A stretch of DNA of 64,000 nucleotides from Salegentibacter echinorum (GTDB lineage: Bacteria; Bacteroidota; Bacteroidia; Flavobacteriales; Flavobacteriaceae). Shown in pieces: positions 1 through 64,000 of the stretch. The notes beneath the pieces were generated by a model, which saw nothing but the letters and a program-made list of their open reading frames with translations, was not told the DNA's origin and made no database searches. Positions within the stretch are counted from its first letter, which is position 1, and every line of letters begins with the position of its first letter. The DNA is taken from contig NZ_FQVT01000004.1 of the NCBI RefSeq assembly GCF_900129445.1, forward strand, positions 186,001 through 250,000. Reading direction: 5' to 3'. A program made the position numbers and the translations under genes.

Positions 1-2
1 AC

Positions 3-47
3 GCTGATGACGCAAACTTATTTGCGACTAAAACAGAAAAACACTAA
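3..47 (+). CDS. possible C-terminal tail of a gene entering from the left
   Basis: One frame stays open from the left edge and ends with ADDANLFATKTEKH and a TAA stop, which lies inside the left arm of the terminator hairpin at 41-71. A coding tail ending in a terminator would be natural, but fourteen codons are too few to prove coding or to name a product. Kept only as a possible partial gene. Confidence 0.3.
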   Translation, partial: ADDANLFATKTEKH

Positions 48-78
48 GATGCACCAGGACATTCTTAGTGTTTTTTTA
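38..78. terminator. bidirectional intrinsic terminator
   Basis: Arms ACACTAAGA (41-49) and TCTTAGTGT (63-71) form a 9-bp stem with a 13-nt loop. A run of seven T follows on the plus strand and an A-rich run precedes it, so the hairpin can stop transcription both from a gene on the left and from ypdA on the minus strand. Confidence 0.75.
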
Positions 79-166
79 TTTTGGAGTCTCTGTGGTTAAG
101 ATTAATAGTTTGTAAAAATCATTAAATCTAAGCAAGAAGCAATGACAAACTTACCGGAAGATCAAA

Positions 167-1138
167 TTATTCAGCAATATCTTCCATAATCATTTTTGCG
201 TGGACCCGGGAATTTTCAATAAACCATTTATGGGTTTCTACACCACCGCAAATTACGCCGGCCAGGTAAATTCCTTCTACATTGGTTTCCATAGTAGCTT
301 CATCGTATTGCGGAATCTTCCGACCATCTTCAGATAAATTAATTCCCATTTTTTTGAGAAATTCAAAATTAGGCCTGTACCCGGTAAGGCTTAACACAAA
401 ATCATTTTCCAGGGTTTTTTCTCCTTCCACAGTTTCAATAATTACCTCCTTCTCCTTAATTTCTTTAAGGTTGGCATTAAAATATGCTTTTATACTGCCT
501 TCTTTTATCCTGTTATCAATATCTGGCCTTACCCAATATTTAACACGAGGACCAATCTCCTTTTTTCTTACGATCATTGTTACATCCCCGCCTTTACGGA
601 ATATTTCTAAAGCGGCATCTACAGCCGAATTACTCGCACCAACAACAATGGTTTTTAAAGTCGCATAATAATGCGGGTCGCCATAGTAATGGGCAACTTT
701 TGGCAAATCTTCCCCGGGGATATTTAGATAATTGGGAATATCGTAAAACCCGGTGGCTACTACTACGTTTTTTGCCGTGTATTCGCCTTGCGTAGTGTTT
801 AAAGTATGCAAACCATTATGAGAAGAAACCCTGGTCACTTTCTCAAATAGATTAATATTGATTTCGTTGGAAGTCGCTATACGGCGGTAATACTCTAAAG
901 CTTCTGCTTTTCTGGGCTTGGGATTGTTACTAATAAACGGAATATTATCCAGTTCCAGTTTTTCTGAAGTAGAAAAGAAGGTCATATTGGTAGGATAATA
1001 GTATAAAGAATTTACCAGGCAACCTTTTTCTAAAATAAGATAAGAAAGGTTTTTTTTCTGGGCTTCCAATCCGCAGGCTATGCCAATAGGGCCGCCACCA
1101 ATAATAATAACGTCGTAAGTATTATTTTGAGTTTGCAA
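167..1138 (-). CDS. ypdA: YpdA-family bacillithiol disulfide reductase
   Basis: This 323-residue flavoprotein should reduce bacillithiol disulfide with NADPH in the cytoplasm, part of the thiol redox buffer of bacteria that lack glutathione. An FAD dinucleotide-binding GGGPIG lies at residues 14-19 and the second nucleotide-binding motif GASNSA at 167-172. There is no CxxC pair, which separates it from thioredoxin reductase, and the length fits the YpdA/Bdr family. The start is TTG: an in-frame TAA lies only six codons upstream and no ATG is available between. That start sits inside the 3' end of rpe (17-nt overlap), so the two genes are probably translationally coupled. The family call is firm; that this organism makes bacillithiol is an inference. 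Confidence 0.9.
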   Translation of the reverse strand: MQTQNNTYDVIIIGGGPIGIACGLEAQKKNLSYLILEKGCLVNSLYYYPTNMTFFSTSEKLELDNIPFISNNPKPRKAEALEYYRRIATSNEININLFEKVTRVSSHNGLHTLNTTQGEYTAKNVVVATGFYDIPNYLNIPGEDLPKVAHYYGDPHYYATLKTIVVGASNSAVDAALEIFRKGGDVTMIVRKKEIGPRVKYWVRPDIDNRIKEGSIKAYFNANLKEIKEKEVIIETVEGEKTLENDFVLSLTGYRPNFEFLKKMGINLSEDGRKIPQYDEATMETNVEGIYLAGVICGGVETHKWFIENSRVHAKMIMEDIAE

Positions 1139-1787
1139 GTGTCTTAAGATCTTTTATTGTTTCCATTTGATTTTCGGCCTTAAAAACAAAGCTACCGGCA
1201 ACGAGAATATCGGCTCCCGCTTTTGCAAGTTGGGCAGCGTTTTTATTGGTCACCCCACCGTCAATTTCAATTAGGGTAGGAGCATTGTTGGTTACAATGA
1301 TTTCCTTTAAACGCTGTACTTTTTGGTAAGTGTTTTCAATAAAACTTTGGCCGCCAAAACCGGGATTTACACTCATTACACATACTAAGTCGATATCTTT
1401 AATCACATCTTTCAATAAATCTACATTGGTATGCGGGTTTATGGCCACACCGGCTTTCATTCCCGCTGCTTTTATAGCCTGAAGCGTGCGATGCAAGTGA
1501 GTACAAGCTTCATAGTGCACAGTAAGATTAGTCGCGCCTAAATTGGCAAAATCTTCAATGTACCTGTCTGGATCGGTGATCATAAGGTGAACATCTATGG
1601 TTTTTTTTGCGTGCCTAGAGATGGCTGCAAGTACAGGCATTCCAAAAGAAATATTGGGTACAAAAACGCCGTCCATAATATCTATGTGAAACCAATCTGC
1701 TTCACTTTTATTTACCATTTCAATATCGCGCTGAAGATTGGCAAAATCGGCGGCTAAAATTGAGGGGGCAATTAATTTCGTTGTCAT
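1122..1787 (-). CDS. rpe: ribulose-phosphate 3-epimerase
   Basis: Interconverts ribulose 5-phosphate and xylulose 5-phosphate in the pentose phosphate pathway. The 221-residue TIM-barrel protein has the family signatures: the SILAAD start, HIDIMDG with metal/acid residues H34 and D36, HLMI with H67, the phosphate-binding NPGFGG loop near 141-146 and EIDGGV with D176. It starts with ATG. A TAnnTTTG-type -7 box (TACTTTTG on the minus strand, 1811-1818) lies about 25 nt upstream. It is the first gene of a two-gene unit with ypdA, whose start overlaps its end. Confidence 0.97.
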   Translation of the reverse strand: MTTKLIAPSILAADFANLQRDIEMVNKSEADWFHIDIMDGVFVPNISFGMPVLAAISRHAKKTIDVHLMITDPDRYIEDFANLGATNLTVHYEACTHLHRTLQAIKAAGMKAGVAINPHTNVDLLKDVIKDIDLVCVMSVNPGFGGQSFIENTYQKVQRLKEIIVTNNAPTLIEIDGGVTNKNAAQLAKAGADILVAGSFVFKAENQMETIKDLKTLANSK

Positions 1788-1810
1788 AAAATAAGTTGTG
1801 TTTGTGCTTG

Positions 1811-1818
1811 CAAAAGTA
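1811..1818 (-). promoter_or_regulatory. -7 promoter box for rpe
   Basis: Minus-strand TACTTTTG matches the flavobacterial TAnnTTTG -7 consensus. No good -33 TTTG is seen at the usual distance. Confidence 0.5.
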
Positions 1819-1923
1819 ACAAGATTAAATGTAATTTATGTGCTGTTGTGTGACTTATAACTGCTTTGTTGTAGGAGAGAAATTAAAACTAAAAACATGG
1901 TTAAAGCATTCCTCATTCTTCTT

Positions 1924-4179
1924 TTACGCTGTGTTAGCATTTTGTTGTTTCACAGCATTGGCTACCATTCTTAGCTTGCCATAGCTATATTTGCCACCGG
2001 TTTTCTGATATATTTCTGAAAGTCCTGAATCTGGATTCTTTTTAAAAATTGCTTCTAAATCCACAATATCCGCTTGCTCCATTAAGTTTTCAATTTTTAA
2101 TGCTCCTGAAGTAATTCCTCTTGCCAAATGCCCTTCTATAGTGCCTAGTGTGAAACCTCTCTTTTCAGCTATTTTTTCTGCATTAAAGCCCTGCTTCAAT
2201 AAGCTGAACGTAATTTGATAAGTTTCCCCTTTAGTTGAACTCTTGCGCGTGCGACCCGACTTGTTCTTGAGGTTTTTTGGATTGGCTTTTATATATGCTG
2301 CTACTTCGTCCAGAAGTAGCAGTCTTTTTTTTCGGCGTGAAGTTCTTAATTCTTCGTTCCGTTTTATTTCTTTTCCTTCTAAAATACACCTGCAAACAAA
2401 AGTGGATTTCTGAACTTGTTCTATCTTTTTTGAGATAACCTGGTCTATTTCTGCCAGGTAATTCCTATAGGTTTTGGTGCGGGATAATTGCGCCACTTCC
2501 TTTAAATGTATAAGAAGTTCTTTATTTCGTTTGTATAAATATTCAAGGTAATAATTACTGCCTTTTTCTATTCTTTCCACTAATTTTTCCTGTTCGTTTT
2601 CTTGCAATAATTGTTCAATTTGCCGGTTAAACCGGTTAGTGATTGCCCTTTCAGAACCAAAGTTTTCTTTTAATTGCTGAAGCGCCTCTCTCATAGCTTC
2701 GTCTTCAAACTCCAGTTTCCCGGCCATCTTCTTTTGCGTGTATTCAATTTGACTGGTAATTCCAGTAAAATCGAAGCTTTTGAGCAACAGCGTTTTTAGG
2801 AAATCCATTTGACTGTTCTTTAAGCGATCTTTTAAAGGCGGTTGTTTTGCTTTGCTTTCAGAAAAATTCACTACATCTTTATCACTGGAGATTACAGCTT
2901 CAGAAATTTTATTGCTTAGAACCAACCCGTCCAGCGAGCGCAATCGGGATAAAGCGACATAAACCTGTCCGGCAGCAAAAGCCTGTTCTACATCAATAAT
3001 AGCTTTTTCAAAAGTGAGCCCCTGGCTTTTGTGTACGGTAATCGCCCAGGCCGGTTTTATGGGATATTGCTCAAAACTACCAATGACTTCTTCTTTAATT
3101 TCTTTAGTTTTAGGATCAATGTTGTATTTAATATTTTCCCAGCAATACCTGTGCAGCGAAAACTCTTCTCCACTCTCTGTAATCACAGTAATACCTTCCG
3201 AAGAAATCTCATTTATTTCAGCAAGTTTTCCATTGTAATAACGCTTTTCTTCGCTGTCATTTTTAATGAACATGACCTTCGCTCCTTTTTTAAACTCCAA
3301 TGTTTGTGGTAGCGGATAGATGTTCTCCGGGAAATCACCCTTTATTTCTGCTTCAAAAAAATGTGATTCTGCCGGCAATTTATCCAGTGCTTTTTTATTA
3401 ATACCGTCTGCCTTATAATTGTGGGTGGTAATGGTAATGGCATTTTCTTCTTTTTCCTGTAAAGCCTTAGAAGAAAAGTAGCTGTTCAATACAGCTATAT
3501 CTTTACGCTGGCAATTGTTGTTGCGAATGTTGTTAAGGATATTGATAAATCGCTGGTCTTCCTGCCTAAAGATTTTATCAAGTTCTATATAAATAAAGCC
3601 AGCCGACTTTAAAGCCGAAGCTTCAAAAAAATGCGGACTTTTATAAAAAGTCTTTATATGCTCCCATTCGTGATTTTTAACAATGGGTTGTAATTGAAAT
3701 AAATCACCAATCATGAGTAGCTGAACACCGCCAAAAGCCTGCTTAAAATTGCCTTTCACAGATTTTAACCTGTAGTCTATGGCGTCTAGCAAATCTGCAC
3801 GCACCATACTTATTTCATCTATAATAAGTAAATCTATATTTCTAAGAACTTGTTTTCTGGCGCTGTTTAAAGGATGTCTCCGGGCTAATTGAGTCCGCGT
3901 ATAGAAATTTCCTTGTGGCGGTTGTTTAAAATTTATGCTGTCCTGTAAAAATGTGCCAAACGGAAATAAAAACTGGGAGTGAATAGTGACTCCCTTGGCG
4001 TTTAGGGCGGCGATACCGGTAGGGGCTACGATTACAAAATCTTTGTGTGTTGCTTTTGCTAAATCCCCTAAAAAGGTTGTTTTTCCTGTACCAGCTTTTC
4101 CTGTAAGGAAGATATGACTGGCTGTGGAATTTACAAATTGTGCCGCAAGCTCGATCTTTTCGGTAGAAATTTTAGTCAT
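1924..4179 (-). CDS. PIF1/RecD2-like superfamily 1 helicase with C-terminal helix-turn-helix domain
   Basis: A 751-residue ATP-dependent DNA helicase. Walker A (TGKAGTGKTT, near residue 26-35) is followed by APTGIAALN (motif Ia), LLIIDEISM (Walker B) and, after about 370 residues, AITVHKSQGLTFEKAI with VALSR, the usual SF1 motifs V and VI. The C-terminal third is charged and holds a helix-turn-helix-like segment (TFSLLKQGFNAEKIAEKRG and on) like that at the C-terminus of some RecQ/PIF1-like proteins. The ATG at 4179 is preferred to the TTG two codons upstream. A -7 box lies at 4211-4218. It likely works in replication or repair, for example at structured DNA; the exact substrate cannot be told. 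Confidence 0.88.
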   Translation of the reverse strand: MTKISTEKIELAAQFVNSTASHIFLTGKAGTGKTTFLGDLAKATHKDFVIVAPTGIAALNAKGVTIHSQFLFPFGTFLQDSINFKQPPQGNFYTRTQLARRHPLNSARKQVLRNIDLLIIDEISMVRADLLDAIDYRLKSVKGNFKQAFGGVQLLMIGDLFQLQPIVKNHEWEHIKTFYKSPHFFEASALKSAGFIYIELDKIFRQEDQRFINILNNIRNNNCQRKDIAVLNSYFSSKALQEKEENAITITTHNYKADGINKKALDKLPAESHFFEAEIKGDFPENIYPLPQTLEFKKGAKVMFIKNDSEEKRYYNGKLAEINEISSEGITVITESGEEFSLHRYCWENIKYNIDPKTKEIKEEVIGSFEQYPIKPAWAITVHKSQGLTFEKAIIDVEQAFAAGQVYVALSRLRSLDGLVLSNKISEAVISSDKDVVNFSESKAKQPPLKDRLKNSQMDFLKTLLLKSFDFTGITSQIEYTQKKMAGKLEFEDEAMREALQQLKENFGSERAITNRFNRQIEQLLQENEQEKLVERIEKGSNYYLEYLYKRNKELLIHLKEVAQLSRTKTYRNYLAEIDQVISKKIEQVQKSTFVCRCILEGKEIKRNEELRTSRRKKRLLLLDEVAAYIKANPKNLKNKSGRTRKSSTKGETYQITFSLLKQGFNAEKIAEKRGFTLGTIEGHLARGITSGALKIENLMEQADIVDLEAIFKKNPDSGLSEIYQKTGGKYSYGKLRMVANAVKQQNANTA

Positions 4180-4210
4180 AACCAATAGGAGAAAATTGCA
4201 ACTAATTTAG

Positions 4211-4218
4211 CAAAAGTA
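4211..4218 (-). promoter_or_regulatory. -7 promoter box for the helicase gene
   Basis: Minus-strand TACTTTTG, a match to TAnnTTTG, about 32 nt before the ATG. Confidence 0.5.
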
Positions 4219-4281
4219 AATTTGAAATTAGGTTGGGGAATTCTCTAAGATTTGTTTTTGCAACTTAATAAGTTCTTCAAG

Positions 4282-4683
4282 CTAAATAATAAAAGCTTTC
4301 AGCATATTTTCAACCGCTACCTGGGTAGGTTTATCCAGTACTTTTAAATAGTTGAGGTAATCTTGAAATTTTTCGGGATTAACATAAGAATTTTCCGATA
4401 TAAAATCTGCTTCGTAGCCATCATACGCTTCTTTGTGAATTTCTTTTGATATGATTTTTATGATATTTCGATGTCGGTCATCATTTTTAATCTTTTCATA
4501 TAGTGCTAAAACCTTTTCTTTCTTTCCTTCTAAAACCTGAAAAAAGTTGCCTTCAGAAAATAGTAAGATCCCTGTAATATCATCGTCGTTGTTGCTGTGC
4601 TTGCTATATTTCAATAATTCTGAAATATCCTGTGCTGTGAGGCTTTCACTTGCCGTACTAACATAAGTAATTGCGTAGTGCAT
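4282..4683 (-). CDS. stand-alone BLUF-domain blue-light sensor
   Basis: A 133-residue protein that is essentially a BLUF domain (sensor of blue light using FAD) plus a short helical tail. The flavin-contacting residues are all present: Tyr7 in ITYVSTAS, Asn31 in the segment before DITGILLF, and Gln49 in FFQVLEG. It has no attached output domain, so like other short BLUF proteins it must act through a partner protein, which is not obvious here. The divergence from its neighbours and its own ATG suggest a single-gene unit. Flanking DNA is very A+T rich. Identification of the domain is firm; the output pathway is unknown. Confidence 0.92.
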   Translation of the reverse strand: MHYAITYVSTASESLTAQDISELLKYSKHSNNDDDITGILLFSEGNFFQVLEGKKEKVLALYEKIKNDDRHRNIIKIISKEIHKEAYDGYEADFISENSYVNPEKFQDYLNYLKVLDKPTQVAVENMLKAFII

Positions 4684-4921
4684 GTTTGAGGAAAATTAAT
4701 TTTAAATTTTAAAAACTACAATTTTAATTTAATAATTATTATTGAAAAAATGTTTGTTATTATTGGAATGAGTAAGTGTTTTACAAATATTTTTTAGCTC
4801 TTTCTACATTATTTGAAATCCTATACTCTTCCTGCTTTCTCTAAAAATTAATGTGAAATAAAACACTTCCCTAAATCTAACAATTCTATTTATTTTGTTG
4901 AATATCTTATTTGAAAAATCA

Positions 4922-6346
4922 TTATTTAAAAATGCTTTTAAGAACTGCTTCCGCAGCGTGAAAGCCGCACATTCCGTGAACGCCGCCCCCGGGAGGAGTA
5001 GAGGAGGAGCAAATAAAAATCTTTGGATTAGGTGTTGAGTAAGGTGAGAGACTGGCAATGGGACGGGTGAATAATTGGGTTATGTCTTGTTTTCCACCGT
5101 TAATATCACCACCAATAAGGTTGGGGTTAAATTGTTGAAGCGCTTTGGTATTCATAGTGCTTTTACTAAGGATACAATCTTTAAATCCTGGTGCCGCCTT
5201 TTCAATTTGAGCTTCAATCGCTTCAGTATGGTCGGTAAGATTTCCATTGGGAACGTGGCAGTACGCCCAGGCAGTATGCTTGTCTTTTGGGGTTCTCGTG
5301 GTATCGAAGATTGAATGTTGCGCAACCAGGACATAGGGCTTTGTGTTATCCCGGTTTTGATGTGCTGCAATTTCAGAACTTTCAATTTCTTTTTGGCTGA
5401 ACCCTAAGTGCACAGTTCCGGCTTGCCTGCATTTTTTATTTCTCCAGGGTATAGGCTCACTTAAGGCCCAGTCTATTTTAAAAACCCCTGCTCCATATTT
5501 ATAATTTTCCAGTCGTTTTTTATATAAAGAGGGAAAATTTGTGGCTTTTATTCTCAGTAACTGTTTCGGAGTGATGTCAAAAACGTAGGCTTTTGCTTTT
5601 GGAAGTTCGTTGAGGTCTTTAACGTTGTGGCTTAATTCTAATTCCCCGCCCAAAGATTGATAATAAGATAACAGCGTTGTTATAAAATTCCCCGCACCAC
5701 CTTTTGGAAATGGCCAGCCATAGTTATGGGCCATGCTGGTTAATACAAGTCCAAAAGCCCCGGAAGCCAAATTATTTAAGGGTAACGTAGCGTGTGCAGC
5801 CGCGCCATAAAATAAGATCTTTGTCTTCTCTTCTTTAAAATAGTGATTTACCAACTGCTTTGCCGGTAAAAAAGCTTTAAGTCCGAATTGTGCAAGTTTA
5901 AGGGGATGTTTAGGCAATTTAAGCGGTCCCAATAAACTATTTTCCAATTGCGACCAATTTTTTACAATAGGTTGCAGTAGTTTTTTATAGGATTTTTCAT
6001 CTTTATTAAATTGTGCAGCGGTTTTTTCGAGATCTTTATAACAGGCATAAGCAGAACCATCCTCAAATGGGTGGGCGAAAGGAATTTTAGGAAAAATCCA
6101 TTCTAACCCGTGCTTTTCTAAAGGTAGCTCACGAAAAAAAGGAGAAGCATAAGCCATTGGTAATATCGCCGAACCGAGATCGTGTTTAAAGCCGGGTAGG
6201 GTAATTTCCTCTGTTTTAGTCGCACCGCCAGCGATAACACTTTGTTCTACGATTATTGTTTTTAAACCTTGTTTTTGTAAATGAATAGCAGCTGCAAGTC
6301 CGTTAGAGCCGCTTCCTATAATTATAACATCGTAATTTTTGCTCAT
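4922..6346 (-). CDS. PYROXD2/phytoene-dehydrogenase-like FAD oxidoreductase
   Basis: A 474-residue flavoprotein of the phytoene desaturase-like superfamily. The N-terminal Rossmann motif IIIGSGSNGLAAA (residues 8-20) is followed by the acidic ribose-binding strand IIVEQ and GGATKTEE; a second FAD contact, GVHGMCGFHAA, is near the C-terminus. The pattern is closest to the PYROXD2 subgroup (NAD(P)/FAD-dependent oxidoreductases of unknown substrate) rather than to carotenoid CrtI proper, and no carotenoid genes sit nearby. It begins with ATG and appears monocistronic. A role in lipid or isoprenoid oxidation would be a guess. Confidence 0.82.
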   Translation of the reverse strand: MSKNYDVIIIGSGSNGLAAAIHLQKQGLKTIIVEQSVIAGGATKTEEITLPGFKHDLGSAILPMAYASPFFRELPLEKHGLEWIFPKIPFAHPFEDGSAYACYKDLEKTAAQFNKDEKSYKKLLQPIVKNWSQLENSLLGPLKLPKHPLKLAQFGLKAFLPAKQLVNHYFKEEKTKILFYGAAAHATLPLNNLASGAFGLVLTSMAHNYGWPFPKGGAGNFITTLLSYYQSLGGELELSHNVKDLNELPKAKAYVFDITPKQLLRIKATNFPSLYKKRLENYKYGAGVFKIDWALSEPIPWRNKKCRQAGTVHLGFSQKEIESSEIAAHQNRDNTKPYVLVAQHSIFDTTRTPKDKHTAWAYCHVPNGNLTDHTEAIEAQIEKAAPGFKDCILSKSTMNTKALQQFNPNLIGGDINGGKQDITQLFTRPIASLSPYSTPNPKIFICSSSTPPGGGVHGMCGFHAAEAVLKSIFK

Positions 6347-6400
6347 TATACCTTCTAAATTTGCCTCCTGGTAAATTTAAAAAAATATAATGGAGCAATA

Positions 6401-6435
6401 GGAAAAGAAAAAACCCCGGTTCATCACGCCGGGGT
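6401..6435 (-). terminator. intrinsic terminator of rpoD
   Basis: Arms ACCCCGG (6413-6419) and CCGGGGT (6429-6435) with a 9-nt loop; on the minus strand the stem is followed by TTTTTTCTTTT. Confidence 0.85.
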
Positions 6436-6456
6436 CATTCATCAATCAAAAAACGA

Positions 6457-6496
6457 ACAGTTATCCCAATCCCAAAATTATCGGGATCGGGACTGT
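6457..6496. repeat. imperfect GGGAT-type palindrome
   Basis: ACAGT...ACTGT encloses CCCAATCCC and GGGATCGGG (one mismatch and a 3-nt bulge). It lies between the rpoD stop codon and its terminator. The ATCGGGAT core recurs in other intergenic regions of the window (26.6, 40.6 and 51.7 kb). Confidence 0.45.
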
Positions 6497-6512
6497 TGTC
6501 ATCTTAAATATG

Positions 6513-7376
6513 TTATCCTAAATAAGTTTTTAGGATTTTACTTCTGGAGGTATGTTTTAGCCTTCTAATGGCTTTTTCTTTAATTTGTCTTACACGTTCT
6601 CTTGTAAGGTCAAAAGTTTCTCCTATTTCTTCCAGCGTCATTGGATGTTGATCTCCCAGGCCAAAATAAAGACGAATAACATCGGCTTCACGCGGCGTTA
6701 AAGTTTCTAACGCCCGTTCAATTTCTGTTCTTAAAGATTCATGTAGTAGTTCTTTATCTGGATTTGGGGATTCCCCGGAACGCAGAACATCATAAAGATT
6801 GGAGTCTTCTCCTTCTACTAGAGGTGCATCCATAGAGACGTGACGCCCAGAATTCTTCATGGATTCTTTAACGTCGTTAATCGTCATGTCCAGCTCTTTG
6901 GCAATTTCTTCGGCACTTGGTGGGCGCTCGTGAGATTGCTCTAAGAAAGCAAAAGTTTTATTGATCTTGTTAATAGACCCAATTTTATTGAGCGGTAAAC
7001 GAACAATACGGGATTGCTCGGCCAGTGCCTGAAGAATTGACTGGCGAATCCACCAAACGGCATAGGATATAAATTTAAAACCCCGGGTTTCGTCGAAACG
7101 CTTCGCGGCTTTAATCAATCCTAAATTTCCTTCATTAATAAGATCGGGGAGGGTTAACCCCTGATTTTGATATTGTTTTGCTACAGATACCACAAAACGT
7201 AAATTTGCTTTGGTAAGTTTTTCCAAAGCGCGGTCATCACCCGCCTTAATTCGTTGCGCCAATTCTACTTCTTCATCAGCAGTAATTAGGTCAACTTTTC
7301 CAATTTCTTGCAAATACTTATCTAGCGAAGCAGTTTCACGGTTCGTTACCTGCTTCGTAATCTTAAGTTGTCTCAT
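6513..7376 (-). CDS. rpoD: primary RNA polymerase sigma-70 factor
   Basis: The housekeeping sigma factor, 287 residues, the usual short form in Bacteroidota that lacks region 1.1. In order: region 1.2 ([16 protein letters not shown]), region 2 with [32 protein letters not shown] and [10 protein letters not shown] for core and -10 binding, region 3 (LPLNKI and following), and region 4 with [14 protein letters not shown] and the helix-turn-helix [20 protein letters not shown]. The ATG is preceded by AAGGAGA six nucleotides upstream, a textbook Shine-Dalgarno that most genes here lack. The gene is followed by a strong terminator and stands alone. Confidence 0.97.
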
Positions 7377-7382
7377 CTATCG

Positions 7383-7389
7383 TCTCCTT
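7383..7389 (-). promoter_or_regulatory. strong Shine-Dalgarno of rpoD
   Basis: Minus-strand AAGGAGA with a 6-nt spacer to the ATG. Start regions of pnp, rpsO, accD, fbaA and murF in this window show nothing comparable, as expected in Bacteroidota. Confidence 0.7.
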
Positions 7390-7571
7390 GGATTTAATTG
7401 TGAATAGCTCTTGTATATACTTATACGTAAAGAGTAGTCGAAATGTTACAAAAAACCTTAATAAATTTTCTGAAAGCATTTATACCGGGTAAGAAACGGC
7501 GCTTCAAGCCCTGGGATTCCAAGCTAAACAATAGTCTGTAAAACGTTATTTGTTGTTGAAAGAAAAATAAA

Positions 7572-7601
7572 AAACCCTGAAGTTTTAAAACTTCAGGGTT
7601 T
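7572..7601 (-). terminator. intrinsic terminator of pnp
   Basis: A perfect 15-bp inverted repeat, AAACCCTGAAGTTTT followed at once by its complement, with a T-rich tail on the minus strand. Confidence 0.85.
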
Positions 7602-7626
7602 AATAAATAATCAAATTCTAAGAGAA

Positions 7627-9861
7627 TTAATCATTGTCTCTTCGATTTCTATTGTCTCTTCCTCTACGATCGTCACGACCACGGTTATCACGAGAACCAC
7701 GGTTGTCGCGATTGTTATCTCTTGGTGGACGAGCCTGGTAACCTTCTGGTTTTTCCAGTAGCGCTTTTCTAGAAACTTTTTCCTTACGGGTTTTTGGATC
7801 TACGCCAAAATATTTCACATCTAAAACGTCTCCCATATTAAGTACATCGGTTACGTTTTCGGTACGTTCCCAGGCAAGTTCAGAGATATGCAGCAATACT
7901 TCATTTCCTGGGGCTTCCAGGTATTCTACTACCACTCCAAAATCTAAAACTTTAATTACCTTCACTTCATAAACACTGCCTTTTTCTGGCTTAAAAGTAA
8001 GGGAATCTATTTTGGCAAGTACTTTATCAATACCTTCCTGACTGGTTCCTAAAATTTCAACAATACCTTCTTCGGTTTCAGGGTCTTCGTTAATTACGAT
8101 CTCAGTTCCTGTGGTTTTTTGAAGTTCCTGTATTGTTTTTCCACCGGGACCAATTAAGCCACCAATAAATTCGCCGGGTATTCTCCTGGTGATAATTTTT
8201 GGAGCGTGTGCTTTAACGTTTTCATTAGGTTCAGCAATCGTCTCGGTGATTTTGTCTAAAATATGTAATCTCCCATCACGAGCTTGCTTTAAAGCTTTAA
8301 CTAAAATCTCGTAAGGAAGACCTTTTACCTTAATATCCATTTGGCAGGCGGTAATACCATCTGCTGTTCCGGTTACTTTAAAATCCATATCGCCAAGGTG
8401 ATCTTCATCTCCTAGAATATCTGAAAGTACCGCGTGACGCTCCCCATCAGAAATTAATCCCATAGCGATACCAGAAACTGGTTTCTGCATCTTCACGCCC
8501 GCATCCATCATTGCCATTGTTCCCGCACAAACGGTAGCCATGGAAGAAGAACCGTTAGATTCTAAAATTTCAGAAACAACTCTTACCGTATAAGGATTGT
8601 TTTCTGGAAGCATTCCTTTTAAAGCGCGTTGTGCCAGGTTTCCATGACCAATTTCCCTTCTGGAAGTTCCTCTAATTGGGTAAGCTTCCCCGGTACAAAA
8701 TGGTGGGAAGTTGTAATGCAAATAGAAGGTTTCTTCACCCTGGTGCGTTGGCATATCTATGGTGTTCGATTCTCTAGAGGTACCCAGGGTTACTGTAGCT
8801 AAAGCTTGTGTTTCCCCACGGGTGAAAATGGAAGAACCGTGCACTGAGGGCAGGTAATCTATTTCACACCAAATTGGTCTAATTTCGTCGGTTTTTCTAC
8901 CGTCTAATCTAATTCCTTCAGCAAGAGTAAGTTCTCTAACTGCTTCCTTCTCGGTTTTGTTGAAATATTTTTTAATAAGTTTTTCGTTTTCCTCTAGCTC
9001 TTCTTCAGAAAATAAAGCTAAAACGTCTTCCTTAATTTGATCAAAAGCATCGGTACGTTCTTTTTTACCGTGACCACCTTTTGCAACTTCATAAATTTTG
9101 TCGTAAGCCGCTTCGTGTACTTTTTTCTCAATACTTTCGTCTTCTTCGCCTACGGCATATTCCCTAACCGGTTTTTTACCAAAAGCTTCTGCGAGACGCA
9201 ACTGTGCTTCGATTTGTTTTTTAATAGCTTCGTGAGCGAATTTAATAGCCTCGGCCATTTCTTCTTCTGAAATTTCTTTCATCTCACCTTCTACCATCAT
9301 TACAGAATCTTCAGAAGCACCAATAATCATATCGATGTCTGACTCTTGTAATTGAGCGCGGCTTGGATTAATTACAAATTCACCGTTAATCCTACCTACC
9401 CGGGCTTCAGAAATAGCAGTTTCAAAAGGAATATCAGAAAGCTGGATAGCGGCAGATGCTGCCAATCCTGCTAAAGCATCGGGCATTACTTCCTCGTCAT
9501 GAGACATTAACTGAATCATTACCTGAGTTTCTGTTTTGTAATCTGAAGGGAAAAGTGGTCGCAATACGCGGTCAACAATTCTCATAGTGAGGATTTCACC
9601 ATTACTTGGTCTTGCTTCTCTTTTAAAGAAACCGCCGGGATAACGACCTGCAGCCGCAAATTTTTCCCGGTAATCTACCGTTAATGGAAAGAAATCCATA
9701 GTGCTTTCTTTGTAAGAAGACACTACTGTACAAAGCAACATGGCGTTGCCCATTTTAACAACAACCGACCCGTGAGCCTGTTTTGCTAATTTTCCGGTTT
9801 CGAGGGAGATTTCTCTTCCATCTCCAAGATCGATAACCTCTTTAAATGTTTGTGGAATCAT
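7627..9861 (-). CDS. pnp: polyribonucleotide nucleotidyltransferase (PNPase)
   Basis: 3'-5' phosphorolytic exoribonuclease of RNA turnover, 744 residues. Two RNase PH-like domains (about 1-230 and 320-550) are joined by a helical linker; the second has the active-site segment [19 protein letters not shown] domain ([12 protein letters not shown]) and an S1 domain ([20 protein letters not shown]) follow. The last 40 or so residues are a low-complexity Arg/Asp/Asn tail, likely disordered and RNA-binding. It lies directly downstream of rpsO in the same direction, the classic rpsO-pnp order, but a terminator and a 315-nt leader separate them, so it probably has its own promoter. Confidence 0.98.
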
Positions 9862-10148
9862 AAGTTTTTGAATTCTTCGTTTGATCTGAATAACTTCACC
9901 AGATCTTCTTTGTTAAACAATGGTCTTCGCCTAAAACCCAGGCGAACGGGTGTTGTGTTGTTGTGTGTATTGTGTATAGACCAATGAAAAACTACTCTCT
10001 TTGAGCGACAATTTTACTCGATAATCGAGATTTACTCACTAGGTGAGAATTAAAATACTCCAATATTTAGATTAGAATATTCTTATTTTTGATATTGAGT
10101 GCCGTAGAATCATCACGGAGTAACTTACAATATCATTTTTATATAAAA
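9862..10148 (-). promoter_or_regulatory. long pnp leader with palindromes
   Basis: No gene is seen between rpsO and pnp. The minus-strand leader holds a short hairpin (arms TTCGCCT 9926-9932 and AGGCGAA 9940-9946) and three CTC...GAG units in a row: 9995-10005, CTCGATAATCGAG at 10017-10029 and CTCACTAGGTGAG at 10035-10047. A structured leader would suit a gene that is autoregulated in other bacteria, but that is an inference. Confidence 0.35.
10017..10047. repeat. tandem CTC-N7-GAG palindromes
   Basis: CTCGATAATCGAG and CTCACTAGGTGAG are two 13-bp palindromes 5 nt apart. Related copies lie at 11447-11459 and 49737-49750, with half copies near 11521 and 26622. Confidence 0.5.
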
Positions 10149-10171
10149 AAAGGGGGCGTAAAGCCCCCTTT
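10149..10171 (-). terminator. intrinsic terminator of rpsO
   Basis: AAAGGGGGC (10149-10157) pairs with GCCCCCTTT (10163-10171) over a 5-nt loop; a long T run follows on the minus strand. Confidence 0.9.
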
Positions 10172-10176
10172 GAAAT

Positions 10177-10446
10177 TTATTTTCTTAATCCTAATTCTTT
10201 AATGATGGCACGATATCTCATAATATCTTTCTTCATTAAATAATCAAGTAAGCTTCGTCTTTTACCTACCAGTCTTACCAGGGAACGCTCAGAGTTATAG
10301 TCTTTACGATTCGATTTAAGGTGCTCTGAAAGGTGTGCAATTCGATAAGTAAATAGGGCGATTTGTCCCTCGGCAGAACCTGTGTCGGTTTTACTCTTAC
10401 CGTGCTTTTCAAAAATTTCTTCTTTCTTTTCTTTTGCTAAATACAT
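10177..10446 (-). CDS. rpsO: 30S ribosomal protein S15
   Basis: An 89-residue primary 16S rRNA-binding protein of the small-subunit platform. It has the S15 signatures TGSAEGQIALFTYRI, HLSEHLKSNRKDYNSER and LVGKRRSLLDYL and the normal length. It starts with ATG, with a -7 box (TATCTTTG, minus strand, 10500-10507) about 55 nt upstream. A strong terminator follows, then the pnp leader. Confidence 0.98.
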   Translation of the reverse strand: MYLAKEKKEEIFEKHGKSKTDTGSAEGQIALFTYRIAHLSEHLKSNRKDYNSERSLVRLVGKRRSLLDYLMKKDIMRYRAIIKELGLRK

Positions 10447-10499
10447 TCCAATATTAATTTTAATGATTTTTATGTATTGACAGTTTATCCATCAGGCGG

Positions 10500-10507
10500 C
10501 AAAGATA
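10500..10507 (-). promoter_or_regulatory. -7 promoter box for rpsO
   Basis: Minus-strand TATCTTTG, a perfect TAnnTTTG match, placed to give an mRNA leader of roughly 45 nt. Confidence 0.6.
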
Positions 10508-10556
10508 CTACTTTCTTTAAAAACACCTACTTTAAGTTTCTTTTTTTGAAAAAAAG

Positions 10557-11414
10557 TTAAGCTCTTACAGGATTATTCTGAATAAGATCCAGGTAAAGGT
10601 TTACTTTGTCTTTAAGCTCGGACCTTTTAGTGATAAAATCCAGAAAGCCGTGTTCTTTAAGAAACTCTGAAGTTTGAAAATCTTTAGGAAGATCTTTTCC
10701 TGTGGTATCTTTTACAACCCTTGGACCCGCAAAGCCAATTAAAGCTCCGGGTTCAGAAATATTAATATCGCCTAGCATGGCAAAGGAAGCAGTGGTTCCA
10801 CCAGTGGTGGGATCTGTTGCGAGGGAAATGTATGGCAACCTGGCTTCAGCCATTTGCGCTAATTTTACCGAAGTTTTAGCAAGCTGCATAAGCGACAGAG
10901 CTGCTTCCTGCATTCTTGCACCTCCAGATTTAGAGATAATCATTAAAGGAAGTTGGTTCTTAATGGCATAATCTGCAGCGCGAGTAATTTTCTCGCCCAC
11001 TACAGATCCCATAGAACCTCCAATAAACCTAAAATCCATACATGCAATTACTAATTCTTTTCCTTTAGATTTACCAACCGCGGTGCGAACGGCATCCTTA
11101 AGTTGGGTTTTTTCCTGGGCTTCTTTTAGGCGTTCGGTGTATTTTTTTGTGTCCTTAAAATCTAAAGGATCTTTAGAAGTCATATTTTTATCTAACTCCT
11201 TGAATTCATTATCGTCAAAAAGGATCTTAAAGTATTCTTTACTGCCAATTCTTACGTGATAACCGTCTTCAGGACTCACATAAAAGTTACTTTCCAGTTG
11301 TTCGGCATCTACAATTTTCCCCGTTGGGGATTTGTACCAAAGCCCTTTGGGAACATCTTTTTTTTGCTCTGTTGGGGTTTGAATTCCTTTTTGTGTTCTT
11401 TTAAACCAAGCCAT
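10557..11414 (-). CDS. accD: acetyl-CoA carboxylase carboxyltransferase subunit beta
   Basis: Transfers the carboxyl group from biotin to acetyl-CoA, making malonyl-CoA for fatty acid synthesis; it should pair with AccA, which is not in this window. The 285-residue protein has the crotonase-fold core with [31 protein letters not shown] and GFAGPRVV. The N-terminal zinc ribbon of the E. coli type is present only as a shell: the four Cys positions are Ser29, Gly32, Ser47 and Asp50, while the flanking WYK and VSPED patterns align well. It thus cannot bind zinc there. The start is ATG. Confidence 0.96.
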
Positions 11415-11446
11415 TTATTTTCAGGTTTCAGGATTAAATTTATTCA

Positions 11447-11459
11447 CTCGATCATCGAG
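11447..11459. repeat. CTCGATCATCGAG palindrome
   Basis: A 13-bp perfect palindrome (bar the centre base) upstream of accD, of the same form as the one in the pnp leader (10017) and near 49737. Confidence 0.5.
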
Positions 11460-11535
11460 AGTAAAATGCTTCGAGACATGCCCGAGGTATTTTATTGCAA
11501 AATAAACTAAAAAATTTCTAATAATCGAAATTAAA

Positions 11536-11567
11536 AAAGCAGCCGGAGTTTTAATTCCAGCTGCTTT
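11536..11567 (-). terminator. intrinsic terminator of fbaA
   Basis: AAAGCAGCCGGA (11536-11547) pairs with TCCAGCTGCTTT (11556-11567) with one mismatch; the minus-strand stem ends in a run of six T. Confidence 0.85.
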
Positions 11568-11579
11568 AAAAATTAGATT

Positions 11580-12647
11580 TTATAAAGTGTTTACGTTGTT
11601 AAGATCTTCAAAAGCCTTTTTAAGTCGGGCTTTAAATGTTAATTCACCTTCACGTAACCATTTTCTTGGGTCGTAATGTTTTTTGTTAGGTACATCTTCT
11701 CCTTCAGGATTACCTATTTGGTTAGCAAGGTAATCTTTCTTTTCTCCCATATAATCGCGAACGCCTTCCAGGTATGCATATTGAAGATCTGTATCGATAT
11801 TCATTTTAATTACACCATAGCCAATCGCCTCTTTAATTTCTTCAACAGTAGAACCGCTTCCGCCGTGGAAAACAAAATCAATATGATTCTCACCTACATT
11901 GTAGTTTTTGGTAATATACTCTTGTGAGTTTTTAAGAATTTTTGGCGTTAGTTTTACGTTTCCGGGTTTGTAAACTCCGTGAACATTACCAAATGCTGCA
12001 GCAATGGTAAACTGGTCGCTAACTTTACTTAATTCCTCATAGGCATAAGCAACTTCTTCTGGTTGTGTGTATAATTTTGAAGAATCCACATCGGTATTGT
12101 CAACACCATCTTCTTCACCACCGGTAATTCCAAGTTCAATTTCTAAAGTCATACCCATTTTGCTCATGCGCTCAAGATATTTCTTGCAAATTTCCATGTT
12201 CTCTTCAATAGGCTCTTCAGATAAATCTATCATATGCGAGCTATAAAGTGGCTTGCCAAACTGCTTGAAGTGTTCCTCGCTGGCATCCAGTAAACCATCT
12301 ATCCAGGGAAGTAGTTTTTTAGCACAATGGTCTGTATGTAGAATAACTGTTACCCCATATTGTTTTGCCAGTTCGTGAATATGCTTTGCACCTGCTACAC
12401 CACCTGCGATAGCGGCTTTTTCATTTTCATTAGATAATCCCTTACCGGCATTAAATTGTGCACCTCCATTGGAATATTGAATAATAACGGGTGAGTTTAA
12501 TTCGGCCGCAGTTTCCATAACCGCGTTAGCGCTACTGGAGCTTATTACATTCACTGCGGGAAGGGCAAAACCTTTTTCCTTGGCAAATTTAAAAATTTCC
12601 TGTACTTCTTTTCCTGTGGCTACGCCGGGCTTAATGTTGTGACTCAT
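11580..12647 (-). CDS. fbaA: class II fructose-bisphosphate aldolase
   Basis: Zinc-dependent aldolase of glycolysis and gluconeogenesis that cleaves fructose 1,6-bisphosphate. About 355 residues, the length of the E. coli FbaA type. Visible signatures are FALPAVNVISSSS, VILHTDHCAK with the zinc-binding and catalytic Asp-His, GITGGEEDGVD, GNVHGVYKPG and FHGGSGS. The start is the ATG that gives MSHNIKPG, matching the family N-terminus; an open stretch eight codons longer would begin with GTG directly at the promoter box. That box, minus-strand TATTTTTG at 12671-12678, supports the shorter start. Confidence 0.97.
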   Translation of the reverse strand: MSHNIKPGVATGKEVQEIFKFAKEKGFALPAVNVISSSSANAVMETAAELNSPVIIQYSNGGAQFNAGKGLSNENEKAAIAGGVAGAKHIHELAKQYGVTVILHTDHCAKKLLPWIDGLLDASEEHFKQFGKPLYSSHMIDLSEEPIEENMEICKKYLERMSKMGMTLEIELGITGGEEDGVDNTDVDSSKLYTQPEEVAYAYEELSKVSDQFTIAAAFGNVHGVYKPGNVKLTPKILKNSQEYITKNYNVGENHIDFVFHGGSGSTVEEIKEAIGYGVIKMNIDTDLQYAYLEGVRDYMGEKKDYLANQIGNPEGEDVPNKKHYDPRKWLREGELTFKARLKKAFEDLNNVNTL

Positions 12648-12670
12648 AATTTTTAGTTGAATTAGAACCA

Positions 12671-12678
12671 CAAAAATA
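12671..12678 (-). promoter_or_regulatory. -7 promoter box for fbaA
   Basis: Minus-strand TATTTTTG matches TAnnTTTG and lies 23 nt before the chosen ATG. Confidence 0.5.
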
Positions 12679-12693
12679 CGAAAATATGTTGGC

Positions 12694-15267
12694 TTAAAAA
12701 GGATAATTGATACCTACATTATATACTGCATGGCCAAAGTTGTAATCCCTAAACCATCTGTTCTCTTCGGGAAGGGCAGGATCGTAAGTTTTAAAGCCAA
12801 TATCAAAGCGAAGTACAAAGAAATTAAAGTCATATCTCAAGCCGAAGCCAGAGCCTACCGCTATATCTTTTAAATCTGAAAAAGAAGTGAATGTGGCGGC
12901 TTCTTCTTCTACAATATCCAGTACATTCCAAATATTACCTACATCAATAAAAATGGCTGAATTTAACGAGCCGAAAAGATTGTATCGATATTCAGCATTT
13001 AAAGCAAGTTTAAGGTTGGCTTCATTAAATTCATTGCGGCCACCGCTGCTGCCCGGGCCAAGATCATAAGCGCGCCAGGCTCGGTTATCATTGGGGCCGC
13101 CTGCAAAAAAACTTCTTACAAATGGAATACTATTGGCATTACCATAAGGAATAGCAATCCCACCAAAAGCCCTAACTGCAAAAATGTTTTTGTGCCCCAG
13201 GTCCCAGTGTTTAATAAAATCCAGTTCTGTTTTTATATACTGTGAAAAGTTTACTCCTAGAATTTCGTAATTTCCGGCTCTGTTTTTTTCCATTCCCCCA
13301 AGTGCAGATGCCGCCTGCAAAATATTTCCAGCGGCTTCTATCTTAAACCTAAAACGGGTGAATTCCCTGTCGTAGAGATTCTTTTTGGTGTTCCAGAGGT
13401 AAGTATAATTTGATGCGAATATTAAGTTGTTTTCGGTTAACCTGTTTTTTCGTTCCCTAATATTTTTTACCAGCTGGGTTTGATCTTCGTTTAGTCCGGT
13501 GGTGCCTCCTGTTTCTTCGGTGACATCTTCAATGAAATTTTCGGCCCCGGTAGGGATACTCAATAAACCATCTTTATCTAAATAAGAAGGTTGTGTTACA
13601 ATACTTCCCGATTGCAATATTTCATTTAACTCGTTATAGGAATTGCGATACACATTAAAATAATTGTCGGTATTTAAATTCCTTACATATTGGATGTTCA
13701 GTAAATCCAGCCTATTTGAAAGTTTTTTAGAAGGCGTCCACCGGTAATTTAAAATCCCCGAGAGGTTACGTTTGTCTAACCCAATATTGGTCTGAGTACT
13801 TATGCCGACACTTAAAGATGTAAAGGGCGACATAAACTTAGGAATTAGTTTTTCGGTATTAAAAGGTAAGAATATTCGGGGGAACGTAAGTTTTAGATCG
13901 GCTCCTATTTCAGAAATATCAAAAAAGTGGTTGGTGTTCTTGCTGGCGGCAGCATCGGTAGCGGCACCAACGCTTCCACGTCCCGAAATTTCAAAATTTT
14001 CGGCCCCGTTAAAAACGTTCCTAATTAAAAGAGAACCTCCAAAGCCAATTCCGAATTTCTGAATATTACTTTGCGAAAGATCAAAATCGAATCCTAAAGA
14101 ATACTTAGGCTGCGGACTCAAAAAGATATTCGCTTGAAGATTGGTTTGAGTAGAATCAGAAGGATCTGGGGTGAATTGAATATTGGGGTATTTAAAAATG
14201 CGCAAAGAGTTTAACCTGCTATAGGTGCGACTTCTGGAGAGGTCGCTATAAATATTACCGGGTTTGATGAAAATTGCATCGGTAATTGCTTCAGGCTTGT
14301 AGCGCAACTCCTCAAAACTGTAAATAGAATAGCCTTCATCTGTAGTCACACTGTCGCTAATTGGCTCGTTCCTATTGGCATATTTATAATCTGTAAAAAT
14401 GTTAACCTTGCTTATTTTATGGACCTTAAAAGGAACTCTATTGGTGGTGTCCTGGTCTGAAGCAAACCTGTTTTTTATAATTATTTTTGTATTTACTTTT
14501 TTATTGGTGTTAATAGTATCTGCTTCAAAACTAATGTATTCCTGGTCAAAATTATAAACACCATTATTCCTGAATAATGAAGTAAGCCTGTCTCTTTCAT
14601 TATTAATGGCAATAGTATTATATTGCTGTCCCTCGTTTATAATAGAGTTTTGCTCGTATTCCCGATATAACGAATCAATTACTTTTGAAGAAATTTGGGT
14701 GGTGATAGAATCTAAATGATAAGGTTCACCTGTGCTTACATTATATTTAACTTTAGCCCTTTTTCTTCTGTTTTCCAGTTGAACTATTTCATAATCTGTC
14801 TCTACATTAAACCAACCATTGTTCCAGTACCATGAATTAAGCCGGTTTACCGATTTCTTAGCATCTTTCTTGTTTGCTAAAACCGGCGCTTCCCCGCCAT
14901 CTTTCAACCATTGGTTGAATCTTTTTCTGGAATTAAGAAATTTCTCAAACTGTTTGTGAGAAAGTATATAGTTTAATTTTTTCCTTTTGCTTTCGTTCTC
15001 CAGGAATTTTTCACTTAGGATAGAATCAATATTAGGCCGGGCAAGGTTGTAAAAATAGAGTTTTAAAGGAAGTCCCAGTAACGTGGTATTCGGTTTTTGG
15101 TCTAGTTGATTGTATATTTTGGCATCATTAATCTTCTCTCTATTTAAGAATATTTCATTGTCCGTAAGCAATTGTTTATCTCCCGGTACACGTTTAACGG
15201 CATTACAGGAAACTAAAAAAAGCAGGCTTAAAAAAAATAATGATATTTTTGTGAAATGCCGATTCAA
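12694..15267 (-). CDS. tamL: TamL-type lipoprotein of the BamA/TamA family
   Basis: An 857-residue outer-membrane assembly protein. A lipoprotein signal ends at Cys21 (FLVSC), followed by POTRA-like periplasmic domains up to roughly residue 350 and a C-terminal Omp85 barrel with FFAGGPNDNRAW (the lid-lock type motif near residue 725) and a terminal aromatic strand ending NYPF. A lipid-anchored TamA relative is typical of Bacteroidota, where it is called TamL. The start is TTG; no ATG is available in this frame before the signal sequence. A -7 box lies at 15288-15295, back to back with the promoter of the divergent RNA methyltransferase gene. It works in insertion of outer-membrane proteins. 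Confidence 0.88.
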   Translation of the reverse strand: MNRHFTKISLFFLSLLFLVSCNAVKRVPGDKQLLTDNEIFLNREKINDAKIYNQLDQKPNTTLLGLPLKLYFYNLARPNIDSILSEKFLENESKRKKLNYILSHKQFEKFLNSRKRFNQWLKDGGEAPVLANKKDAKKSVNRLNSWYWNNGWFNVETDYEIVQLENRRKRAKVKYNVSTGEPYHLDSITTQISSKVIDSLYREYEQNSIINEGQQYNTIAINNERDRLTSLFRNNGVYNFDQEYISFEADTINTNKKVNTKIIIKNRFASDQDTTNRVPFKVHKISKVNIFTDYKYANRNEPISDSVTTDEGYSIYSFEELRYKPEAITDAIFIKPGNIYSDLSRSRTYSRLNSLRIFKYPNIQFTPDPSDSTQTNLQANIFLSPQPKYSLGFDFDLSQSNIQKFGIGFGGSLLIRNVFNGAENFEISGRGSVGAATDAAASKNTNHFFDISEIGADLKLTFPRIFLPFNTEKLIPKFMSPFTSLSVGISTQTNIGLDKRNLSGILNYRWTPSKKLSNRLDLLNIQYVRNLNTDNYFNVYRNSYNELNEILQSGSIVTQPSYLDKDGLLSIPTGAENFIEDVTEETGGTTGLNEDQTQLVKNIRERKNRLTENNLIFASNYTYLWNTKKNLYDREFTRFRFKIEAAGNILQAASALGGMEKNRAGNYEILGVNFSQYIKTELDFIKHWDLGHKNIFAVRAFGGIAIPYGNANSIPFVRSFFAGGPNDNRAWRAYDLGPGSSGGRNEFNEANLKLALNAEYRYNLFGSLNSAIFIDVGNIWNVLDIVEEEAATFTSFSDLKDIAVGSGFGLRYDFNFFVLRFDIGFKTYDPALPEENRWFRDYNFGHAVYNVGINYPF

Positions 15268-15287
15268 ACAATCATTTTTTAAGAATT

Positions 15288-15295
15288 CAAAAGTA
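15288..15295 (-). promoter_or_regulatory. -7 promoter box for tamL (divergent promoter region)
   Basis: Minus-strand TACTTTTG. The plus-strand near-match TACATTTT at 15294-15301 could serve the divergent gene at 15306; the two share only a 38-nt intergenic gap. Confidence 0.5.
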
Positions 15296-15305
15296 CATTT
15301 TTTGT

Positions 15306-16040
15306 ATGGTTAGTAAAAGCCAAATTAAGTTAATAACCAGTCTTGCACAAAAAAAATATCGCTCACGCCAGGGCTTATTTGTAGTAGAGGGTTTAAAAAG
15401 TATTAGGGAATTCTTAGCGGCTAATTTTGTCTTAGAAGTTCTTTACACCACGGGGGAACGTTTTAATGTTTCGGCGAGTAAATTAAATGAAGTGAATGAA
15501 GCAGCATTAAAAAAAATATCTTTTTTAAAAACACCTCAAAAAGCGCTGGCTGTTTTTAAAATTCCCGGAGAGAAGAATATAGATTTTCCACAATTTTATC
15601 TGGCTTTAGATGGTATTAGGGATCCCGGCAATTTAGGGACAATCATTAGGCTTTGTGATTGGTATGGTATGCAAAAACTGGTGTGTTCTAAAGATACGGT
15701 AGATTGTTTTAACCCGAAGGTAGTGCAGGCTAGTATGGGCTCGCTCGCCCGGGTAAATGTGGTTTATACAGGGCTTACCAAGCATTTGGAATCTTGCGGC
15801 TTACCTGTTTTTGGTGCTTTTATGGACGGGGAAAATGTTTATACTTCAAAATTACCGACGCAGGGAGTTTTAGTCATGGGCAATGAAGCCAATGGGATTT
15901 CCGAAGAAATTTTACCGCTCATTACGCATAAAATCAGTATCCCGCAATTTGGGGAAATTCAGGAAACCGAGAGTTTAAATGTAGCCACGGCTTCAGCTAT
16001 TCTAATGAGCGAATTTAAAAGAGCTGACTTTACCCGGTAA
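15306..16040 (+). CDS. TrmH/SpoU-family RNA 2'-O-methyltransferase
   Basis: A 244-residue SPOUT-class methyltransferase that uses S-adenosylmethionine to methylate the 2'-OH of an rRNA or tRNA nucleotide. The N-terminal substrate-binding part (QGLFVVEGLKSIREFL) is followed by the knotted catalytic domain: motif 1 DGIRDPGNLGTIIRL, motif 2 MGNEANGI and motif 3 ESLNVATASAIL. The catalytic Arg is in motif 1. It starts with ATG a few bases after its likely -7 box, so the transcript is nearly leaderless. It is divergent from tamL; the exact RNA target cannot be read from sequence. Confidence 0.92.
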   Translation: MVSKSQIKLITSLAQKKYRSRQGLFVVEGLKSIREFLAANFVLEVLYTTGERFNVSASKLNEVNEAALKKISFLKTPQKALAVFKIPGEKNIDFPQFYLALDGIRDPGNLGTIIRLCDWYGMQKLVCSKDTVDCFNPKVVQASMGSLARVNVVYTGLTKHLESCGLPVFGAFMDGENVYTSKLPTQGVLVMGNEANGISEEILPLITHKISIPQFGEIQETESLNVATASAILMSEFKRADFTR

Positions 16041-16111
16041 TTATACTTTTGAAATAATTAGCTTCACTTGTTGAATACAAATGTTCCTAATAATTTATTC
16101 TGAAGTAATTC

Positions 16112-16783
16112 TTATTGAAAAGTGAAATTTATAAATATTGCACGCGATCGCAAAGCGTCTACTTGTCTTAATTCTGCACCACTAAGTTTATTCTTCTCAT
16201 CATTTATAGTGAAAACGCCGCGTATTGACGGGGAGAACTTAAAATAGTATAGGTATAAATCTACTCCCAGGCCAATTTCATAGTTATAATTAATCGTTTT
16301 TAAACTGAATTTTTCTTCTGGGTTGTCTTCACCACTGGAAAGGTTTATCGAAGTAGATAATCCACCAATAATAAACGGTTTAAAATTATTCTTTCTATCT
16401 GCAGAAAATTTCAATAATAACGGAATATGAATATAGGTGGAGGTGATTTCATCAAATTCACGGGTTGATGGACTTCTAAAATTACGGGTGTTAAAATTCA
16501 CTCCTGGAGCTAAACGTAAATCCAGATTATTGTTTAATCTTAAGTTTCCTAAAAGACCAACATTAAAACCAATAGACTTGCTAATTATAAGATCTCTACC
16601 GCTGGGTTGCGGTTCATCATTATAATCGAATTTAAAATCGTAGGTGTTAAATCCCAGGAAATAACCCCAGGAAAATCTTTGTTTATCAAAATTTGCGTTA
16701 TTAATAATCTTATCTCCCGAGAATAATTGGGCATAACTAAATTGAACACAAAAGAGTAGGCTTAGGACAAAAAATTTCTTCAT
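16112..16783 (-). CDS. porT: type IX secretion/gliding protein PorT
   Basis: A 223-residue outer-membrane beta-barrel protein of the PorT family, needed for T9SS. A Sec signal peptide (MKKFFVLSLLFCVQFSYAQ) is followed by alternating beta-strand segments typical of the porT/outer-membrane beta-barrel fold and a final aromatic residue pattern (FINFTFQ). The ATG is chosen because it opens the signal peptide and lies 4 nt after the menG stop; an open stretch 13 codons longer would run into menG. The menG-porT order is widely kept in Flavobacteriia, which supports the call. Confidence 0.88.
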   Translation of the reverse strand: MKKFFVLSLLFCVQFSYAQLFSGDKIINNANFDKQRFSWGYFLGFNTYDFKFDYNDEPQPSGRDLIISKSIGFNVGLLGNLRLNNNLDLRLAPGVNFNTRNFRSPSTREFDEITSTYIHIPLLLKFSADRKNNFKPFIIGGLSTSINLSSGEDNPEEKFSLKTINYNYEIGLGVDLYLYYFKFSPSIRGVFTINDEKNKLSGAELRQVDALRSRAIFINFTFQ

Positions 16784-16787
16784 AGTA

Positions 16788-17516
16788 TTATTTTGAAGCA
16801 GTATAAATGGTGGCAACCCCAAAAGTTTGTGGTTTGTTTTCTACATTTATAAACCCCGTTTTCTTTAAAATATTGTTGAAAGCTTCCCCGTGAGGAAATG
16901 CTGCGGCACTTTTACTCAAGTAAGAATAAGCTTCCCGGTCTTTCGAAAATACCTTGCCAATTAAGGGTAAAATAGCCCCCGAATATAATTTATATCCCTG
17001 TTTAAAAGGAAACCTGGTAGGTACAGAAGTTTCCAAAACTACAAAAATTCCACCGGGTCTCAACACCCTGTGAATTTCTGAAAGGCCTTTTTCTAAATTT
17101 TCAAAGTTTCGCACTCCAAAAGCAACGGTGATCGCATCGAAAGAATTTTCCTCAAACGGCAAATCTTCAGAATCCCCCTGAATCATTTCTACTTTGCCAT
17201 CCAGGTTTTTAGCCGAAATCTTTTTTCTACCCACGGCTAACATGCCTTCCGAAAGATCTAAACCTATAATTTTTTTGGCGTCGATACCAGTCATTTGTAT
17301 AGCTAAATCACCGGTGCCGGTAGCAATATCCAGTACTGCTTCGGGCTTTTCTGCTGCTACCAGGGCAATCACTTTTTTTCTCCAACTCACATCGGTGCCA
17401 AGGGAGATCACGCGATTAAGTCCGTCGTAGTTGCCAGAAATCTTATCGAACATCTGTTCAACCTGCTTTTTCTTATTCAGCTTAGATTCCTGGTAAGGAG
17501 TAACCTTCTTACTCAT
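16788..17516 (-). CDS. menG: demethylmenaquinone methyltransferase (UbiE/MenG)
   Basis: Methylates demethylmenaquinone to menaquinone, the respiratory quinone of Bacteroidota. The 242-residue class I SAM methyltransferase has [19 protein letters not shown], the SAM-binding [12 protein letters not shown], and [26 protein letters not shown], all UbiE signatures. The ATG giving MSKKVTPY is used rather than an in-frame TTG nine codons upstream, since that longer start would overlap the -7 box at 17533-17540. porT follows after 4 nt, so the two form an operon. Confidence 0.95.
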
Positions 17517-17532
17517 AGAAATGATTTTAGCG

Positions 17533-17540
17533 CAAAGATA
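17533..17540 (-). promoter_or_regulatory. -7 promoter box for menG-porT
   Basis: Minus-strand TATCTTTG, a perfect TAnnTTTG match about 17 nt before the ATG. Confidence 0.6.
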
Positions 17541-17598
17541 CACGATAAGAAATAATTGAGGTTAAACTTTTAAATTTTGTTACAGGAGTTCAATCATT

Positions 17599-17627
17599 TT
17601 TGGTTCTTCGAAAATAACTTACATTTG
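17599..17627 (+). promoter_or_regulatory. promoter of trkA-trkH
   Basis: TTTG (17599-17602), a 17-nt spacer, and TACATTTG (17620-17627) fit both halves of the flavobacterial consensus. This is the best full promoter seen in the window, and transcription would begin near 17634. Confidence 0.7.
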
Positions 17628-17653
17628 TGCAATTTTCAATTTCAAGCTGTTAT

Positions 17654-19003
17654 ATGAAAATAATTGTTGCGGGCGGGGGAGAAGTTGGCTTTCATTTGGC
17701 TAAACTGCTTTCTTATGAATCTCAGGATATTACTTTAATAGATACCAGTAGGGACAAGCTTGCCTATGCAGATACCCACCTGGATATCCAAACGATTCGC
17801 GGAGACGCTACCTCAATTTCGGTTTTAAAAGAGGCCTACGTAAATCATGTAGATATGCTTATAAGCGTAACCTCCAGTGAAGCTATAAATATCACTGTTT
17901 GTGTGCTTGCAAAGCAATTAGGGGCCAAAAGGACCATTGCCCGTATTTCCAATACCGAATTTCTAGAAAATAAAGAAGAGATTGGTTTTACACGTTTTGG
18001 AATTGATGAACTTATTTCTCCAGAGGCACTTGCAGCGCGGGAAATTGGTTTGCTTTTAAATCAGTCTGCCTTTAATGATAGTTACGAGTTTGAAAATGGT
18101 GCGCTTACTATGATTGGGCTTAGTCTTTCCAGGGACGCTCTTTTTGTAGGTAAAACCATACAGGAGGCTGCCAATATTTTCCCCGATCTGGATTTTGTGC
18201 CAATTGCCATACAGCGCTATGGGACGCAATATACTTTAATCCCCAGAGGGGATACCCAGTTTAAAGAGGGCGATCAAGTGAATTTTATCACCTTAAAAAG
18301 TGGGGTGGAAAATTTGTATAGGCTAACCGGAAAAACCCGGCACGAGATAAAAAATATTATGATTTTAGGCGGAAGTAAAATTGGCAAAAAAACCGCCATA
18401 GATCTTTGCAGGAGCAACTTTAACGTCAAGATCGTAGAAAGCGATAAGGAAAAAGCCTATGACCTGGCCGATGAGCTTCCCAATGCTTTAATTATTAATG
18501 GCGATGGTAGAAATGTAGAGCTGTTGGAGGAGGAGAATGTGCACGACATGGACGCTTTTATCGCGGTTACCGGGAACTCTGAAACTAATATCATGTCCTG
18601 CCTCGTAGCCAAATCAAAAAGTGTAAAGAAAACTATTTCCCTGGTAGAGAATATGGATTATTATCAATTAAGCCATTCTATTGGAATCGATACACTTATT
18701 AATAAAAAATTACTGGCCGCAAACAACATTTTTAGGTATGTACGAAAAGGGGAAGTGGTTGCTATGACCAAAATTAATAATATGAATGCCGAAATTTTGG
18801 AGTTCATAGTTAAACCAAAATCCCAGGTCTGCGATAAAAAAATTAAGAACCTGGATTTTCCAAGATCAGCGATTATTGGCGGTATTATAAGAGATGGTAA
18901 AGGAATTATTGCTCTCGGGGAGTTTACGATTGCACAAGGCGACCGCATTGTGGTATGTTGTTTACCAAGATCTATTAGGAAGGTCGAAAAACTCTTTTTG
19001 TAA
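17654..19003 (+). CDS. trkA: Trk potassium uptake regulatory subunit TrkA
   Basis: Cytoplasmic NAD(H)-binding gating subunit of the Trk potassium system, 449 residues. It has two copies of an RCK_N/RCK_C unit: the first opens with IIVAGGGEVGFHLAK and the second with IMILGGSKIGKKTA near residue 233, each followed by a C-terminal ligand-binding half. The ATG giving MKIIVAGG is used; a GTG start nine codons upstream would lie in the -7 box, before the transcript begins. Its stop codon overlaps the trkH start by one base (TAATG), so the two are translationally coupled. Confidence 0.96.
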   Translation: MKIIVAGGGEVGFHLAKLLSYESQDITLIDTSRDKLAYADTHLDIQTIRGDATSISVLKEAYVNHVDMLISVTSSEAINITVCVLAKQLGAKRTIARISNTEFLENKEEIGFTRFGIDELISPEALAAREIGLLLNQSAFNDSYEFENGALTMIGLSLSRDALFVGKTIQEAANIFPDLDFVPIAIQRYGTQYTLIPRGDTQFKEGDQVNFITLKSGVENLYRLTGKTRHEIKNIMILGGSKIGKKTAIDLCRSNFNVKIVESDKEKAYDLADELPNALIINGDGRNVELLEEENVHDMDAFIAVTGNSETNIMSCLVAKSKSVKKTISLVENMDYYQLSHSIGIDTLINKKLLAANNIFRYVRKGEVVAMTKINNMNAEILEFIVKPKSQVCDKKIKNLDFPRSAIIGGIIRDGKGIIALGEFTIAQGDRIVVCCLPRSIRKVEKLFL

Positions 19004-20499
19004 TGCCAAGGCTCAACAATCAGATAATTATACACCTAATGGGTCTTTTGCTGCTGTGCAACGGCGGTTTTATGCTTACGGCAGTTTTGGTAAGTTGGTT
19101 CTATAAAGATGGGGTGACCCTCGATATTTTGGGTGCAGCATTTATAACCTTATTTGTGGGAGTTGCTTTTATGTTTTCCACACGGGGACATAGAAAAGAA
19201 GTGAAAAAACGAGAAGGTTATATCATTGTAACTTTTGGTTGGATTTTTATGGCCTTAAGCGGAAGCCTGCCTTATCTTATTAGTGAAGCAATTCCATCTT
19301 TTACCGATGCTTTTTTCGAAACCATGTCTGGCTATACCACTACAGGCGCCACTATTTTAAATGATATTGAATCTATTCCCAAAGGGATTTTATTTTGGCG
19401 AAGTTTAACCCATTGGATTGGTGGTATGGGAATAATTGTGCTCGCTATTGCTATTCTTCCCTTTTTAGGGATAGGAGGGATGCAGTTATTTGCTGCGGAA
19501 GCGCCCGGCCCAAGTGCAGATAAAGTGAAGCCAAGGATTAGCGATACTGCAAAACGTCTTTGGTTAATTTATGTGAGCTATACTGCTGCTGAAACTATTT
19601 TGTTAAAAGCAGCCGGGATGAGCTTTTTTGATGCAATTAATCATTCGTTAAGCACCTTATCTACCGGTGGGTTTTCTACGAAAAATGCAAGTCTTGCCTA
19701 CTGGAATGATCAACCAATTATTCAGTATATCATTATCCTGTTTATGTTTTTAGCAGGGGCAAACTTTGTGTTGAGTTATTACAGTTTTAAAGGAAAAGTG
19801 CAAAAGGTACTGCACGACGATGAGTTTAAATGGTATTTTGTTTTTATAGGTGCCTTTACCGTAGTGGCTTCCCTGCTTATTTATTTTAAAGCCGACGTTA
19901 GCCTTTCACAAATAGCTCACCCAATGGTATGGGGTGAAGCCGAAAGTGCCTTTAGACATGCGTTGTTTCAGGTGGTATCTGTAATAACCACAACTGGCTT
20001 TGTTAGTGCAGATTACACCTTATGGACGCCTTTTTTAACAATTTTCTTCTTCGGAATGTTCTTTTTAGGAGGTTCGGCAGGATCTACCGCCGGTGGGGTT
20101 AAAGTGATGCGTCATATAATTATGATAAGAAATAGCGGAATTGAATTTAAACGCGCGTTACATCCCAACGCCATTCTTCCGGTAAGGTTTAACGGGAAAT
20201 CTGTTAGAAAGGGAGTGACTTTTAATATTCTGGGCTTTTTTATATTATATATGCTTTCTTTTATAATTGGTGCAGTTGTGCTGGGAGGCCTGGGCTTAGA
20301 TTTCTCTACCGCTATAGGAGGAGCGGCCTCTTCCCTGGGGAACGTGGGGCCGGCTTTTGGAGCCCTGGGACCGGTGAATAACTACGATATGTTACCAGAT
20401 TTAGGAAAGTGGTGGACTGCGTTCTTAATGATGATAGGAAGATTAGAGCTTTTTACCGTGCTTATAATACTTACACCATATTTTTGGAGAAAAAGATAA
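19003..20499 (+). CDS. trkH: Trk potassium uptake membrane subunit TrkH
   Basis: The potassium-translocating membrane subunit, 498 residues with about ten hydrophobic segments arranged as four M1-P-M2 repeats. Selectivity-filter-like loops are seen at SGYTTTGATIL, LSTLSTGGFST, VSVITTTGFVS and ASSLGNVGPAFG. HWIGGMGIIVLAIAILPFLGIGG is the usual segment after the first repeat. Adjacent to and coupled with trkA, it forms the complete Trk/Ktr-type uptake system. Confidence 0.95.
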   Translation: MPRLNNQIIIHLMGLLLLCNGGFMLTAVLVSWFYKDGVTLDILGAAFITLFVGVAFMFSTRGHRKEVKKREGYIIVTFGWIFMALSGSLPYLISEAIPSFTDAFFETMSGYTTTGATILNDIESIPKGILFWRSLTHWIGGMGIIVLAIAILPFLGIGGMQLFAAEAPGPSADKVKPRISDTAKRLWLIYVSYTAAETILLKAAGMSFFDAINHSLSTLSTGGFSTKNASLAYWNDQPIIQYIIILFMFLAGANFVLSYYSFKGKVQKVLHDDEFKWYFVFIGAFTVVASLLIYFKADVSLSQIAHPMVWGEAESAFRHALFQVVSVITTTGFVSADYTLWTPFLTIFFFGMFFLGGSAGSTAGGVKVMRHIIMIRNSGIEFKRALHPNAILPVRFNGKSVRKGVTFNILGFFILYMLSFIIGAVVLGGLGLDFSTAIGGAASSLGNVGPAFGALGPVNNYDMLPDLGKWWTAFLMMIGRLELFTVLIILTPYFWRKR

Positions 20500-20637
20500 A
20501 ATTAGTGGAATTCCCGCTAAACCTATTTGCGAAGAACCAGTTTAATTTCACTATTATTGAAGTTTGGTAGTTCTATTTATCCTTTTTAAGGATGATAGAA
20601 GTGCTTATTTTCAAACCGACTTTAAAAATTAACTGGA

Positions 20638-21258
20638 ATGGATAAACTTTTAGACGATAATAATATTCGATTAAACCTGCCAATAAAAATAGCCTATACG
20701 GTATTGGAAAATGTGCTTCGGGAGAAATTGAGAAACGAAAAAATTGGGAAAGAAGATAAGCAAGGAGAGACAAAGCACTATGCTAAAATTATAGATGTTT
20801 CGTTAGAAAAAGCGAGAAAAGCAGAATTTGACCTTTCACTTAACCTCCAATTAAAAACTTTAACCACAATATTAAAAAATAAATACGTAAATCTTTGGGT
20901 TCACGTTTCATTGGGTTTTAATGAGGCAGAACAAACTATAGCTGTAGAACGATATGAACTTGAAGGACAGAGCAAGAATTGGTTAATAGATAATACCCTG
21001 GAAACCCTGGCCAATACTTTAATATATAATAAGCTGAAGAATAAAATGCAGTTCGATCTTAAACCGCAAATCACAGAGCAGCTTGTAAACGTAAATAAGA
21101 AGTTAGAGGGAGAGTTGGAGACAGCAGAAGGAGTATTTCTTTCGGGAAATGTAAATGATTTAAAAGTAGCAGAAATCATTCCCGGGGATAGTCTTCTTCT
21201 TATTATATTAGAAATTAGAGCCTATGGTTTTGTTAATGTAAAAGAAATAAAACTATAG
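20638..21258 (+). CDS. uncharacterised protein, possibly DUF4403/TULIP-like
   Basis: A 206-residue protein without signal peptide or membrane segment. The start is an ATG that opens MDKLLDDNNIRLNLP. The alternation of amphipathic strands with LEGELETAEGVFLSGNV and a C-terminal stretch of short hydrophobic strands (LLLIILEIRAYGFVNV) recalls the C-terminal half of DUF4403 or other lipid-binding TULIP folds, but the resemblance is weak. It lies between trkH and the convergent murF, with no clear promoter. Likely a real gene on length and codon pattern; its role is not known. Confidence 0.7.
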   Translation: MDKLLDDNNIRLNLPIKIAYTVLENVLREKLRNEKIGKEDKQGETKHYAKIIDVSLEKARKAEFDLSLNLQLKTLTTILKNKYVNLWVHVSLGFNEAEQTIAVERYELEGQSKNWLIDNTLETLANTLIYNKLKNKMQFDLKPQITEQLVNVNKKLEGELETAEGVFLSGNVNDLKVAEIIPGDSLLLIILEIRAYGFVNVKEIKL

Positions 21259-21371
21259 TTTTTTCCTGGTTGCTCTTTGCATAATTAGCATCAGGCCTCA
21301 AAGGTTTTTAATCGCGAATAGTTTAGTTGACGGGACAGTGAGTTCTAGATGGAGAAAAATGCACACTTGCA

Positions 21372-22679
21372 CTAATTCGCGGGGGCAGGAACTTCAAATA
21401 CCTCCAGTGTGTTCTCCAGTGCCATGCCGCGGGATCCTTTAATTAGAATATGATAACCTTGAATTTTAGCCAATTTTAAATGTTTCTTAAGGCTTTCTGT
21501 GTCCTTAAACTTAATAATGTTAGCCTTACTGCTGCTGGTCTTTTTGAAGTTTTCACCTACTAAATAGATCTCTGAAATATTTAGCTCCTCTAAAAAGTTT
21601 ACCATCACCTGGTGCTCGGTTTCCGAGCTGTTGCCCAACTCTTTCATATCACCCAATATCGCAATTTTTTGTTGATTGGTCTTAGATATATTAAAGTGTT
21701 GCAGGGAAGCCATCATACTGGTGGGGTTGGCATTATAGGCATCTAGATAGATCGTATTGCTGCCTTTAGAGAGTGTTTGTGAACGGTTATTTGTAGGTTT
21801 ATAGTTGGCTATAGCTTCTTTTATATCTTCTACGGGAACCTTGAAATAAAGTCCTATACAAAGGGCTGCTGCAATATTTTGCGCGTTATAGGAGCCGCTT
21901 AACTGGCTTTTGAATCTTAGCTTGTTAAAGATTATTTCTGCCATACCAGGAGCTTCAGGATATTCAATTTTAACCTGTGCTTTAGAATGGGTTCCAAAGC
22001 CAAAAGTATGCTTGTACGCTGTGTGTAAAAATTGTTTCTCATCATCCATATTCAGAAATAACAATTTGTTTTTCGCTTTTAAATGATGGTATAATTCGGT
22101 TTTTGCCTGTACTACGCCTTCCAAACTTCCGAACCCCTGTAAATGCGCTTTGCCAAAATTGGTAATGAAGCCATAATCCGGTAACGCGATATTGGAGAGA
22201 AAATCTATTTCACCGGGATGGTTAGCGCCCATTTCGAAAAGACCAATTTCTGTATTCTGGTTCATTTTTAACAGGCTAAGAGGCACTCCTATATGATTGT
22301 TGAGGTTTCCATGAGTTGCAGTTACCCGGTATTTCTTATTTAGCACAGTTTGCAGCAATTCTTTAGTCGTTGTTTTTCCATTGCTACCGGTAATAGCTAT
22401 TACAGGAATACCTAAATATTTTCTATGAAATGTTGCCAGCTTTTGAAGCTGTTCCAGGCAGTTATCTACAACCAGGTGCTTTTTATCTTCTAAAGCGGGT
22501 TGTTTTTCATCTACAATTACATAGCTGGCTCCTTTTTCCAGGGCTTGCAATGCAAACTGGTTTCCGTTAAAATTATCACCCTTTAAAGCGAAAAATATAT
22601 TTCCTGGTTTTAGATACCTGGTATCGGTAGAAACCCCGGTGCTTAAAAGAAACTGTTGATGTATAACTGCGGTTTTCAT
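21372..22679 (-). CDS. murF: UDP-N-acetylmuramoyl-tripeptide--D-alanyl-D-alanine ligase
   Basis: ATP-dependent Mur ligase that adds D-Ala-D-Ala to the UDP-MurNAc tripeptide, the last cytoplasmic step of peptidoglycan precursor synthesis. In 435 residues: an N-terminal UDP-binding domain with GVSTDTRYLKPGNIFFALKG, the P-loop ITGSNGKTTTKE near 96-107, the central GLFEMGANHPGEI segment, and a C-terminal domain with LDAYNANPTSMMASL and ILGDMKELG. It starts with ATG. The gene lies just downstream of gldJ in the same direction but beyond the gldJ terminator. Confidence 0.96.
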   Translation of the reverse strand: MKTAVIHQQFLLSTGVSTDTRYLKPGNIFFALKGDNFNGNQFALQALEKGASYVIVDEKQPALEDKKHLVVDNCLEQLQKLATFHRKYLGIPVIAITGSNGKTTTKELLQTVLNKKYRVTATHGNLNNHIGVPLSLLKMNQNTEIGLFEMGANHPGEIDFLSNIALPDYGFITNFGKAHLQGFGSLEGVVQAKTELYHHLKAKNKLLFLNMDDEKQFLHTAYKHTFGFGTHSKAQVKIEYPEAPGMAEIIFNKLRFKSQLSGSYNAQNIAAALCIGLYFKVPVEDIKEAIANYKPTNNRSQTLSKGSNTIYLDAYNANPTSMMASLQHFNISKTNQQKIAILGDMKELGNSSETEHQVMVNFLEELNISEIYLVGENFKKTSSSKANIIKFKDTESLKKHLKLAKIQGYHILIKGSRGMALENTLEVFEVPAPAN

Positions 22680-22927
22680 CTGTTTGTAATTTTAATCCCA
22701 TTGTGGGAATTTGTCACAGGAGCATAATAAAATCTCTCTGTGTGTTGCCTATATTTTGCGTCCAGCATCTTGCCGGTTCATTTATATATTTTTCTAAAGC
22801 GCTTTAATTAATCATAAATATTAGAATCAGGGTAATAATTAAACCGTCACAGCTTAATTAGTTTTAAATTAAAACGTCCAGGTTCTAATGTATTACTTGT
22901 AATTCTATTAGTATAAAACTATAAAAA

Positions 22928-22950
22928 AAGCCCTAACTATATAGGGCTTT
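22928..22950 (-). terminator. intrinsic terminator of gldJ
   Basis: AAAGCCCTA and TAGGGCTTT form a stem around a short loop; on the minus strand seven T follow. Confidence 0.85.
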
Positions 22951-22976
22951 TAATAAATATTTTGGAATCTAAATTT

Positions 22977-24668
22977 TTAATTTCGGGCTTTTTTCTTTTC
23001 CCCCAGGGATTTAGAACCAACCCGCGACATGGCATTTCTAAACCCAATATAGTCTGTTGCCATACCTTGTGGGAAATACCTTCTCTGTGCCGGGTCTAGC
23101 CAATAAGCTCTATCTTTCCAGGAGCCACCTTTGTAAACCCTAACCTCATCGCTAATAAGCGTGGTTCTTTTCTGGTTGTCATATCCGCTTCCCGCAATGC
23201 TGGTGCTATCGTTTCTGTTTGGCGCATTGTATTGTGGTGAGTTGTACATGCGCTTAGATTCGTCTGTTTCCTGATAAGATTGGTAGTATCTAGAAGATTG
23301 CTTGTCACCATCTCTAAAGTTTCTTTGGTCACTATTTGTGTAATTAGTGCGCATATAAGTATCTTCCTCGGTAACCGGAACCTGGGCAATTTCACCAGGG
23401 AAAGATCTGGCTACCAGTCTTCCTGTGCTTAGTGTATCAAACTGAATATCTTCCAACCCTACAACTTTTACGGTACCATCTTCGTTTATGGCGTTTTTGG
23501 TATAAACGTTTCCACGGTAATAATTGAAGTCATTAAATTCATCATCAATTTTTGGGCGGTACACATCGGCTACCCACTCGGCAACGTTTCCAGCCATATC
23601 ATAAAGTCCAAAATCGTTGGGATTGTAAGATTTTACTTCAGCGGTAATATCGGCGCCATCGTCGCTCCATCCTGCAATTCCACCATAATCTCCTTTTCCT
23701 TGTTTAAAGTTGGCTAATTGATCGCCCTGAGCCCTCATATCATTATTTCTGGTATATTGTCCATCCCAGGGGTATTTTTTTCTTCCGCGGTAAGCATTGT
23801 AATCTCTTATGCCTACAAGCGCTAAAGCCGCATATTCCCATTCTGCTTCGGTAGGTAAGCGGTATTCCGGTAATAGCACTCCGTCCTTGCGTTGTACATA
23901 CGTTTGTCCACCTAATGAATTCCCAAGGCTGTCCTGAGATTGGTTTTCAATCATTTTCTGGGATTCTTTTCCTCCCTGGCTAATCTCTGTGTTGCCTCCG
24001 TAAGCCAGGCTAGGTGCATTTAAGTAAGTTTCTGTGCTAAAGGTGCTGCCGGCCTTAACATCGGTATAGCGTGCCCCTTCTTTGGTATAGCCTTCTTCTT
24101 CCAGCCGCAATTCGTTAACGCGGTCTGTTCGCCATTTGCTGAATTCTACAGCCTGGATCCAGCTTACTCCAACTACAGGGTAGTTTCCATAAGCGGGATG
24201 TCTTAGGTAATTGTTTACCATAGTTTCATTATACCCTAAACGATTTCTCCATACCAGGGTATCAGGAAGCGCACCGTTGTATATTTTGCGATAGTTTTCC
24301 TCGGTTGGCGGAAAAACTTTTTTAAGCCAGTCCAGGTATTCCATATACATCATATTGGTTACCTCGGTTTCGTCCATATAAAAGGACTGTACGTGTTGCT
24401 GGGTAGGAGTGTTATTCCAGTCATGCATAACATCGTCCTGCACCTGTCCCATGGTAAAAGTACCACCTTCCACAAAAACGAGCCCGGGGCCAGCCTCCTG
24501 CTCTTTGTAATCTGTGTTGTATTGAAAACCACCTTCGTCGGAATTTATATCCCAACCAGTTGCTCTGGAGTTGTTTTTGTAATCCCGGGAATTATTACAA
24601 CTAAGTAACCCAACGGCTAAAAAGAAGGTTAAAAAGGCTTTAAAAGCAATGTTTATTTTCATATTCAT
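22977..24668 (-). CDS. gldJ: gliding motility lipoprotein GldJ
   Basis: A lipoprotein of about 563 residues required for gliding and stable type IX secretion in Flavobacterium. The signal MNMKINIAFKAFLTFF runs to a lipobox Cys24 (GLLSC). The main part is a formylglycine-generating-enzyme-like (SUMF1) domain: FVEGGTFTMG, ETEVTNMMYMEYL, YRLPTEAEWEYAAL, GLYDMAGNVAEWVADVY and, near the end, YKGGSWKDRAYWLDPAQRRY. The enzyme's active-site Cys pair is not evident, in line with a structural role for GldJ. Of two ATGs two codons apart, the first is used. A terminator follows the gene. Confidence 0.93.
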   Translation of the reverse strand: MNMKINIAFKAFLTFFLAVGLLSCNNSRDYKNNSRATGWDINSDEGGFQYNTDYKEQEAGPGLVFVEGGTFTMGQVQDDVMHDWNNTPTQQHVQSFYMDETEVTNMMYMEYLDWLKKVFPPTEENYRKIYNGALPDTLVWRNRLGYNETMVNNYLRHPAYGNYPVVGVSWIQAVEFSKWRTDRVNELRLEEEGYTKEGARYTDVKAGSTFSTETYLNAPSLAYGGNTEISQGGKESQKMIENQSQDSLGNSLGGQTYVQRKDGVLLPEYRLPTEAEWEYAALALVGIRDYNAYRGRKKYPWDGQYTRNNDMRAQGDQLANFKQGKGDYGGIAGWSDDGADITAEVKSYNPNDFGLYDMAGNVAEWVADVYRPKIDDEFNDFNYYRGNVYTKNAINEDGTVKVVGLEDIQFDTLSTGRLVARSFPGEIAQVPVTEEDTYMRTNYTNSDQRNFRDGDKQSSRYYQSYQETDESKRMYNSPQYNAPNRNDSTSIAGSGYDNQKRTTLISDEVRVYKGGSWKDRAYWLDPAQRRYFPQGMATDYIGFRNAMSRVGSKSLGEKKKARN

Positions 24669-25269
24669 AATCTCTTTTGGTAGAAATTTTAGGCGTCGCA
24701 ATATAGTAATTAACGTTTAATGTACAAGTTTATTTTGTTTGCCTTAAAAGTGCTTCACGGGTTTAAAATCCTGAAAGCCTTGTGTATTAAGGAACTTTAA
24801 AGTGTCACTGTTTAAGTGTTAAATTATTTTTTATAAATCCTGCTGGCAAAATTAAATGTTTTTTATTTAATGAAAGCTTTCGCTACATAAAATTCTATAC
24901 ATTTTAAACGAAAGGCAATATTTGTTGAAATAATTTGTTGTTTAATTAAGATGAAGTTCATGTATATTCATCCTTGTTTACTAAAGTATATACTGGTTTT
25001 TAAGCTGAAATAAATAGAATTTGTCAATATAATTGCGGGAAATAGCCGGTTTATATCTGAAAGTATTCAGAAAAAAGGCCGTACCGTTACCCCTGAAGCT
25101 AATTGCTGCTACTAGTTCTAAATTTCCCGGAAAGAATCTTTTAGTACAGGTTTTATGTTTTTAAGTATCGACTTAGAAAAAGTGGATTAACATCAAATAT
25201 AAAGGTAAAGCTTTCTAAAATTTATTGGTAATTAATTCCCAGGGCTTTTTCGGTAAAAAAATATTAGTA
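24669..25269. other. gene-free gap between gldJ and porV
   Basis: About 600 nt of A+T-rich DNA with stops in all frames and no gene found. It carries the divergent upstream regions of gldJ and porV. In many Flavobacteriia the sortase gene porU (over 3 kb) sits here; no recognisable remnant of it was found. A TTG with TATATTG 19 nt on, on the minus strand before gldJ, could be its promoter. Confidence 0.6.
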
Positions 25270-25277
25270 TATATTTG
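25270..25277 (+). promoter_or_regulatory. -7 promoter box for porV
   Basis: TATATTTG matches TAnnTTTG; the start codon follows after 16 nt, giving a very short leader. Confidence 0.5.
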
Positions 25278-25293
25278 TTAATCATTAAGTAAT

Positions 25294-26451
25294 ATGATGA
25301 GAAAAATTACATTCTTACTGCTTGGCCTTGTTTTAATACCTCATTTTAAAACAATAGCCCAGCAAGAAAGGGATAGGGTAATTACTACTGCAGTTCCTTT
25401 TTTAGTCCTTGCCGCCGACGCCCGCTCTGCCGGAATGGGTGACCAGGGTATAGCGACTTCACCAGATGTTTTTTCCCAACAATGGAATCCCGCGAAATAT
25501 GCCTTTGCAGCACGGGAACACGGGGTTGGGGTTTCTTACACTCCTTATCTTAGCGATATTGTAAACGATATTTTTCTGGGGAATATTAATTATTATAATA
25601 AAATTAATGATCGCAGTGCTTTTGGAGCGAGTTTGAGATATTTTAGTCTTGGCACCATAGAAACCCGAATGAGTTTTGAACAAGATGCTTTATTAGTAAA
25701 TCCCAATGAGCTTACGTTCGATTTATCTTATTCCCTTAAATTAAGTGAAAACATCTCCATGGCCGTTGCAGGTAGGTATTTGCGGTCAGATCTTGGTTTG
25801 CAAGACCAGGAAGATCTTGGTGCTGCCAGTAGCTTTGGGGTAGATGTTGCCGCTTATTACCAAAGTGATCAATTGGTATATAGAAGTTTTAATGGTAGAT
25901 GGAGAGCAGGAGCTAATATATCTAATATTGGTCCCAAAATGAAATATGACGATTCGGGGCAGGAAAATTTTATTCCCACCAATTTAAAACTGGGAGGTGG
26001 TTTTGACTTTATTTTCGACACCGAAAACCGTTTGGGGACTTATGTGGAGTTCAATAAACTGTTGGTGCCTACCCCAAAAGATTTTAACGGTGATGGCAAG
26101 ATGGATGCTGAAGACGCTGCCGAATATAATGATATAGGAGCAATACAAGGAATCTTTAAATCCTTCGGTGACGCTCCGGGTGGTTTTAGTGAAGAGCTGC
26201 GGGAAGTTACCTGGGCACTGGGTGCAGAATATCTGTATCGAGATGCTTTTGCGTTTAGGGCTGGTTATTTTAGCGAAAGCGAAACTAAAGGCTCCAGGCG
26301 TTTTGTGTCTTTTGGTGCAGGCTTTAAATATGAAGAGGTACAAATAGATATTTCCTATTTATTTTCAACTTCCAATGTGCCTAGTCCTTTAGAAGGTACT
26401 TTGCGCTTCGGGCTCACTTTTAATTTTGGAGATCGTTATCCTGCGTATTAA
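25294..26451 (+). CDS. porV: type IX secretion outer-membrane shuttle protein PorV
   Basis: A 385-residue FadL-like outer-membrane barrel that collects T9SS cargo from the translocon and hands it to the attachment complex. A signal peptide ends near TIAQ; then come the PorV signatures AVPFLVLAADARSAGMGDQGIA and SQQWNPAKYAF, with a C-terminal strand LRFGLTFNFGD. An insert at residues 263-274 (DFNGDGKMDAED) is a complete EF-hand/dockerin-type calcium loop with D263, N265, D267, D271 and D274. porU, its usual upstream neighbour and partner, is missing here. The start is ATG. Confidence 0.95.
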   Translation: MMRKITFLLLGLVLIPHFKTIAQQERDRVITTAVPFLVLAADARSAGMGDQGIATSPDVFSQQWNPAKYAFAAREHGVGVSYTPYLSDIVNDIFLGNINYYNKINDRSAFGASLRYFSLGTIETRMSFEQDALLVNPNELTFDLSYSLKLSENISMAVAGRYLRSDLGLQDQEDLGAASSFGVDVAAYYQSDQLVYRSFNGRWRAGANISNIGPKMKYDDSGQENFIPTNLKLGGGFDFIFDTENRLGTYVEFNKLLVPTPKDFNGDGKMDAEDAAEYNDIGAIQGIFKSFGDAPGGFSEELREVTWALGAEYLYRDAFAFRAGYFSESETKGSRRFVSFGAGFKYEEVQIDISYLFSTSNVPSPLEGTLRFGLTFNFGDRYPAY

Positions 26452-26701
26452 TAAAATGTTTTTCGATAAAGAATATTTGCTTCGAGAAAAAAGAGAAATG
26501 AGGAAAGACTAAAGTTTAACTAACTGAGAATCCATTCTTTTCAGAAGAAATATTTCTCGATTAACGTCTTCTCTGAAAACCATGTTGATTGATCCATCCC
26601 GATGACCTTTAGGGTAAATCCCGATTATCGAGTAAAAATTGTATAAAAGCCTTTTCAGGCCTCAAATGATTCCTTTATCTTCCATCTTTCAATAGAAATT
26701 T
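26452..26701. other. intergenic region with half palindromes
   Basis: 250 nt between porV and cdd. It holds a GGGAT-type inverted repeat (ATCCCGAT near 26596 and AATCCCGATTATCGAG near 26618) and an imperfect inverted repeat of TTTTCAGAAGA type around 26537-26578. No terminator with a T run and no clear promoter were seen. Confidence 0.4.
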
Positions 26702-27184
26702 ATGAAACCATTAAAAATAACTTCAAATTTTGAGGTTTTTGAGTCTTTAGAAGCACTGCCTGAAGCAATTCAGGAATTAATGAAAAATGCTTTTGAAGCC
26801 AGGGATAAGGCTTATGCCCCTTATTCTCAATTCAATGTAGGAGCGGCAATCGCACTGGATAATAACGAAACAATTACGGGAAGTAACCAGGAAAATGCAT
26901 CTTATCCTTCCGGTTTATGTGCAGAGCGAACTGCAATTTATTATGCCGGTGCAAAATACCCAGATGCCCGGGTAAAGGATATTGCAATTTCTGTGAGGTC
27001 CGTAAAGCATAGAGTAGAGACCCCGGTGCCTCCTTGTGGTGCCTGTCGGCAGGCTTTAGTGGAGTATGAAGTAAAGCAAAATGAAGCTATAGCGGTTTAC
27101 TTTATGGGGGAAACCGGCCAGGTAATGAAGGCTAATTCAATTAAAGATTTGTTACCTTTGGTTTTTGATAAAGATAGCCTATAA
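26702..27184 (+). CDS. cdd: cytidine deaminase
   Basis: Zinc enzyme of pyrimidine salvage that deaminates cytidine and deoxycytidine to uridines. The 160-residue protein has the core SQFNVGAAI, the catalytic CAERTAI (Cys zinc ligand and Glu proton shuttle) and PCGACRQ with the other two Cys ligands, the tetrameric type. An N-terminal extension of about 30 residues precedes the core; the ATG start is the only good one. The porV-cdd-pdhA order is shared with other Flavobacteriia. Confidence 0.95.
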   Translation: MKPLKITSNFEVFESLEALPEAIQELMKNAFEARDKAYAPYSQFNVGAAIALDNNETITGSNQENASYPSGLCAERTAIYYAGAKYPDARVKDIAISVRSVKHRVETPVPPCGACRQALVEYEVKQNEAIAVYFMGETGQVMKANSIKDLLPLVFDKDSL

Positions 27185-27292
27185 CGTTTTCGTTATTTTT
27201 TGGCTGAAAACTGTTTTCCATTCATACTTAAAATAGTATTTTTGTTCTCCGCCCGGTAAGTCATTTTGCCTGGTCTAAAATTTATATGTTAA

Positions 27293-28294
27293 ATGAAGAA
27301 AGTTACAAAAGCCACATATTTAAAGTGGTACGAGGATATGCTGTTTTGGCGTAAATTTGAAGACAAACTTGCGCAAGTTTACATTCAGCAGAAAGTTAGA
27401 GGTTTTTTGCATTTGTATAATGGGCAGGAAGCTATCCTGGCTGGAGCCCTTCATGTGATGGACCTGGAGAAAGACAAAATGATCACTGCTTATCGTAACC
27501 ACGTGCAGCCAATTGGTTTGGGAGTAGATCCCAAGCGGGTTATGGCCGAGCTTTACGGGAAAGCAACAGGAACTTCCCAGGGACTAGGTGGTTCTATGCA
27601 TATTTTTTCTAAAGAGCATAATTTCTATGGGGGTCACGGTATTGTAGGGGGGCAAATCCCTCTGGGCGCTGGTCTGGCTTTTGCAGATAAATATTTTAAA
27701 CGTGATGCTGTTACCCTTACTTTCCTTGGTGATGGTGCTGCGAGACAGGGCTCATTACACGAAACCTTAAATATGGCCGTGAAATGGAACCTGCCAGTAG
27801 TGTTTTGTGTAGAGAATAATGGTTATGCCATGGGGACATCTGTAGCCAGGACTTCTAAAGGAACAGAAATTTGGAAACTTGGCCAGGGTTATGAAATGCC
27901 TTGTGGGCCTGTAGATGCTATGGATCCTGTGAAAGTTGCCGAAGCTTTGGATGAGGCAATCAAAAGAGCAAGAAAAGGTGAAGGTCCAACTTTCCTTGAA
28001 TTGAAAACTTACCGTTATAGAGGTCACTCCATGAGTGATGCTCAAAAATATAGAACAAAAGAAGAAGTTGCTGAATATCAGGAGTTAGATCCTATAGCCA
28101 AAGTTTTAAAGGAAATTCAGGATAAGAAATATGCTTCTGAAGATGAAATAAAAGCAATAAATAAACGCGTTAAAGATAAGGTTACTGAATGTGAGAAATT
28201 TGCCGATGAGTCAGATTTTCCAGAGAAGAACGTTATGTACGATGTTGTTTACGAACAGGAAGATTATCCGTTTTTAGCACATAAACCTCAGTAA
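27293..28294 (+). CDS. pdhA: pyruvate dehydrogenase E1 component subunit alpha
   Basis: Alpha half of the heterotetrameric E1 that decarboxylates pyruvate with thiamine diphosphate. In 333 residues the thiamine-binding GDGAARQGSLHETLNMA...NLPVVFCVENN motif is complete, as are YRNHVQPIGLGVDP and the phosphorylation-loop-like YRYRGHSMSD. The start is ATG. pdhC follows after 3 nt. No gene for the beta subunit is present here, so pdhB must lie elsewhere, an arrangement seen in related genera. Confidence 0.95.
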   Translation: MKKVTKATYLKWYEDMLFWRKFEDKLAQVYIQQKVRGFLHLYNGQEAILAGALHVMDLEKDKMITAYRNHVQPIGLGVDPKRVMAELYGKATGTSQGLGGSMHIFSKEHNFYGGHGIVGGQIPLGAGLAFADKYFKRDAVTLTFLGDGAARQGSLHETLNMAVKWNLPVVFCVENNGYAMGTSVARTSKGTEIWKLGQGYEMPCGPVDAMDPVKVAEALDEAIKRARKGEGPTFLELKTYRYRGHSMSDAQKYRTKEEVAEYQELDPIAKVLKEIQDKKYASEDEIKAINKRVKDKVTECEKFADESDFPEKNVMYDVVYEQEDYPFLAHKPQ

Positions 28295-28297
28295 ATT

Positions 28298-29917
28298 ATG
28301 GCAGAAGTAATTAATATGCCACGCTTGAGCGACACCATGGAAGAAGGTACGGTTGCGAAGTGGTTGAAAAAAGAAGGTGATAAAGTAGAAGAAGGAGATA
28401 TCCTTGCTGAAATTGAAACCGATAAAGCGACAATGGAGTTCGAATCATTCTATGATGGTACCCTGTTGCATATTGGAATTGAAGAAGGAGATACCGCTCC
28501 TGTAGATAAGCTGCTCGCTATTATTGGTGAAGAAGGTGAAGATATTTCAGCATTGTTGGAAGGTGGTGGTGATGCCAAAAAAGCCAATGATGATGAGAAA
28601 GAAGATAATACCAATGATGAGGAGGAAACTTCTGGTGGCGGGAACGACGAAATTCCAGAAGGAGTAGAAGTAGTAACGATGCCACGTCTTAGTGATACTA
28701 TGGAAGAAGGAACTGTTGCTTCCTGGTTGAAAAAAGAAGGTGATAAAGTAGAAGAAGGAGATATCCTGGCAGAGATCGAAACAGATAAAGCCACTATGGA
28801 ATTTGAATCTTTCTATGAAGGTACCTTATTGAAAATAGGATTGGAAGAAGGAGAAACTGCTAAGGTGGATAGTCTTTTAGCTATAATTGGCCCGGAAGGT
28901 ACCGATGTTTCTAACGTTTCTGCAAACGGAAAACCTAAAGCCGATAAGAAAGCTTCTTCAGAAGAAAAAGAGGATAAGAAAGAAGATACTGCTAAGAAGG
29001 AGGAAACTAAATCTACAGAAACTTCAAAAGACGGAGGAAGAATTTTTGCTTCTCCACTGGCTAAGAAAATGGCCGAGGATAAAGGCATAGATCTTTCTGA
29101 AGTAAAAGGAAGTGGAAATAATGGTCGTATTGTGAAGAAGGACATTGAAGACTTTAAGCCTTCAGAGAAACCAGCACAAGCACCAAAAGAAACAGCAGCT
29201 CCTGCCGCACCGCAGGCATATGTGCCAGCCGGTGAGGAAAGCTTTGAGGAAATTAAGAACTCTCAAATGCGTAAAACCATCGCAAAAAGACTTGGAGAAT
29301 CTAAGTTTAATGCACCACATTATTATTTGACTATAGAAGTGGATATGGAAAATGCAATGGCTTCGCGTAAGCAAATTAACGAGATGCCAGATGTGAAGGT
29401 TTCTTTTAATGATATGGTGATAAAAGCCAGTGCAATGGCATTGCGCAAACATCCGCAGGTGAACAGCCAATGGACAGGAGATAGCATGAAAATTGCTAAG
29501 CATATCCATATGGGTGTTGCCGTAGCAGTAGAAGAAGGTCTGGTAGTACCGGTATTAAAATTTGCTGACCAAATGTCTATGACCCAAATTGGTGGAAATG
29601 TAAAAGATGTTGCAGGGAAAGCCAGAAATAAAAAACTGCAACCCCAGGAAATGGAAGGCAGTACTTTTACAGTGTCTAACCTTGGTATGTTTGGAATTGT
29701 AGAATTTACAAGTATTATAAATCAGCCAAACTCTGCTATCCTTTCTGTAGGAACTATTGTGGAAAAACCGGTAGTTAAAAATGGAGAGGTTGTAGTTGGG
29801 AATACGATGAAGTTGACCCTGGCCTGTGACCATAGAACAGTAGATGGTGCAACCGGAGCGGCTTTTTTAAAGACTTTAAAGACTTATATGGAGAATCCTG
29901 TGACAATGTTGGCCTAG
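28298..29917 (+). CDS. pdhC: pyruvate dehydrogenase E2, dihydrolipoamide acetyltransferase
   Basis: Core of the pyruvate dehydrogenase complex, which passes the acetyl group to CoA. The 539 residues hold two lipoyl domains, each with MPRLSDTMEEGTV and the lipoylated Lys in ETDKATMEF (K43 and K164), acidic Lys/Glu-rich linkers, an E3/E1-binding domain (FASPLAKKMAEDKGIDLSEV), a Pro/Ala linker and the catalytic acyltransferase domain ending in CDHRTVDGA with the active-site His. The two lipoyl domains are nearly identical in DNA, offset by 363 nt, which suggests recent duplication or gene conversion. Confidence 0.97.
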   Translation: MAEVINMPRLSDTMEEGTVAKWLKKEGDKVEEGDILAEIETDKATMEFESFYDGTLLHIGIEEGDTAPVDKLLAIIGEEGEDISALLEGGGDAKKANDDEKEDNTNDEEETSGGGNDEIPEGVEVVTMPRLSDTMEEGTVASWLKKEGDKVEEGDILAEIETDKATMEFESFYEGTLLKIGLEEGETAKVDSLLAIIGPEGTDVSNVSANGKPKADKKASSEEKEDKKEDTAKKEETKSTETSKDGGRIFASPLAKKMAEDKGIDLSEVKGSGNNGRIVKKDIEDFKPSEKPAQAPKETAAPAAPQAYVPAGEESFEEIKNSQMRKTIAKRLGESKFNAPHYYLTIEVDMENAMASRKQINEMPDVKVSFNDMVIKASAMALRKHPQVNSQWTGDSMKIAKHIHMGVAVAVEEGLVVPVLKFADQMSMTQIGGNVKDVAGKARNKKLQPQEMEGSTFTVSNLGMFGIVEFTSIINQPNSAILSVGTIVEKPVVKNGEVVVGNTMKLTLACDHRTVDGATGAAFLKTLKTYMENPVTMLA

Positions 29918-29970
29918 TTTCTAGCTTAGAAACTCAATACAGAGCACAGAATTAGTATAACAATTATTAA

Positions 29971-29999
29971 AAATCCCGCAAAATTGCGGGATTTTTTTA
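29971..29999 (+). terminator. intrinsic terminator of pdhA-pdhC
   Basis: AAATCCCGCA (29971-29980) pairs with TGCGGGATTT (29985-29994) over a 4-nt loop and is followed by a T run. Confidence 0.88.
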
Positions 30000-30010
30000 T
30001 CTTTAGCCGT

Positions 30011-31012
30011 ATGAGAAAAACGATAACTAAACTATGTTGGCTTTTTGCCTTAGCCTTGTTAATTTCCTGCGGAAATTCAAAAAAAACCAAAACCACTTCA
30101 AAAGCTGAAGCGGCTGTTACCAAAACCGAAAATTTAAATCTTGAAATTAATAAAAATGAGGTAGCAGATTTGCTGCAATACCTTTCATCTAACGAATTAG
30201 AGGGAAGGGCAACCGGTAGCGAAGGAATTGAAAAAGCTGCTCAAAAGATTGAAGGTATTTTTAAAGAAAACAACCTTAAACCTTATTTTGAAACTTACCG
30301 TCATAATTTTGAAACCGAGGGTGTGGAAGGCTTCAATATAGTAGGAGTATTACCGGGCAATGATCCCCAGCTTAAAGAAGAGTTTATTATTTTAGGAGCG
30401 CATTATGACCATATTGGAATTCAAGATCCCATAGATGGCGACTCTATTGCCAATGGTGCTAACGATAATGCCGCGGGAACGGTTGCAGTTGTCGAGATGG
30501 CAAAAAAGTTTGCAGCAATAGACGATAATAAACGAAGTATTATGTTTGTGCTTTTTTCTGCGGAAGAATTAGGGCTGGTAGGTGCAAAAAAACTGGCAAA
30601 ACGTCTAAAAGCTGATGATCTGGATCTCTATACCCTATTTAATTTTGAGATGATTGGTGTGCCCATGGCGAACAAGGATTATATTGGCTATCTTACCGGT
30701 TATGAAAATTCTAATTTTGCTGAAAAGTTTAATGAATATTCCGAAGAAAAAGTTTTGGGCTTTTTACCACAGGCAAAGGAGTATCAACTTTTTAAGAGAA
30801 GTGATAATTATCCGTTTTATGAGGCTTTTAAAGTGCCGGCACAAAGTATTTCCACTTTCGATTTTACCAATTACAACTATTATCACCACGTAGCAGATGA
30901 GGCTGAAAAGTTGGATATACCACATATGGTTAAGGTAATTAAAAGCGTGATTCCCGGCATATATAAAATGGCCAATACGCCAGAAAAGGAAATAAGGATG
31001 AATGAGCAATAA
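30011..31012 (+). CDS. M28-family zinc aminopeptidase lipoprotein
   Basis: A periplasmic or surface lipoprotein of 333 residues with a lipobox at Cys20 (LLISCGNSKK). It is a di-zinc peptidase of the M28 type: GAHYDHIG gives the first His ligand, GANDNAAGTVAVVEMAK the bridging Asp, SAEELGLVGAKKLA the catalytic and binding Glu pair, FEMIG the further acidic ligand, and YYHHVADE the last His. The ATG is used because an upstream open stretch overlaps the pdh terminator. Substrate peptides cannot be named. The pdhC-M28 neighbourhood recurs in Flavobacteriia. Confidence 0.92.
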   Translation: MRKTITKLCWLFALALLISCGNSKKTKTTSKAEAAVTKTENLNLEINKNEVADLLQYLSSNELEGRATGSEGIEKAAQKIEGIFKENNLKPYFETYRHNFETEGVEGFNIVGVLPGNDPQLKEEFIILGAHYDHIGIQDPIDGDSIANGANDNAAGTVAVVEMAKKFAAIDDNKRSIMFVLFSAEELGLVGAKKLAKRLKADDLDLYTLFNFEMIGVPMANKDYIGYLTGYENSNFAEKFNEYSEEKVLGFLPQAKEYQLFKRSDNYPFYEAFKVPAQSISTFDFTNYNYYHHVADEAEKLDIPHMVKVIKSVIPGIYKMANTPEKEIRMNEQ

Positions 31013-31176
31013 TAATAGCTTATTCTAGTAGAAATAAATGATTTAGAATATTTCTCAGTGAAAATTTAATATAAACAGATAAAAAGATGTGACGGCAAGA
31101 AGCGGGGAAGTAAAATGTTGATTTTAAAAACAATATCACTTCGTTACTTGTTCACAAAATCACAACAAATAAACAT

Positions 31177-31857
31177 ATGAAAAATATTGTCATTACAGGT
31201 ACCAGTCGTGGAATTGGTTTTGAAATGGTAAAACTTTTTGCTGAAAAAGGATTTTCCGTCCTGGCGCTTTCCCGAAATGAGCAACCGGTTGAAGCTTTAA
31301 ATTTAGCGCATGTGAAAAGCATGTCATGCGATCTTTCTAAGGAAGAAGATTTAAAAGCAGCTTCAGCGTATATTTCTTCTGAATGGAAGCAAGTGGACGT
31401 TTTAATTAATAACGCGGGGGCATTTATAAATAAACCTTTCGAGGAAATCACTTCTGTAGAATTTCAGGAATTATATAGTACCAATGTGCTTGGAGTGATT
31501 GCACTTACGCAAAAGTTACTGCCTTTTATGAAGCGGGAATCCCACGTGGTAAATATAAGCACTATGGGTGGCGTACAGGGAAGCGTTAAATTCCCGGGAC
31601 TTTCTGCCTACAGTTCCAGTAAAGCTGCGGTTATAACGTTAACCGAACTACTGGCCGAAGAATATAAAGAAAAAGGTCCAGCATTTAATGTCCTGGCTTT
31701 GGGCGCTGTGCAAACCGAAATGTTTGAGGCAGCTTTTCCCGGGATGCAGGCTCCACTTTCAGCAAAAGAAATGGCAGAATATATTGTGGACTTTAGCCTA
31801 AACGGCAATAAATATTATAATGGGAAATTGCTACAGGTTTCTAATAGCACACCGTAG
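31177..31857 (+). CDS. short-chain dehydrogenase/reductase
   Basis: A 226-residue NAD(P)-dependent oxidoreductase of the classical SDR family. It has the cofactor motif TGTSRGIG (residues 7-14), NNAG, the catalytic Ser in NISTMGG, and YSSSK with catalytic Tyr and Lys. The substrate is unknown. It heads an operon with the SprT-like gene (3-nt gap), the mannose-1-phosphate guanylyltransferase gene and the DUF389 gene. Confidence 0.92.
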   Translation: MKNIVITGTSRGIGFEMVKLFAEKGFSVLALSRNEQPVEALNLAHVKSMSCDLSKEEDLKAASAYISSEWKQVDVLINNAGAFINKPFEEITSVEFQELYSTNVLGVIALTQKLLPFMKRESHVVNISTMGGVQGSVKFPGLSAYSSSKAAVITLTELLAEEYKEKGPAFNVLALGAVQTEMFEAAFPGMQAPLSAKEMAEYIVDFSLNGNKYYNGKLLQVSNSTP

Positions 31858-31860
31858 ATT

Positions 31861-32457
31861 ATGAGAAGTATTCTTGAGAGATATCTTCCCGAGCGTTCTG
31901 TGACACCTATTTTCAATTTAATAAAAGAAAATAACGTGCATTTAAAGATTGTGAATGAGCGCAAAACAAGACACGGGGATTATCGCAAGATGCCAAATGG
32001 CGCCCATCAAATTACAGTAAATGCTAATTTAAACAAATACAGATTTTTAATTACATTAATTCACGAGATAGCACATTTACTTGCTTTCGAAGAATTTGGG
32101 CGACAAATTAAGCCGCACGGCGGCGAGTGGAAGTTAACTTTTAGGAATTTAATGTTGCCATTTATAAGACCCGAGATCTTCCCCACGGGATTGTTACCGG
32201 TGATTGCCCGGCATTTTAGAAACCCAAAAGCGAGTAGTGATACCGATGCAGAATTGGCAATTGCCCTAAAAAGTTTTGATCCTGCCAATGATAAGAATTA
32301 TATTTTTGAAATTCCCGGGGGAGCAATTTTTAGAATTTATAATGGGAAAACCTTTAAAAAAGGGAGGAGAAGAGTAAAGCGATATGAATGTATTGAAATT
32401 GATAGCGGGAAGATATATTTGTTCCAGCCTAATGCGGAAGTGGAACTCATTAAATGA
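31861..32457 (+). CDS. SprT-like zinc metalloprotein
   Basis: A 198-residue protein with a SprT-like metalloprotease core: HEIAH at residues 68-72 and a third likely ligand His86 in KPHGGEWK. SprT/Spartan relatives cleave proteins crosslinked to DNA, but bacterial short forms are little studied. The C-terminal part resembles a zinc-ribbon region without Cys residues (RRVKRYECIEI has a single Cys). It follows the SDR gene after 3 nt and precedes the guanylyltransferase gene by 18 nt, so it is co-transcribed. Confidence 0.85.
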   Translation: MRSILERYLPERSVTPIFNLIKENNVHLKIVNERKTRHGDYRKMPNGAHQITVNANLNKYRFLITLIHEIAHLLAFEEFGRQIKPHGGEWKLTFRNLMLPFIRPEIFPTGLLPVIARHFRNPKASSDTDAELAIALKSFDPANDKNYIFEIPGGAIFRIYNGKTFKKGRRRVKRYECIEIDSGKIYLFQPNAEVELIK

Positions 32458-32475
32458 CCTCAAAGTTGAGAATTT

Positions 32476-33555
32476 ATGAAGAATAAAAATCGTTATGCAA
32501 TATTAATGGCCGGTGGTATTGGTTCAAGATTTTGGCCAGATAGCACCACTAAATCCCCTAAGCAATTTCAGGATGTATTGGGGGTGGGACAAACTCTTAT
32601 TCAAACTACCTTTAAACGTTTGGTAAAATTAATGCCGGCAGAAAATATTATAATTCTTACCCATTTGGGATTTAAAGACACGATTAAAGAGCAATTACCC
32701 GAGGTGAAAGATGACCAAATAGTGTTGGAGCCCGAAATGCGAAACACGGCTCCCAGTATTTTATTGGGTGCCCTTAAGATTAAAAAACGAAATAAAGATG
32801 CTTTGATCATTGTAGCACCAAGTGATCATTGGATACAGGGGGAGATGGAATTTCAGCAAAATATCGAGGAATCTTTTGATATTGTTGCTAAAAATGACAA
32901 ACTAATTACGCTGGGGATTGAGCCTACATTTCCTAATACCGGTTATGGGTATATAAAGTATAAGAAAGATGGAGACGGGGCACAACCCGTTTTAAAATTC
33001 ACTGAAAAACCATCCTTTAGTCGTGCTGAAAAATTTCTTGAAGAAGGCAATTATGTATGGAATGCCGGTATTTTTATTTGGAGTGCTTCATTTATTATAG
33101 AAAGCTTTAAGCAACATCAACCAGAAATGACCCGTCTTTTTGAAAAAGGGTTGTCGGTTTTTAATACTTCTGAAGAAAATAATTTTCTTCAGAATAATTA
33201 CTATAAAGCACAAAATGTTTCCATAGATTATGCAATTATGGAAAAATCTGAAGCGGTTTACATGCTTCCGGCGAAATTCAAATGGAACGATTTAGGTACC
33301 TGGAAGTCACTTGAGGATGAATTACCAGAGGATGACTATGGGAATACCGTGGTAAATGCCCGTTTTTTTCCTATGGAGGCTTCTGGCAATATTGTTAAAA
33401 CGTCAAATGCTAAAGTTGTTGTTTTAGAAGGCTTGAAGGATTATCTTGTGGTAGAAAATGAGGAGATTTTACTAATTACTCCCAAAGAAAATATTCAGAA
33501 GGTGAAAAAAATTAGAGAAGACGTCATGGATAAATTTGGAGAAGATTTAGGCTAA
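32476..33555 (+). CDS. manC: mannose-1-phosphate guanylyltransferase
   Basis: Makes GDP-mannose from mannose 1-phosphate and GTP for glycan synthesis. The 359-residue nucleotidyltransferase has the NTP-binding signature MAGGIGSRFWP (11-21) with SPKQF, then LEPEMRNTAPSI, APSDHWI, FTEKP and WNAGIFIW. It lacks the C-terminal cupin isomerase domain of bifunctional ManC/AlgA, so it is the monofunctional form. Third gene of the SDR operon; the DUF389 gene follows after 5 nt. The symbol follows common use for the activity. Confidence 0.93.
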   Translation: MKNKNRYAILMAGGIGSRFWPDSTTKSPKQFQDVLGVGQTLIQTTFKRLVKLMPAENIIILTHLGFKDTIKEQLPEVKDDQIVLEPEMRNTAPSILLGALKIKKRNKDALIIVAPSDHWIQGEMEFQQNIEESFDIVAKNDKLITLGIEPTFPNTGYGYIKYKKDGDGAQPVLKFTEKPSFSRAEKFLEEGNYVWNAGIFIWSASFIIESFKQHQPEMTRLFEKGLSVFNTSEENNFLQNNYYKAQNVSIDYAIMEKSEAVYMLPAKFKWNDLGTWKSLEDELPEDDYGNTVVNARFFPMEASGNIVKTSNAKVVVLEGLKDYLVVENEEILLITPKENIQKVKKIREDVMDKFGEDLG

Positions 33556-33560
33556 AATAA

Positions 33561-34991
33561 ATGGATAACTACCAAAATTCTGATAAACCTCCGGTTGATC
33601 CCAATAACAATTCGGGACATCTTGAACATAGGGCAGAAGGCATCTGGGAAAGCATTAAACTTTTCATTAAAGATCTGCTTGAGATTCGTCATGACACCGA
33701 CAGGGAATCTACTATTGAGGCCGTAAAGAAAGATATCTCTTTTAAGGGGCATAATGCCTGGATTCTTATATTTTCCGTTTTTGTCGCTTCGGTAGGGCTC
33801 AATGTAAGTAGTACCGCAGTGGTAATTGGAGCGATGCTTATTTCTCCGCTTATGGGGCCTATTGTTGGAATAGGGATGTCTATAGCGATTAACGATGTAT
33901 TAACCCTTAGAAAATCTTTTATCAATCTTGGGGTCATGGTTGGCTTAAGTGTTCTAACCGCTTATATCTATTTTCTGGTTTCTCCGGTTAAGGAAGAAAC
34001 CCCCGAGTTACTTGCCAGGACATATCCAACTATTTTAGATGTTTTGGTCGCAATTTTTGGGGGGCTGGCACTTATTGTGGCTAAAACCAAAAAAGGAACA
34101 ATTGCCAGTGTGATTCTTGGGGTAGCTATAGCTACGGCGCTTATGCCACCTTTATGTACCGTTGGTTACGGTCTCGCAATTGGCAACTGGTCTTATGCCG
34201 GGGGAGCTTTGTATTTATTTTCTATCAATACGGTGTTTATAGCACTTTCCACCTTTGTCGTGACCAAGATTTTAGGCTTTCCCCTGGTTAAATATGTAAA
34301 TAGTAAAAAGCGAAGGAGAATAGCCCAAATAGCTTCAACTATTGCCGTTATTGTAATGATTCCCAGTGTGATTTTATTTGTTTTCCTGCTTCAGGAACAA
34401 GTATTTGAAGCCAAAGCCAAAGAATATGTGAGCAATGTGGTTACTTATGATGGTACTGAAACTATTAAATCTACCTACGATTATAATAAAAAAAGTATAG
34501 AAGTATATCTTATCGGGAAGTTGGTGCCCCAGGGCACAATTGCTACCTGGAAGAAACAGTTGGGCGGTATTGAAGCTTTAAAGGAATCGCAATTAATTGT
34601 GCATCAGGGATCGGATCCATCGGGGAGTTTAGATGAACTTTCTACACAGGTGCGAAGTGGGATTTTGGAAGATCTTTATGTTAAAAATCAGGAGCTTATA
34701 GAGGACAAGGATGCGAAAATCGCTTTACTTGAAAATGAACTATCTAAACGTAGCGGGAGTGAATTCTCGTTTAGTGATGTGAGCCGGGAGGCTAAAGTTA
34801 ATTATGACGGATTGCAGGAACTGGGCTATTCCAACTTGATTACTACAAATTTTGAAAAGACAGATACCATTCCCACGTTTAACCTTACCTGGAAAAAAGG
34901 GATTTCTGAAGCTAAAATTGCTGCTGAAAAACAACGCTTCGAAAAATGGATAAAACTACGTTTAAAACTCGATACCCTTAAGGTGAATTAA
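33561..34991 (+). CDS. DUF389 family membrane protein
   Basis: A 476-residue protein with a charged N-terminal region, a block of about six to seven hydrophobic segments (residues 65-285) including VVIGAMLISPLMGPIVGIG and ALMPPLCTVGYGLAIGNW, and a C-terminal extramembrane domain of about 190 residues with a heptad-like stretch. Both quoted motifs are hallmarks of the DUF389 (TIGR00341-like) family, whose function is not settled. It is the last gene of the SDR-SprT-manC operon; no strong terminator follows, only a weak ACCCAATTAGGGT dyad near 35018. Confidence 0.88.
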   Translation: MDNYQNSDKPPVDPNNNSGHLEHRAEGIWESIKLFIKDLLEIRHDTDRESTIEAVKKDISFKGHNAWILIFSVFVASVGLNVSSTAVVIGAMLISPLMGPIVGIGMSIAINDVLTLRKSFINLGVMVGLSVLTAYIYFLVSPVKEETPELLARTYPTILDVLVAIFGGLALIVAKTKKGTIASVILGVAIATALMPPLCTVGYGLAIGNWSYAGGALYLFSINTVFIALSTFVVTKILGFPLVKYVNSKKRRRIAQIASTIAVIVMIPSVILFVFLLQEQVFEAKAKEYVSNVVTYDGTETIKSTYDYNKKSIEVYLIGKLVPQGTIATWKKQLGGIEALKESQLIVHQGSDPSGSLDELSTQVRSGILEDLYVKNQELIEDKDAKIALLENELSKRSGSEFSFSDVSREAKVNYDGLQELGYSNLITTNFEKTDTIPTFNLTWKKGISEAKIAAEKQRFEKWIKLRLKLDTLKVN

Positions 34992-35049
34992 TCTTGAGAA
35001 TTTTAAAAGTGAAAGACCCAATTAGGGTATTTAAAATCCTTGATGTGAA

Positions 35050-35817
35050 TTAAAGTCCCTGTAATTGTGCTTTTCTTACTTTCTTAAAAAGATCGGAAGA
35101 ATACACAAAATCGGTTACAGTTTCATCATCAGTTTTGAAGATTTGAGATTTATCACCTTTCCAGGCTAAAACCCCGTCTTTTAAGAAGGCTATTTTCTGG
35201 CCTATCTCCAGTACCGAGTTCATATCATGCGTAATGATAATAGTTGTAATATCATATTCGTGTGTGATCTCCTGAATTAAATTGTCTATTACCGTAGCCG
35301 TCTTGGGATCCAGCCCCGAGTTAGGTTCATCACAAAATAAATATTTAGGTCGGTTTACAATAGCGCGGGCTATAGAAACCCTCTTTTGCATCCCACCACT
35401 AATTTCCGAAGGCATTTTATCTTCAGTGCCATCCAGGTTTACTCTTTTTAAAACTTCCCGAACTCGTTCTAAGTTTTCCTTCTTCTTATTTCCTTTAGTA
35501 AACATTCGCAATGGGAAAAGCACATTCTCTTCAACTGTCATAGAGTCAAAGAGCGCACCTCCCTGAAATACCATTCCTATATTTTTACTAAGATCTTTCT
35601 TCTCGTCATCGGTAAATTCAGCATAAGGTTTTCCGTCATATTCAATAATACCTTTTTCAGGAGTAAATAGCCCTAGCATACATTTTAAAAGTACACTTTT
35701 ACCCGAACCAGATTGGCCAATAATAAGATTGGTCTTGCTTCTATCGAAAGTAAAATTTATTCCTTTCAAAACCTCCTCGCCATTAAAACCTTTATGTAAA
35801 TCTTTTACTTCTATCAT
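35050..35817 (-). CDS. ABC transporter ATPase, MlaF type
   Basis: A 255-residue ATPase of the MlaF subgroup, which drives phospholipid transport between the membranes for outer-membrane lipid asymmetry. Walker A GQSGSGKS (34-41), signature ISGGMQKRVSIARA, Walker B YLFCDEPNSGLDP and the switch ITHDM are intact. The ATG giving MIEVKDLHKG is used: it lies 2 nt past the permease stop, whereas an open stretch 21 codons longer would sit inside the permease gene. Together with that permease it forms an MlaEF core; no MlaD-like substrate-binding gene is adjacent. Confidence 0.92.
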   Translation of the reverse strand: MIEVKDLHKGFNGEEVLKGINFTFDRSKTNLIIGQSGSGKSVLLKCMLGLFTPEKGIIEYDGKPYAEFTDDEKKDLSKNIGMVFQGGALFDSMTVEENVLFPLRMFTKGNKKKENLERVREVLKRVNLDGTEDKMPSEISGGMQKRVSIARAIVNRPKYLFCDEPNSGLDPKTATVIDNLIQEITHEYDITTIIITHDMNSVLEIGQKIAFLKDGVLAWKGDKSQIFKTDDETVTDFVYSSDLFKKVRKAQLQGL

Positions 35818-35819
35818 GC

Positions 35820-36557
35820 TTAGCTTAATAATAATTGGGTTACAATATAATTGGTAATAATAATTACCACACTGGTCCAAACAAAAGCGGTAGTACTTGC
35901 TTCACCTACTTCGAGAGCTCCCCCTTTCATATAATAGCCGTGATAGGCAGGTACCGTAGCTAGTATAAAAGCGAATAAAAATGTTTTAATAAATGCATAG
36001 ACCAGTTGAAAAGGAACGAAATCGTCTTGCAAACCTTGCACAAAGAGATCTGGCGCTACAAACCCGCCAAAAACGGCTGCGGTATAAGCGCCCAGGATTC
36101 CAAGAAACATGGAAATAGCAATCACAAATGGATAAAACATCATGGCGACTATCTTAGGAAATACGAGGTAATTAAGTGAGTTAATTCCCATAACTTCCAG
36201 GGCATCGATCTGCTCGGTCACATTCATTGAGCCAATACTGGAGGTAATGTAAGATCCTACTTTCCCGGCCATAATAATAGAGATAAACGTTGGGGCAAAC
36301 TCCAGGATAATACTTTGTCGTGCGGCAAAGGCGACCAGCGATTTGGGGATTAGGGGGTTATTTAAATTAAGCGCAGTTTGCAGTGCCACTACAGCGCCTA
36401 TAAAGAACGAAAGGAAAGAGACAATCCCCATGGAGCCGATAATAAGATCGTCTAATTCTTTTAAAATCAAACCCCTTAAAACCGATCCTTTTGTCATTCG
36501 GTGAAAAGTTCCCTTGAGCATTAAAAAATATTCCCCAATGGAGTGTAGATAGTTCAT
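35820..36557 (-). CDS. ABC transporter permease, MlaE type
   Basis: A 245-residue integral membrane permease of the MlaE family with about five hydrophobic segments. Diagnostic stretches are FIGAVVALQTALNLN, EFAPTFISIIMAGKVGSYI, the coupling helix with GSMNVTEQIDALEVMGI and LGAYTAAVFGG. It starts with ATG and is followed after 2 nt by the MlaF-type ATPase gene. A plant/chloroplast TGD1-like or Mla-like role in lipid trafficking is inferred from family. Confidence 0.93.
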   Translation of the reverse strand: MNYLHSIGEYFLMLKGTFHRMTKGSVLRGLILKELDDLIIGSMGIVSFLSFFIGAVVALQTALNLNNPLIPKSLVAFAARQSIILEFAPTFISIIMAGKVGSYITSSIGSMNVTEQIDALEVMGINSLNYLVFPKIVAMMFYPFVIAISMFLGILGAYTAAVFGGFVAPDLFVQGLQDDFVPFQLVYAFIKTFLFAFILATVPAYHGYYMKGGALEVGEASTTAFVWTSVVIIITNYIVTQLLLS

Positions 36558-36641
36558 TAAGCAATTTTTGTAAAGCTAAAGTACTAAAAAAATACAGCAA
36601 AGTATTTAACGTAGAATTAATCTTTAGCTCAAAATGTTTAG

Positions 36642-36649
36642 TAATTTTG
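36642..36649 (+). promoter_or_regulatory. -7 promoter box for the phosphatase gene
   Basis: TAATTTTG matches TAnnTTTG; a weak TTTAG lies about 18 nt upstream. It would give a leader of about 90 nt. Confidence 0.45.
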
Positions 36650-36743
36650 AAGAACACTGTATAATAAGATTTTTCAACTATAATATGAGCAGAATTTGTG
36701 CTTTATCGATTCATTTAAACACCAAACCTTTAATACAAATACA

Positions 36744-38387
36744 ATGAAACAAATTACATTTTTACTATTTATATTAATCTTTTCATTTAATGCTATAGCG
36801 CAAATACCAGAAGAAAAGCCAAAGCTGGTTGTGGGCGTAGTGGTAGACCAAATGCGTTATGACTATCTTACCCGCTTTTGGGATAGATTTGAAGATGACG
36901 GATTTAAAAAACTAATTAATGAAGGTTATAATTTTAAAAACAATCATTTTAATTATGTGCCCACGTACACCGGTCCTGGCCACGCTTCGGTCCATACGGG
37001 TACCAGCCCTATGAATCACGGAATTATTGGAAATGGATGGTATGATAAATTTTCCGGCCAAGATGTCTATTGTGCGGGTGATGATTCTGTACAACCATTA
37101 GGTACTAAGTCCAAAGCAGGAAAAATGTCGCCGCATAGAATGAAAGCGACAACTGTGGCAGACCAAAATAGGTTGCATACCCAAATGCGAGGTAAAACTA
37201 TAGGTGTTTCTATTAAAGATAGAGGCTCTATTTTACCGGCGGGGCACACCGCAAATGCGGCATATTGGTTTGTTGGAAAAGATGAGGGAAGCTGGGTTTC
37301 CAGTACTTTTTATATGGATAAATTACCAAAATGGGTTAGAAAGTTTAACAAGTCGGGTAACGTAGATTCCTATTTAAAAGACTGGAACACCCTGCACGAT
37401 ATCGATTCTTACAAAGAAAGTGGTAGTGATGTTAATACTTTTGAAGGCGGATTTAAAGGAAAAGATGAAGCTTCATTTCCCTACGATTTAAAATCTTTGA
37501 GTAAAGAAAATGGCGGTTATGATATTATTTTTAATACCGCTTATGGAAATGACATTACTTTAGACTTTGCTCTTGCCGCTATTGATGCTGAAGAGCTTGG
37601 CGAGGATGAGGATACTGATTTTTTAGCGCTTAGCTTTTCCAGTACCGATAAAGTGGGGCATAACTTTGGTGTTAATTCAAAGGAAGTAGAAGATACTTAT
37701 CTACGTTTAGATCAAAACATAGCGAGCTTACTAAAACACTTAGATGAAAAAGTTGGAGATGGAAATTACACGGTATTCTTAACCGCAGATCACGGTGGGG
37801 TAAATGTGCCTGCTTATTTAGATTCGGTGAAAATTCCAGCCGGTTATTTTAGTAATTCCGAATTTCAAAAAGCTGTAGAAGATTATGTTTCCGAAGCATT
37901 TGCTGCAGATAACCTTATAGCCGATTATAGCAATAGTCAATTCTTTTTCAATTATGAAGCACTTCAAAAAGCAGGGATAAACCGCTCTGAATTGCAGGAA
38001 AAACTCGCACATCACATTTTGCAAATGGACCAAATAGATAAGGTGTACACGCGCGATCAATTAACCGGGGCGTCTTATACTGCAAATTCCGGTACTGCTA
38101 TTCAAAATGGATTTAACCAAAAGAGAAGTGGGGATGTAGTTGTAGTTTTAGATGCTGCCACCCTTACTTACGGTAGAACGGGATCCAGTCACGGTAGCGG
38201 ATTTACCTACGATACGCACGCGCCACTCTTATTCTATGGCGCGGGGATCCCACACGGGAGCACCACGCAACGCAGTGAAATTGTAGATATAGCCCCAACT
38301 ATTTCAGCCTTATTGGGGATTGCTTTTCCCAGCGCTGCCACCGGAAAGCCTTTGTATATCATGTTAGATGCTGAAAAATCAAAATAA
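36744..38387 (+). CDS. PafA-like alkaline phosphatase superfamily protein
   Basis: A secreted phosphate-ester hydrolase of 547 residues with signal peptide MKQITFLLFILIFSFNAIAQ. It matches the flavobacterial PafA monoesterase pattern: metal ligand D35 in VVVDQMRYD, nucleophile Thr76 in TYTGPGHAS, an Asn in MNHGIIGNGWYD, the Lys/Arg pair in SIKDRGS typical of PafA-type phosphomonoesterases, and later ligands in STDKVGHNFG, TADHGG and FTYDTHAPL. The ATG starting the signal peptide is chosen. It overlaps the convergent glycosyltransferase gene by 9 nt. A role in phosphate scavenging is likely. Confidence 0.9.
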   Translation: MKQITFLLFILIFSFNAIAQIPEEKPKLVVGVVVDQMRYDYLTRFWDRFEDDGFKKLINEGYNFKNNHFNYVPTYTGPGHASVHTGTSPMNHGIIGNGWYDKFSGQDVYCAGDDSVQPLGTKSKAGKMSPHRMKATTVADQNRLHTQMRGKTIGVSIKDRGSILPAGHTANAAYWFVGKDEGSWVSSTFYMDKLPKWVRKFNKSGNVDSYLKDWNTLHDIDSYKESGSDVNTFEGGFKGKDEASFPYDLKSLSKENGGYDIIFNTAYGNDITLDFALAAIDAEELGEDEDTDFLALSFSSTDKVGHNFGVNSKEVEDTYLRLDQNIASLLKHLDEKVGDGNYTVFLTADHGGVNVPAYLDSVKIPAGYFSNSEFQKAVEDYVSEAFAADNLIADYSNSQFFFNYEALQKAGINRSELQEKLAHHILQMDQIDKVYTRDQLTGASYTANSGTAIQNGFNQKRSGDVVVVLDAATLTYGRTGSSHGSGFTYDTHAPLLFYGAGIPHGSTTQRSEIVDIAPTISALLGIAFPSAATGKPLYIMLDAEKSK

Positions 38388-39227
38388 TTTTTTCCGCATT
38401 TTTCTCCAGCGTAAATTTCTAATAAAACGACCTTCATCTTTAGTAACGAGATAAGGTCGTTTTTCTTTTTTTGCTTTCAGAAACCCACGAATACAATCCT
38501 TAAAGAAACCGGGTTGTCGCTTTTTAAGAGCTAATTTTGCCGAAGCTATGGCAGTAATGGTAAAACCATATCTAAGCCTATAGAAAGCTATGCCTTGTTT
38601 ATACTTGGAGGTTTTATTATAATTTTTCCCCGTGGGTTTTAAATGTTTTACTCTAAGTTTAGAGTCGGTTTTAATTTCCCAACCGTGGTATTGCGCCAGG
38701 AGTTCATCTACCGTATCCCAGCCCATGGCCGGTTTTAAGTTGTCAATATCATTAAAACACTCTTTGCGATAGGCTTTTAAAGCTCCGCGAATATGATCTT
38801 TTCCGGTAAGGTTTTCCAGCACCCAGGTGTTGTTTTTTTGTATTTCACAAAAGCCACCAACCATTCCCACCTTAGGATTTTCGTGAAAATGCTTTACAAT
38901 ATTTTTTAAATAATTCTTCGGAAAAATTAGATCAGCATCAAATTTACAGATGATGTCGTAAGCGTCATCAAGGTTTTTTAATCCTGTGTTAAAGGCCTCT
39001 ATTACTTTGCTGCCGGGAGAATGCCCCGGTGCCGCTTCTTTCTTTATTAAACTGATAAAAGAATATTTTTCGCTGAATTGGGAAGCAATCTCAGCCGTTG
39101 TATCGGAGGAAGCATCATCTACTACCAAAACTTTTGTGGGAAGCAAGCTTTGTGTCGCTAAAGATTGAAGCGTTTCTGCGATAAAACCGGCTTCATTATG
39201 GGCGGGTATGATGATGTAGATTTTCAA
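38379..39227 (-). CDS. family 2 glycosyltransferase
   Basis: A 282-residue GT-A fold transferase. YIIIPAHNEAGFIAETLQSL opens the domain, VVDDASSDTT is the nucleotide-sugar contact and KFDADL holds the metal-binding DxD. A basic C-terminal tail (KAKKEKRPY and LRWRKMRKKLF) may hold it to the membrane. No clear transmembrane helix is seen. The start is TTG (MKIYIIIPAHN), since no ATG occurs in frame nearby. It ends inside the convergent phosphatase gene. The acceptor is unknown. Confidence 0.85.
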   Translation of the reverse strand: MKIYIIIPAHNEAGFIAETLQSLATQSLLPTKVLVVDDASSDTTAEIASQFSEKYSFISLIKKEAAPGHSPGSKVIEAFNTGLKNLDDAYDIICKFDADLIFPKNYLKNIVKHFHENPKVGMVGGFCEIQKNNTWVLENLTGKDHIRGALKAYRKECFNDIDNLKPAMGWDTVDELLAQYHGWEIKTDSKLRVKHLKPTGKNYNKTSKYKQGIAFYRLRYGFTITAIASAKLALKKRQPGFFKDCIRGFLKAKKEKRPYLVTKDEGRFIRNLRWRKMRKKLF

Positions 39228-39255
39228 AATTTTAATCTTTTTTACGCTAGTGTAA

Positions 39256-39567
39256 CTAACTTTTTAAATATTTCGGACTTCTTTTTCTGCGTCTTAATCT
39301 TAATATGCCCCATACGATTAGGCCGGGGATAGTGATTAACGGAATTGTGGTAATTGGGGCAAGTGTTTGTGCCGAATCATTGGAAACTTTCTTTAAGGCA
39401 ATTTGTTGATTTTTTGTTCTTTCATTTTCTTCAAAAAAACCACTTTTGTTGAGATCGTAAGCTTCTAATTGATGTTTGTAGTATTGTTCCCGCAGTAGGA
39501 TAAACGTGTTTACCACTAAGTATAGAGCAAAGGAAAATATCAAACTGTATTTGATGGAGTTTCTCAT
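39256..39567 (-). CDS. small two-helix membrane protein
   Basis: A 103-residue protein with an N-terminal hydrophobic helix (SLIFSFALYLVVNTFILL), a polar middle of about 45 residues, a second hydrophobic helix (TIPLITIPGLIVWGILRL) and a basic tail (RRRKRSPKYLKS). Not recognised as a known family. It lies 28 nt upstream of the glycosyltransferase gene in the same direction, so they may be co-transcribed. It begins with ATG. Confidence 0.65.
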   Translation of the reverse strand: MRNSIKYSLIFSFALYLVVNTFILLREQYYKHQLEAYDLNKSGFFEENERTKNQQIALKKVSNDSAQTLAPITTIPLITIPGLIVWGILRLRRRKRSPKYLKS

Positions 39568-39709
39568 AATAAATTTTTACAAGCTTGGTTGATTTGTATG
39601 AGCTTTTGCGAAAGCTATTCTGATTAGAAAGTTTTTAAAATACAACTTTAAAGAACCGTAGTGTAATTATATTGGAAAATGGTAAAACCGTCCGTTTACT
39701 GGTATGAAA

Positions 39710-40114
39710 CTATATTTTCCTATTCACCCAGTTTTCAATAGTTATATTAGAAATTTTTTCAAACTCTCTGGTGTTTTCCGTTACCATTGTCAACTTATTT
39801 TCTACCGCTGTGCATCCGATAAGCAAATCAAAATCACTTATCATTTTACCAGTTTTTCTCAATCTTGTTTTTTCTTTTCCATATAACATTATTGAGTCGT
39901 AAATTGGTAGTACTGGTATTAAATCAATTAATTGTGTGATGAGCAAATGATTTTTAGAGGGATTGTTACTATTTTCAGCACCATAAACAAGTTCTGCTAA
40001 AGTTATTTCAGAAATGGCGCAATTTTCAGCATTTTAGGTTTCAAATCTTTCTGTAACTCCAAATTTTCCACGAAAAAAATGTATAATAATGTTTGTGTCA
40101 AGTAGGTAATTCAT
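39710..40114 (-). pseudogene. VapC-type PIN-domain toxin broken by a nonsense codon
   Basis: Read through, the frame gives a full-length PIN nuclease of about 134 residues: MNYLLDTNIIIHFFRGKFG with the first catalytic Asp6, SEITLAELVYGAENS with the conserved Glu, DFDLLIGCTA with the third acidic residue, and VTENTREFEKI near the end. Codon 27 is TAA (40034-40036, minus strand), with no frameshift around it. The rest of the frame is intact, so the break is recent or is a single-base sequencing error. A shorter open stretch starting with TTG from 39946 lacks the first catalytic Asp and would not be an active nuclease. The antitoxin gene lies 15 nt upstream. Confidence 0.82.
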
Positions 40115-40129
40115 TAGAACTTTATACCA

Positions 40130-40369
40130 TTATTTTTTTTCAACTCTAGAATCTTTAATCTCTTTAATTATTTCATCTGAATCTCTTGAGTCTTCCCATG
40201 CCCCCGATAAATTTCTCAAGCGGATTACTGGTTTTTCCTTGTTCTCCATAGATTGCTTTAATTTTAAAATTAATCTTTTTTTTGATTCATTATCCAGACG
40301 TCGAAGAAAACCGAAGTATTTGTCAACCGTTTTATTTTTTAGTGCTAATCCCATACCATTTTTTTTCAT
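40130..40369 (-). CDS. VapB-like antitoxin
   Basis: A 79-residue antitoxin-like protein. The N-terminal part (NKTVDKYFGFLRRLDNESKKRLILKL) looks like a dimerisation/DNA-binding segment and the acidic C-terminal part (LSGAWEDSRDSDEIIKEIKDS) is the usual toxin-covering tail of this common Bacteroidota family. It starts with ATG and is followed after 15 nt by the PIN toxin pseudogene, the normal antitoxin-toxin order. A near-match -7 box (TATCTTTC, minus strand, 40373-40380) lies just upstream and would make the mRNA nearly leaderless. Confidence 0.8.
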   Translation of the reverse strand: MKKNGMGLALKNKTVDKYFGFLRRLDNESKKRLILKLKQSMENKEKPVIRLRNLSGAWEDSRDSDEIIKEIKDSRVEKK

Positions 40370-40768
40370 TCTGAAAGATACAATTTTTTATGCTATCCTA
40401 TTTTTTTAATCGTATACAACGATTGTAATTAAGTGAGTTGATGTTTTATTAGCAATGTCCAATAAAAACTGGTAAGTGCCCTATTAATCCCGATTTCAAG
40501 CTGATTCAAGCTTTATTTACATTTTTGGCGTTTGTAATTAATTTATAGAGAAAATATACGGGTTCTGAAGTATAAAAAAGTAGTTATTTCTGTTTGTCAG
40601 TTACAATTAAGTCTTGTTTCTATGAGCGCAGCGTCCCGATGGCTATCGGGATTGATTCTTTATCGGACAGCAGTAATGTTTTGTCCTTTAAATGGAAGTT
40701 GGAGGAATAAAGGTTGGCAAGGGATCAAATAGGCTACGACCAGTAAATTTATAATGCTTGCTGAAAGA
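40370..40768. other. gene-free gap upstream of the toxin-antitoxin pair
   Basis: About 400 nt with stops in all frames and no gene seen. It contains a 7-bp stem with a 4-nt loop, TCCCGAT (40634-40640) and ATCGGGA (40645-40651), of the GGGAT repeat type, and a hairpin GCTGAAAG/CTTTCAGC (40760-40780) that spans the stop of the methyltransferase gene. Confidence 0.55.
40634..40651. repeat. GGGAT-type palindrome
   Basis: TCCCGATGGCTATCGGGA, a perfect 7-bp stem with loop GGCT; no T run follows on either strand, so it is not an ordinary terminator. Confidence 0.55.
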
Positions 40769-41287
40769 TTACCTTTCAGCATAAACAGCATAATATCTCG
40801 GGGTAAAATGTCTTAAAACAGGTCTAACTCCTATTTTTTTGACAGGATTGGTCCATTTTTTTCGGCGTTTTATGTTCCAACCGGCTTTTTCCAATAGCCA
40901 ATCGAATTGCCAATCTTCAAATTCGTGAAAATGCCGGTCACGCATATCGGTCTTGCTACGATATGCGTTGGAAAACCATAACTTGAGTGGGACGGTAGCC
41001 ACCAATTTATTGGCTTGAATATCCTTTAAAACATTATAGGGTGCTACCAGGTGTTCAAAAATTTCAAAGGCGGTTACCACATCATAACCGGAAGTTTGTA
41101 CTGCGCTGGTATCTATGTCTAAATCTTCTCCCTGTGTATTTTCAACTTTATAGTTATGTTCTTTAAGAATTTTAGAAAAAGGATTCTCTACCCCCAGATC
41201 CAAAATCTTTTCAGAAGGATCTATCACGCTTTCCAAAAATTCTAATGTTTCTTTATAACGTTTGTTCGGGAAAGTTTTTTCGTACAT
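40769..41287 (-). CDS. class I SAM-dependent methyltransferase-like protein
   Basis: A 172-residue protein with a small Rossmann methyltransferase fold: ILDLGVENPFSKIL stands in for the SAM motif I but lacks the usual GxGxG, then GYDVVTAFEIFEHLVAPYNVLKD looks like the motif II/III region with the acidic residue, and LVATVPL follows. Such truncated forms occur among small-molecule and sugar methyltransferases. It starts 1 nt after the stop of the FabH-like ketosynthase gene, so the two are tightly co-transcribed and may act on the same acyl product. The substrate is unknown. Confidence 0.75.
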   Translation of the reverse strand: MYEKTFPNKRYKETLEFLESVIDPSEKILDLGVENPFSKILKEHNYKVENTQGEDLDIDTSAVQTSGYDVVTAFEIFEHLVAPYNVLKDIQANKLVATVPLKLWFSNAYRSKTDMRDRHFHEFEDWQFDWLLEKAGWNIKRRKKWTNPVKKIGVRPVLRHFTPRYYAVYAER

Positions 41288-41288
41288 T

Positions 41289-42347
41289 TTAATGCTGGTA
41301 AACCATGGCGTTAACGTTCATTCCTGCGCCAACGCTGGCAAACATAACTACATCGCCTTTCTCCAGCTTTTGTTCATCAATTTTATTATGTAGCACGAGA
41401 TCATAAAGAGTAGGGATAGTCGCCACGCTACTATTGCCCAGTTCCTTGATGCTCATTGGCATAATATTCTTTGGCATTTCCATCTTATGAAGCTTGTAAA
41501 AACGTTTTACGATAGCTTCATCCATTTTCTCATTAGCCTGATGAATAAAAATTTTCTTTAAGTCGGTAATAGATTTTCCGCTATTTTCAAGACAGGTTTT
41601 CATAGCAGAGGGAACGTGTATAAGCGCAAATTCATAGATCTTGCGGCCGTTCATTTTTATATACCTTAAATCATCTGGTGCTTCTGTTTTATTTGACTTT
41701 GCAAAGTGGATGTAATGAGCTTCATTAAAAGCAAAAGTGCCAGATTCATGGGATAGAATGCCACCGTCTTCTTCAGTTTCCTCAAGCACTACTGCGCCCG
41801 CACCATCAGAAAAAATCATAGAATCGCGATCGTGTTTATCTACTATACGCGATAGAGCTTCGGCGCCAATAACGAGACATTTTTTTGCCATTCCCGCTTT
41901 AATAAATGCCTGTGCCTGGATTAATCCTTCTATCCAACCGGGACAGCCAAAAAGAATATCGTAGCCAACAGATTTAGGATTTTTAATACGCAATTTGTGT
42001 TTAACCCTGGTGGCAATACTTGGCACGGTGTCACTTTGAAAGCTTTGATGTTTAATATCACCATAGTTATGGGCTACAATAATGTAATCTAAAGTTTCTG
42101 GATCTATTCCCGAATTTTCCAATGCTCTTTCGGCTGCTAAGATAGCCATATCTGAAGTATTTAAATTTTCTTCAAGATAACGCCGTTCTTCAATTCCGGT
42201 AATCGCTTTAAATTTCTCTATAATCGTTTTATTATCCTGCGGAAAACCCGTTCCATCAGGATTTAAAAACTCGTGATTATCAAAGTCAGCATTTTTAGTG
42301 ATAACTTCTGGGATATAACTACCTGTGCCGGTAATTCTAATATTCAT
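41289..42347 (-). CDS. FabH-like 3-oxoacyl-ACP synthase III family protein
   Basis: A 352-residue thiolase-fold condensing enzyme. The catalytic triad is intact: Cys135 in FGCPGWIEG, His269 in IHQAN and Asn305 in LGNSSVAT. Compared with housekeeping FabH (about 320 residues) it is longer, with an N-terminal insert (residues 22-45) and a divergent Cys motif, which suggests a specialised acyl-chain starter or a beta-ketoacyl synthase of the OleA/DarB side of the family. It starts with ATG and is followed at once by the methyltransferase gene. No further biosynthetic genes are nearby. Confidence 0.85.
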   Translation of the reverse strand: MNIRITGTGSYIPEVITKNADFDNHEFLNPDGTGFPQDNKTIIEKFKAITGIEERRYLEENLNTSDMAILAAERALENSGIDPETLDYIIVAHNYGDIKHQSFQSDTVPSIATRVKHKLRIKNPKSVGYDILFGCPGWIEGLIQAQAFIKAGMAKKCLVIGAEALSRIVDKHDRDSMIFSDGAGAVVLEETEEDGGILSHESGTFAFNEAHYIHFAKSNKTEAPDDLRYIKMNGRKIYEFALIHVPSAMKTCLENSGKSITDLKKIFIHQANEKMDEAIVKRFYKLHKMEMPKNIMPMSIKELGNSSVATIPTLYDLVLHNKIDEQKLEKGDVVMFASVGAGMNVNAMVYQH

Positions 42348-42446
42348 CTGACTTATTTGTTAAAATTAGACTCTAAAATAATAAATACAATTTTAAACTC
42401 GCTGGCGCGAATTTAAAAATTGGATTTCAGCTGAGCAATATCATAA

Positions 42447-42493
42447 AAAATTGCCTAAAAAAATACTTTCCTATTATTTTTTTAGGCAATTTT
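42447..42493 (-). terminator. hairpin terminator of gcvP
   Basis: A perfect 19-bp inverted repeat (arms 42447-42465 and 42475-42493, core ATTGCCTAAAAAAATA) with a 9-nt loop. The A/T-rich arms and following T residues fit a factor-independent terminator. Confidence 0.75.
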
Positions 42494-42497
42494 AATT

Positions 42498-45344
42498 TTA
42501 TACTTCCATATACTCTTCAATAGGTGGGCAGGTACACATTAAATTTCTGTCTCCATAGGCTTCATCAACCCTTCTTACACTTGGCCAAAATTTATTTTCG
42601 GCAACGAAATCTAAAGGATAGGCTGCTTTCTGCCTGGAATAAGAGAACTTCCAATCATTGGCGGTTAGCATGCCAATGGTATGCGGTGCATTTTTAAGTA
42701 CATTGTCTTCTTCGTTTTCCAGATCTAAGATCTCTTGTTTAATAGAGATAAGTGCGTCACAGAACCTATCCAGTTCAGCCTTGCTCTCACTTTCGGTAGG
42801 TTCTATCATCATAGTGCCGGCCACCGGGAAGGAAACCGTAGGGGCGTGAAATCCGTAATCTATTAAGCGTTTTGCGATATCTACCACCTCAATGCCATTT
42901 TCTTTAAAAGGCCTGCAATCCAAAATCATTTCGTGAGCCGCGCGCCCGCGCTCTCCAGAGTATAAAGTCTTGTAATGCTCACTTAAACGTTCCTTTACAT
43001 AATTTGCATTAAGTATGGCATATTCGGTAGCTTTTTGTAAGCCTTTAGTTCCCAGCATGGTAATGTAGCCATAGGAAATTAAGCATACCAGGGATGAACC
43101 CCATGGTGCAGACGAAATAGGTCCAATGGCTTTATCCCCGCCTGTTTTTATTAATGGATTTCCTGGTAAAAAAGGTTTTAATTGTTCTGCTACACAAATT
43201 GGACCAACACCGGGACCACCGCCACCGTGAGGGATGGCAAATGTTTTGTGGAGGTTAAGGTGACAAACATCGGCACCAATAACCCCGGGATTGGTCAAAC
43301 CAACCTGGGCATTCATATTTGCGCCATCCATATACACCTGCCCGCCATTATCGTGAATAATTTGCGTAATTTCTTTAATGGCAGATTCAAATACACCGTG
43401 GGTGGAAGGGTAGGTAACCATTATCGCAGCGAGATTATCCTTGTGCTTTTCTGCTTTTTCGCGCAGGTCATCTACATCTATATTTCCGTTTTCTGAAGCT
43501 TTTGTTACCACTACTTTCATACCAGCCATAACTGCAGAAGCCGGGTTGGTGCCGTGTGCCGAAGAAGGGATTAAACAAATATTCCTATGTTTTTCTCCAT
43601 TAGCCTCGTGATAAGCCCTAATGGTCATTAGTCCCGCATATTCGCCTTGTGCACCAGAGTTTGGCTGAAGGGAGGTTGCAGCAAATCCCGTGATCTCGGT
43701 AAGCTGATCTTCTAATTTCTTAAGTACAATTTGATAACCTTCCGCCTGTTCTATTGGCACGAAAGGATGGATATTCCCCCACTGAGGATTGCTCAACGGA
43801 AGCATCTCTGAAGCTGCATTAAGTTTCATAGTGCAGGAACCCAGTGATATCATAGAATGATTTAAGGAAAGGTCTTTTCGCTCCAGTTTTTTAATGTATC
43901 GCATCAATTCGGTTTCTGAATGATACATATTAAATACCTCGTGGGTTAAAAATTCAGTTTCTCTTTTTAATGCCGAAGGAATTGCTTCCTCTTCAACCAA
44001 GCTTTCAATGTTTGCTGAATTTTTATTGGAAACCGTCGCAAAAACCTGAAGAATAGCATTTATATCTTCCCGGGTAGTAGTTTCGTTTAAAGAAATGCAA
44101 ACCGTTTCAGCATCAGGATAATAAAAATTGATCTCGTTTTTTTCTGCTTCAGTTTTAATTTTTTCTGCATCAGCTTTCACCTTAAGCGTATCGAAATATG
44201 CTGAATTTAACTGTTCTATCCCCATTTTCTTTAACTCTTCAGCTAAAGTAACGGCAGAGAAATGCACGGTATCTGCAATATATTTTAAACCTTTAGGGCC
44301 GTGATAAACAGCATACATCCCAGCCATCACTGCAAGTAAAACCTGGGCGGTACAAATATTGGAAGTGGCACGATCGCGTTTTATGTGTTGCTCACGGGTT
44401 TGAAGCGCCATTCTTAAAGCATGATTATCATCAAGATCTTTGGTTACGCCAATAATCCTACCCGGAAGATTGCGTTTATAAGCTTCTTTAGTTGCAAAAT
44501 AAGCAGCGTGTGGACCGCCGTAACCTAGAGGAATGCCAAAGCGTTGCGTAGTTCCTACTACAACATCAACCCCAAGTTCTCCCGGGGCCTGTAGTTTTAC
44601 CAAACTAAGAATATCGGCAGCAACCGCAACTTTTATATCGGCATCTTTACAATTAGCCACAAAATCTTTATAATCATAAATTTGTCCGTGTTTTCCGGGA
44701 TACTGTACTAAGGCACCGAAGAATTTCTCATTGAAATCGAATTCTTTATGATTTCCAATCACAAGATCAATCCCCATAAAATTGGCACGGGTTTTTATAA
44801 GTTCTATGGTTTGTGGCAGCGTCTCTTCAGAAACAAAGAATTTATTAACATCATTTTTCTTTTGCTTTCTGTCTCGAACGGCAAACAACAATCCCATAGC
44901 CTCGGCTGCTGCAGTAGATTCATCTAAAAGGGAAGCATTGGCGATTTCCATCCCGGTAAGGTCGCTTACCATTGTTTGAAAATTGAGTAAAGCTTCTAAG
45001 CGTCCCTGAGCAATTTCTGCCTGGTAGGGCGTGTAGGCAGTGTACCAACCCGGATTTTCCAAAACATTTCTTTGGATTACAGCCGGCAGGATTCCCTGGT
45101 GGTACCCAAGACCAATGTAGGTTTTAAAAACCTTATTCTTAGCCGAAAGTTTTCCAATATGTTCGGCATATTGATTTTCACTGAGCGCAGATGGTAAATT
45201 TAAAGGGGATTTTAAACGAATATCATCTGGGATAGTTTCATAGATTAACTGTTCTAACGAATCTACACCAATGGTGTCTAACATTGACTGGAGATTGCTT
45301 TCTCTGGGGCCAATATGGCGTAGGGCAAAAGAATCTGTTCTCAT
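42498..45344 (-). CDS. gcvP: glycine dehydrogenase (decarboxylating), P protein
   Basis: Pyridoxal-phosphate enzyme of the glycine cleavage system; it decarboxylates glycine and passes the aminomethyl group to lipoyl-GcvH. The 948-residue single-chain form holds both halves: the N-terminal half opens with RHIGP and has [19 protein letters not shown], and the C-terminal half has [38 protein letters not shown] and [18 protein letters not shown] with the cofactor Lys. It starts with ATG, with a -7 box (minus TACTTTTG, 45370-45377) 26 nt before it. gcvT and gcvH are not in the window. Confidence 0.98.
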
Positions 45345-45369
45345 TAAAATAAAGTTGTGTTTTGAGCTG

Positions 45370-45377
45370 CAAAAGTA
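45370..45377 (-). promoter_or_regulatory. -7 promoter box for gcvP
   Basis: Minus-strand TACTTTTG, a perfect TAnnTTTG match. No glycine riboswitch-like structure was seen in the short leader. Confidence 0.5.
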
Positions 45378-45569
45378 AACAAAATTGATGTATTTTTTGA
45401 GGTTTTATATACGATACTTCGCAGTTTTCATAAAGCCACAATACTGGCAATTTACCTTATTTTAAAACTCATATTTTTACCATATTAGTCTTGCTTCTTA
45501 TTTTTAGTAGTGAAGCGTTTCTGTTTTCCTTTTCAGCTTATTTTGGAATTATCAATAGCTTAGAATGCT

Positions 45570-45577
45570 TAATTTTG
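45570..45577 (+). promoter_or_regulatory. -7 promoter box for the UbiA-like gene
   Basis: TAATTTTG ends only 4 nt before the ATG, so the transcript would be leaderless or nearly so. Confidence 0.45.
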
Positions 45578-45581
45578 TAGG

Positions 45582-46397
45582 ATGCAATTCTTTCGGTGTT
45601 TTTTAAATTTCTATATAAACAGCAGTATTCACGTAGCGTTTGCGGTGGTATCCCTAAGTTTACTTAGTTTTCTTGAATTTAACCTTGTTGTAGATTTTAA
45701 CCTGCTGCTTTTTATTTTCTTGGGAAGTATTACGGGCTATAATTTTGTGAAATATGCAGGTATTGCCAAATTACATCATCGCAGCCTGGCTCGAAATTTA
45801 AAATTAATTCAGGTGTTCTCCTTGCTTTGTTTTTTGGGCTTTGTTTATTTCGCGCTTCAGCAAAAATTAGAGATACTATTTGCTGCTGCTGTTTTTGGGA
45901 TCTTTACCTTACTTTATGCCATTCCTCCTGGAAAAAATAATCAAAACTTAAGAAATACCAGTGGTATTAAAATTTATGTGATCGCGCTGGTTTGGGCCGG
46001 GGTCACGGTTATTTTTCCACTACTGGATAAGGTGGAATTAAACCAATTAATATTAGAATTTTTACAAAAGTTTTGTTTTGTGATCGCCCTTACCATTCCT
46101 TTTGAGATTAGAGACTTAAAATTTGACGCGGGAACTTTAAAAACATTGCCGCAACAAATAGGGGTGCGAAGAACAAAAACTGCCGGATATTTGTTACTGG
46201 CAGTGACCTTATTTTTGGAGTTTTGGAAGGATTTCGTTTTAGTAGAATTGATTGCACTGCTACTAATTATAGGGGTTACCGGGCTTTTTGTAAAATATTC
46301 TAAAACGAATCAGCAAGATTATTTCGCTTCATTTTGGGTAGAAGGCATTCCTGTACTTTGGTTGTTAATTTGGTGGGGAGTTAGCTGTTTTTTTTAG
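45582..46397 (+). CDS. UbiA-superfamily-like membrane protein
   Basis: A 271-residue membrane protein with about eight hydrophobic segments. Near residue 174 it has PFEIRDLKFDAGTLKTLPQQIG, which fits the second Asp-rich motif of UbiA prenyltransferases (D-x3-D, then Gly/Thr/Leu-Pro). The first Asp-rich motif should lie near GYNFVKYAGIAK, but its Asp residues are missing, so prenyl-diphosphate binding by the usual metal site is doubtful. A diverged prenyltransferase or a repurposed fold is likely. It overlaps the convergent Cys-rich gene by 17 nt. Start ATG. Confidence 0.75.
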   Translation: MQFFRCFLNFYINSSIHVAFAVVSLSLLSFLEFNLVVDFNLLLFIFLGSITGYNFVKYAGIAKLHHRSLARNLKLIQVFSLLCFLGFVYFALQQKLEILFAAAVFGIFTLLYAIPPGKNNQNLRNTSGIKIYVIALVWAGVTVIFPLLDKVELNQLILEFLQKFCFVIALTIPFEIRDLKFDAGTLKTLPQQIGVRRTKTAGYLLLAVTLFLEFWKDFVLVELIALLLIIGVTGLFVKYSKTNQQDYFASFWVEGIPVLWLLIWWGVSCFF

Positions 46398-46644
46398 AGA
46401 TTTCTTTATTTAAGCGATTTTTCCACGCTTTCTTTTCCTTTTCGGTGCAGGTTTTTATGCTGCATTTTTTTAGCAATGCCGTGAGTTTAGTGTTTTTAGA
46501 TGTATATTTTCTACAAGGCTTGCATAAGAGAATATGAAATAAAAGAGAAGCTTTTTCACCTTTTCCTGCCTCGTTGTACTGTATTTTATCGCAACAATTT
46601 CTTGCTTTAGTACAATTAAAAATAAAAAAATTTGTATTCGGCAT
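46381..46644 (-). CDS. small Cys/His protein, possible zinc anti-sigma factor
   Basis: An 87-residue protein that begins 3 nt after the stop of the ECF sigma gene, so it is surely co-transcribed with it. It carries H37-x3-C41-x2-C44 (HILLCKPC), the zinc-binding pattern of ZAS-type anti-sigma domains, with further Cys at 11, 17 and 18 that could complete the site. There is no membrane helix, so it would be a soluble anti-sigma factor. The function is inferred from position and motif only. The C-terminal tail is Lys-rich (KEKKAWKNRLNKEISKKNS). Confidence 0.72.
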   Translation of the reverse strand: MPNTNFFIFNCTKARNCCDKIQYNEAGKGEKASLLFHILLCKPCRKYTSKNTKLTALLKKCSIKTCTEKEKKAWKNRLNKEISKKNS

Positions 46645-46647
46645 AAT

Positions 46648-47199
46648 TTAGAACCAGTTTTTTTCAAGACAGGCAGCCAATGCGGTGCGCGCCCTGTGAA
46701 TAATTACCCAAAGGTTAGACGGACTAATATTAAATTGTTTACAAACAGCTTCGGTATCTGCATTGTCAATAGTTTTCATTTTAAAGATAGCCGCGTGTTT
46801 CTCGTTTATTTGATCTAGACACTCTAAAATAGCCATCCCTAATTCGTGGTTTTCCAATTCATCTTCTGCAGTACGATCAAAAGAATCGGCTACTTGCTCT
46901 TCCAACCAGTCTCCTTCATTTTCAGTATCAGAATAATTTATCCTAACTTCAGCCTGACCTTTTTGCGAATTTATTTTCCGGTAGTAATCTATTATTTTTC
47001 TTTTTAAAATAGAAATTAACCAGGTACGTTCTGCAGCACGACCTTCAAAATTATCTTTAGAATTTAACCCGGCAAGAAAAGTTTCAGAAATTAAATCGTT
47101 GGCCACCTCACGATCGTTAACCCTAACAATTGCGTAGTTAAATAGATAATCTGAATATTTATCAACCCATTTAGTAGGATCGAGTTTATGAGTTGGCAT
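46648..47199 (-). CDS. ECF-type RNA polymerase sigma factor
   Basis: A 183-residue sigma-70 family factor with only regions 2 and 4. Region 2 is WVDKYSDYLFNYAIVRVND...VANDLISETFLAGL and TWLISILKRKIIDYYRK; region 4 ends in AVCKQFNISPSNLWVIIHRARTALAACLE with a helix-turn-helix. It starts with ATG after a -7 box (minus TAATTTTG, 47222-47229), and is followed after 3 nt by the small Cys/His protein that may hold it inactive. The regulon is unknown. Confidence 0.92.
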   Translation of the reverse strand: MPTHKLDPTKWVDKYSDYLFNYAIVRVNDREVANDLISETFLAGLNSKDNFEGRAAERTWLISILKRKIIDYYRKINSQKGQAEVRINYSDTENEGDWLEEQVADSFDRTAEDELENHELGMAILECLDQINEKHAAIFKMKTIDNADTEAVCKQFNISPSNLWVIIHRARTALAACLEKNWF

Positions 47200-47221
47200 A
47201 GGCTTGTTTAAAAAGGCTAAT

Positions 47222-47229
47222 CAAAATTA
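47222..47229 (-). promoter_or_regulatory. -7 promoter box for the ECF sigma operon
   Basis: Minus-strand TAATTTTG fits the housekeeping TAnnTTTG box, which implies expression by the primary sigma factor. Confidence 0.45.
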
Positions 47230-47280
47230 ACGAAAATTCTATTAAATGTAATCATGGATAATTGGTTTTAAAATCAAAAT

Positions 47281-47321
47281 GCACCGCTCAAACACTGGTT
47301 CTAATAATGATTGAACGGTGC
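47281..47321 (-). terminator. probable terminator of the M3 peptidase gene
   Basis: GCACCGCTCAA (47281-47291) pairs with TTGAACGGTGC (47311-47321) with one mismatch over a 19-nt loop; a short T-rich stretch follows on the minus strand. Confidence 0.55.
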
Positions 47322-47342
47322 CTTTAATTAATTTGCTTCAAG

Positions 47343-49370
47343 CTAAATTAAGCCGGCGCGTTTTAATAGGGCATCGGGTTTTGGTGCTTTTCCGCGGAAA
47401 TTTTTATAAAGCGTCATGGGGTGCTGTGTTCCGCCCTGTGATAAAATATTGGCCTTAAATTTATCGGCGATTTCCCTACTAAAAATACCGTGCTCCTTAA
47501 AGTATTCAAAAGTATCGGCATCTAAAACTTCGGCCCATTTATAGGAATAATATCCTGCTGAATAACCTCCCTGGAAAATATGGGAAAAAGCGGTACTCAT
47601 ACAGTTTTCTGGCACGTTGGGATAGAGTTTTGTAGGTTCAAAAGCTTTGTCTTCATTGGCTTTTACGTCTGTTATGTCCGTAGGGTCAACTCCGTGCCAA
47701 CTGAGGTCCAGTAAGCCAAAGCTTAATTGTCTTACCGTGAACATTCCTTCCTGGAAATTAGCCGAATCTTTAATTTTCTGAATTAATTCCATGGGAATCA
47801 CTTCTCCTGTTTTGTAATGTTTGGCAAATAGTTGGAGCGCTTCTTTTTCGTAACACCAGTTTTCTAATAACTGGCTGGGCAGTTCTACAAAGTCCCAATA
47901 TACGTTCGCGCCAGAAAGGCTTGGATACTGGGTGTCACCCAACATTCCGTGCAGCGCGTGACCAAATTCGTGAAAAAGCGTGGTTACTTCATTAAAAGTT
48001 AATAATGAAGGTTCATTTTTTGAAGGTTTGGTGAAATTACAAACAATGGAAATGTGGGGCCGCTCTATTTTTCCATCTTTTTTAAATTGTGGTTTGTAGC
48101 CCGTCATCCAGGCACCGTCGCGTTTTCCGGGCCTTGGGTGGAAATCGGCATAAAAAAGTGCTATCTCGTTTTTATCTTCATTTACAACTTTAAAAGTTTT
48201 TACATCTTCGTGATATTTATCGATATCGAAAACTTCTTTAAAACTTAGGCCATATAATTTATTGGCTACCGTGAACACACCATCAATTACACTTTCCAGT
48301 TTAAAATATGGCTTTAACTTTTCATCATCTAAGGCAAATAGTTTTTGCTTTAACTTTTCACTGTAATAGGCAGCATCCCACTTTTGCAGTTGGTCAATAT
48401 CGTCGAGATCTTTAGCAAAATTTTCAAGTTGGGCAAATTCCTTTTCGGCTGCCGGTTTTGCTTTTTCTAATATTTCGTCAAGAAATTGCTCGACTTTTTC
48501 TGGCGTTTCGGCCATGCGTTCCTCAAGTACAAAATGAGCGTGGGTTTGATATCCTAAAAGTTGTGCTCTTTGGTATCTTAATTTTGCAATCTTTAATACG
48601 TTCTCCTGGTTGTCCAGTTTATCGTTATGAAAACCTTTAGCACCAAAAGCCAATGCCATCTTTTTACGTAATTCGCGGTTTTTGGCATATTTCAAAAATG
48701 GTAAATAGCTTGGATACTCTAAGGTAAATATCCAACCTTCTTTCTCGCGATCTTTAGCTACCTGGGCGGCTTCGTCTTTAAAGCTATCGGGTAAACCATC
48801 TAAATCTTCTTCCTCGGTAAGGTGTAACTCAAATTTATTGGTTTCAGCAAGTACATTTTGACCAAAAATTAGACTTAGTTTAGAAAGTTGCTTGTCCAGA
48901 TCTCGCAGTTCATTTTGCTTATCTAAAGCTAGATTGGCCCCATTTCTGGAAAAAGCTTTATATTTTCTATCTAATAAAGTCTTCTGTTCGGTGTTAAGGG
49001 ATAAGTTATCCTTATTATCGTAAACCGACTTTACTCGTTCAAATAGGGCTTTATTAAGAATAATATCATTACTGAATTCCGATAGAAGTGGAGAGACATC
49101 CTGGGCTATCTTTTGAATTTCTTCATTGGTTTCAGCGGAATTAAGATTAAAAAAGATTCCGGCAATCCTATCTAACTTCTCGCCACTAAATTCTAACGTT
49201 TCAATCGTATTGTGAAAAGTGGGTTCTTCTGGGTTTTCTGTGATTGCGTTTATTTCTTCCCGGGCTATTGCTATAGCTTTTGAAATGGCCGGTTTAAAAT
49301 GCTTGTTTTCAATTTTTGAAAAAGGTGCATAATTAAAATCCTGTAATAATGGGTTATTTTCATTGCTCAT
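47343..49370 (-). CDS. M3-family oligopeptidase (Dcp/PrlC-like)
   Basis: A 675-residue zinc peptidase that degrades short peptides. The zinc site is HEFGH in VTTLFHEFGHALHGML, about two thirds along, with the third ligand Glu in the following helix (DFVELPSQLLENW). The long helical N-terminal lid and the closing YKWAEVLDADTFEYF segment fit peptidyl-dipeptidase Dcp/oligopeptidase A. There is no signal peptide, so it is cytoplasmic. It starts with ATG; a -7 box (minus TAAATTTG, 49404-49411) lies upstream. Confidence 0.95.
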   Translation of the reverse strand: MSNENNPLLQDFNYAPFSKIENKHFKPAISKAIAIAREEINAITENPEEPTFHNTIETLEFSGEKLDRIAGIFFNLNSAETNEEIQKIAQDVSPLLSEFSNDIILNKALFERVKSVYDNKDNLSLNTEQKTLLDRKYKAFSRNGANLALDKQNELRDLDKQLSKLSLIFGQNVLAETNKFELHLTEEEDLDGLPDSFKDEAAQVAKDREKEGWIFTLEYPSYLPFLKYAKNRELRKKMALAFGAKGFHNDKLDNQENVLKIAKLRYQRAQLLGYQTHAHFVLEERMAETPEKVEQFLDEILEKAKPAAEKEFAQLENFAKDLDDIDQLQKWDAAYYSEKLKQKLFALDDEKLKPYFKLESVIDGVFTVANKLYGLSFKEVFDIDKYHEDVKTFKVVNEDKNEIALFYADFHPRPGKRDGAWMTGYKPQFKKDGKIERPHISIVCNFTKPSKNEPSLLTFNEVTTLFHEFGHALHGMLGDTQYPSLSGANVYWDFVELPSQLLENWCYEKEALQLFAKHYKTGEVIPMELIQKIKDSANFQEGMFTVRQLSFGLLDLSWHGVDPTDITDVKANEDKAFEPTKLYPNVPENCMSTAFSHIFQGGYSAGYYSYKWAEVLDADTFEYFKEHGIFSREIADKFKANILSQGGTQHPMTLYKNFRGKAPKPDALLKRAGLI

Positions 49371-49403
49371 GAGCGCTCTTTAATTTTGATTATAAAAACA
49401 GGA

Positions 49404-49411
49404 CAAATTTA
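49404..49411 (-). promoter_or_regulatory. -7 promoter box for the M3 peptidase gene
   Basis: Minus-strand TAAATTTG, a TAnnTTTG match about 34 nt before the ATG. Confidence 0.45.
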
Positions 49412-49516
49412 TTTAATAAAAACTGCTTGAGCCATCATTTAAAACTGCTTAACCTAACTTTGACGTTTTTGACTATATTTTTTAACACAAAAGCTTATTT
49501 TTCTAATAAAATCTCC

Positions 49517-49524
49517 TACATTTG
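49517..49524 (+). promoter_or_regulatory. -7 promoter box of the putative small RNA
   Basis: TACATTTG, a perfect plus-strand TAnnTTTG match in a region with no plus-strand protein gene. A good -33 TTTG is not seen. Confidence 0.55.
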
Positions 49525-49530
49525 CATTTC

Positions 49531-49731
49531 GAAAATTTGAAAAAAGAATAAGCTCTGAACTTTTAAGTTAAAAGGGTACAATTTAAACCTGTATTTCAGG
49601 GTTAATTTAATACGATATTGTAGTAGCTTTTAGAGTTTTTCTGGTTAAATATTTAGAATGGTTAATAAATAATTTGTACAGAGTTAGGTGAGTTTACTAC
49701 AATTAAGCCACGTTTTGAACGTGGCTTTTTC
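49531..49731 (+). ncRNA. putative small structured RNA, 6S-like
   Basis: A plus-strand transcription unit of about 200 nt with no open frame, bounded by a TACATTTG -7 box and a strong terminator. Its two halves are partly complementary, as in a rod-shaped RNA: CTCT (49553-49556) with AGAG (49680-49683), GTACAA (49576-49581) with TTGTAC (49674-49679), and ATTTAAACC (49581-49589) with GGTTAAAT (49643-49650). A local hairpin lies at 49560-49574. Length and shape fit 6S RNA, of which a Flavobacteria-specific form is catalogued in Rfam. The presence of an RNA gene is well supported; the 6S identity is an inference. Confidence 0.55.
49706..49731 (+). terminator. intrinsic terminator of the putative small RNA
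   Basis: AGCCACGTT (49706-49714) and AACGTGGCT (49718-49726) form a 9-bp stem with a 3-nt loop followed by TTTTCTTTT on the plus strand. No plus-strand protein gene precedes it. Confidence 0.85.
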
Positions 49732-49736
49732 TTTTA

Positions 49737-49750
49737 CTCGATAATCGAAA
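49737..49750. repeat. CTCGATAATCGAAA palindrome
   Basis: A copy of the CTCGATNATCGAG intergenic motif with one changed end base, directly after the small-RNA terminator. Confidence 0.45.
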
Positions 49751-49857
49751 TTTATTCCTAAACATATTGGAAGCTCCAAGGTTTGCTTCGAAATCATAAT
49801 AACCCTCCTGTTATATACCTCGTGGATTTTCCCTTAGCTAATTTATTGAGACTATTT

Positions 49858-49912
49858 ACTGCCCACTGCTACTGCAAACTGCTTACTGAATACTGCCAAC
49901 TGCTTACTGAGC
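49858..49912. repeat. heptanucleotide tandem repeat ACTGCNN
   Basis: Eight units in a row: ACTGCCC, ACTGCT (6 nt), ACTGCAA, ACTGCTT, ACTGAAT, ACTGCCA, ACTGCTT, ACTGAGC. The array runs across the purE stop codon at 49904-49906, so the last codons of PurE are part of it. Confidence 0.75.
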
Positions 49913-50395
49913 CCCGCTAACTTCCTTAGCTCCATCCACAACTTTTTTCTTAAGTGCTTCTTTATAGCTAATTATATTGTTTAAGGTTTTCTCGTTGGAG
50001 GTTCCAATAATTTGCGCAGCGAGAATTCCGGCGTTTTTAGCGCCGTCTAAGGCTACTGTTGCTACGGGAACGCCACCGGGCATTTGTAAAATAGATAAAA
50101 CAGAATCCCACCCATCTATGGAATTACTGGATTTCACCGGCACTCCAATAACCGGAAGCGGGGAGAGGGAAGCGATCATCCCAGGAAGATGTGCAGCGCC
50201 ACCGGCTCCGGCAATAATCACTTTTATACCGCGCTGGTGAGCGTTCTTGCCATATTCAAATAGTTTTTCTGGGGTGCGATGCGCCGAAACGATATCTACT
50301 TCTACCTCCAGTTCGAGTTCTTTGAGAACATCTATTGCATCCTGCATTACTTTTAGGTCGCTGGTGCTCCCCATAATTACTGCTACCTTGCTCAT
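49904..50395 (-). CDS. purE: N5-carboxyaminoimidazole ribonucleotide mutase
   Basis: Converts N5-CAIR to CAIR in purine synthesis, acting directly after PurK. The 163-residue class I PurE has the signature VIMGSTSDLKVM, VDIVSAHRTPEKL with the catalytic His, and IIAGAGGAAHLPGMIAS. It follows purK after 6 nt. The last few residues and the stop codon fall in an ACTGCNN tandem repeat, so the C-terminus may vary between strains. The start is ATG. Confidence 0.96.
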   Translation of the reverse strand: MSKVAVIMGSTSDLKVMQDAIDVLKELELEVEVDIVSAHRTPEKLFEYGKNAHQRGIKVIIAGAGGAAHLPGMIASLSPLPVIGVPVKSSNSIDGWDSVLSILQMPGGVPVATVALDGAKNAGILAAQIIGTSNEKTLNNIISYKEALKKKVVDGAKEVSGAQ

Positions 50396-50401
50396 AGTTT
50401 T

Positions 50402-51562
50402 TTATTCTTTCGAGATTACTTTAATTGAATTTTTAACTTCTTCGGCTATTCTTCTGGCTTCAGCTAAATCTTCGTTTACAATGGTCACGTGCCCCATTTT
50501 TCTAAATGGCCTGGTGATCTTTTTGCCATAGATATGCGGGGTTACCCCGGGCATCTTCATTATTTGCTCAATATTCTTATAAATCACTTCTCCTTCGTGT
50601 TCAGCATCGCCTACTAAATTTACCATAATTCCGCCAACTTTACTTTCGGTGTTGCCAAGCGGAAGATCTAATATCGCCCTAATTTGTTGTTCAAATTGAT
50701 TCGTATAACTGGCTTCAATACTGTAATGTCCGCTGTTATGAGGTCTTGGCGCTACCTCGTTCACCAGGATTTCATCTTCTTCAGTTTGAAACATTTCTAC
50801 AGCTAATAAACCCACGTGTTCAAATGCTTGAGAAACTTTTACCGCCAGCTCGCGGGCTTTCTTAGCTACTTTATCTTCAATCCTTGCCGGGCATATTACA
50901 TATTCTACCTGATTGGCGGTGGGGTGAAACTCCATTTCCACGACCGGATAGGTTTTAACTTCTCCTGAAACAGATCGCGCCACGATCACTGCCAATTCGT
51001 TTTTAAACGGAATTAAATCTTCCACAAGACATTCGCCATCGCTTAATTCCTGTAGATCTTTCTGCGATTTAATTACCGAAACTCCTTTCCCATCGTAGCC
51101 TCCGGTGGTGCTTTTCCAAACAAAAGGCAGGTTTATTTTTTCGGTTTTTAAGGCTTCTAATAAATCGTTTTTGGTTTTAAAAACTTGAAAATCGGCCGTT
51201 GGGATTTGGTGCTCTTTATAGAAATTTTTCTGAATTCCCTTATTCTGAATTTTCTCTAGAGTATCAGCCGAAGGCCAGGTTTTAATTCCTTCCTGTTCTA
51301 ATTGTTTAAGGGCTGCTACATTTACTCCTTCAATTTCAAAAGTGAGCACATCTACTTTTCTTCCGAAGTTAACTACCGTATCGTAATCCATAAGGTCGCC
51401 GGTAGTAAAATGGTCGCAGGCAATTTTACAGGGAGCTTCTGGATTTGGGTCTAAAACCCTGGTTTTAATATCGTATTTTCGGGTTTCATAGAGCATCATT
51501 TTGCCCAGTTGACCACCACCTAGAATTCCTAAACTAAAATTTGAAGAAAAATAATTAAGCAT
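50402..51562 (-). CDS. purK: N5-carboxyaminoimidazole ribonucleotide synthetase
   Basis: ATP-grasp enzyme that carboxylates aminoimidazole ribonucleotide with bicarbonate, feeding PurE. About 386 residues. The N-terminal GILGGGQLGKMM is followed by the ATP-grasp core (FVWKSTTGGYDGKGV, ECLVEDLIPFKNELAVIVAR) and NEVAPRPHNSGHYSIEA. The ATG giving MLNYFSSN is preferred over an in-frame TTG six codons upstream, because the -7 box (minus TATTTTTG, 51578-51585) covers that TTG. First gene of the purK-purE operon. Confidence 0.95.
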   Translation of the reverse strand: MLNYFSSNFSLGILGGGQLGKMMLYETRKYDIKTRVLDPNPEAPCKIACDHFTTGDLMDYDTVVNFGRKVDVLTFEIEGVNVAALKQLEQEGIKTWPSADTLEKIQNKGIQKNFYKEHQIPTADFQVFKTKNDLLEALKTEKINLPFVWKSTTGGYDGKGVSVIKSQKDLQELSDGECLVEDLIPFKNELAVIVARSVSGEVKTYPVVEMEFHPTANQVEYVICPARIEDKVAKKARELAVKVSQAFEHVGLLAVEMFQTEEDEILVNEVAPRPHNSGHYSIEASYTNQFEQQIRAILDLPLGNTESKVGGIMVNLVGDAEHEGEVIYKNIEQIMKMPGVTPHIYGKKITRPFRKMGHVTIVNEDLAEARRIAEEVKNSIKVISKE

Positions 51563-51577
51563 TGTATTAAGTTTTAG

Positions 51578-51585
51578 CAAAAATA
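51578..51585 (-). promoter_or_regulatory. -7 promoter box for purK-purE
   Basis: Minus-strand TATTTTTG, a TAnnTTTG match, leaving a leader of about ten nucleotides. Confidence 0.45.
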
Positions 51586-51990
51586 AATTTTTAATCCGGA
51601 TTATTCATCAAAATTCCTAAATGGTCTAAAGCGATTAAGTTCAACTATCCCAAGAATTCGAGATTGATACTCAAGAAAGATTCTGAATGCTCGGGATAAT
51701 TCGGGAATATCCCGCACTAAAGAAACACTTTTCATAATTGAAGTGGATTGTGCGGGTTAAGCTTAGCTGCGCTATTATTCTTATGAAGATCTGGCAGTTC
51801 GGTTTTTTAACCCGGTATATTTGCGAAATTGGTTTTATGCCGTGACTGCGACTAAGTTTTACCATCTCGAGTTCTTGGGATTGATCCTAAAAAAATGGGT
51901 ACAACAATCCTTATGAGATATTGGGAGGGATTTACCTATATGATTAGAGAAACTACTTGATAAATATGAATAATGCAGGTTAAGAATCCT
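51586..51990. other. gene-free gap with inverted repeats between purK and hpt-adk
   Basis: About 400 nt with no convincing gene. It holds a long-range inverted repeat (51647-51664 and 51864-51881) and a hairpin CGGGATA/TATCCCG at 51692-51714. A 64-codon minus frame fits between the arms but has no recognisable features. Confidence 0.5.
51647..51881. repeat. long-range inverted repeat
   Basis: The arm ATCCCAAGAATTCGAGAT (51647-51664) recurs in inverted form at 51864-51881 with 17 of 18 positions matching, about 200 nt apart. This could be the ends of a small miniature element or a pair of palindromic intergenic repeats; no target-site duplication was made out. Confidence 0.5.
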
Positions 51991-51998
51991 TATCTTTG
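51991..51998 (+). promoter_or_regulatory. -7 promoter box for hpt-adk
   Basis: TATCTTTG, a perfect TAnnTTTG match, 21 nt before the TTG start codon. Confidence 0.55.
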
Positions 51999-52019
51999 CC
52001 TTTTTAAAAAAATAAAGTT

Positions 52020-53138
52020 TTGGTAAAATTACACGATTTAGAATTTGAACCTTATATTTCAGAAGAAGAAATTAACACCGCCATAGATAAAGTGGCTCAA
52101 GATTTAAACAGGGATTACCAGAATGATAATCCTATCTTTTTGGGCGTTTTAAATGGTGCTTTTATGTTTGCCAGTGAAGTAATTAAAAGGTTTAAAGGAG
52201 ATTGTGAAGTAAGTTTTGTAAAGTTGGGTTCTTATCTGGGTACTAATACTACCGGAGAGGTAAAGACCCTTTTAGGGTTAAACCAATCCTTAGCAGGTAG
52301 AAGGGTGATCTTATTGGAAGATATTGTAGATACTGGTAATACTTTGCAGGAGATAAATAAGATTCTTTTGGATGAAAAAGTAGTGGATTATGAAGTTGCC
52401 AGTTTATTTTACAAACCCGAAGCTTACAAAAAAGAATTTAATATAAAATACAGGGGAATAGATATTCCCAATAAATTTATTGTAGGTTACGGCCTGGATT
52501 ATGATGGTTTAGGCAGAAACCTCACAGAAGTCTATAAACTTAAAGAAAGCAACATGACAAATTTAGTTTTGTTTGGCCCACCCGGCGCCGGCAAGGGAAC
52601 TCAGGCAGAAGTTTTAAAACAAAAATATAACCTGGTACATATTTCTACCGGTGATGTCTTTAGGCATAATATTAAGAATAAAACCGATTTAGGTGTTCAC
52701 GCTAAATCTTTTATCGATAAAGGACAGTTGGTGCCAGATGAAATCACGATACAAATGTTGAATGCTGAAGTTGATAAGAATATTGGAGTAAAAGGCTTTA
52801 TTTTTGATGGCTTCCCAAGAACTGAAGCACAGGCAGATGCCCTGGCAGAACTTTTAGCAAAAAAGAATACTGCGGTAACTGCAATGATTGCCTTAGAATT
52901 AGATGATGAGGTATTGGTAAAACGTCTTTTAGAGCGCGGGAAAACTTCGGGCAGAAAAGATGATGCCGATGAAGCGGTAATTAGAAATAGGATTAAAGTA
53001 TATTATGATGAAACTGCTATTTTAAAGGAGTATTATAAAAAGCGGGATAAATTCTACGGAATAGATGGCGTTGGTTCTATTGAAGAGATTACCACCCGTA
53101 TTAGTGAAGTGATCGATAAATTGCAGGCGAAAAAATAA
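52020..53138 (+). CDS. hpt-adk: hypoxanthine phosphoribosyltransferase-adenylate kinase fusion
   Basis: One 372-residue frame encodes two purine enzymes. Residues 1-175 are a hypoxanthine phosphoribosyltransferase, with the PRPP-binding VILLEDIVDTGNTL and FIVGYGLDYDG. From Met179, directly after KLKESN, a complete adenylate kinase follows: P-loop LVLFGPPGAGKGTQ, STGDVFR, FDGFPRTEAQ and RGKTSGRKDDAD with a short lid. There is no stop or frameshift between them. The start must be TTG, since an in-frame TAA lies at 52005-52007 and no ATG or GTG intervenes. The internal ATG (52554) could also start free adenylate kinase. Purine salvage and adenylate balance would be linked in one chain. Confidence 0.93.
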   Translation: MVKLHDLEFEPYISEEEINTAIDKVAQDLNRDYQNDNPIFLGVLNGAFMFASEVIKRFKGDCEVSFVKLGSYLGTNTTGEVKTLLGLNQSLAGRRVILLEDIVDTGNTLQEINKILLDEKVVDYEVASLFYKPEAYKKEFNIKYRGIDIPNKFIVGYGLDYDGLGRNLTEVYKLKESNMTNLVLFGPPGAGKGTQAEVLKQKYNLVHISTGDVFRHNIKNKTDLGVHAKSFIDKGQLVPDEITIQMLNAEVDKNIGVKGFIFDGFPRTEAQADALAELLAKKNTAVTAMIALELDDEVLVKRLLERGKTSGRKDDADEAVIRNRIKVYYDETAILKEYYKKRDKFYGIDGVGSIEEITTRISEVIDKLQAKK

Positions 53139-53182
53139 ATTTTGTTTTGAATTGATCCTGAAAATTATCAATAGGAATAAAC

Positions 53183-53264
53183 CCGTTTTTGTAAAACGGA
53201 CTGAAACTTTTTATTATAACTTGTAGCGCTTTTTCAATAAAATAGTGAACGCTACAAGCTAGTT
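53183..53264 (+). terminator. two hairpins after hpt-adk
   Basis: CCGTTTT/AAAACGG (53183-53199, 3-nt loop) is followed by a T-rich stretch; a second stem, CTTGTAGCG (53220-53228) with CGCTACAAG (53250-53258), precedes TTTTTT. Either could end the hpt-adk transcript before obgE. Confidence 0.6.
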
Positions 53265-53273
53265 TTTTAAATT

Positions 53274-54281
53274 ATGACTGAAGGAAATTTTGTTGATTAT
53301 GTAAAGATTCACGTCCAATCTGGAAAAGGTGGTAGTGGTTCATCACATTTACACCGTGAAAAATATATCGCCAAAGGTGGTCCCGATGGGGGAGATGGTG
53401 GTCGTGGAGGTCACGTAATCGTAAAAGGAGACAAAAATCTTTGGACACTTTATCATTTAAAATTTAAAAGACATATTAGGGCCGAACACGGCGGAAATGG
53501 AGCCAAACAACGAAGAACCGGTGCCGAAGGAGCAGATGAGTATATTGAAGTTCCTTTAGGAACTGTAATTAGAGATACCGAAACCCAGGAGATTATACAT
53601 GAAATCACAGAAGACGGTAAGGAATACCTTATCGCTGAAGGTGGTATGGGCGGAAAAGGAAACTGGCATTTTAAAAGTTCTACCAATCAAACACCCCGCT
53701 ATTCCCAGCCCGGTATTCCCAGTGAGGAAGTAGATATTACGCTAGAGTTAAAAGTGCTTGCCGATGTTGGTTTGGTGGGATTTCCAAACTCAGGTAAATC
53801 TACTTTACTTTCTGTAATTACTGCGGCAAAACCCAAAATTGCCGATTATGAATTCACAACCTTGAAACCCAATTTAGGGATTGTAGAATACCGTGATTTC
53901 AAAACTTTTGTAGTAGCTGATATTCCGGGTATTATAGAAGGTGCTGCTGAAGGTCGAGGGATTGGCCATAGATTCTTAAGACATATAGAAAGAAATTCTA
54001 CTTTATTGTTTCTAATACCTGCCGATGCGCAAAATATCATAAAACAATATGAGATTCTGCTGGATGAACTAAGGAGATATAACCCCGAAATGTTGGATAA
54101 AGACAGGCTTGTTGCAATTTCAAAAAGTGATATGCTAGACGCCGAGTTGAAGGTGGAATTAAAACATGAGCTCGATAAAAATCTTGGTGCCCCTTACTTA
54201 TTTATTTCTTCTGTAGCGCAACAGGGACTTACAGAACTTAAGGATAGGCTTTGGGAAATGTTAAATAAGGATATTGTTTGA
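53274..54281 (+). CDS. obgE: GTPase Obg
   Basis: Essential ribosome-assembly GTPase, 335 residues. The N-terminal glycine-rich Obg domain ([51 protein letters not shown]) is followed by the G domain: GFPNSGKST (G1), TTLKPNLG (G2), [19 protein letters not shown] (G3) and SKSD in place of NKxD (G4). It ends after the G domain, without the OCT domain of longer forms, which is common in this phylum. It starts with ATG soon after the second hairpin. Confidence 0.96.
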
Positions 54282-54443
54282 AATAAATAGTTTCATACTT
54301 TTATTGAGAATATATTAGAGTGCTTATATACTTTGCTCTGAAGTATCGAAACTTTTGAAGTTTATAGTGATAACCACAGTAAGCGAATTTTTATTTTTTG
54401 ATTAGATTTATTGAATGGTCTCTAATAAATTTTCATCATAAGT

Positions 54444-55385
54444 ATGCAAATAATGAAACGAATTTTGATTACCGGTGGAGCAGGGTTTATAGGCTCTCAT
54501 CTTTGTGAAAGATTACTTAGAGAAGGCAATGAGGTGATTTGTCTTGATAATTTTTTTACCGGCAATAAGCAGAATATCGTTCATTTAATGGATAATCCTT
54601 ATTTTGAATTAATAAGGCATGACCTCACTAATCCTTTTATGATTGAGGTAGATCAAATATATAATTTTGCCTGCCCTGCCTCTCCCGTACATTATCAATA
54701 CAATCCCATAAAAACAATAAAAACTTCGGTAATGGGTGCTATAAATATGTTGGGCCTAGCCAAAAGAATCAAAGCAAGGATCCTTCAGGCCAGTACTAGT
54801 GAGGTTTACGGTGACCCGGAGGTGCATCCACAACCAGAAACTTACTGGGGAAATGTGAACCCGTTAGGAGACCGTTCTTGTTATGATGAGGGGAAAAGAT
54901 GTGCGGAAACTTTATTTATGGACTATCACTTGCAAAATAATGTAGATGCAAAGATTATTAGAATATTTAATACTTACGGGCCTAACATGAATCCAAATGA
55001 TGGAAGAGTTGTCTCGAATTTTATTGTGCAAGCCCTAAAAGGAGAAGATATTACCATATTCGGGGATGGCAAGCAAACCCGTTCTTTCCAATATGTAGAT
55101 GATTTGGTTGAAGGTACCATACGTATGATGAATACTGATGATTTTATGGGGCCGGTTAATCTTGGTAATCAAAATGAATTTACCATGCTTCAATTGGCTG
55201 AAAACATTCTTGAAATTGTGGGTTCAAAATCTAAACTTGTGTTTAAGCCTTTACCCCAGGACGATCCAAGACAGCGACAACCCGATATTTCATTGGCAAA
55301 GGCAAAGTTAGATGGATGGGAGGCAAAAATCACCTTGGAAGAGGGGTTGAAAAAGACGATCACATATTTCGATTCAATTATCTAA
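54444..55385 (+). CDS. UDP-glucuronate decarboxylase-like epimerase
   Basis: A 313-residue extended SDR enzyme, most like UDP-glucuronate decarboxylase, which makes UDP-xylose. Signatures are the NAD motif [16 protein letters not shown], the PASPVHYQ loop typical of this subgroup, [17 protein letters not shown], the catalytic [14 protein letters not shown] (Tyr and Lys) and FNTYGPNM. Two ATGs lie three codons apart at the start (54444 and 54453); the first is used. It stands alone between obgE and a lipoprotein gene; the UDP-xylose would feed surface glycans. Confidence 0.92.
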
Positions 55386-55657
55386 TACATCCAAATCAAG
55401 TCGTTTAAACCCGCATAATTTTTGTTGTTATGGGTGGATAGTATGAGTTCACTTATATTTTGCGGTTTTCCCGAAAATTCTAGCTTCTTCTGAATAATAA
55501 AGATTGATGCTTCATTACATCTGTTTTAAAATGATTAGAATTAGGTAGTTTAAAAGGTTTTCTATTTTGTTAATCTATACTACTTCGGAATAAATTTTGC
55601 TTAAATTTAGGCAATAGCCATATGCACAATAGTGCTTCTGGCTTAAAATACTTGCTT

Positions 55658-56176
55658 ATGAAACTAATAAAATTACTGGCTTTGTGTTTAATCTTAACTT
55701 CCTGTAATGCGCCCAAAGCAGTATATGATTATGATAGTACCACTAATTTTAGTACTTATACAACCTATCAACTTTTTCCCGATTTCCAATCTGGACTTTC
55801 CCAATTGGATGAGACCAGGCTTATTGCAAGTTTAGAAAAGAAATTGCAACAAAAAGGAATATCAAAATCTAAAAAACCAGATTTGTATATAAATGCTTAC
55901 TCCCAGGAACGAGTTGATAGAAATAGAAGTAGTCTGGGAATAGGAATAGGAAGCGGTGGTAGAAATGTTGGAGTAGGGGTTTCTGGCGGAATTCCAATTG
56001 AAAGTAATAGGTTAATTCTTGAAATCACTATAGATTTTATTAATGTTGAAAAAGATGCATTAATATGGCAAGCCGTGGTAGAAACTAAAGTGAACCCCAA
56101 AGCTTCCCCCCAGGAACGCCGTGCTTTGTTTAATGAAATCGTCGAGAAAGCTTTAGAAGGATATCCACCCGAATAG
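55658..56176 (+). CDS. DUF4136-like lipoprotein
   Basis: A 172-residue lipoprotein: signal MKLIKLLALCLILTSC with lipobox Cys16, then a DUF4136-like domain (DYDSTTNFSTYTTYQLFPD, a Gly-rich GIGIGSGGRNVGVGVSGG loop, and LILEITIDFINVEKDALIWQAVVETKV). This domain is common in outer-membrane lipoproteins of Gram-negatives and has no known function. The ATG that opens the signal peptide is used rather than an upstream one 12 codons earlier. A single-gene unit. Confidence 0.85.
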   Translation: MKLIKLLALCLILTSCNAPKAVYDYDSTTNFSTYTTYQLFPDFQSGLSQLDETRLIASLEKKLQQKGISKSKKPDLYINAYSQERVDRNRSSLGIGIGSGGRNVGVGVSGGIPIESNRLILEITIDFINVEKDALIWQAVVETKVNPKASPQERRALFNEIVEKALEGYPPE

Positions 56177-56539
56177 TATTTTAGCTCGTGAGTCATTAAT
56201 TTGGCAATCGGGATTCGTTAGTTGGGAAATATGCAGTCTTTTCCAGCCTGGATGAAGAATATTTACCAGGTTAATTTCTATATTAATTTTGATTAAAAAA
56301 GTCTGTAGTTTAATAAAGCGACAACGGTTATAATGAGTCGTGATCCCGTCGCGATAATCTCGATGGCTCTAGGAATTAGGAGGGGAATCTTTTATTTTAG
56401 AATAAGGGTTCTTTACCCTGCAGGCTGTTTTGAACCTTTCGATGGCCGCGAAGGCGGTAGGAAAGAAGGTGGGGGAAGGTCTTGAGTGACAATTCGCGAT
56501 ATTATTAACGCGATGTGAAACTAAAGCTCTTAGAAATAA
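56177..56539. other. gene-free gap between the lipoprotein and T9SS operon
   Basis: About 360 nt with no gene found on either strand. Near 56343-56372 is a degenerate ATCCCG...CTCGATGGCT stretch of the GGGAT repeat type. The region lies between two convergent transcription units. Confidence 0.5.
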
Positions 56540-56569
56540 AAAAGCCCCGGAAAATTTTCCGGGGCTTTT
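56540..56569 (-). terminator. intrinsic terminator of the OmpA/PorP/surface-protein operon
   Basis: A perfect 15-bp inverted repeat, AAAAGCCCCGGAAAA followed by its complement, with a T run on the minus strand. Confidence 0.88.
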
Positions 56570-56649
56570 CACATTTGGTTGGTTAGTTAGTAGTCAACCT
56601 GGTAAGACTTAGTTTTGTCTGCCCATTTCTTCAGCATTCATAGTCTTCA

Positions 56650-58275
56650 CTATTCATTGTTCATAATGGTGAATTCACTACGTCTGTTTTTAGCATATTG
56701 TTTCGAAGTACAACCTGTAGGTTCGGTACAATCGTTAAGAGGCATAGTTTCACCATAACCTTTAGAAGTTAACCTGCTGCGGTCAATACCATTCTCAACA
56801 AGGTATTCTAAGGTAGAAGCTGCACGTCTTTCAGAAAGACCCATGTTATATTTATCAGATCCTCTGGCATCAGCGTGAGAGCCAACTTCAATTTGAAGTT
56901 CAGGATATTTATTCATGATGGCTACAACTTTGTCTAGCGTTGGTTCAGATTCTTTTTTGATTGTTGACTTATCAAAATCGAAGTAAATATTACCAACATC
57001 TCTTAATTGTTGTCTTCCTGTTTCAAGATTGGTTTCCCTGTCATCATAATCTACCACCGGTGGTACATAATCTTCCCTGGAGAAGGCATAAAGATTGTCT
57101 GTACCTCTTCGGTTAGAAGCTAGATAGCCCTTGCTGTTTTCTTCATCAACAACGAAAGCGAAATCATCGTGGCCACTGTTTACAGTGTTCCCCAGGTTTT
57201 GTGCTTCAGTAAAGTCTCCTTCACTTCGGTAAACATCTAAATTACCGTATCCCTGGTGACCATCAGAAGAAAAGTAAAGAACGCCGTCTTTACTAATGTG
57301 AGGGAATTGTTCACGGTGTTTTGTGTTAACTCCCGTTCCTAAATTTTCTGGTTCACCAAAGGTCCCATCTTCATTTACGTCAACTACATAGATATCAAAA
57401 GAACCATGAGATCCCGGCATGTCGCTGGCAAAATAAAGTTTTGTGCCATCTGCATTAAGGCTTGGATGCTCAGTGGAGTACTCGTCACTAGAAAATGGAA
57501 GTGCTTCAATGTTATCCCATTCACCATCTACCATTTCGGCACGAAATAGTTTGATATGGGCAACTTTTACATCATCTTCATTTTTTACGCGATCTTCACT
57601 GGTGCGGTCAAAATACATCACCTGTCCATCCTGGCTAAAAGTAGCAGAACTCTCATGTTGGTCTGTATTGATATTTTCTGAAAATAATACGATATCGCTT
57701 AACTCACCATCGTCTGAAATTTCAGCACTATATAAATCTAAAGTTGGCTTCTTGTTCCATGGATAAATTGGGCGCTCCTGGTTTCTTGTAGAAGCAAACG
57801 CAATCCTATCATTGTAAAAAGAAATACCGAAATCTGCTGAAGCACTATTGTTCATGATCTGGTTGGTAGTGTAAACGTGTTTATTTACCGTGTCCATTTT
57901 CTTAGCGAAATCCTCATAATTGATATCTTCACCGGTATAAGCACTCATATACTCGTCGGCTTTATCCTGTTTGTTTACCGCGCGCAATGCGTGTGCAAAC
58001 CTAAACTGATATTCTGGAGCGGTATTCGCTTCATGTCTTAGAAAAAGCATTTGATAAACATCGACAGCTTGTTCCATTTGGTTCGTGTAGAAATAAGCAT
58101 CTCCCAGGTTTTGTAAAACTTCCTGGTCTTTATCTACAACTTTCTCATAAGTATTGGCAGCATCAACGTAAGCTCTTTTCGCAAACATTTTATTGGCCTT
58201 TCTTATTTCAGCCTTCTGGCCAAAAGCCGTAATGCTTATTAAGAGAATAAAAAGGGTACTATATAAATTTTTCAT
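56650..58275 (-). CDS. OmpA-family protein with TPR and beta-propeller (PorE/SprE-like type)
   Basis: A 541-residue secreted or outer-membrane protein. After a signal peptide (ISITAFGQ) come TPR-like helices (residues 20-120), then a WD40/PD40-like propeller with repeats such as HESSATFSQDGQVMYF, HPSLNADGTKLYFASD and HISKDGVLYFSSDG, and a C-terminal OmpA peptidoglycan-binding domain (NIYFDFDKSTIKKES, VGSHADARGSDKYNMGLSERRA). This layout is that of PorE-type proteins tied to T9SS. It is the last gene of the operon with porP/sprF and the giant protein (12-nt gap). Confidence 0.9.
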   Translation of the reverse strand: MKNLYSTLFILLISITAFGQKAEIRKANKMFAKRAYVDAANTYEKVVDKDQEVLQNLGDAYFYTNQMEQAVDVYQMLFLRHEANTAPEYQFRFAHALRAVNKQDKADEYMSAYTGEDINYEDFAKKMDTVNKHVYTTNQIMNNSASADFGISFYNDRIAFASTRNQERPIYPWNKKPTLDLYSAEISDDGELSDIVLFSENINTDQHESSATFSQDGQVMYFDRTSEDRVKNEDDVKVAHIKLFRAEMVDGEWDNIEALPFSSDEYSTEHPSLNADGTKLYFASDMPGSHGSFDIYVVDVNEDGTFGEPENLGTGVNTKHREQFPHISKDGVLYFSSDGHQGYGNLDVYRSEGDFTEAQNLGNTVNSGHDDFAFVVDEENSKGYLASNRRGTDNLYAFSREDYVPPVVDYDDRETNLETGRQQLRDVGNIYFDFDKSTIKKESEPTLDKVVAIMNKYPELQIEVGSHADARGSDKYNMGLSERRAASTLEYLVENGIDRSRLTSKGYGETMPLNDCTEPTGCTSKQYAKNRRSEFTIMNNE

Positions 58276-58287
58276 ATTTATCGATTT

Positions 58288-59229
58288 TTAGAAGAATCTT
58301 GGTGATTTGTCATATCCTTTGGTAAGTCCAAATAGGTCGAGATCAAACAGCAACATAATTTCGTGTGTTCCACCTAAGTCATAGGTAGCAAAATCTGAAG
58401 TAAAGTGATCGTAAGCATAGCCTACTCTTAGGGAAGGGGTGATTTTAAAATTAACCAAACCGGTAATGGTTTCGTTAAATCGGTAACCAACACCAGCTTC
58501 CAACCTGTCATATAACAACACGTTTGCAGTAACATCTACTGCTAAGGGTGCACCTTCAACTCCTCTGGCCATAAAGGCCGGCTTTAATTTAAGATTTGGG
58601 TTGAGTTGAAAAACATATCCACCGGTTAAATAATAGTGAATCGCTTCTTCACCAATGGCTTTCACTCCCTCTGCATCGTCAAGATATTTTGACGTAAAAA
58701 GATTGGGAACAGAAGCACCAAGATAATAGTTGTCTCCAAACCAAAACGCACCAACACCAACCACCGGAAGCACTTCGTTTATATTTTGAAGTGCGGGGTC
58801 AGATGGGTCGTTAACGTTTAAACCTGTTAGGTTGGCATCATAAGTAGTAAGCCCCCCTTTGATACCAAAGGAAAGTTTACTTCTTTCTGAAACCGGTAGT
58901 ACATAAGCGAAATCTGCAGTGATATTGTTTTCTTTTACAATATTTCCAATTTCATCGTGAACCACTGTTAAACCTAATTCAACTCTTTCACGCACCGGAG
59001 TGTGGGCAAAGAAGTTGGCGGTGCTTGGTGCACCGTCAACATCCTGCCATTGAGATCTATAAATACCCCCCAGGTTTAGCATACCGGGATCATCGGTAGC
59101 GTAGGCCGGGTTAATGACACTCATATTGTACATATATTGAGTGAACAGAGGGTCTTGCTGGGCCATACCTTTAATTGAGAAAAGGATAATGCCTGCGAAT
59201 ATTAAATATTTTGTGATTATTTTTTTCAT
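58288..59229 (-). CDS. PorP/SprF-family type IX secretion membrane protein
   Basis: A 313-residue outer-membrane barrel protein of the PorP/SprF family, which helps deliver type B-sorted cargo to the cell surface. A signal peptide (to KGMAQ) is followed by the family opening QDPLFTQYMYNMSVINPAYA, then strands and LRVGYAYDHFTSDF near the C-terminus. It lies 26 nt downstream of the giant surface protein, which is likely its cargo, and 12 nt upstream of the OmpA-type gene. The start is ATG. Confidence 0.93.
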   Translation of the reverse strand: MKKIITKYLIFAGIILFSIKGMAQQDPLFTQYMYNMSVINPAYATDDPGMLNLGGIYRSQWQDVDGAPSTANFFAHTPVRERVELGLTVVHDEIGNIVKENNITADFAYVLPVSERSKLSFGIKGGLTTYDANLTGLNVNDPSDPALQNINEVLPVVGVGAFWFGDNYYLGASVPNLFTSKYLDDAEGVKAIGEEAIHYYLTGGYVFQLNPNLKLKPAFMARGVEGAPLAVDVTANVLLYDRLEAGVGYRFNETITGLVNFKITPSLRVGYAYDHFTSDFATYDLGGTHEIMLLFDLDLFGLTKGYDKSPRFF

Positions 59230-59255
59230 TTCTTTCTAATGTTTATCCTTTTATA

Positions 59256-62200
59256 TTATCTGCTTAAGTAAACTCTTCCCTGACGTGGCTTAGTGCTTCC
59301 GTCATTGAAGTCCACTACATAGAAATATACACCTACAGGTAGTACATCGTCACCGAGGTTACCCGATTGGTTTGAAGTTCCATCCCATTCTGGAGTTGAA
59401 GCATTGCCTTTATAAACAGCATTACCCCATCTGTTAAAGATTGTGATGTTGAAATTAGGATATTCCCCTTCAATTTTTTCAACTACAAATGTGTCGTTCC
59501 TGCCATCTCCGTTTGGTGTAATTGCCTCTGGGAATAGTAACTCACAGTCTTCTAGAGTAACTGTAACAGCTAATCTTTCTGAACTCTCACAACCGTTTTC
59601 TGAAATAAGAGTAGCATAGTATGTGGTACCATCGCTTAACATCTCATTGTTGCTCAATGGTGTTGTAGCATCGGCAGCAGCATACCAGGTTACTTCACCG
59701 CTTTCATTAATTTCGGCAGTAAGATCTGCAATTGTAGGATCATCAAACTCACATAGTTCGTAATCTGAATTAATGGTTGGTGCAGGAGAATCTACAACAT
59801 TAACCGTAGTCATTGCTGCATTGGACTCACATCCTTCGTCTGAAGTTTGAGTTACATAATAATCACCGCTCTCCAATACATCTTCATCGCTAAGCATAGT
59901 GGTTAACTCAGCATCGGCATACCAGGTTAAATTGGTACCCTCTGCACTAAGCAATGCTACTGTTGGAACATCTATAGTACAGAAAGCTCTGGTTTCTGCT
60001 GCAACAGGTGCTGCAGGGGCTACTCCTAAGTTTACCGTTATGGTAGCGGTATCATCACCACCACATTGGTCATCATCTGAGGTTACTGTATAAATGAACT
60101 CATAAGAACCAGCATCGTAATCTGCAGGGTTAAAGATTCCATCTGCAAGATCGGTAAATGTACCATCCATATCTGCATCTGCAGAGATGTAATTATAAAG
60201 GTCTTGTGCTTCCTCATTGTCACACAAAGCAACCTCCATATCATCCCCGGCATTAGCACCTTGAATCACGTCTATTGTGAATGTAGTACTTGCCTCACCT
60301 GTAACACAAGGAGCATCTTCGGTAACTGAATAAGTTACTTCATACGTTCCTGCTCCAATTTCAGACGGACTAAAAATACCATTAGTATAACCTTCGAAAG
60401 TACCATTGGTATTAGCATCATCTGACAATAAGCTATAAAGATTCAAATCGGCATCACTTGAGCACAAGGTTTGGTCTTCAATCTCCCCCGCGTTTGCATC
60501 AATTGCATCAATAACATTTACGGTTAGTTCTACTGAATCTGAACAAGAACCGCTACCTAAAGTATAAGTAGTTGTAAATGTTCCAACCTGATTTTCTAAA
60601 TACGCTGCACGAATTATTTCAATACTTGGTTCAAAAGTTCCATTAGTTGGAACCCCACTTGATAGTAAGTTAATATAATAACCTCTTGCCGTTTCCAGGC
60701 TTGGATTGGGGTCTAAGGTAGCAGCACATTCTGTTACACTTGCATCATCTCCTGCATCGAAGTTTTCTGAAGTTACGTTGATAGTGAAATCAGCCGTAGC
60801 CTCCCCTTCAACACAAACTAACTCTTCTCCACTTATAGAATAAGTAAAGTCATAATTACCTTCTTCCATATTGCTTGCATCAAAAGAACTTCCTTCAAAG
60901 GCTTCACCATTTAAGGTAAATGATCCTCCCGGGGTTGTATTGTCCGACAATGCATTGAACAGGTCATAAGTTGTTTCGCTGGTACAAACATTAATTGCTT
61001 GATTATTAGCTTCAGCAACTGCTTCACCGTCTTCAATCACTTCGATATCAAAACTTGTCGAGTCTGAAGTTCCTGGTGTTACACAAGGAGCGCTATCGTC
61101 AACTGTATAAGTGATGGTATAATTGCCTTCACCCATTGAAGCGTTAAACATATTGTCCTCAACTCCGTCTCCAGAGAAAGTTCCGCCCATTTGAGCGTCT
61201 GTACTTAAAAGGTAATCATTTAAATTGATCATTCCTTCGCTGGCACAAATTACCTGGTCTGCAATATCTCCTGCATTTGCATCGCCACTTGGCTGTACGG
61301 TTACAGAAATTTCTACAGAAGCTTCACAAGAAGTTCCTTCGCCTACGGTGTAGGTAGTGGTATAGGTTCCCAGACCATCTCCATTATTATAACGGGCAGT
61401 CATTTCAGCTATTGAATCATCGTCAAAGCTTCCATTTCTGCTTACTTCCCCGCTCAATAGTCCCAGGAAGTAATTTTTCACTACAGTTTCAGAATACTGG
61501 TCATTAAGATCTGCCCGGCAAAGTGTACTTGTTATAGGTCCTTCCAGGTTAAAATCTGAAACTACATTAAGGGTGAAATCAGCTTCAGCCTCACCTTCTA
61601 TACACTCAAGTTCATCACCGTTTACAGAGTAAGTGAAGTTATAATCACCTTCTTCTAAGTTAGATGCATCAAAGGAACTTCCTTCGAATGCTTCTCCGTT
61701 TAAAGTAAAGCTTCCTCCCGGGGTCGTATCATCACTTAAAGCATCAAACAGGTCAAAGCTTGCATCGCTGGTACAAACATCAATTGTTTGGTTGTTTGCA
61801 CTTGCAATTGCCTGTCCTCCTTCGATTATCCGGATATCAAAGTTGGTTGAATCTGAAGTGCCTTCAATTACACAGGAAACGCTATCATCTACGGTGTAGG
61901 TAACAGTATAAATTCCTGTCTCCATGGAAGCATCAAATTCTCCATTTTCATTTACTCCGTCCCCAGAGAATACCCCGCCTTCTTGAGCGTCTGTATCTTG
62001 TAAGTACTGAGAAAGGTTTATCATTTCTTCAGAAGCACAAATTACCTGGTCTGCAATATCTCCTGCATTTGCATCGCCACTTGGCTGTACGGTTACAGAA
62101 ATTTCTACAGAAGCTTCACAAGAAGTTCCTTCGCCTACGGTGTAGGTAGTGGTATAGGTTCCCAGACCATCTCCATTATTATAACGGGCAGTCATTTCAG

Positions 62201-64000
62201 CTATTGAATCATCGTCAAAGCTTCCATTTCTGCTTACTTCCCCGCTCAATAGTCCCAGGAAGTAATTTTTCACTACAGTTTCAGAGTACTGGTCATTAAG
62301 ATCTGCTCGACAAAGAGTGCTTGTTATAGATCCTTCCAGGTCAAAATCTGAAGTCACATTAATGGTGAAATCAGCTTCAGCCTCGCCTTCTATACACTCG
62401 AGTTCATCACCATTTACAGAGTAAGTGAAGTTATAATCACCTTCTTCTAAGCTAGATGCATCAAAGGAACTTCCTTCGAATGCTTCCCCGTTTAAAGTAA
62501 AGCTTCCTCCCAGGGTCGTATTCTCACTTAAGGCGTCAAACAGGTTAAAGCTTGCATCGCTGGTACAAACATCAATTGTTTGGTTGTTTGCACTTGCAAT
62601 TGCTTCTTTATCATCTGTAATAGTAATACTAAATTCTGCAGAATCAATACCGCATTCGCTTTCAGCTTCACCTACGGTATAAGTCCCTTCTAAAGTTAAA
62701 GAAGGAGCTCGGTCATCATTGTTATAATATGCTAACAATTCCAAACCTAAAGCAGTGGGGCTTGGCGCAAATGTTCCATTAAGATCACCAGTCCAATTAA
62801 ACCTTTCAAATAAATCTGTTAATGTAGCATCTGGATTTTGAGGATTAAAATCATTGGCGATTTCTTCAACTTCACTAAGACAAAGAGAACCCTCAACATC
62901 ATTTCCGGCATCTGCCGCTCCTGTAACAGTTACAGAAAGTTGCGCGGTATCTTCACATGATGTACCTTCTCCTACTGTATAAGTAGTAGAATAAGTGCCA
63001 GTTCCGTCTCCATTATTAAAACTTGTTGTAATATTTGCAATAGATTCATTATCGAAAGTACCATTGGTATCAGCATCAGAACCTAAAAGTCCTCTAAAGA
63101 AGCCCTCAACTTGTGTTTCAGTCGGACTTTCAGGTAAATCTGATCGGCAAACCGTGGTTGTATTGTCATCTCCAGCTTCAAATTCTTCAACTATTTCTAA
63201 AGTAATTTGCACGGTATCCTCACAACCTGCTTCAGTAGTTACTGTCGCGTTGGTTGTAAAGGTTTGAAAAGGATTACTGTTATAATCTGACACGAGGCTG
63301 GAAATGGAGGGGCTAAAAGTTATTCCAGCTATTTCTTCTTCTACCTCAATATAGCTTGAAAAAATTGCAGTTGGAGTTTCCCCGGCATCAAGTCTTGTTT
63401 GTATTTCTGACTGGCAAAGTGTTTCATTAACATCGTTCCCTGCATCAAAATCTTCTAAAGATACCGTTACTGGAGCTCTATCTTCTGCAGGGGTTTCACA
63501 AGGAGGCATTGGGCTTCCTCTTTCGTTAACTACCTGGCCAACATAGTACGTTGCTCCGTTAATTAACTCGGTATCTTCTGCTAATGGGGAATTTCCATTT
63601 TGAGAACGGTACCATCTAATATCTTGAGTGTTGTTGTACGTTCCTTCGACTTGTAAATCGGCTATGGTAGCATCTGCACAGAAAATTTGGGCATTTTCGG
63701 TGTCTGGCGCCCCAATTTGATTGGGATTAAAACCAACAGCAACCCTTTTAGATGGGCATACATTATTCTGGGCATCTTGAGTGTTTGGTACCTGAGCTAC
63801 AAAATAACTCCCTCCAGGTTGAAGCGTTCCGGTAAATGGAGTAGTGCCAAACTCAGAGTCGTAAACTTCAATGGTATATCCAGATATTGGATTAAATAAG
63901 TCAGCAAGTGCAACATTATCAAAATCTGCCGGGGTACAAGAGGATATTTCAAATCCTGTAGTTATACTGCCGGTAACATCATTAGAAGGTCTTGTCGCAC
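59256..64000 (-). CDS. giant repeat surface protein with type B T9SS sorting domain (5' end outside the window)
   Basis: At least 1,581 codons are open, and the frame runs on past 63509 to the right edge with no stop, so the start is outside. The C-terminal domain is the type B (gliding-motility-associated) T9SS signal, with FPEAITPNGDGRNDTF, FNRWGNAVYKG and GVYFYVVDF. Before it lie many Ig-like repeats with paired Cys: DANAGDIADQVIC, VCTSDASF and the TTTYTVGEGTSCE type. Two 564-nt segments (61243-61806 and 62035-62598) are nearly identical. Likely a surface adhesin secreted by T9SS with the help of the adjacent PorP/SprF protein. SprB-like by layout, though not SprB itself. Confidence 0.92.
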   Translation of the reverse strand, partial: ATRPSNDVTGSITTGFEISSCTPADFDNVALADLFNPISGYTIEVYDSEFGTTPFTGTLQPGGSYFVAQVPNTQDAQNNVCPSKRVAVGFNPNQIGAPDTENAQIFCADATIADLQVEGTYNNTQDIRWYRSQNGNSPLAEDTELINGATYYVGQVVNERGSPMPPCETPAEDRAPVTVSLEDFDAGNDVNETLCQSEIQTRLDAGETPTAIFSSYIEVEEEIAGITFSPSISSLVSDYNSNPFQTFTTNATVTTEAGCEDTVQITLEIVEEFEAGDDNTTTVCRSDLPESPTETQVEGFFRGLLGSDADTNGTFDNESIANITTSFNNGDGTGTYSTTYTVGEGTSCEDTAQLSVTVTGAADAGNDVEGSLCLSEVEEIANDFNPQNPDATLTDLFERFNWTGDLNGTFAPSPTALGLELLAYYNNDDRAPSLTLEGTYTVGEAESECGIDSAEFSITITDDKEAIASANNQTIDVCTSDASFNLFDALSENTTLGGSFTLNGEAFEGSSFDASSLEEGDYNFTYSVNGDELECIEGEAEADFTINVTSDFDLEGSITSTLCRADLNDQYSETVVKNYFLGLLSGEVSRNGSFDDDSIAEMTARYNNGDGLGTYTTTYTVGEGTSCEASVEISVTVQPSGDANAGDIADQVICASEEMINLSQYLQDTDAQEGGVFSGDGVNENGEFDASMETGIYTVTYTVDDSVSCVIEGTSDSTNFDIRIIEGGQAIASANNQTIDVCTSDASFDLFDALSDDTTPGGSFTLNGEAFEGSSFDASNLEEGDYNFTYSVNGDELECIEGEAEADFTLNVVSDFNLEGPITSTLCRADLNDQYSETVVKNYFLGLLSGEVSRNGSFDDDSIAEMTARYNNGDGLGTYTTTYTVGEGTSCEASVEISVTVQPSGDANAGDIADQVICASEGMINLNDYLLSTDAQMGGTFSGDGVEDNMFNASMGEGNYTITYTVDDSAPCVTPGTSDSTSFDIEVIEDGEAVAEANNQAINVCTSETTYDLFNALSDNTTPGGSFTLNGEAFEGSSFDASNMEEGNYDFTYSISGEELVCVEGEATADFTINVTSENFDAGDDASVTECAATLDPNPSLETARGYYINLLSSGVPTNGTFEPSIEIIRAAYLENQVGTFTTTYTLGSGSCSDSVELTVNVIDAIDANAGEIEDQTLCSSDADLNLYSLLSDDANTNGTFEGYTNGIFSPSEIGAGTYEVTYSVTEDAPCVTGEASTTFTIDVIQGANAGDDMEVALCDNEEAQDLYNYISADADMDGTFTDLADGIFNPADYDAGSYEFIYTVTSDDDQCGGDDTATITVNLGVAPAAPVAAETRAFCTIDVPTVALLSAEGTNLTWYADAELTTMLSDEDVLESGDYYVTQTSDEGCESNAAMTTVNVVDSPAPTINSDYELCEFDDPTIADLTAEINESGEVTWYAAADATTPLSNNEMLSDGTTYYATLISENGCESSERLAVTVTLEDCELLFPEAITPNGDGRNDTFVVEKIEGEYPNFNITIFNRWGNAVYKGNASTPEWDGTSNQSGNLGDDVLPVGVYFYVVDFNDGSTKPRQGRVYLSR
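61243..62598 (-). repeat. 792-nt-period direct repeat in the giant surface protein gene
   Basis: Segments 61243-61806 and 62035-62598 are the same to within a few bases, offset by 792 nt (264 codons, in frame). A third, more diverged copy of part of the unit lies around 60740-61010. This points to recent in-frame duplication or gene conversion. Confidence 0.85.

Follow-up and report, generated by a model that had tools for sequence, protein, structure and literature searches.

A conserved intergenic RNA beside purE in Salegentibacter and related Flavobacteriaceae, a probable trans-acting base-pairing regulator of surface-protein mRNAs

The closest described system is the small RNA (sRNA) Rfp18 of Flavobacterium psychrophilum which is described as trans-encoded and structured and whose deletion is reported to change target mRNA (PMC9723704). 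One stem-loop of Rfp18 is predicted to pair with several mRNAs for secreted or surface proteins, including an adhesin; the RNA is conserved in the genus Flavobacterium, metalloproteases are among its targets, and the third stem-loop is the pairing region (PMC9723704). By this description, the RNA analysed here is alike in that it is structured, belongs to the same bacterial family and is predicted to be trans-encoded with surface or secreted proteins as targets. It is unlike Rfp18 in consisting of one rod followed by a terminator and in having lipoprotein and curlin mRNAs as predicted targets; the two are set apart by description and not by sequence.

The enterobacterial sRNAs MicA, RybB, MicL, OmrA/B and McaS act on mRNAs for outer-membrane proteins, lipoproteins and curli regulators and are dependent on Hfq. 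Compared by mode of action, they share with the present RNA a short seed pairing near the start of surface-function mRNAs; however, no Hfq was detected here, and the seed would be a structured apical loop. A hairpin loop that starts pairing with a leader is found in CopA/CopT of R1 and in RNAIII of Staphylococcus aureus. To our knowledge, few trans-acting sRNAs whose targets are conserved in evolution have been described in the Flavobacteriia, which largely lack both Hfq and Shine-Dalgarno initiation. The RNA gene described below very probably encodes a trans-acting base-pairing sRNA that pairs through an invariant loop with the leaders of surface-protein mRNAs. No earlier description of this RNA was found in the open-licence PMC literature or in Rfam 15, and with Rfp18 compared by description only, it apparently represents a new, undescribed family.

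The window, that is, the whole 64,000-nt stretch of Salegentibacter echinorum DNA that was analysed, contains the following features at this locus.

49531..49735, or 49604-49735, plus strand: predicted small RNA transcript (fold, terminator, lack of a frame, orthologue alignment)
49517..49524, plus strand: -7 box TACATTTG, distal promoter candidate with a transcription start near 49531 (aligns with the -7 box of relatives, 14 orthologues)
49590..49597, plus strand: TGTATTTC, weaker proximal -7 candidate with a start near 49604 (its spacing to the rod resembles that of the relatives' box)
49617..49703, plus strand: bulged rod, basal stem formed by 49617-49627 with 49695-49703 (folding, co-evolving halves)
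49656..49665, plus strand: invariant apical loop GAAUGGUUAA, the putative seed, closed by strands 49650-49655 and 49666-49671 (complementary to leaders)
49705..49735, plus strand: intrinsic terminator with a 10-bp stem and a T-rich tail (sequence, terminator search)
47343..49370, minus strand: M3-family peptidase gene (PF01432), divergent neighbour (conserved synteny)
49904..50395, minus strand: purE (AIR carboxylase, PF00731), convergent neighbour (conserved synteny)

A preliminary description of this DNA had proposed an unannotated small RNA gene upstream of purE. Synteny, conservation, the terminator and the co-evolution of the two rod halves give the gene itself good support; its position required correction, as purE is encoded on the minus strand and the RNA gene sits downstream of it in convergent orientation, divergent from the M3-peptidase gene. 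The proposed lack of a protein frame over about 200 nt was borne out by the ORF list, which holds no ORF of at least 40 aa on either strand between 49517 and 49731. The plus-strand -7 box is likewise present, since TACATTTG agrees at 6/6 fixed positions with TAnnTTTG, the Bacteroidota -7 consensus. Among homologues, the exact consensus occurred in 19/72 upstream regions compared to 8% of shuffles, a modest enrichment, scored over a stretch outside of which the distal box of the window falls and in which its best match is 4/6. Matches to sigma-70 style promoters, which do not apply to Bacteroidota, were at chance level (2 found, 2.5 expected). The terminator, described earlier as strong, has 10 pairs, five of them G-C, and a 3-nt loop at 49705-49727, followed by a T-rich tail to about 49735; alone, however, it does not exceed chance, with 1 terminator found in the region against 0.5 ± 0.7 expected. 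The locus rises above chance because it is conserved in 14/15 genomes of the genus and in other genera.

The predicted length of the RNA varies with its 5′ end. Alignment of 14 orthologues revealed that the -7 box of the relatives stands much nearer to the rod than the distal box of the window, whose copy has about 80 extra nucleotides (49531-49610) between box and rod, unique among the aligned sequences. Two 5′ ends therefore come into consideration, and the RNA may be either about 205 nt long, starting near 49531, or about 130 nt long, if transcribed from TGTATTTC.

BLAST of 49480-49760 recovered the core in 14/15 Salegentibacter genomes, while the fifteenth, 61% complete, matched at the terminator only. 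The oriented alignment of the 14 orthologues demonstrated a conserved upstream block, -7 box, rod and terminator. The covariance model (CM) built from them produced 16 hits in 397 family genomes (E ≤0.001), 3 within the genus and 13 outside it. Thirteen of the 16 were flanked by the M3 peptidase and purE, and all 13 carry an identical TTTAGAATGGTTAATAAAT; ten of these lie outside Salegentibacter and span six other genera. The hits L143, L146 and L147, all outside the genus, had neither the loop nor the purE/M3 synteny and were dropped. In the same 397 genomes an exact 18-mer of the loop region occurred 18 times, 13 of them in the synteny-confirmed RNA genes. A wider scan with an exact 19-mer, using one genome per species (84,980 species), returned 102 loci, of which 67 are the RNA gene as defined by a purE and/or M3 flank in the expected orientation. 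These 67 belong to Salegentibacter, Gillisia, Christiangramia/Gramella, Salinimicrobium, Leeuwenhoekiella, Dokdonia and some MAGs; the loop is invariant among them by construction, and the CM hits are the fairer evidence of invariance. The RNA always adjoins purE and the M3-peptidase gene, as would also be seen if it were a cis-acting element of a neighbour, either the M3-peptidase leader or the end of the purE transcript (3′). This explanation is given next to no credence, as the RNA lies on the strand opposite to both genes, has its own terminator and bears a loop that matches genes elsewhere.

Folding of 49531-49735 gave a minimum free energy of -45.8 kcal/mol compared to -34.9 ± 3.5 for shuffled sequences (z -3.12; 1/200 shuffles as good). 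The bulged rod suggested earlier could be recovered at 49617-49703, followed by the terminator hairpin. When brackets were read by eye, 25/29 unconstrained folds displayed the rod with the apical loop GAAUGGUUAA closed by UAUUUA/UAAAUA, and those of L189, L230, L252 and L253 did not have the common loop. In the RNA of the window, each loop base is unpaired at a probability of 0.70-1.00, whichever 5′ end is used. The basal stem varies between groups with its pairing kept (GUAGUAG/CUACUAC, GCAGUG/CACUGC, CAAUGUG/CACAUUG and AUAGA/UCUAU). In a half-swap test, 61 distinct sequences, grouped by hand and mostly according to record titles, were split computationally and their 5′ and 3′ halves exchanged with the loop held unpaired. 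The mean energy was -13.13 for native molecules, -12.94 for 486 within-group swaps and -8.47 for 3174 between-group swaps; the native fold was below the mean of its own between-group swaps in 61/61 cases and at or below the best of them in 20/61. The halves of the rod have thus co-evolved, which indicates that the molecule acts as RNA, but the apical loop and its flanks stay the same.

The rod shape and the size fit 6S RNA, the identity favoured by the preliminary description, and the Flavobacteria do possess a rod-like RNA of similar size, 6S-Flavo (RF01685). However, the RF01685 covariance model gave no hit at this locus, and it recognised a genuine copy once in the same genome on another contig (G000:C28:623613-623735, 96.4 bits; gathering score 85). 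At gathering scores, the sole Rfam 15 hit in the window lies outside this RNA, namely an S15-Flavobacteria ribosomal protein leader (RF03161, 73.2 bits) at 10444-10507 on the minus strand. With E up to 10, the region 49300-49900 gave sub-threshold matches only and none to 6S; mir-723, Arrc14, rimP, GibS and other weak matches were far under their gathering scores and were rejected. An Rfam scan of ten 8-kb loci bearing orthologues returned zero hits. An internal loop (9 and 6 nt) interrupts the rod of the window, but the part conserved across species is the apical loop and not a bubble. Since the conserved part consists of the 10-nt apical loop with flanks complementary to mRNA leaders, the molecule is more likely a regulator that acts by base pairing than an RNA that binds the polymerase, and an identity with 6S RNA is extremely improbable.

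The BLAST search within the genus also gave shorter matches, in antisense orientation, to the 5′ leaders of lipoprotein genes. The best site in the window's own genome is C19:165927-165947; its first base precedes the ATG (165974) of a gene for a lipoprotein of 486 aa by 47 nt. The family has 4-15 members per genome in 14/15 genus genomes (86 places). Pairing was evaluated for 85 leaders, with the place G009:C15:175304 left out, each against the RNA of its own genome, a relative's RNA being substituted in genome G013 (61% complete, no RNA found). Here, 33/85 leaders beat all 100 dinucleotide shuffles and 46 had at most five shuffles as good, while in the other 39/85, for which over 5 of the 100 shuffles did as well, pairing was not significant. 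The median pairing energy was -19.9 kcal/mol compared to -14.4 with the reversed RNA. Of the eight members in the own genome, C19:165974 (-29.1) alone outperforms every shuffle, and another stands at 2/100. A second lipoprotein family of Salegentibacter carries TTAACCATTC with its first base 31-32 nt before the ATG (L286, L291, L294, L301).

No Pfam family corresponds to the lipoproteins as such, and some show only weak or single thrombospondin type 3 repeats. AlphaFold modelling of one lipoprotein target from 10 sequences gave a mean pLDDT of 60.6 and a pTM of 0.34, too weak for a fold search. In the own genome, lipoprotein genes are clustered at G000:C19:163900-174500 (L092) after a protein with a LuxR-like C-terminal DNA-binding part, as judged by reading; one member of the cluster has a thrombospondin type 3 repeat.

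The remaining 35 loci of the 19-mer scan comprised 21 in the RNA-bearing clade and 14 in other bacteria. In the clade, 15 are antisense just upstream of an ORF start (counting L190, where just 18 codons precede the locus edge), 5 precede a mini-ORF of 3-5 codons and 1 (L229) does neither; an ORF start follows in 3 of the 14 loci from other bacteria. The clade targets include the same lipoprotein family as well as curlin-repeat proteins, for which PF07012 could be confirmed in L235, L245, L358 and L359. In two Bacteroidales MAGs (L210, L256), which share an upstream stretch, the 19-mer complement stands 14 and 10 nt before ORF starts.

The pattern TTAACCATTC-N(8-38)-ATGAR and its reversed form were counted in three sets: the 15 genus genomes (40 vs 18 matches), 10 genomes from other genera that carry the RNA (29 vs 10) and 30 from other genera that gave no CM hit (47 vs 41). 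Strict gene starts, defined as starts of ORFs of at least 70 aa lying outside other ORFs, followed in 20/29, 14/29 and 0/29 loci, respectively; the genus and RNA-less sets represent 29 of 30 loci each, from the 40 and 47 matches, with L307 and L372 missing. One of the 14 starts (L341) is probably due to chance, being by reading neither lipoprotein nor curlin and having a short spacer, and L296, by reading a true target, was not counted because it overlaps another ORF. For the lipoproteins, this contrast between RNA-bearing and RNA-less genomes is confounded, because a search of the 30 RNA-less genomes, run without a positive control, found no homologue of them.

In 62 leaders chosen for carrying the site, its 3′ end stands at a median of 29 nt from the ATG, and the site is mostly unpaired (mean 0.74; at least 0.5 in 60/62). 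The loop seed resembles CopA/CopT and RNAIII, but a matching hairpin in the target finds weak support: the site can form a mirror hairpin, with flanking arms of 2.87 bp in the 62 leaders compared to 1.87 bp in shuffles and arms of at least 5 bp in 14/62 compared to 6.9% of shuffles.

Two kinds of property by which an sRNA is recognised were thus found, a separate intergenic gene with its own terminator and without a protein frame, and a conserved, accessible seed complementary to the leaders of genes elsewhere. The gene, the fold with co-evolving halves, the conservation, the synteny and the conserved complementarity to leaders were all computed directly. In the proposed mechanism, transcription from the RNA's own promoter would yield a transcript of 130-205 nt that folds into the bulged rod and the terminator. 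The rod would present a single invariant 10-nt loop, GAAUGGUUAA, extended by its flanks, and this loop would pair with UUAACCAUUC, which lies some 30 nt ahead of the AUG in surface-lipoprotein mRNAs and, in some genera, in mRNAs for curli-type amyloid subunits. From UUAACCAUUC the duplex may spread into the AU-rich flanks. Bacteroidota largely start translation without Shine-Dalgarno pairing, on AU-rich leaders, and for this reason pairing most likely hinders loading of the 30S subunit (ribosomal protein S1), which would be kept off the leader and lead to less translation; RNase III cleavage perhaps follows the pairing. Repression would be clearly the likelier direction of effect, with activation having a substantial minority chance, and the cellular purpose may be the tuning of the cell surface or the biofilm matrix. 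No Hfq was detected in the genome of the window by a search in which 5/14 control genomes were positive, suggesting that the RNA uses another chaperone or none.

The same pairing could follow another logic, in which abundant lipoprotein leaders, together with leader copies before mini-ORFs, soak up the sRNA, or in which translation is activated because pairing opens the leader. This alternative fits the presence of several sites in each gene cluster and, in Christiangramia/Gramella, of leader copies before an ORF of only 3-5 codons, but most sites stand near the ATG of full genes, and with the site already mostly unpaired in 60/62 leaders, little structure is left to open; overall it appears rather unlikely. 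In Christiangramia/Gramella, the pairing-site leader precedes a 3-codon ORF (MKK*, MKT*, MKE* or MKN*) at L193, L194/L340, L214, L219, L231, L260 and L261, and in the four loci examined in context (L193, L194, L214 and L219) it has a regulator-like gene on one side and, on the other, a lipoprotein gene that carries a site of its own.

Alternatively, the complementarity might not serve RNA pairing: a protein might bind the leader motif as DNA or RNA, and an ancient inverted copy might be the origin of the reverse complement in the sRNA. In favour are the AT-rich and partly palindromic sequence of the motif (TATTTA...TAAATA) and the lack of co-change between seed and leader. A co-change of seed flanks and leaders suggested itself by eye but did not hold on computation, in which the one flank variant gave no clear co-change, the RNA of the own clade being better in 2/6 and 16/23 leaders; in the seed itself, covariation of RNA and target cannot be seen because the seed is invariant. 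Against a protein site, the loop is identical in 13/13 CM loci with confirmed synteny, which represent seven genera and differ in their stems, it is exposed, and the sites precede different protein families. Such an origin is accordingly regarded as quite improbable, and regulation by base pairing remains the preferred reading.

The gap between purE and the M3-peptidase gene was also compared in the 30 other family genomes without a CM hit, in 28 of which the M3 peptidase adjoins purE. A motif search revealed TTAATAGC or CTAATAGC near the 3′ end of purE in 18/30. This element, termed type 2, has an invariant UAAUAGC stretch before a terminator in the 15 of the 18 that were aligned (L311, L317, L320-L323, L325-L327, L331-L333, L335, L336 and L338), the less similar L310, L313 and L319 being left out. 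Rfam gave no hit in the 15 type 2 loci scanned, 14 of which are among those aligned. One genome carries an intermediate-looking AATGGTTGATTAATAGC (L338). Upstream of their -7 box, several type 2 elements (e.g., L320, L322, L323, L327, L331-L333 and L336) carry a palindrome, for example ATTATGCATACATAAT or CTATGCGTGCATAG, that resembles a regulator binding site. It is tentatively suggested, as a possibility less probable than its opposite, that the gap is an old regulatory-RNA locus of the Flavobacteriaceae whose seed changed between clades, with the GAAUGGUUAA rod in Salegentibacter, Gillisia, Christiangramia, Salinimicrobium, Leeuwenhoekiella and Dokdonia and type 2 in about half of the 30 other genera sampled. 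If this is true, an altered seed would give the RNA a whole new set of surface-gene targets in one step.

The locus is recognisable in many marine species and combines a fixed seed with identifiable predicted targets, the surface lipoproteins and curli-like amyloids. The RNA thereby allows direct tests of how an sRNA may act without Hfq and without Shine-Dalgarno sites.
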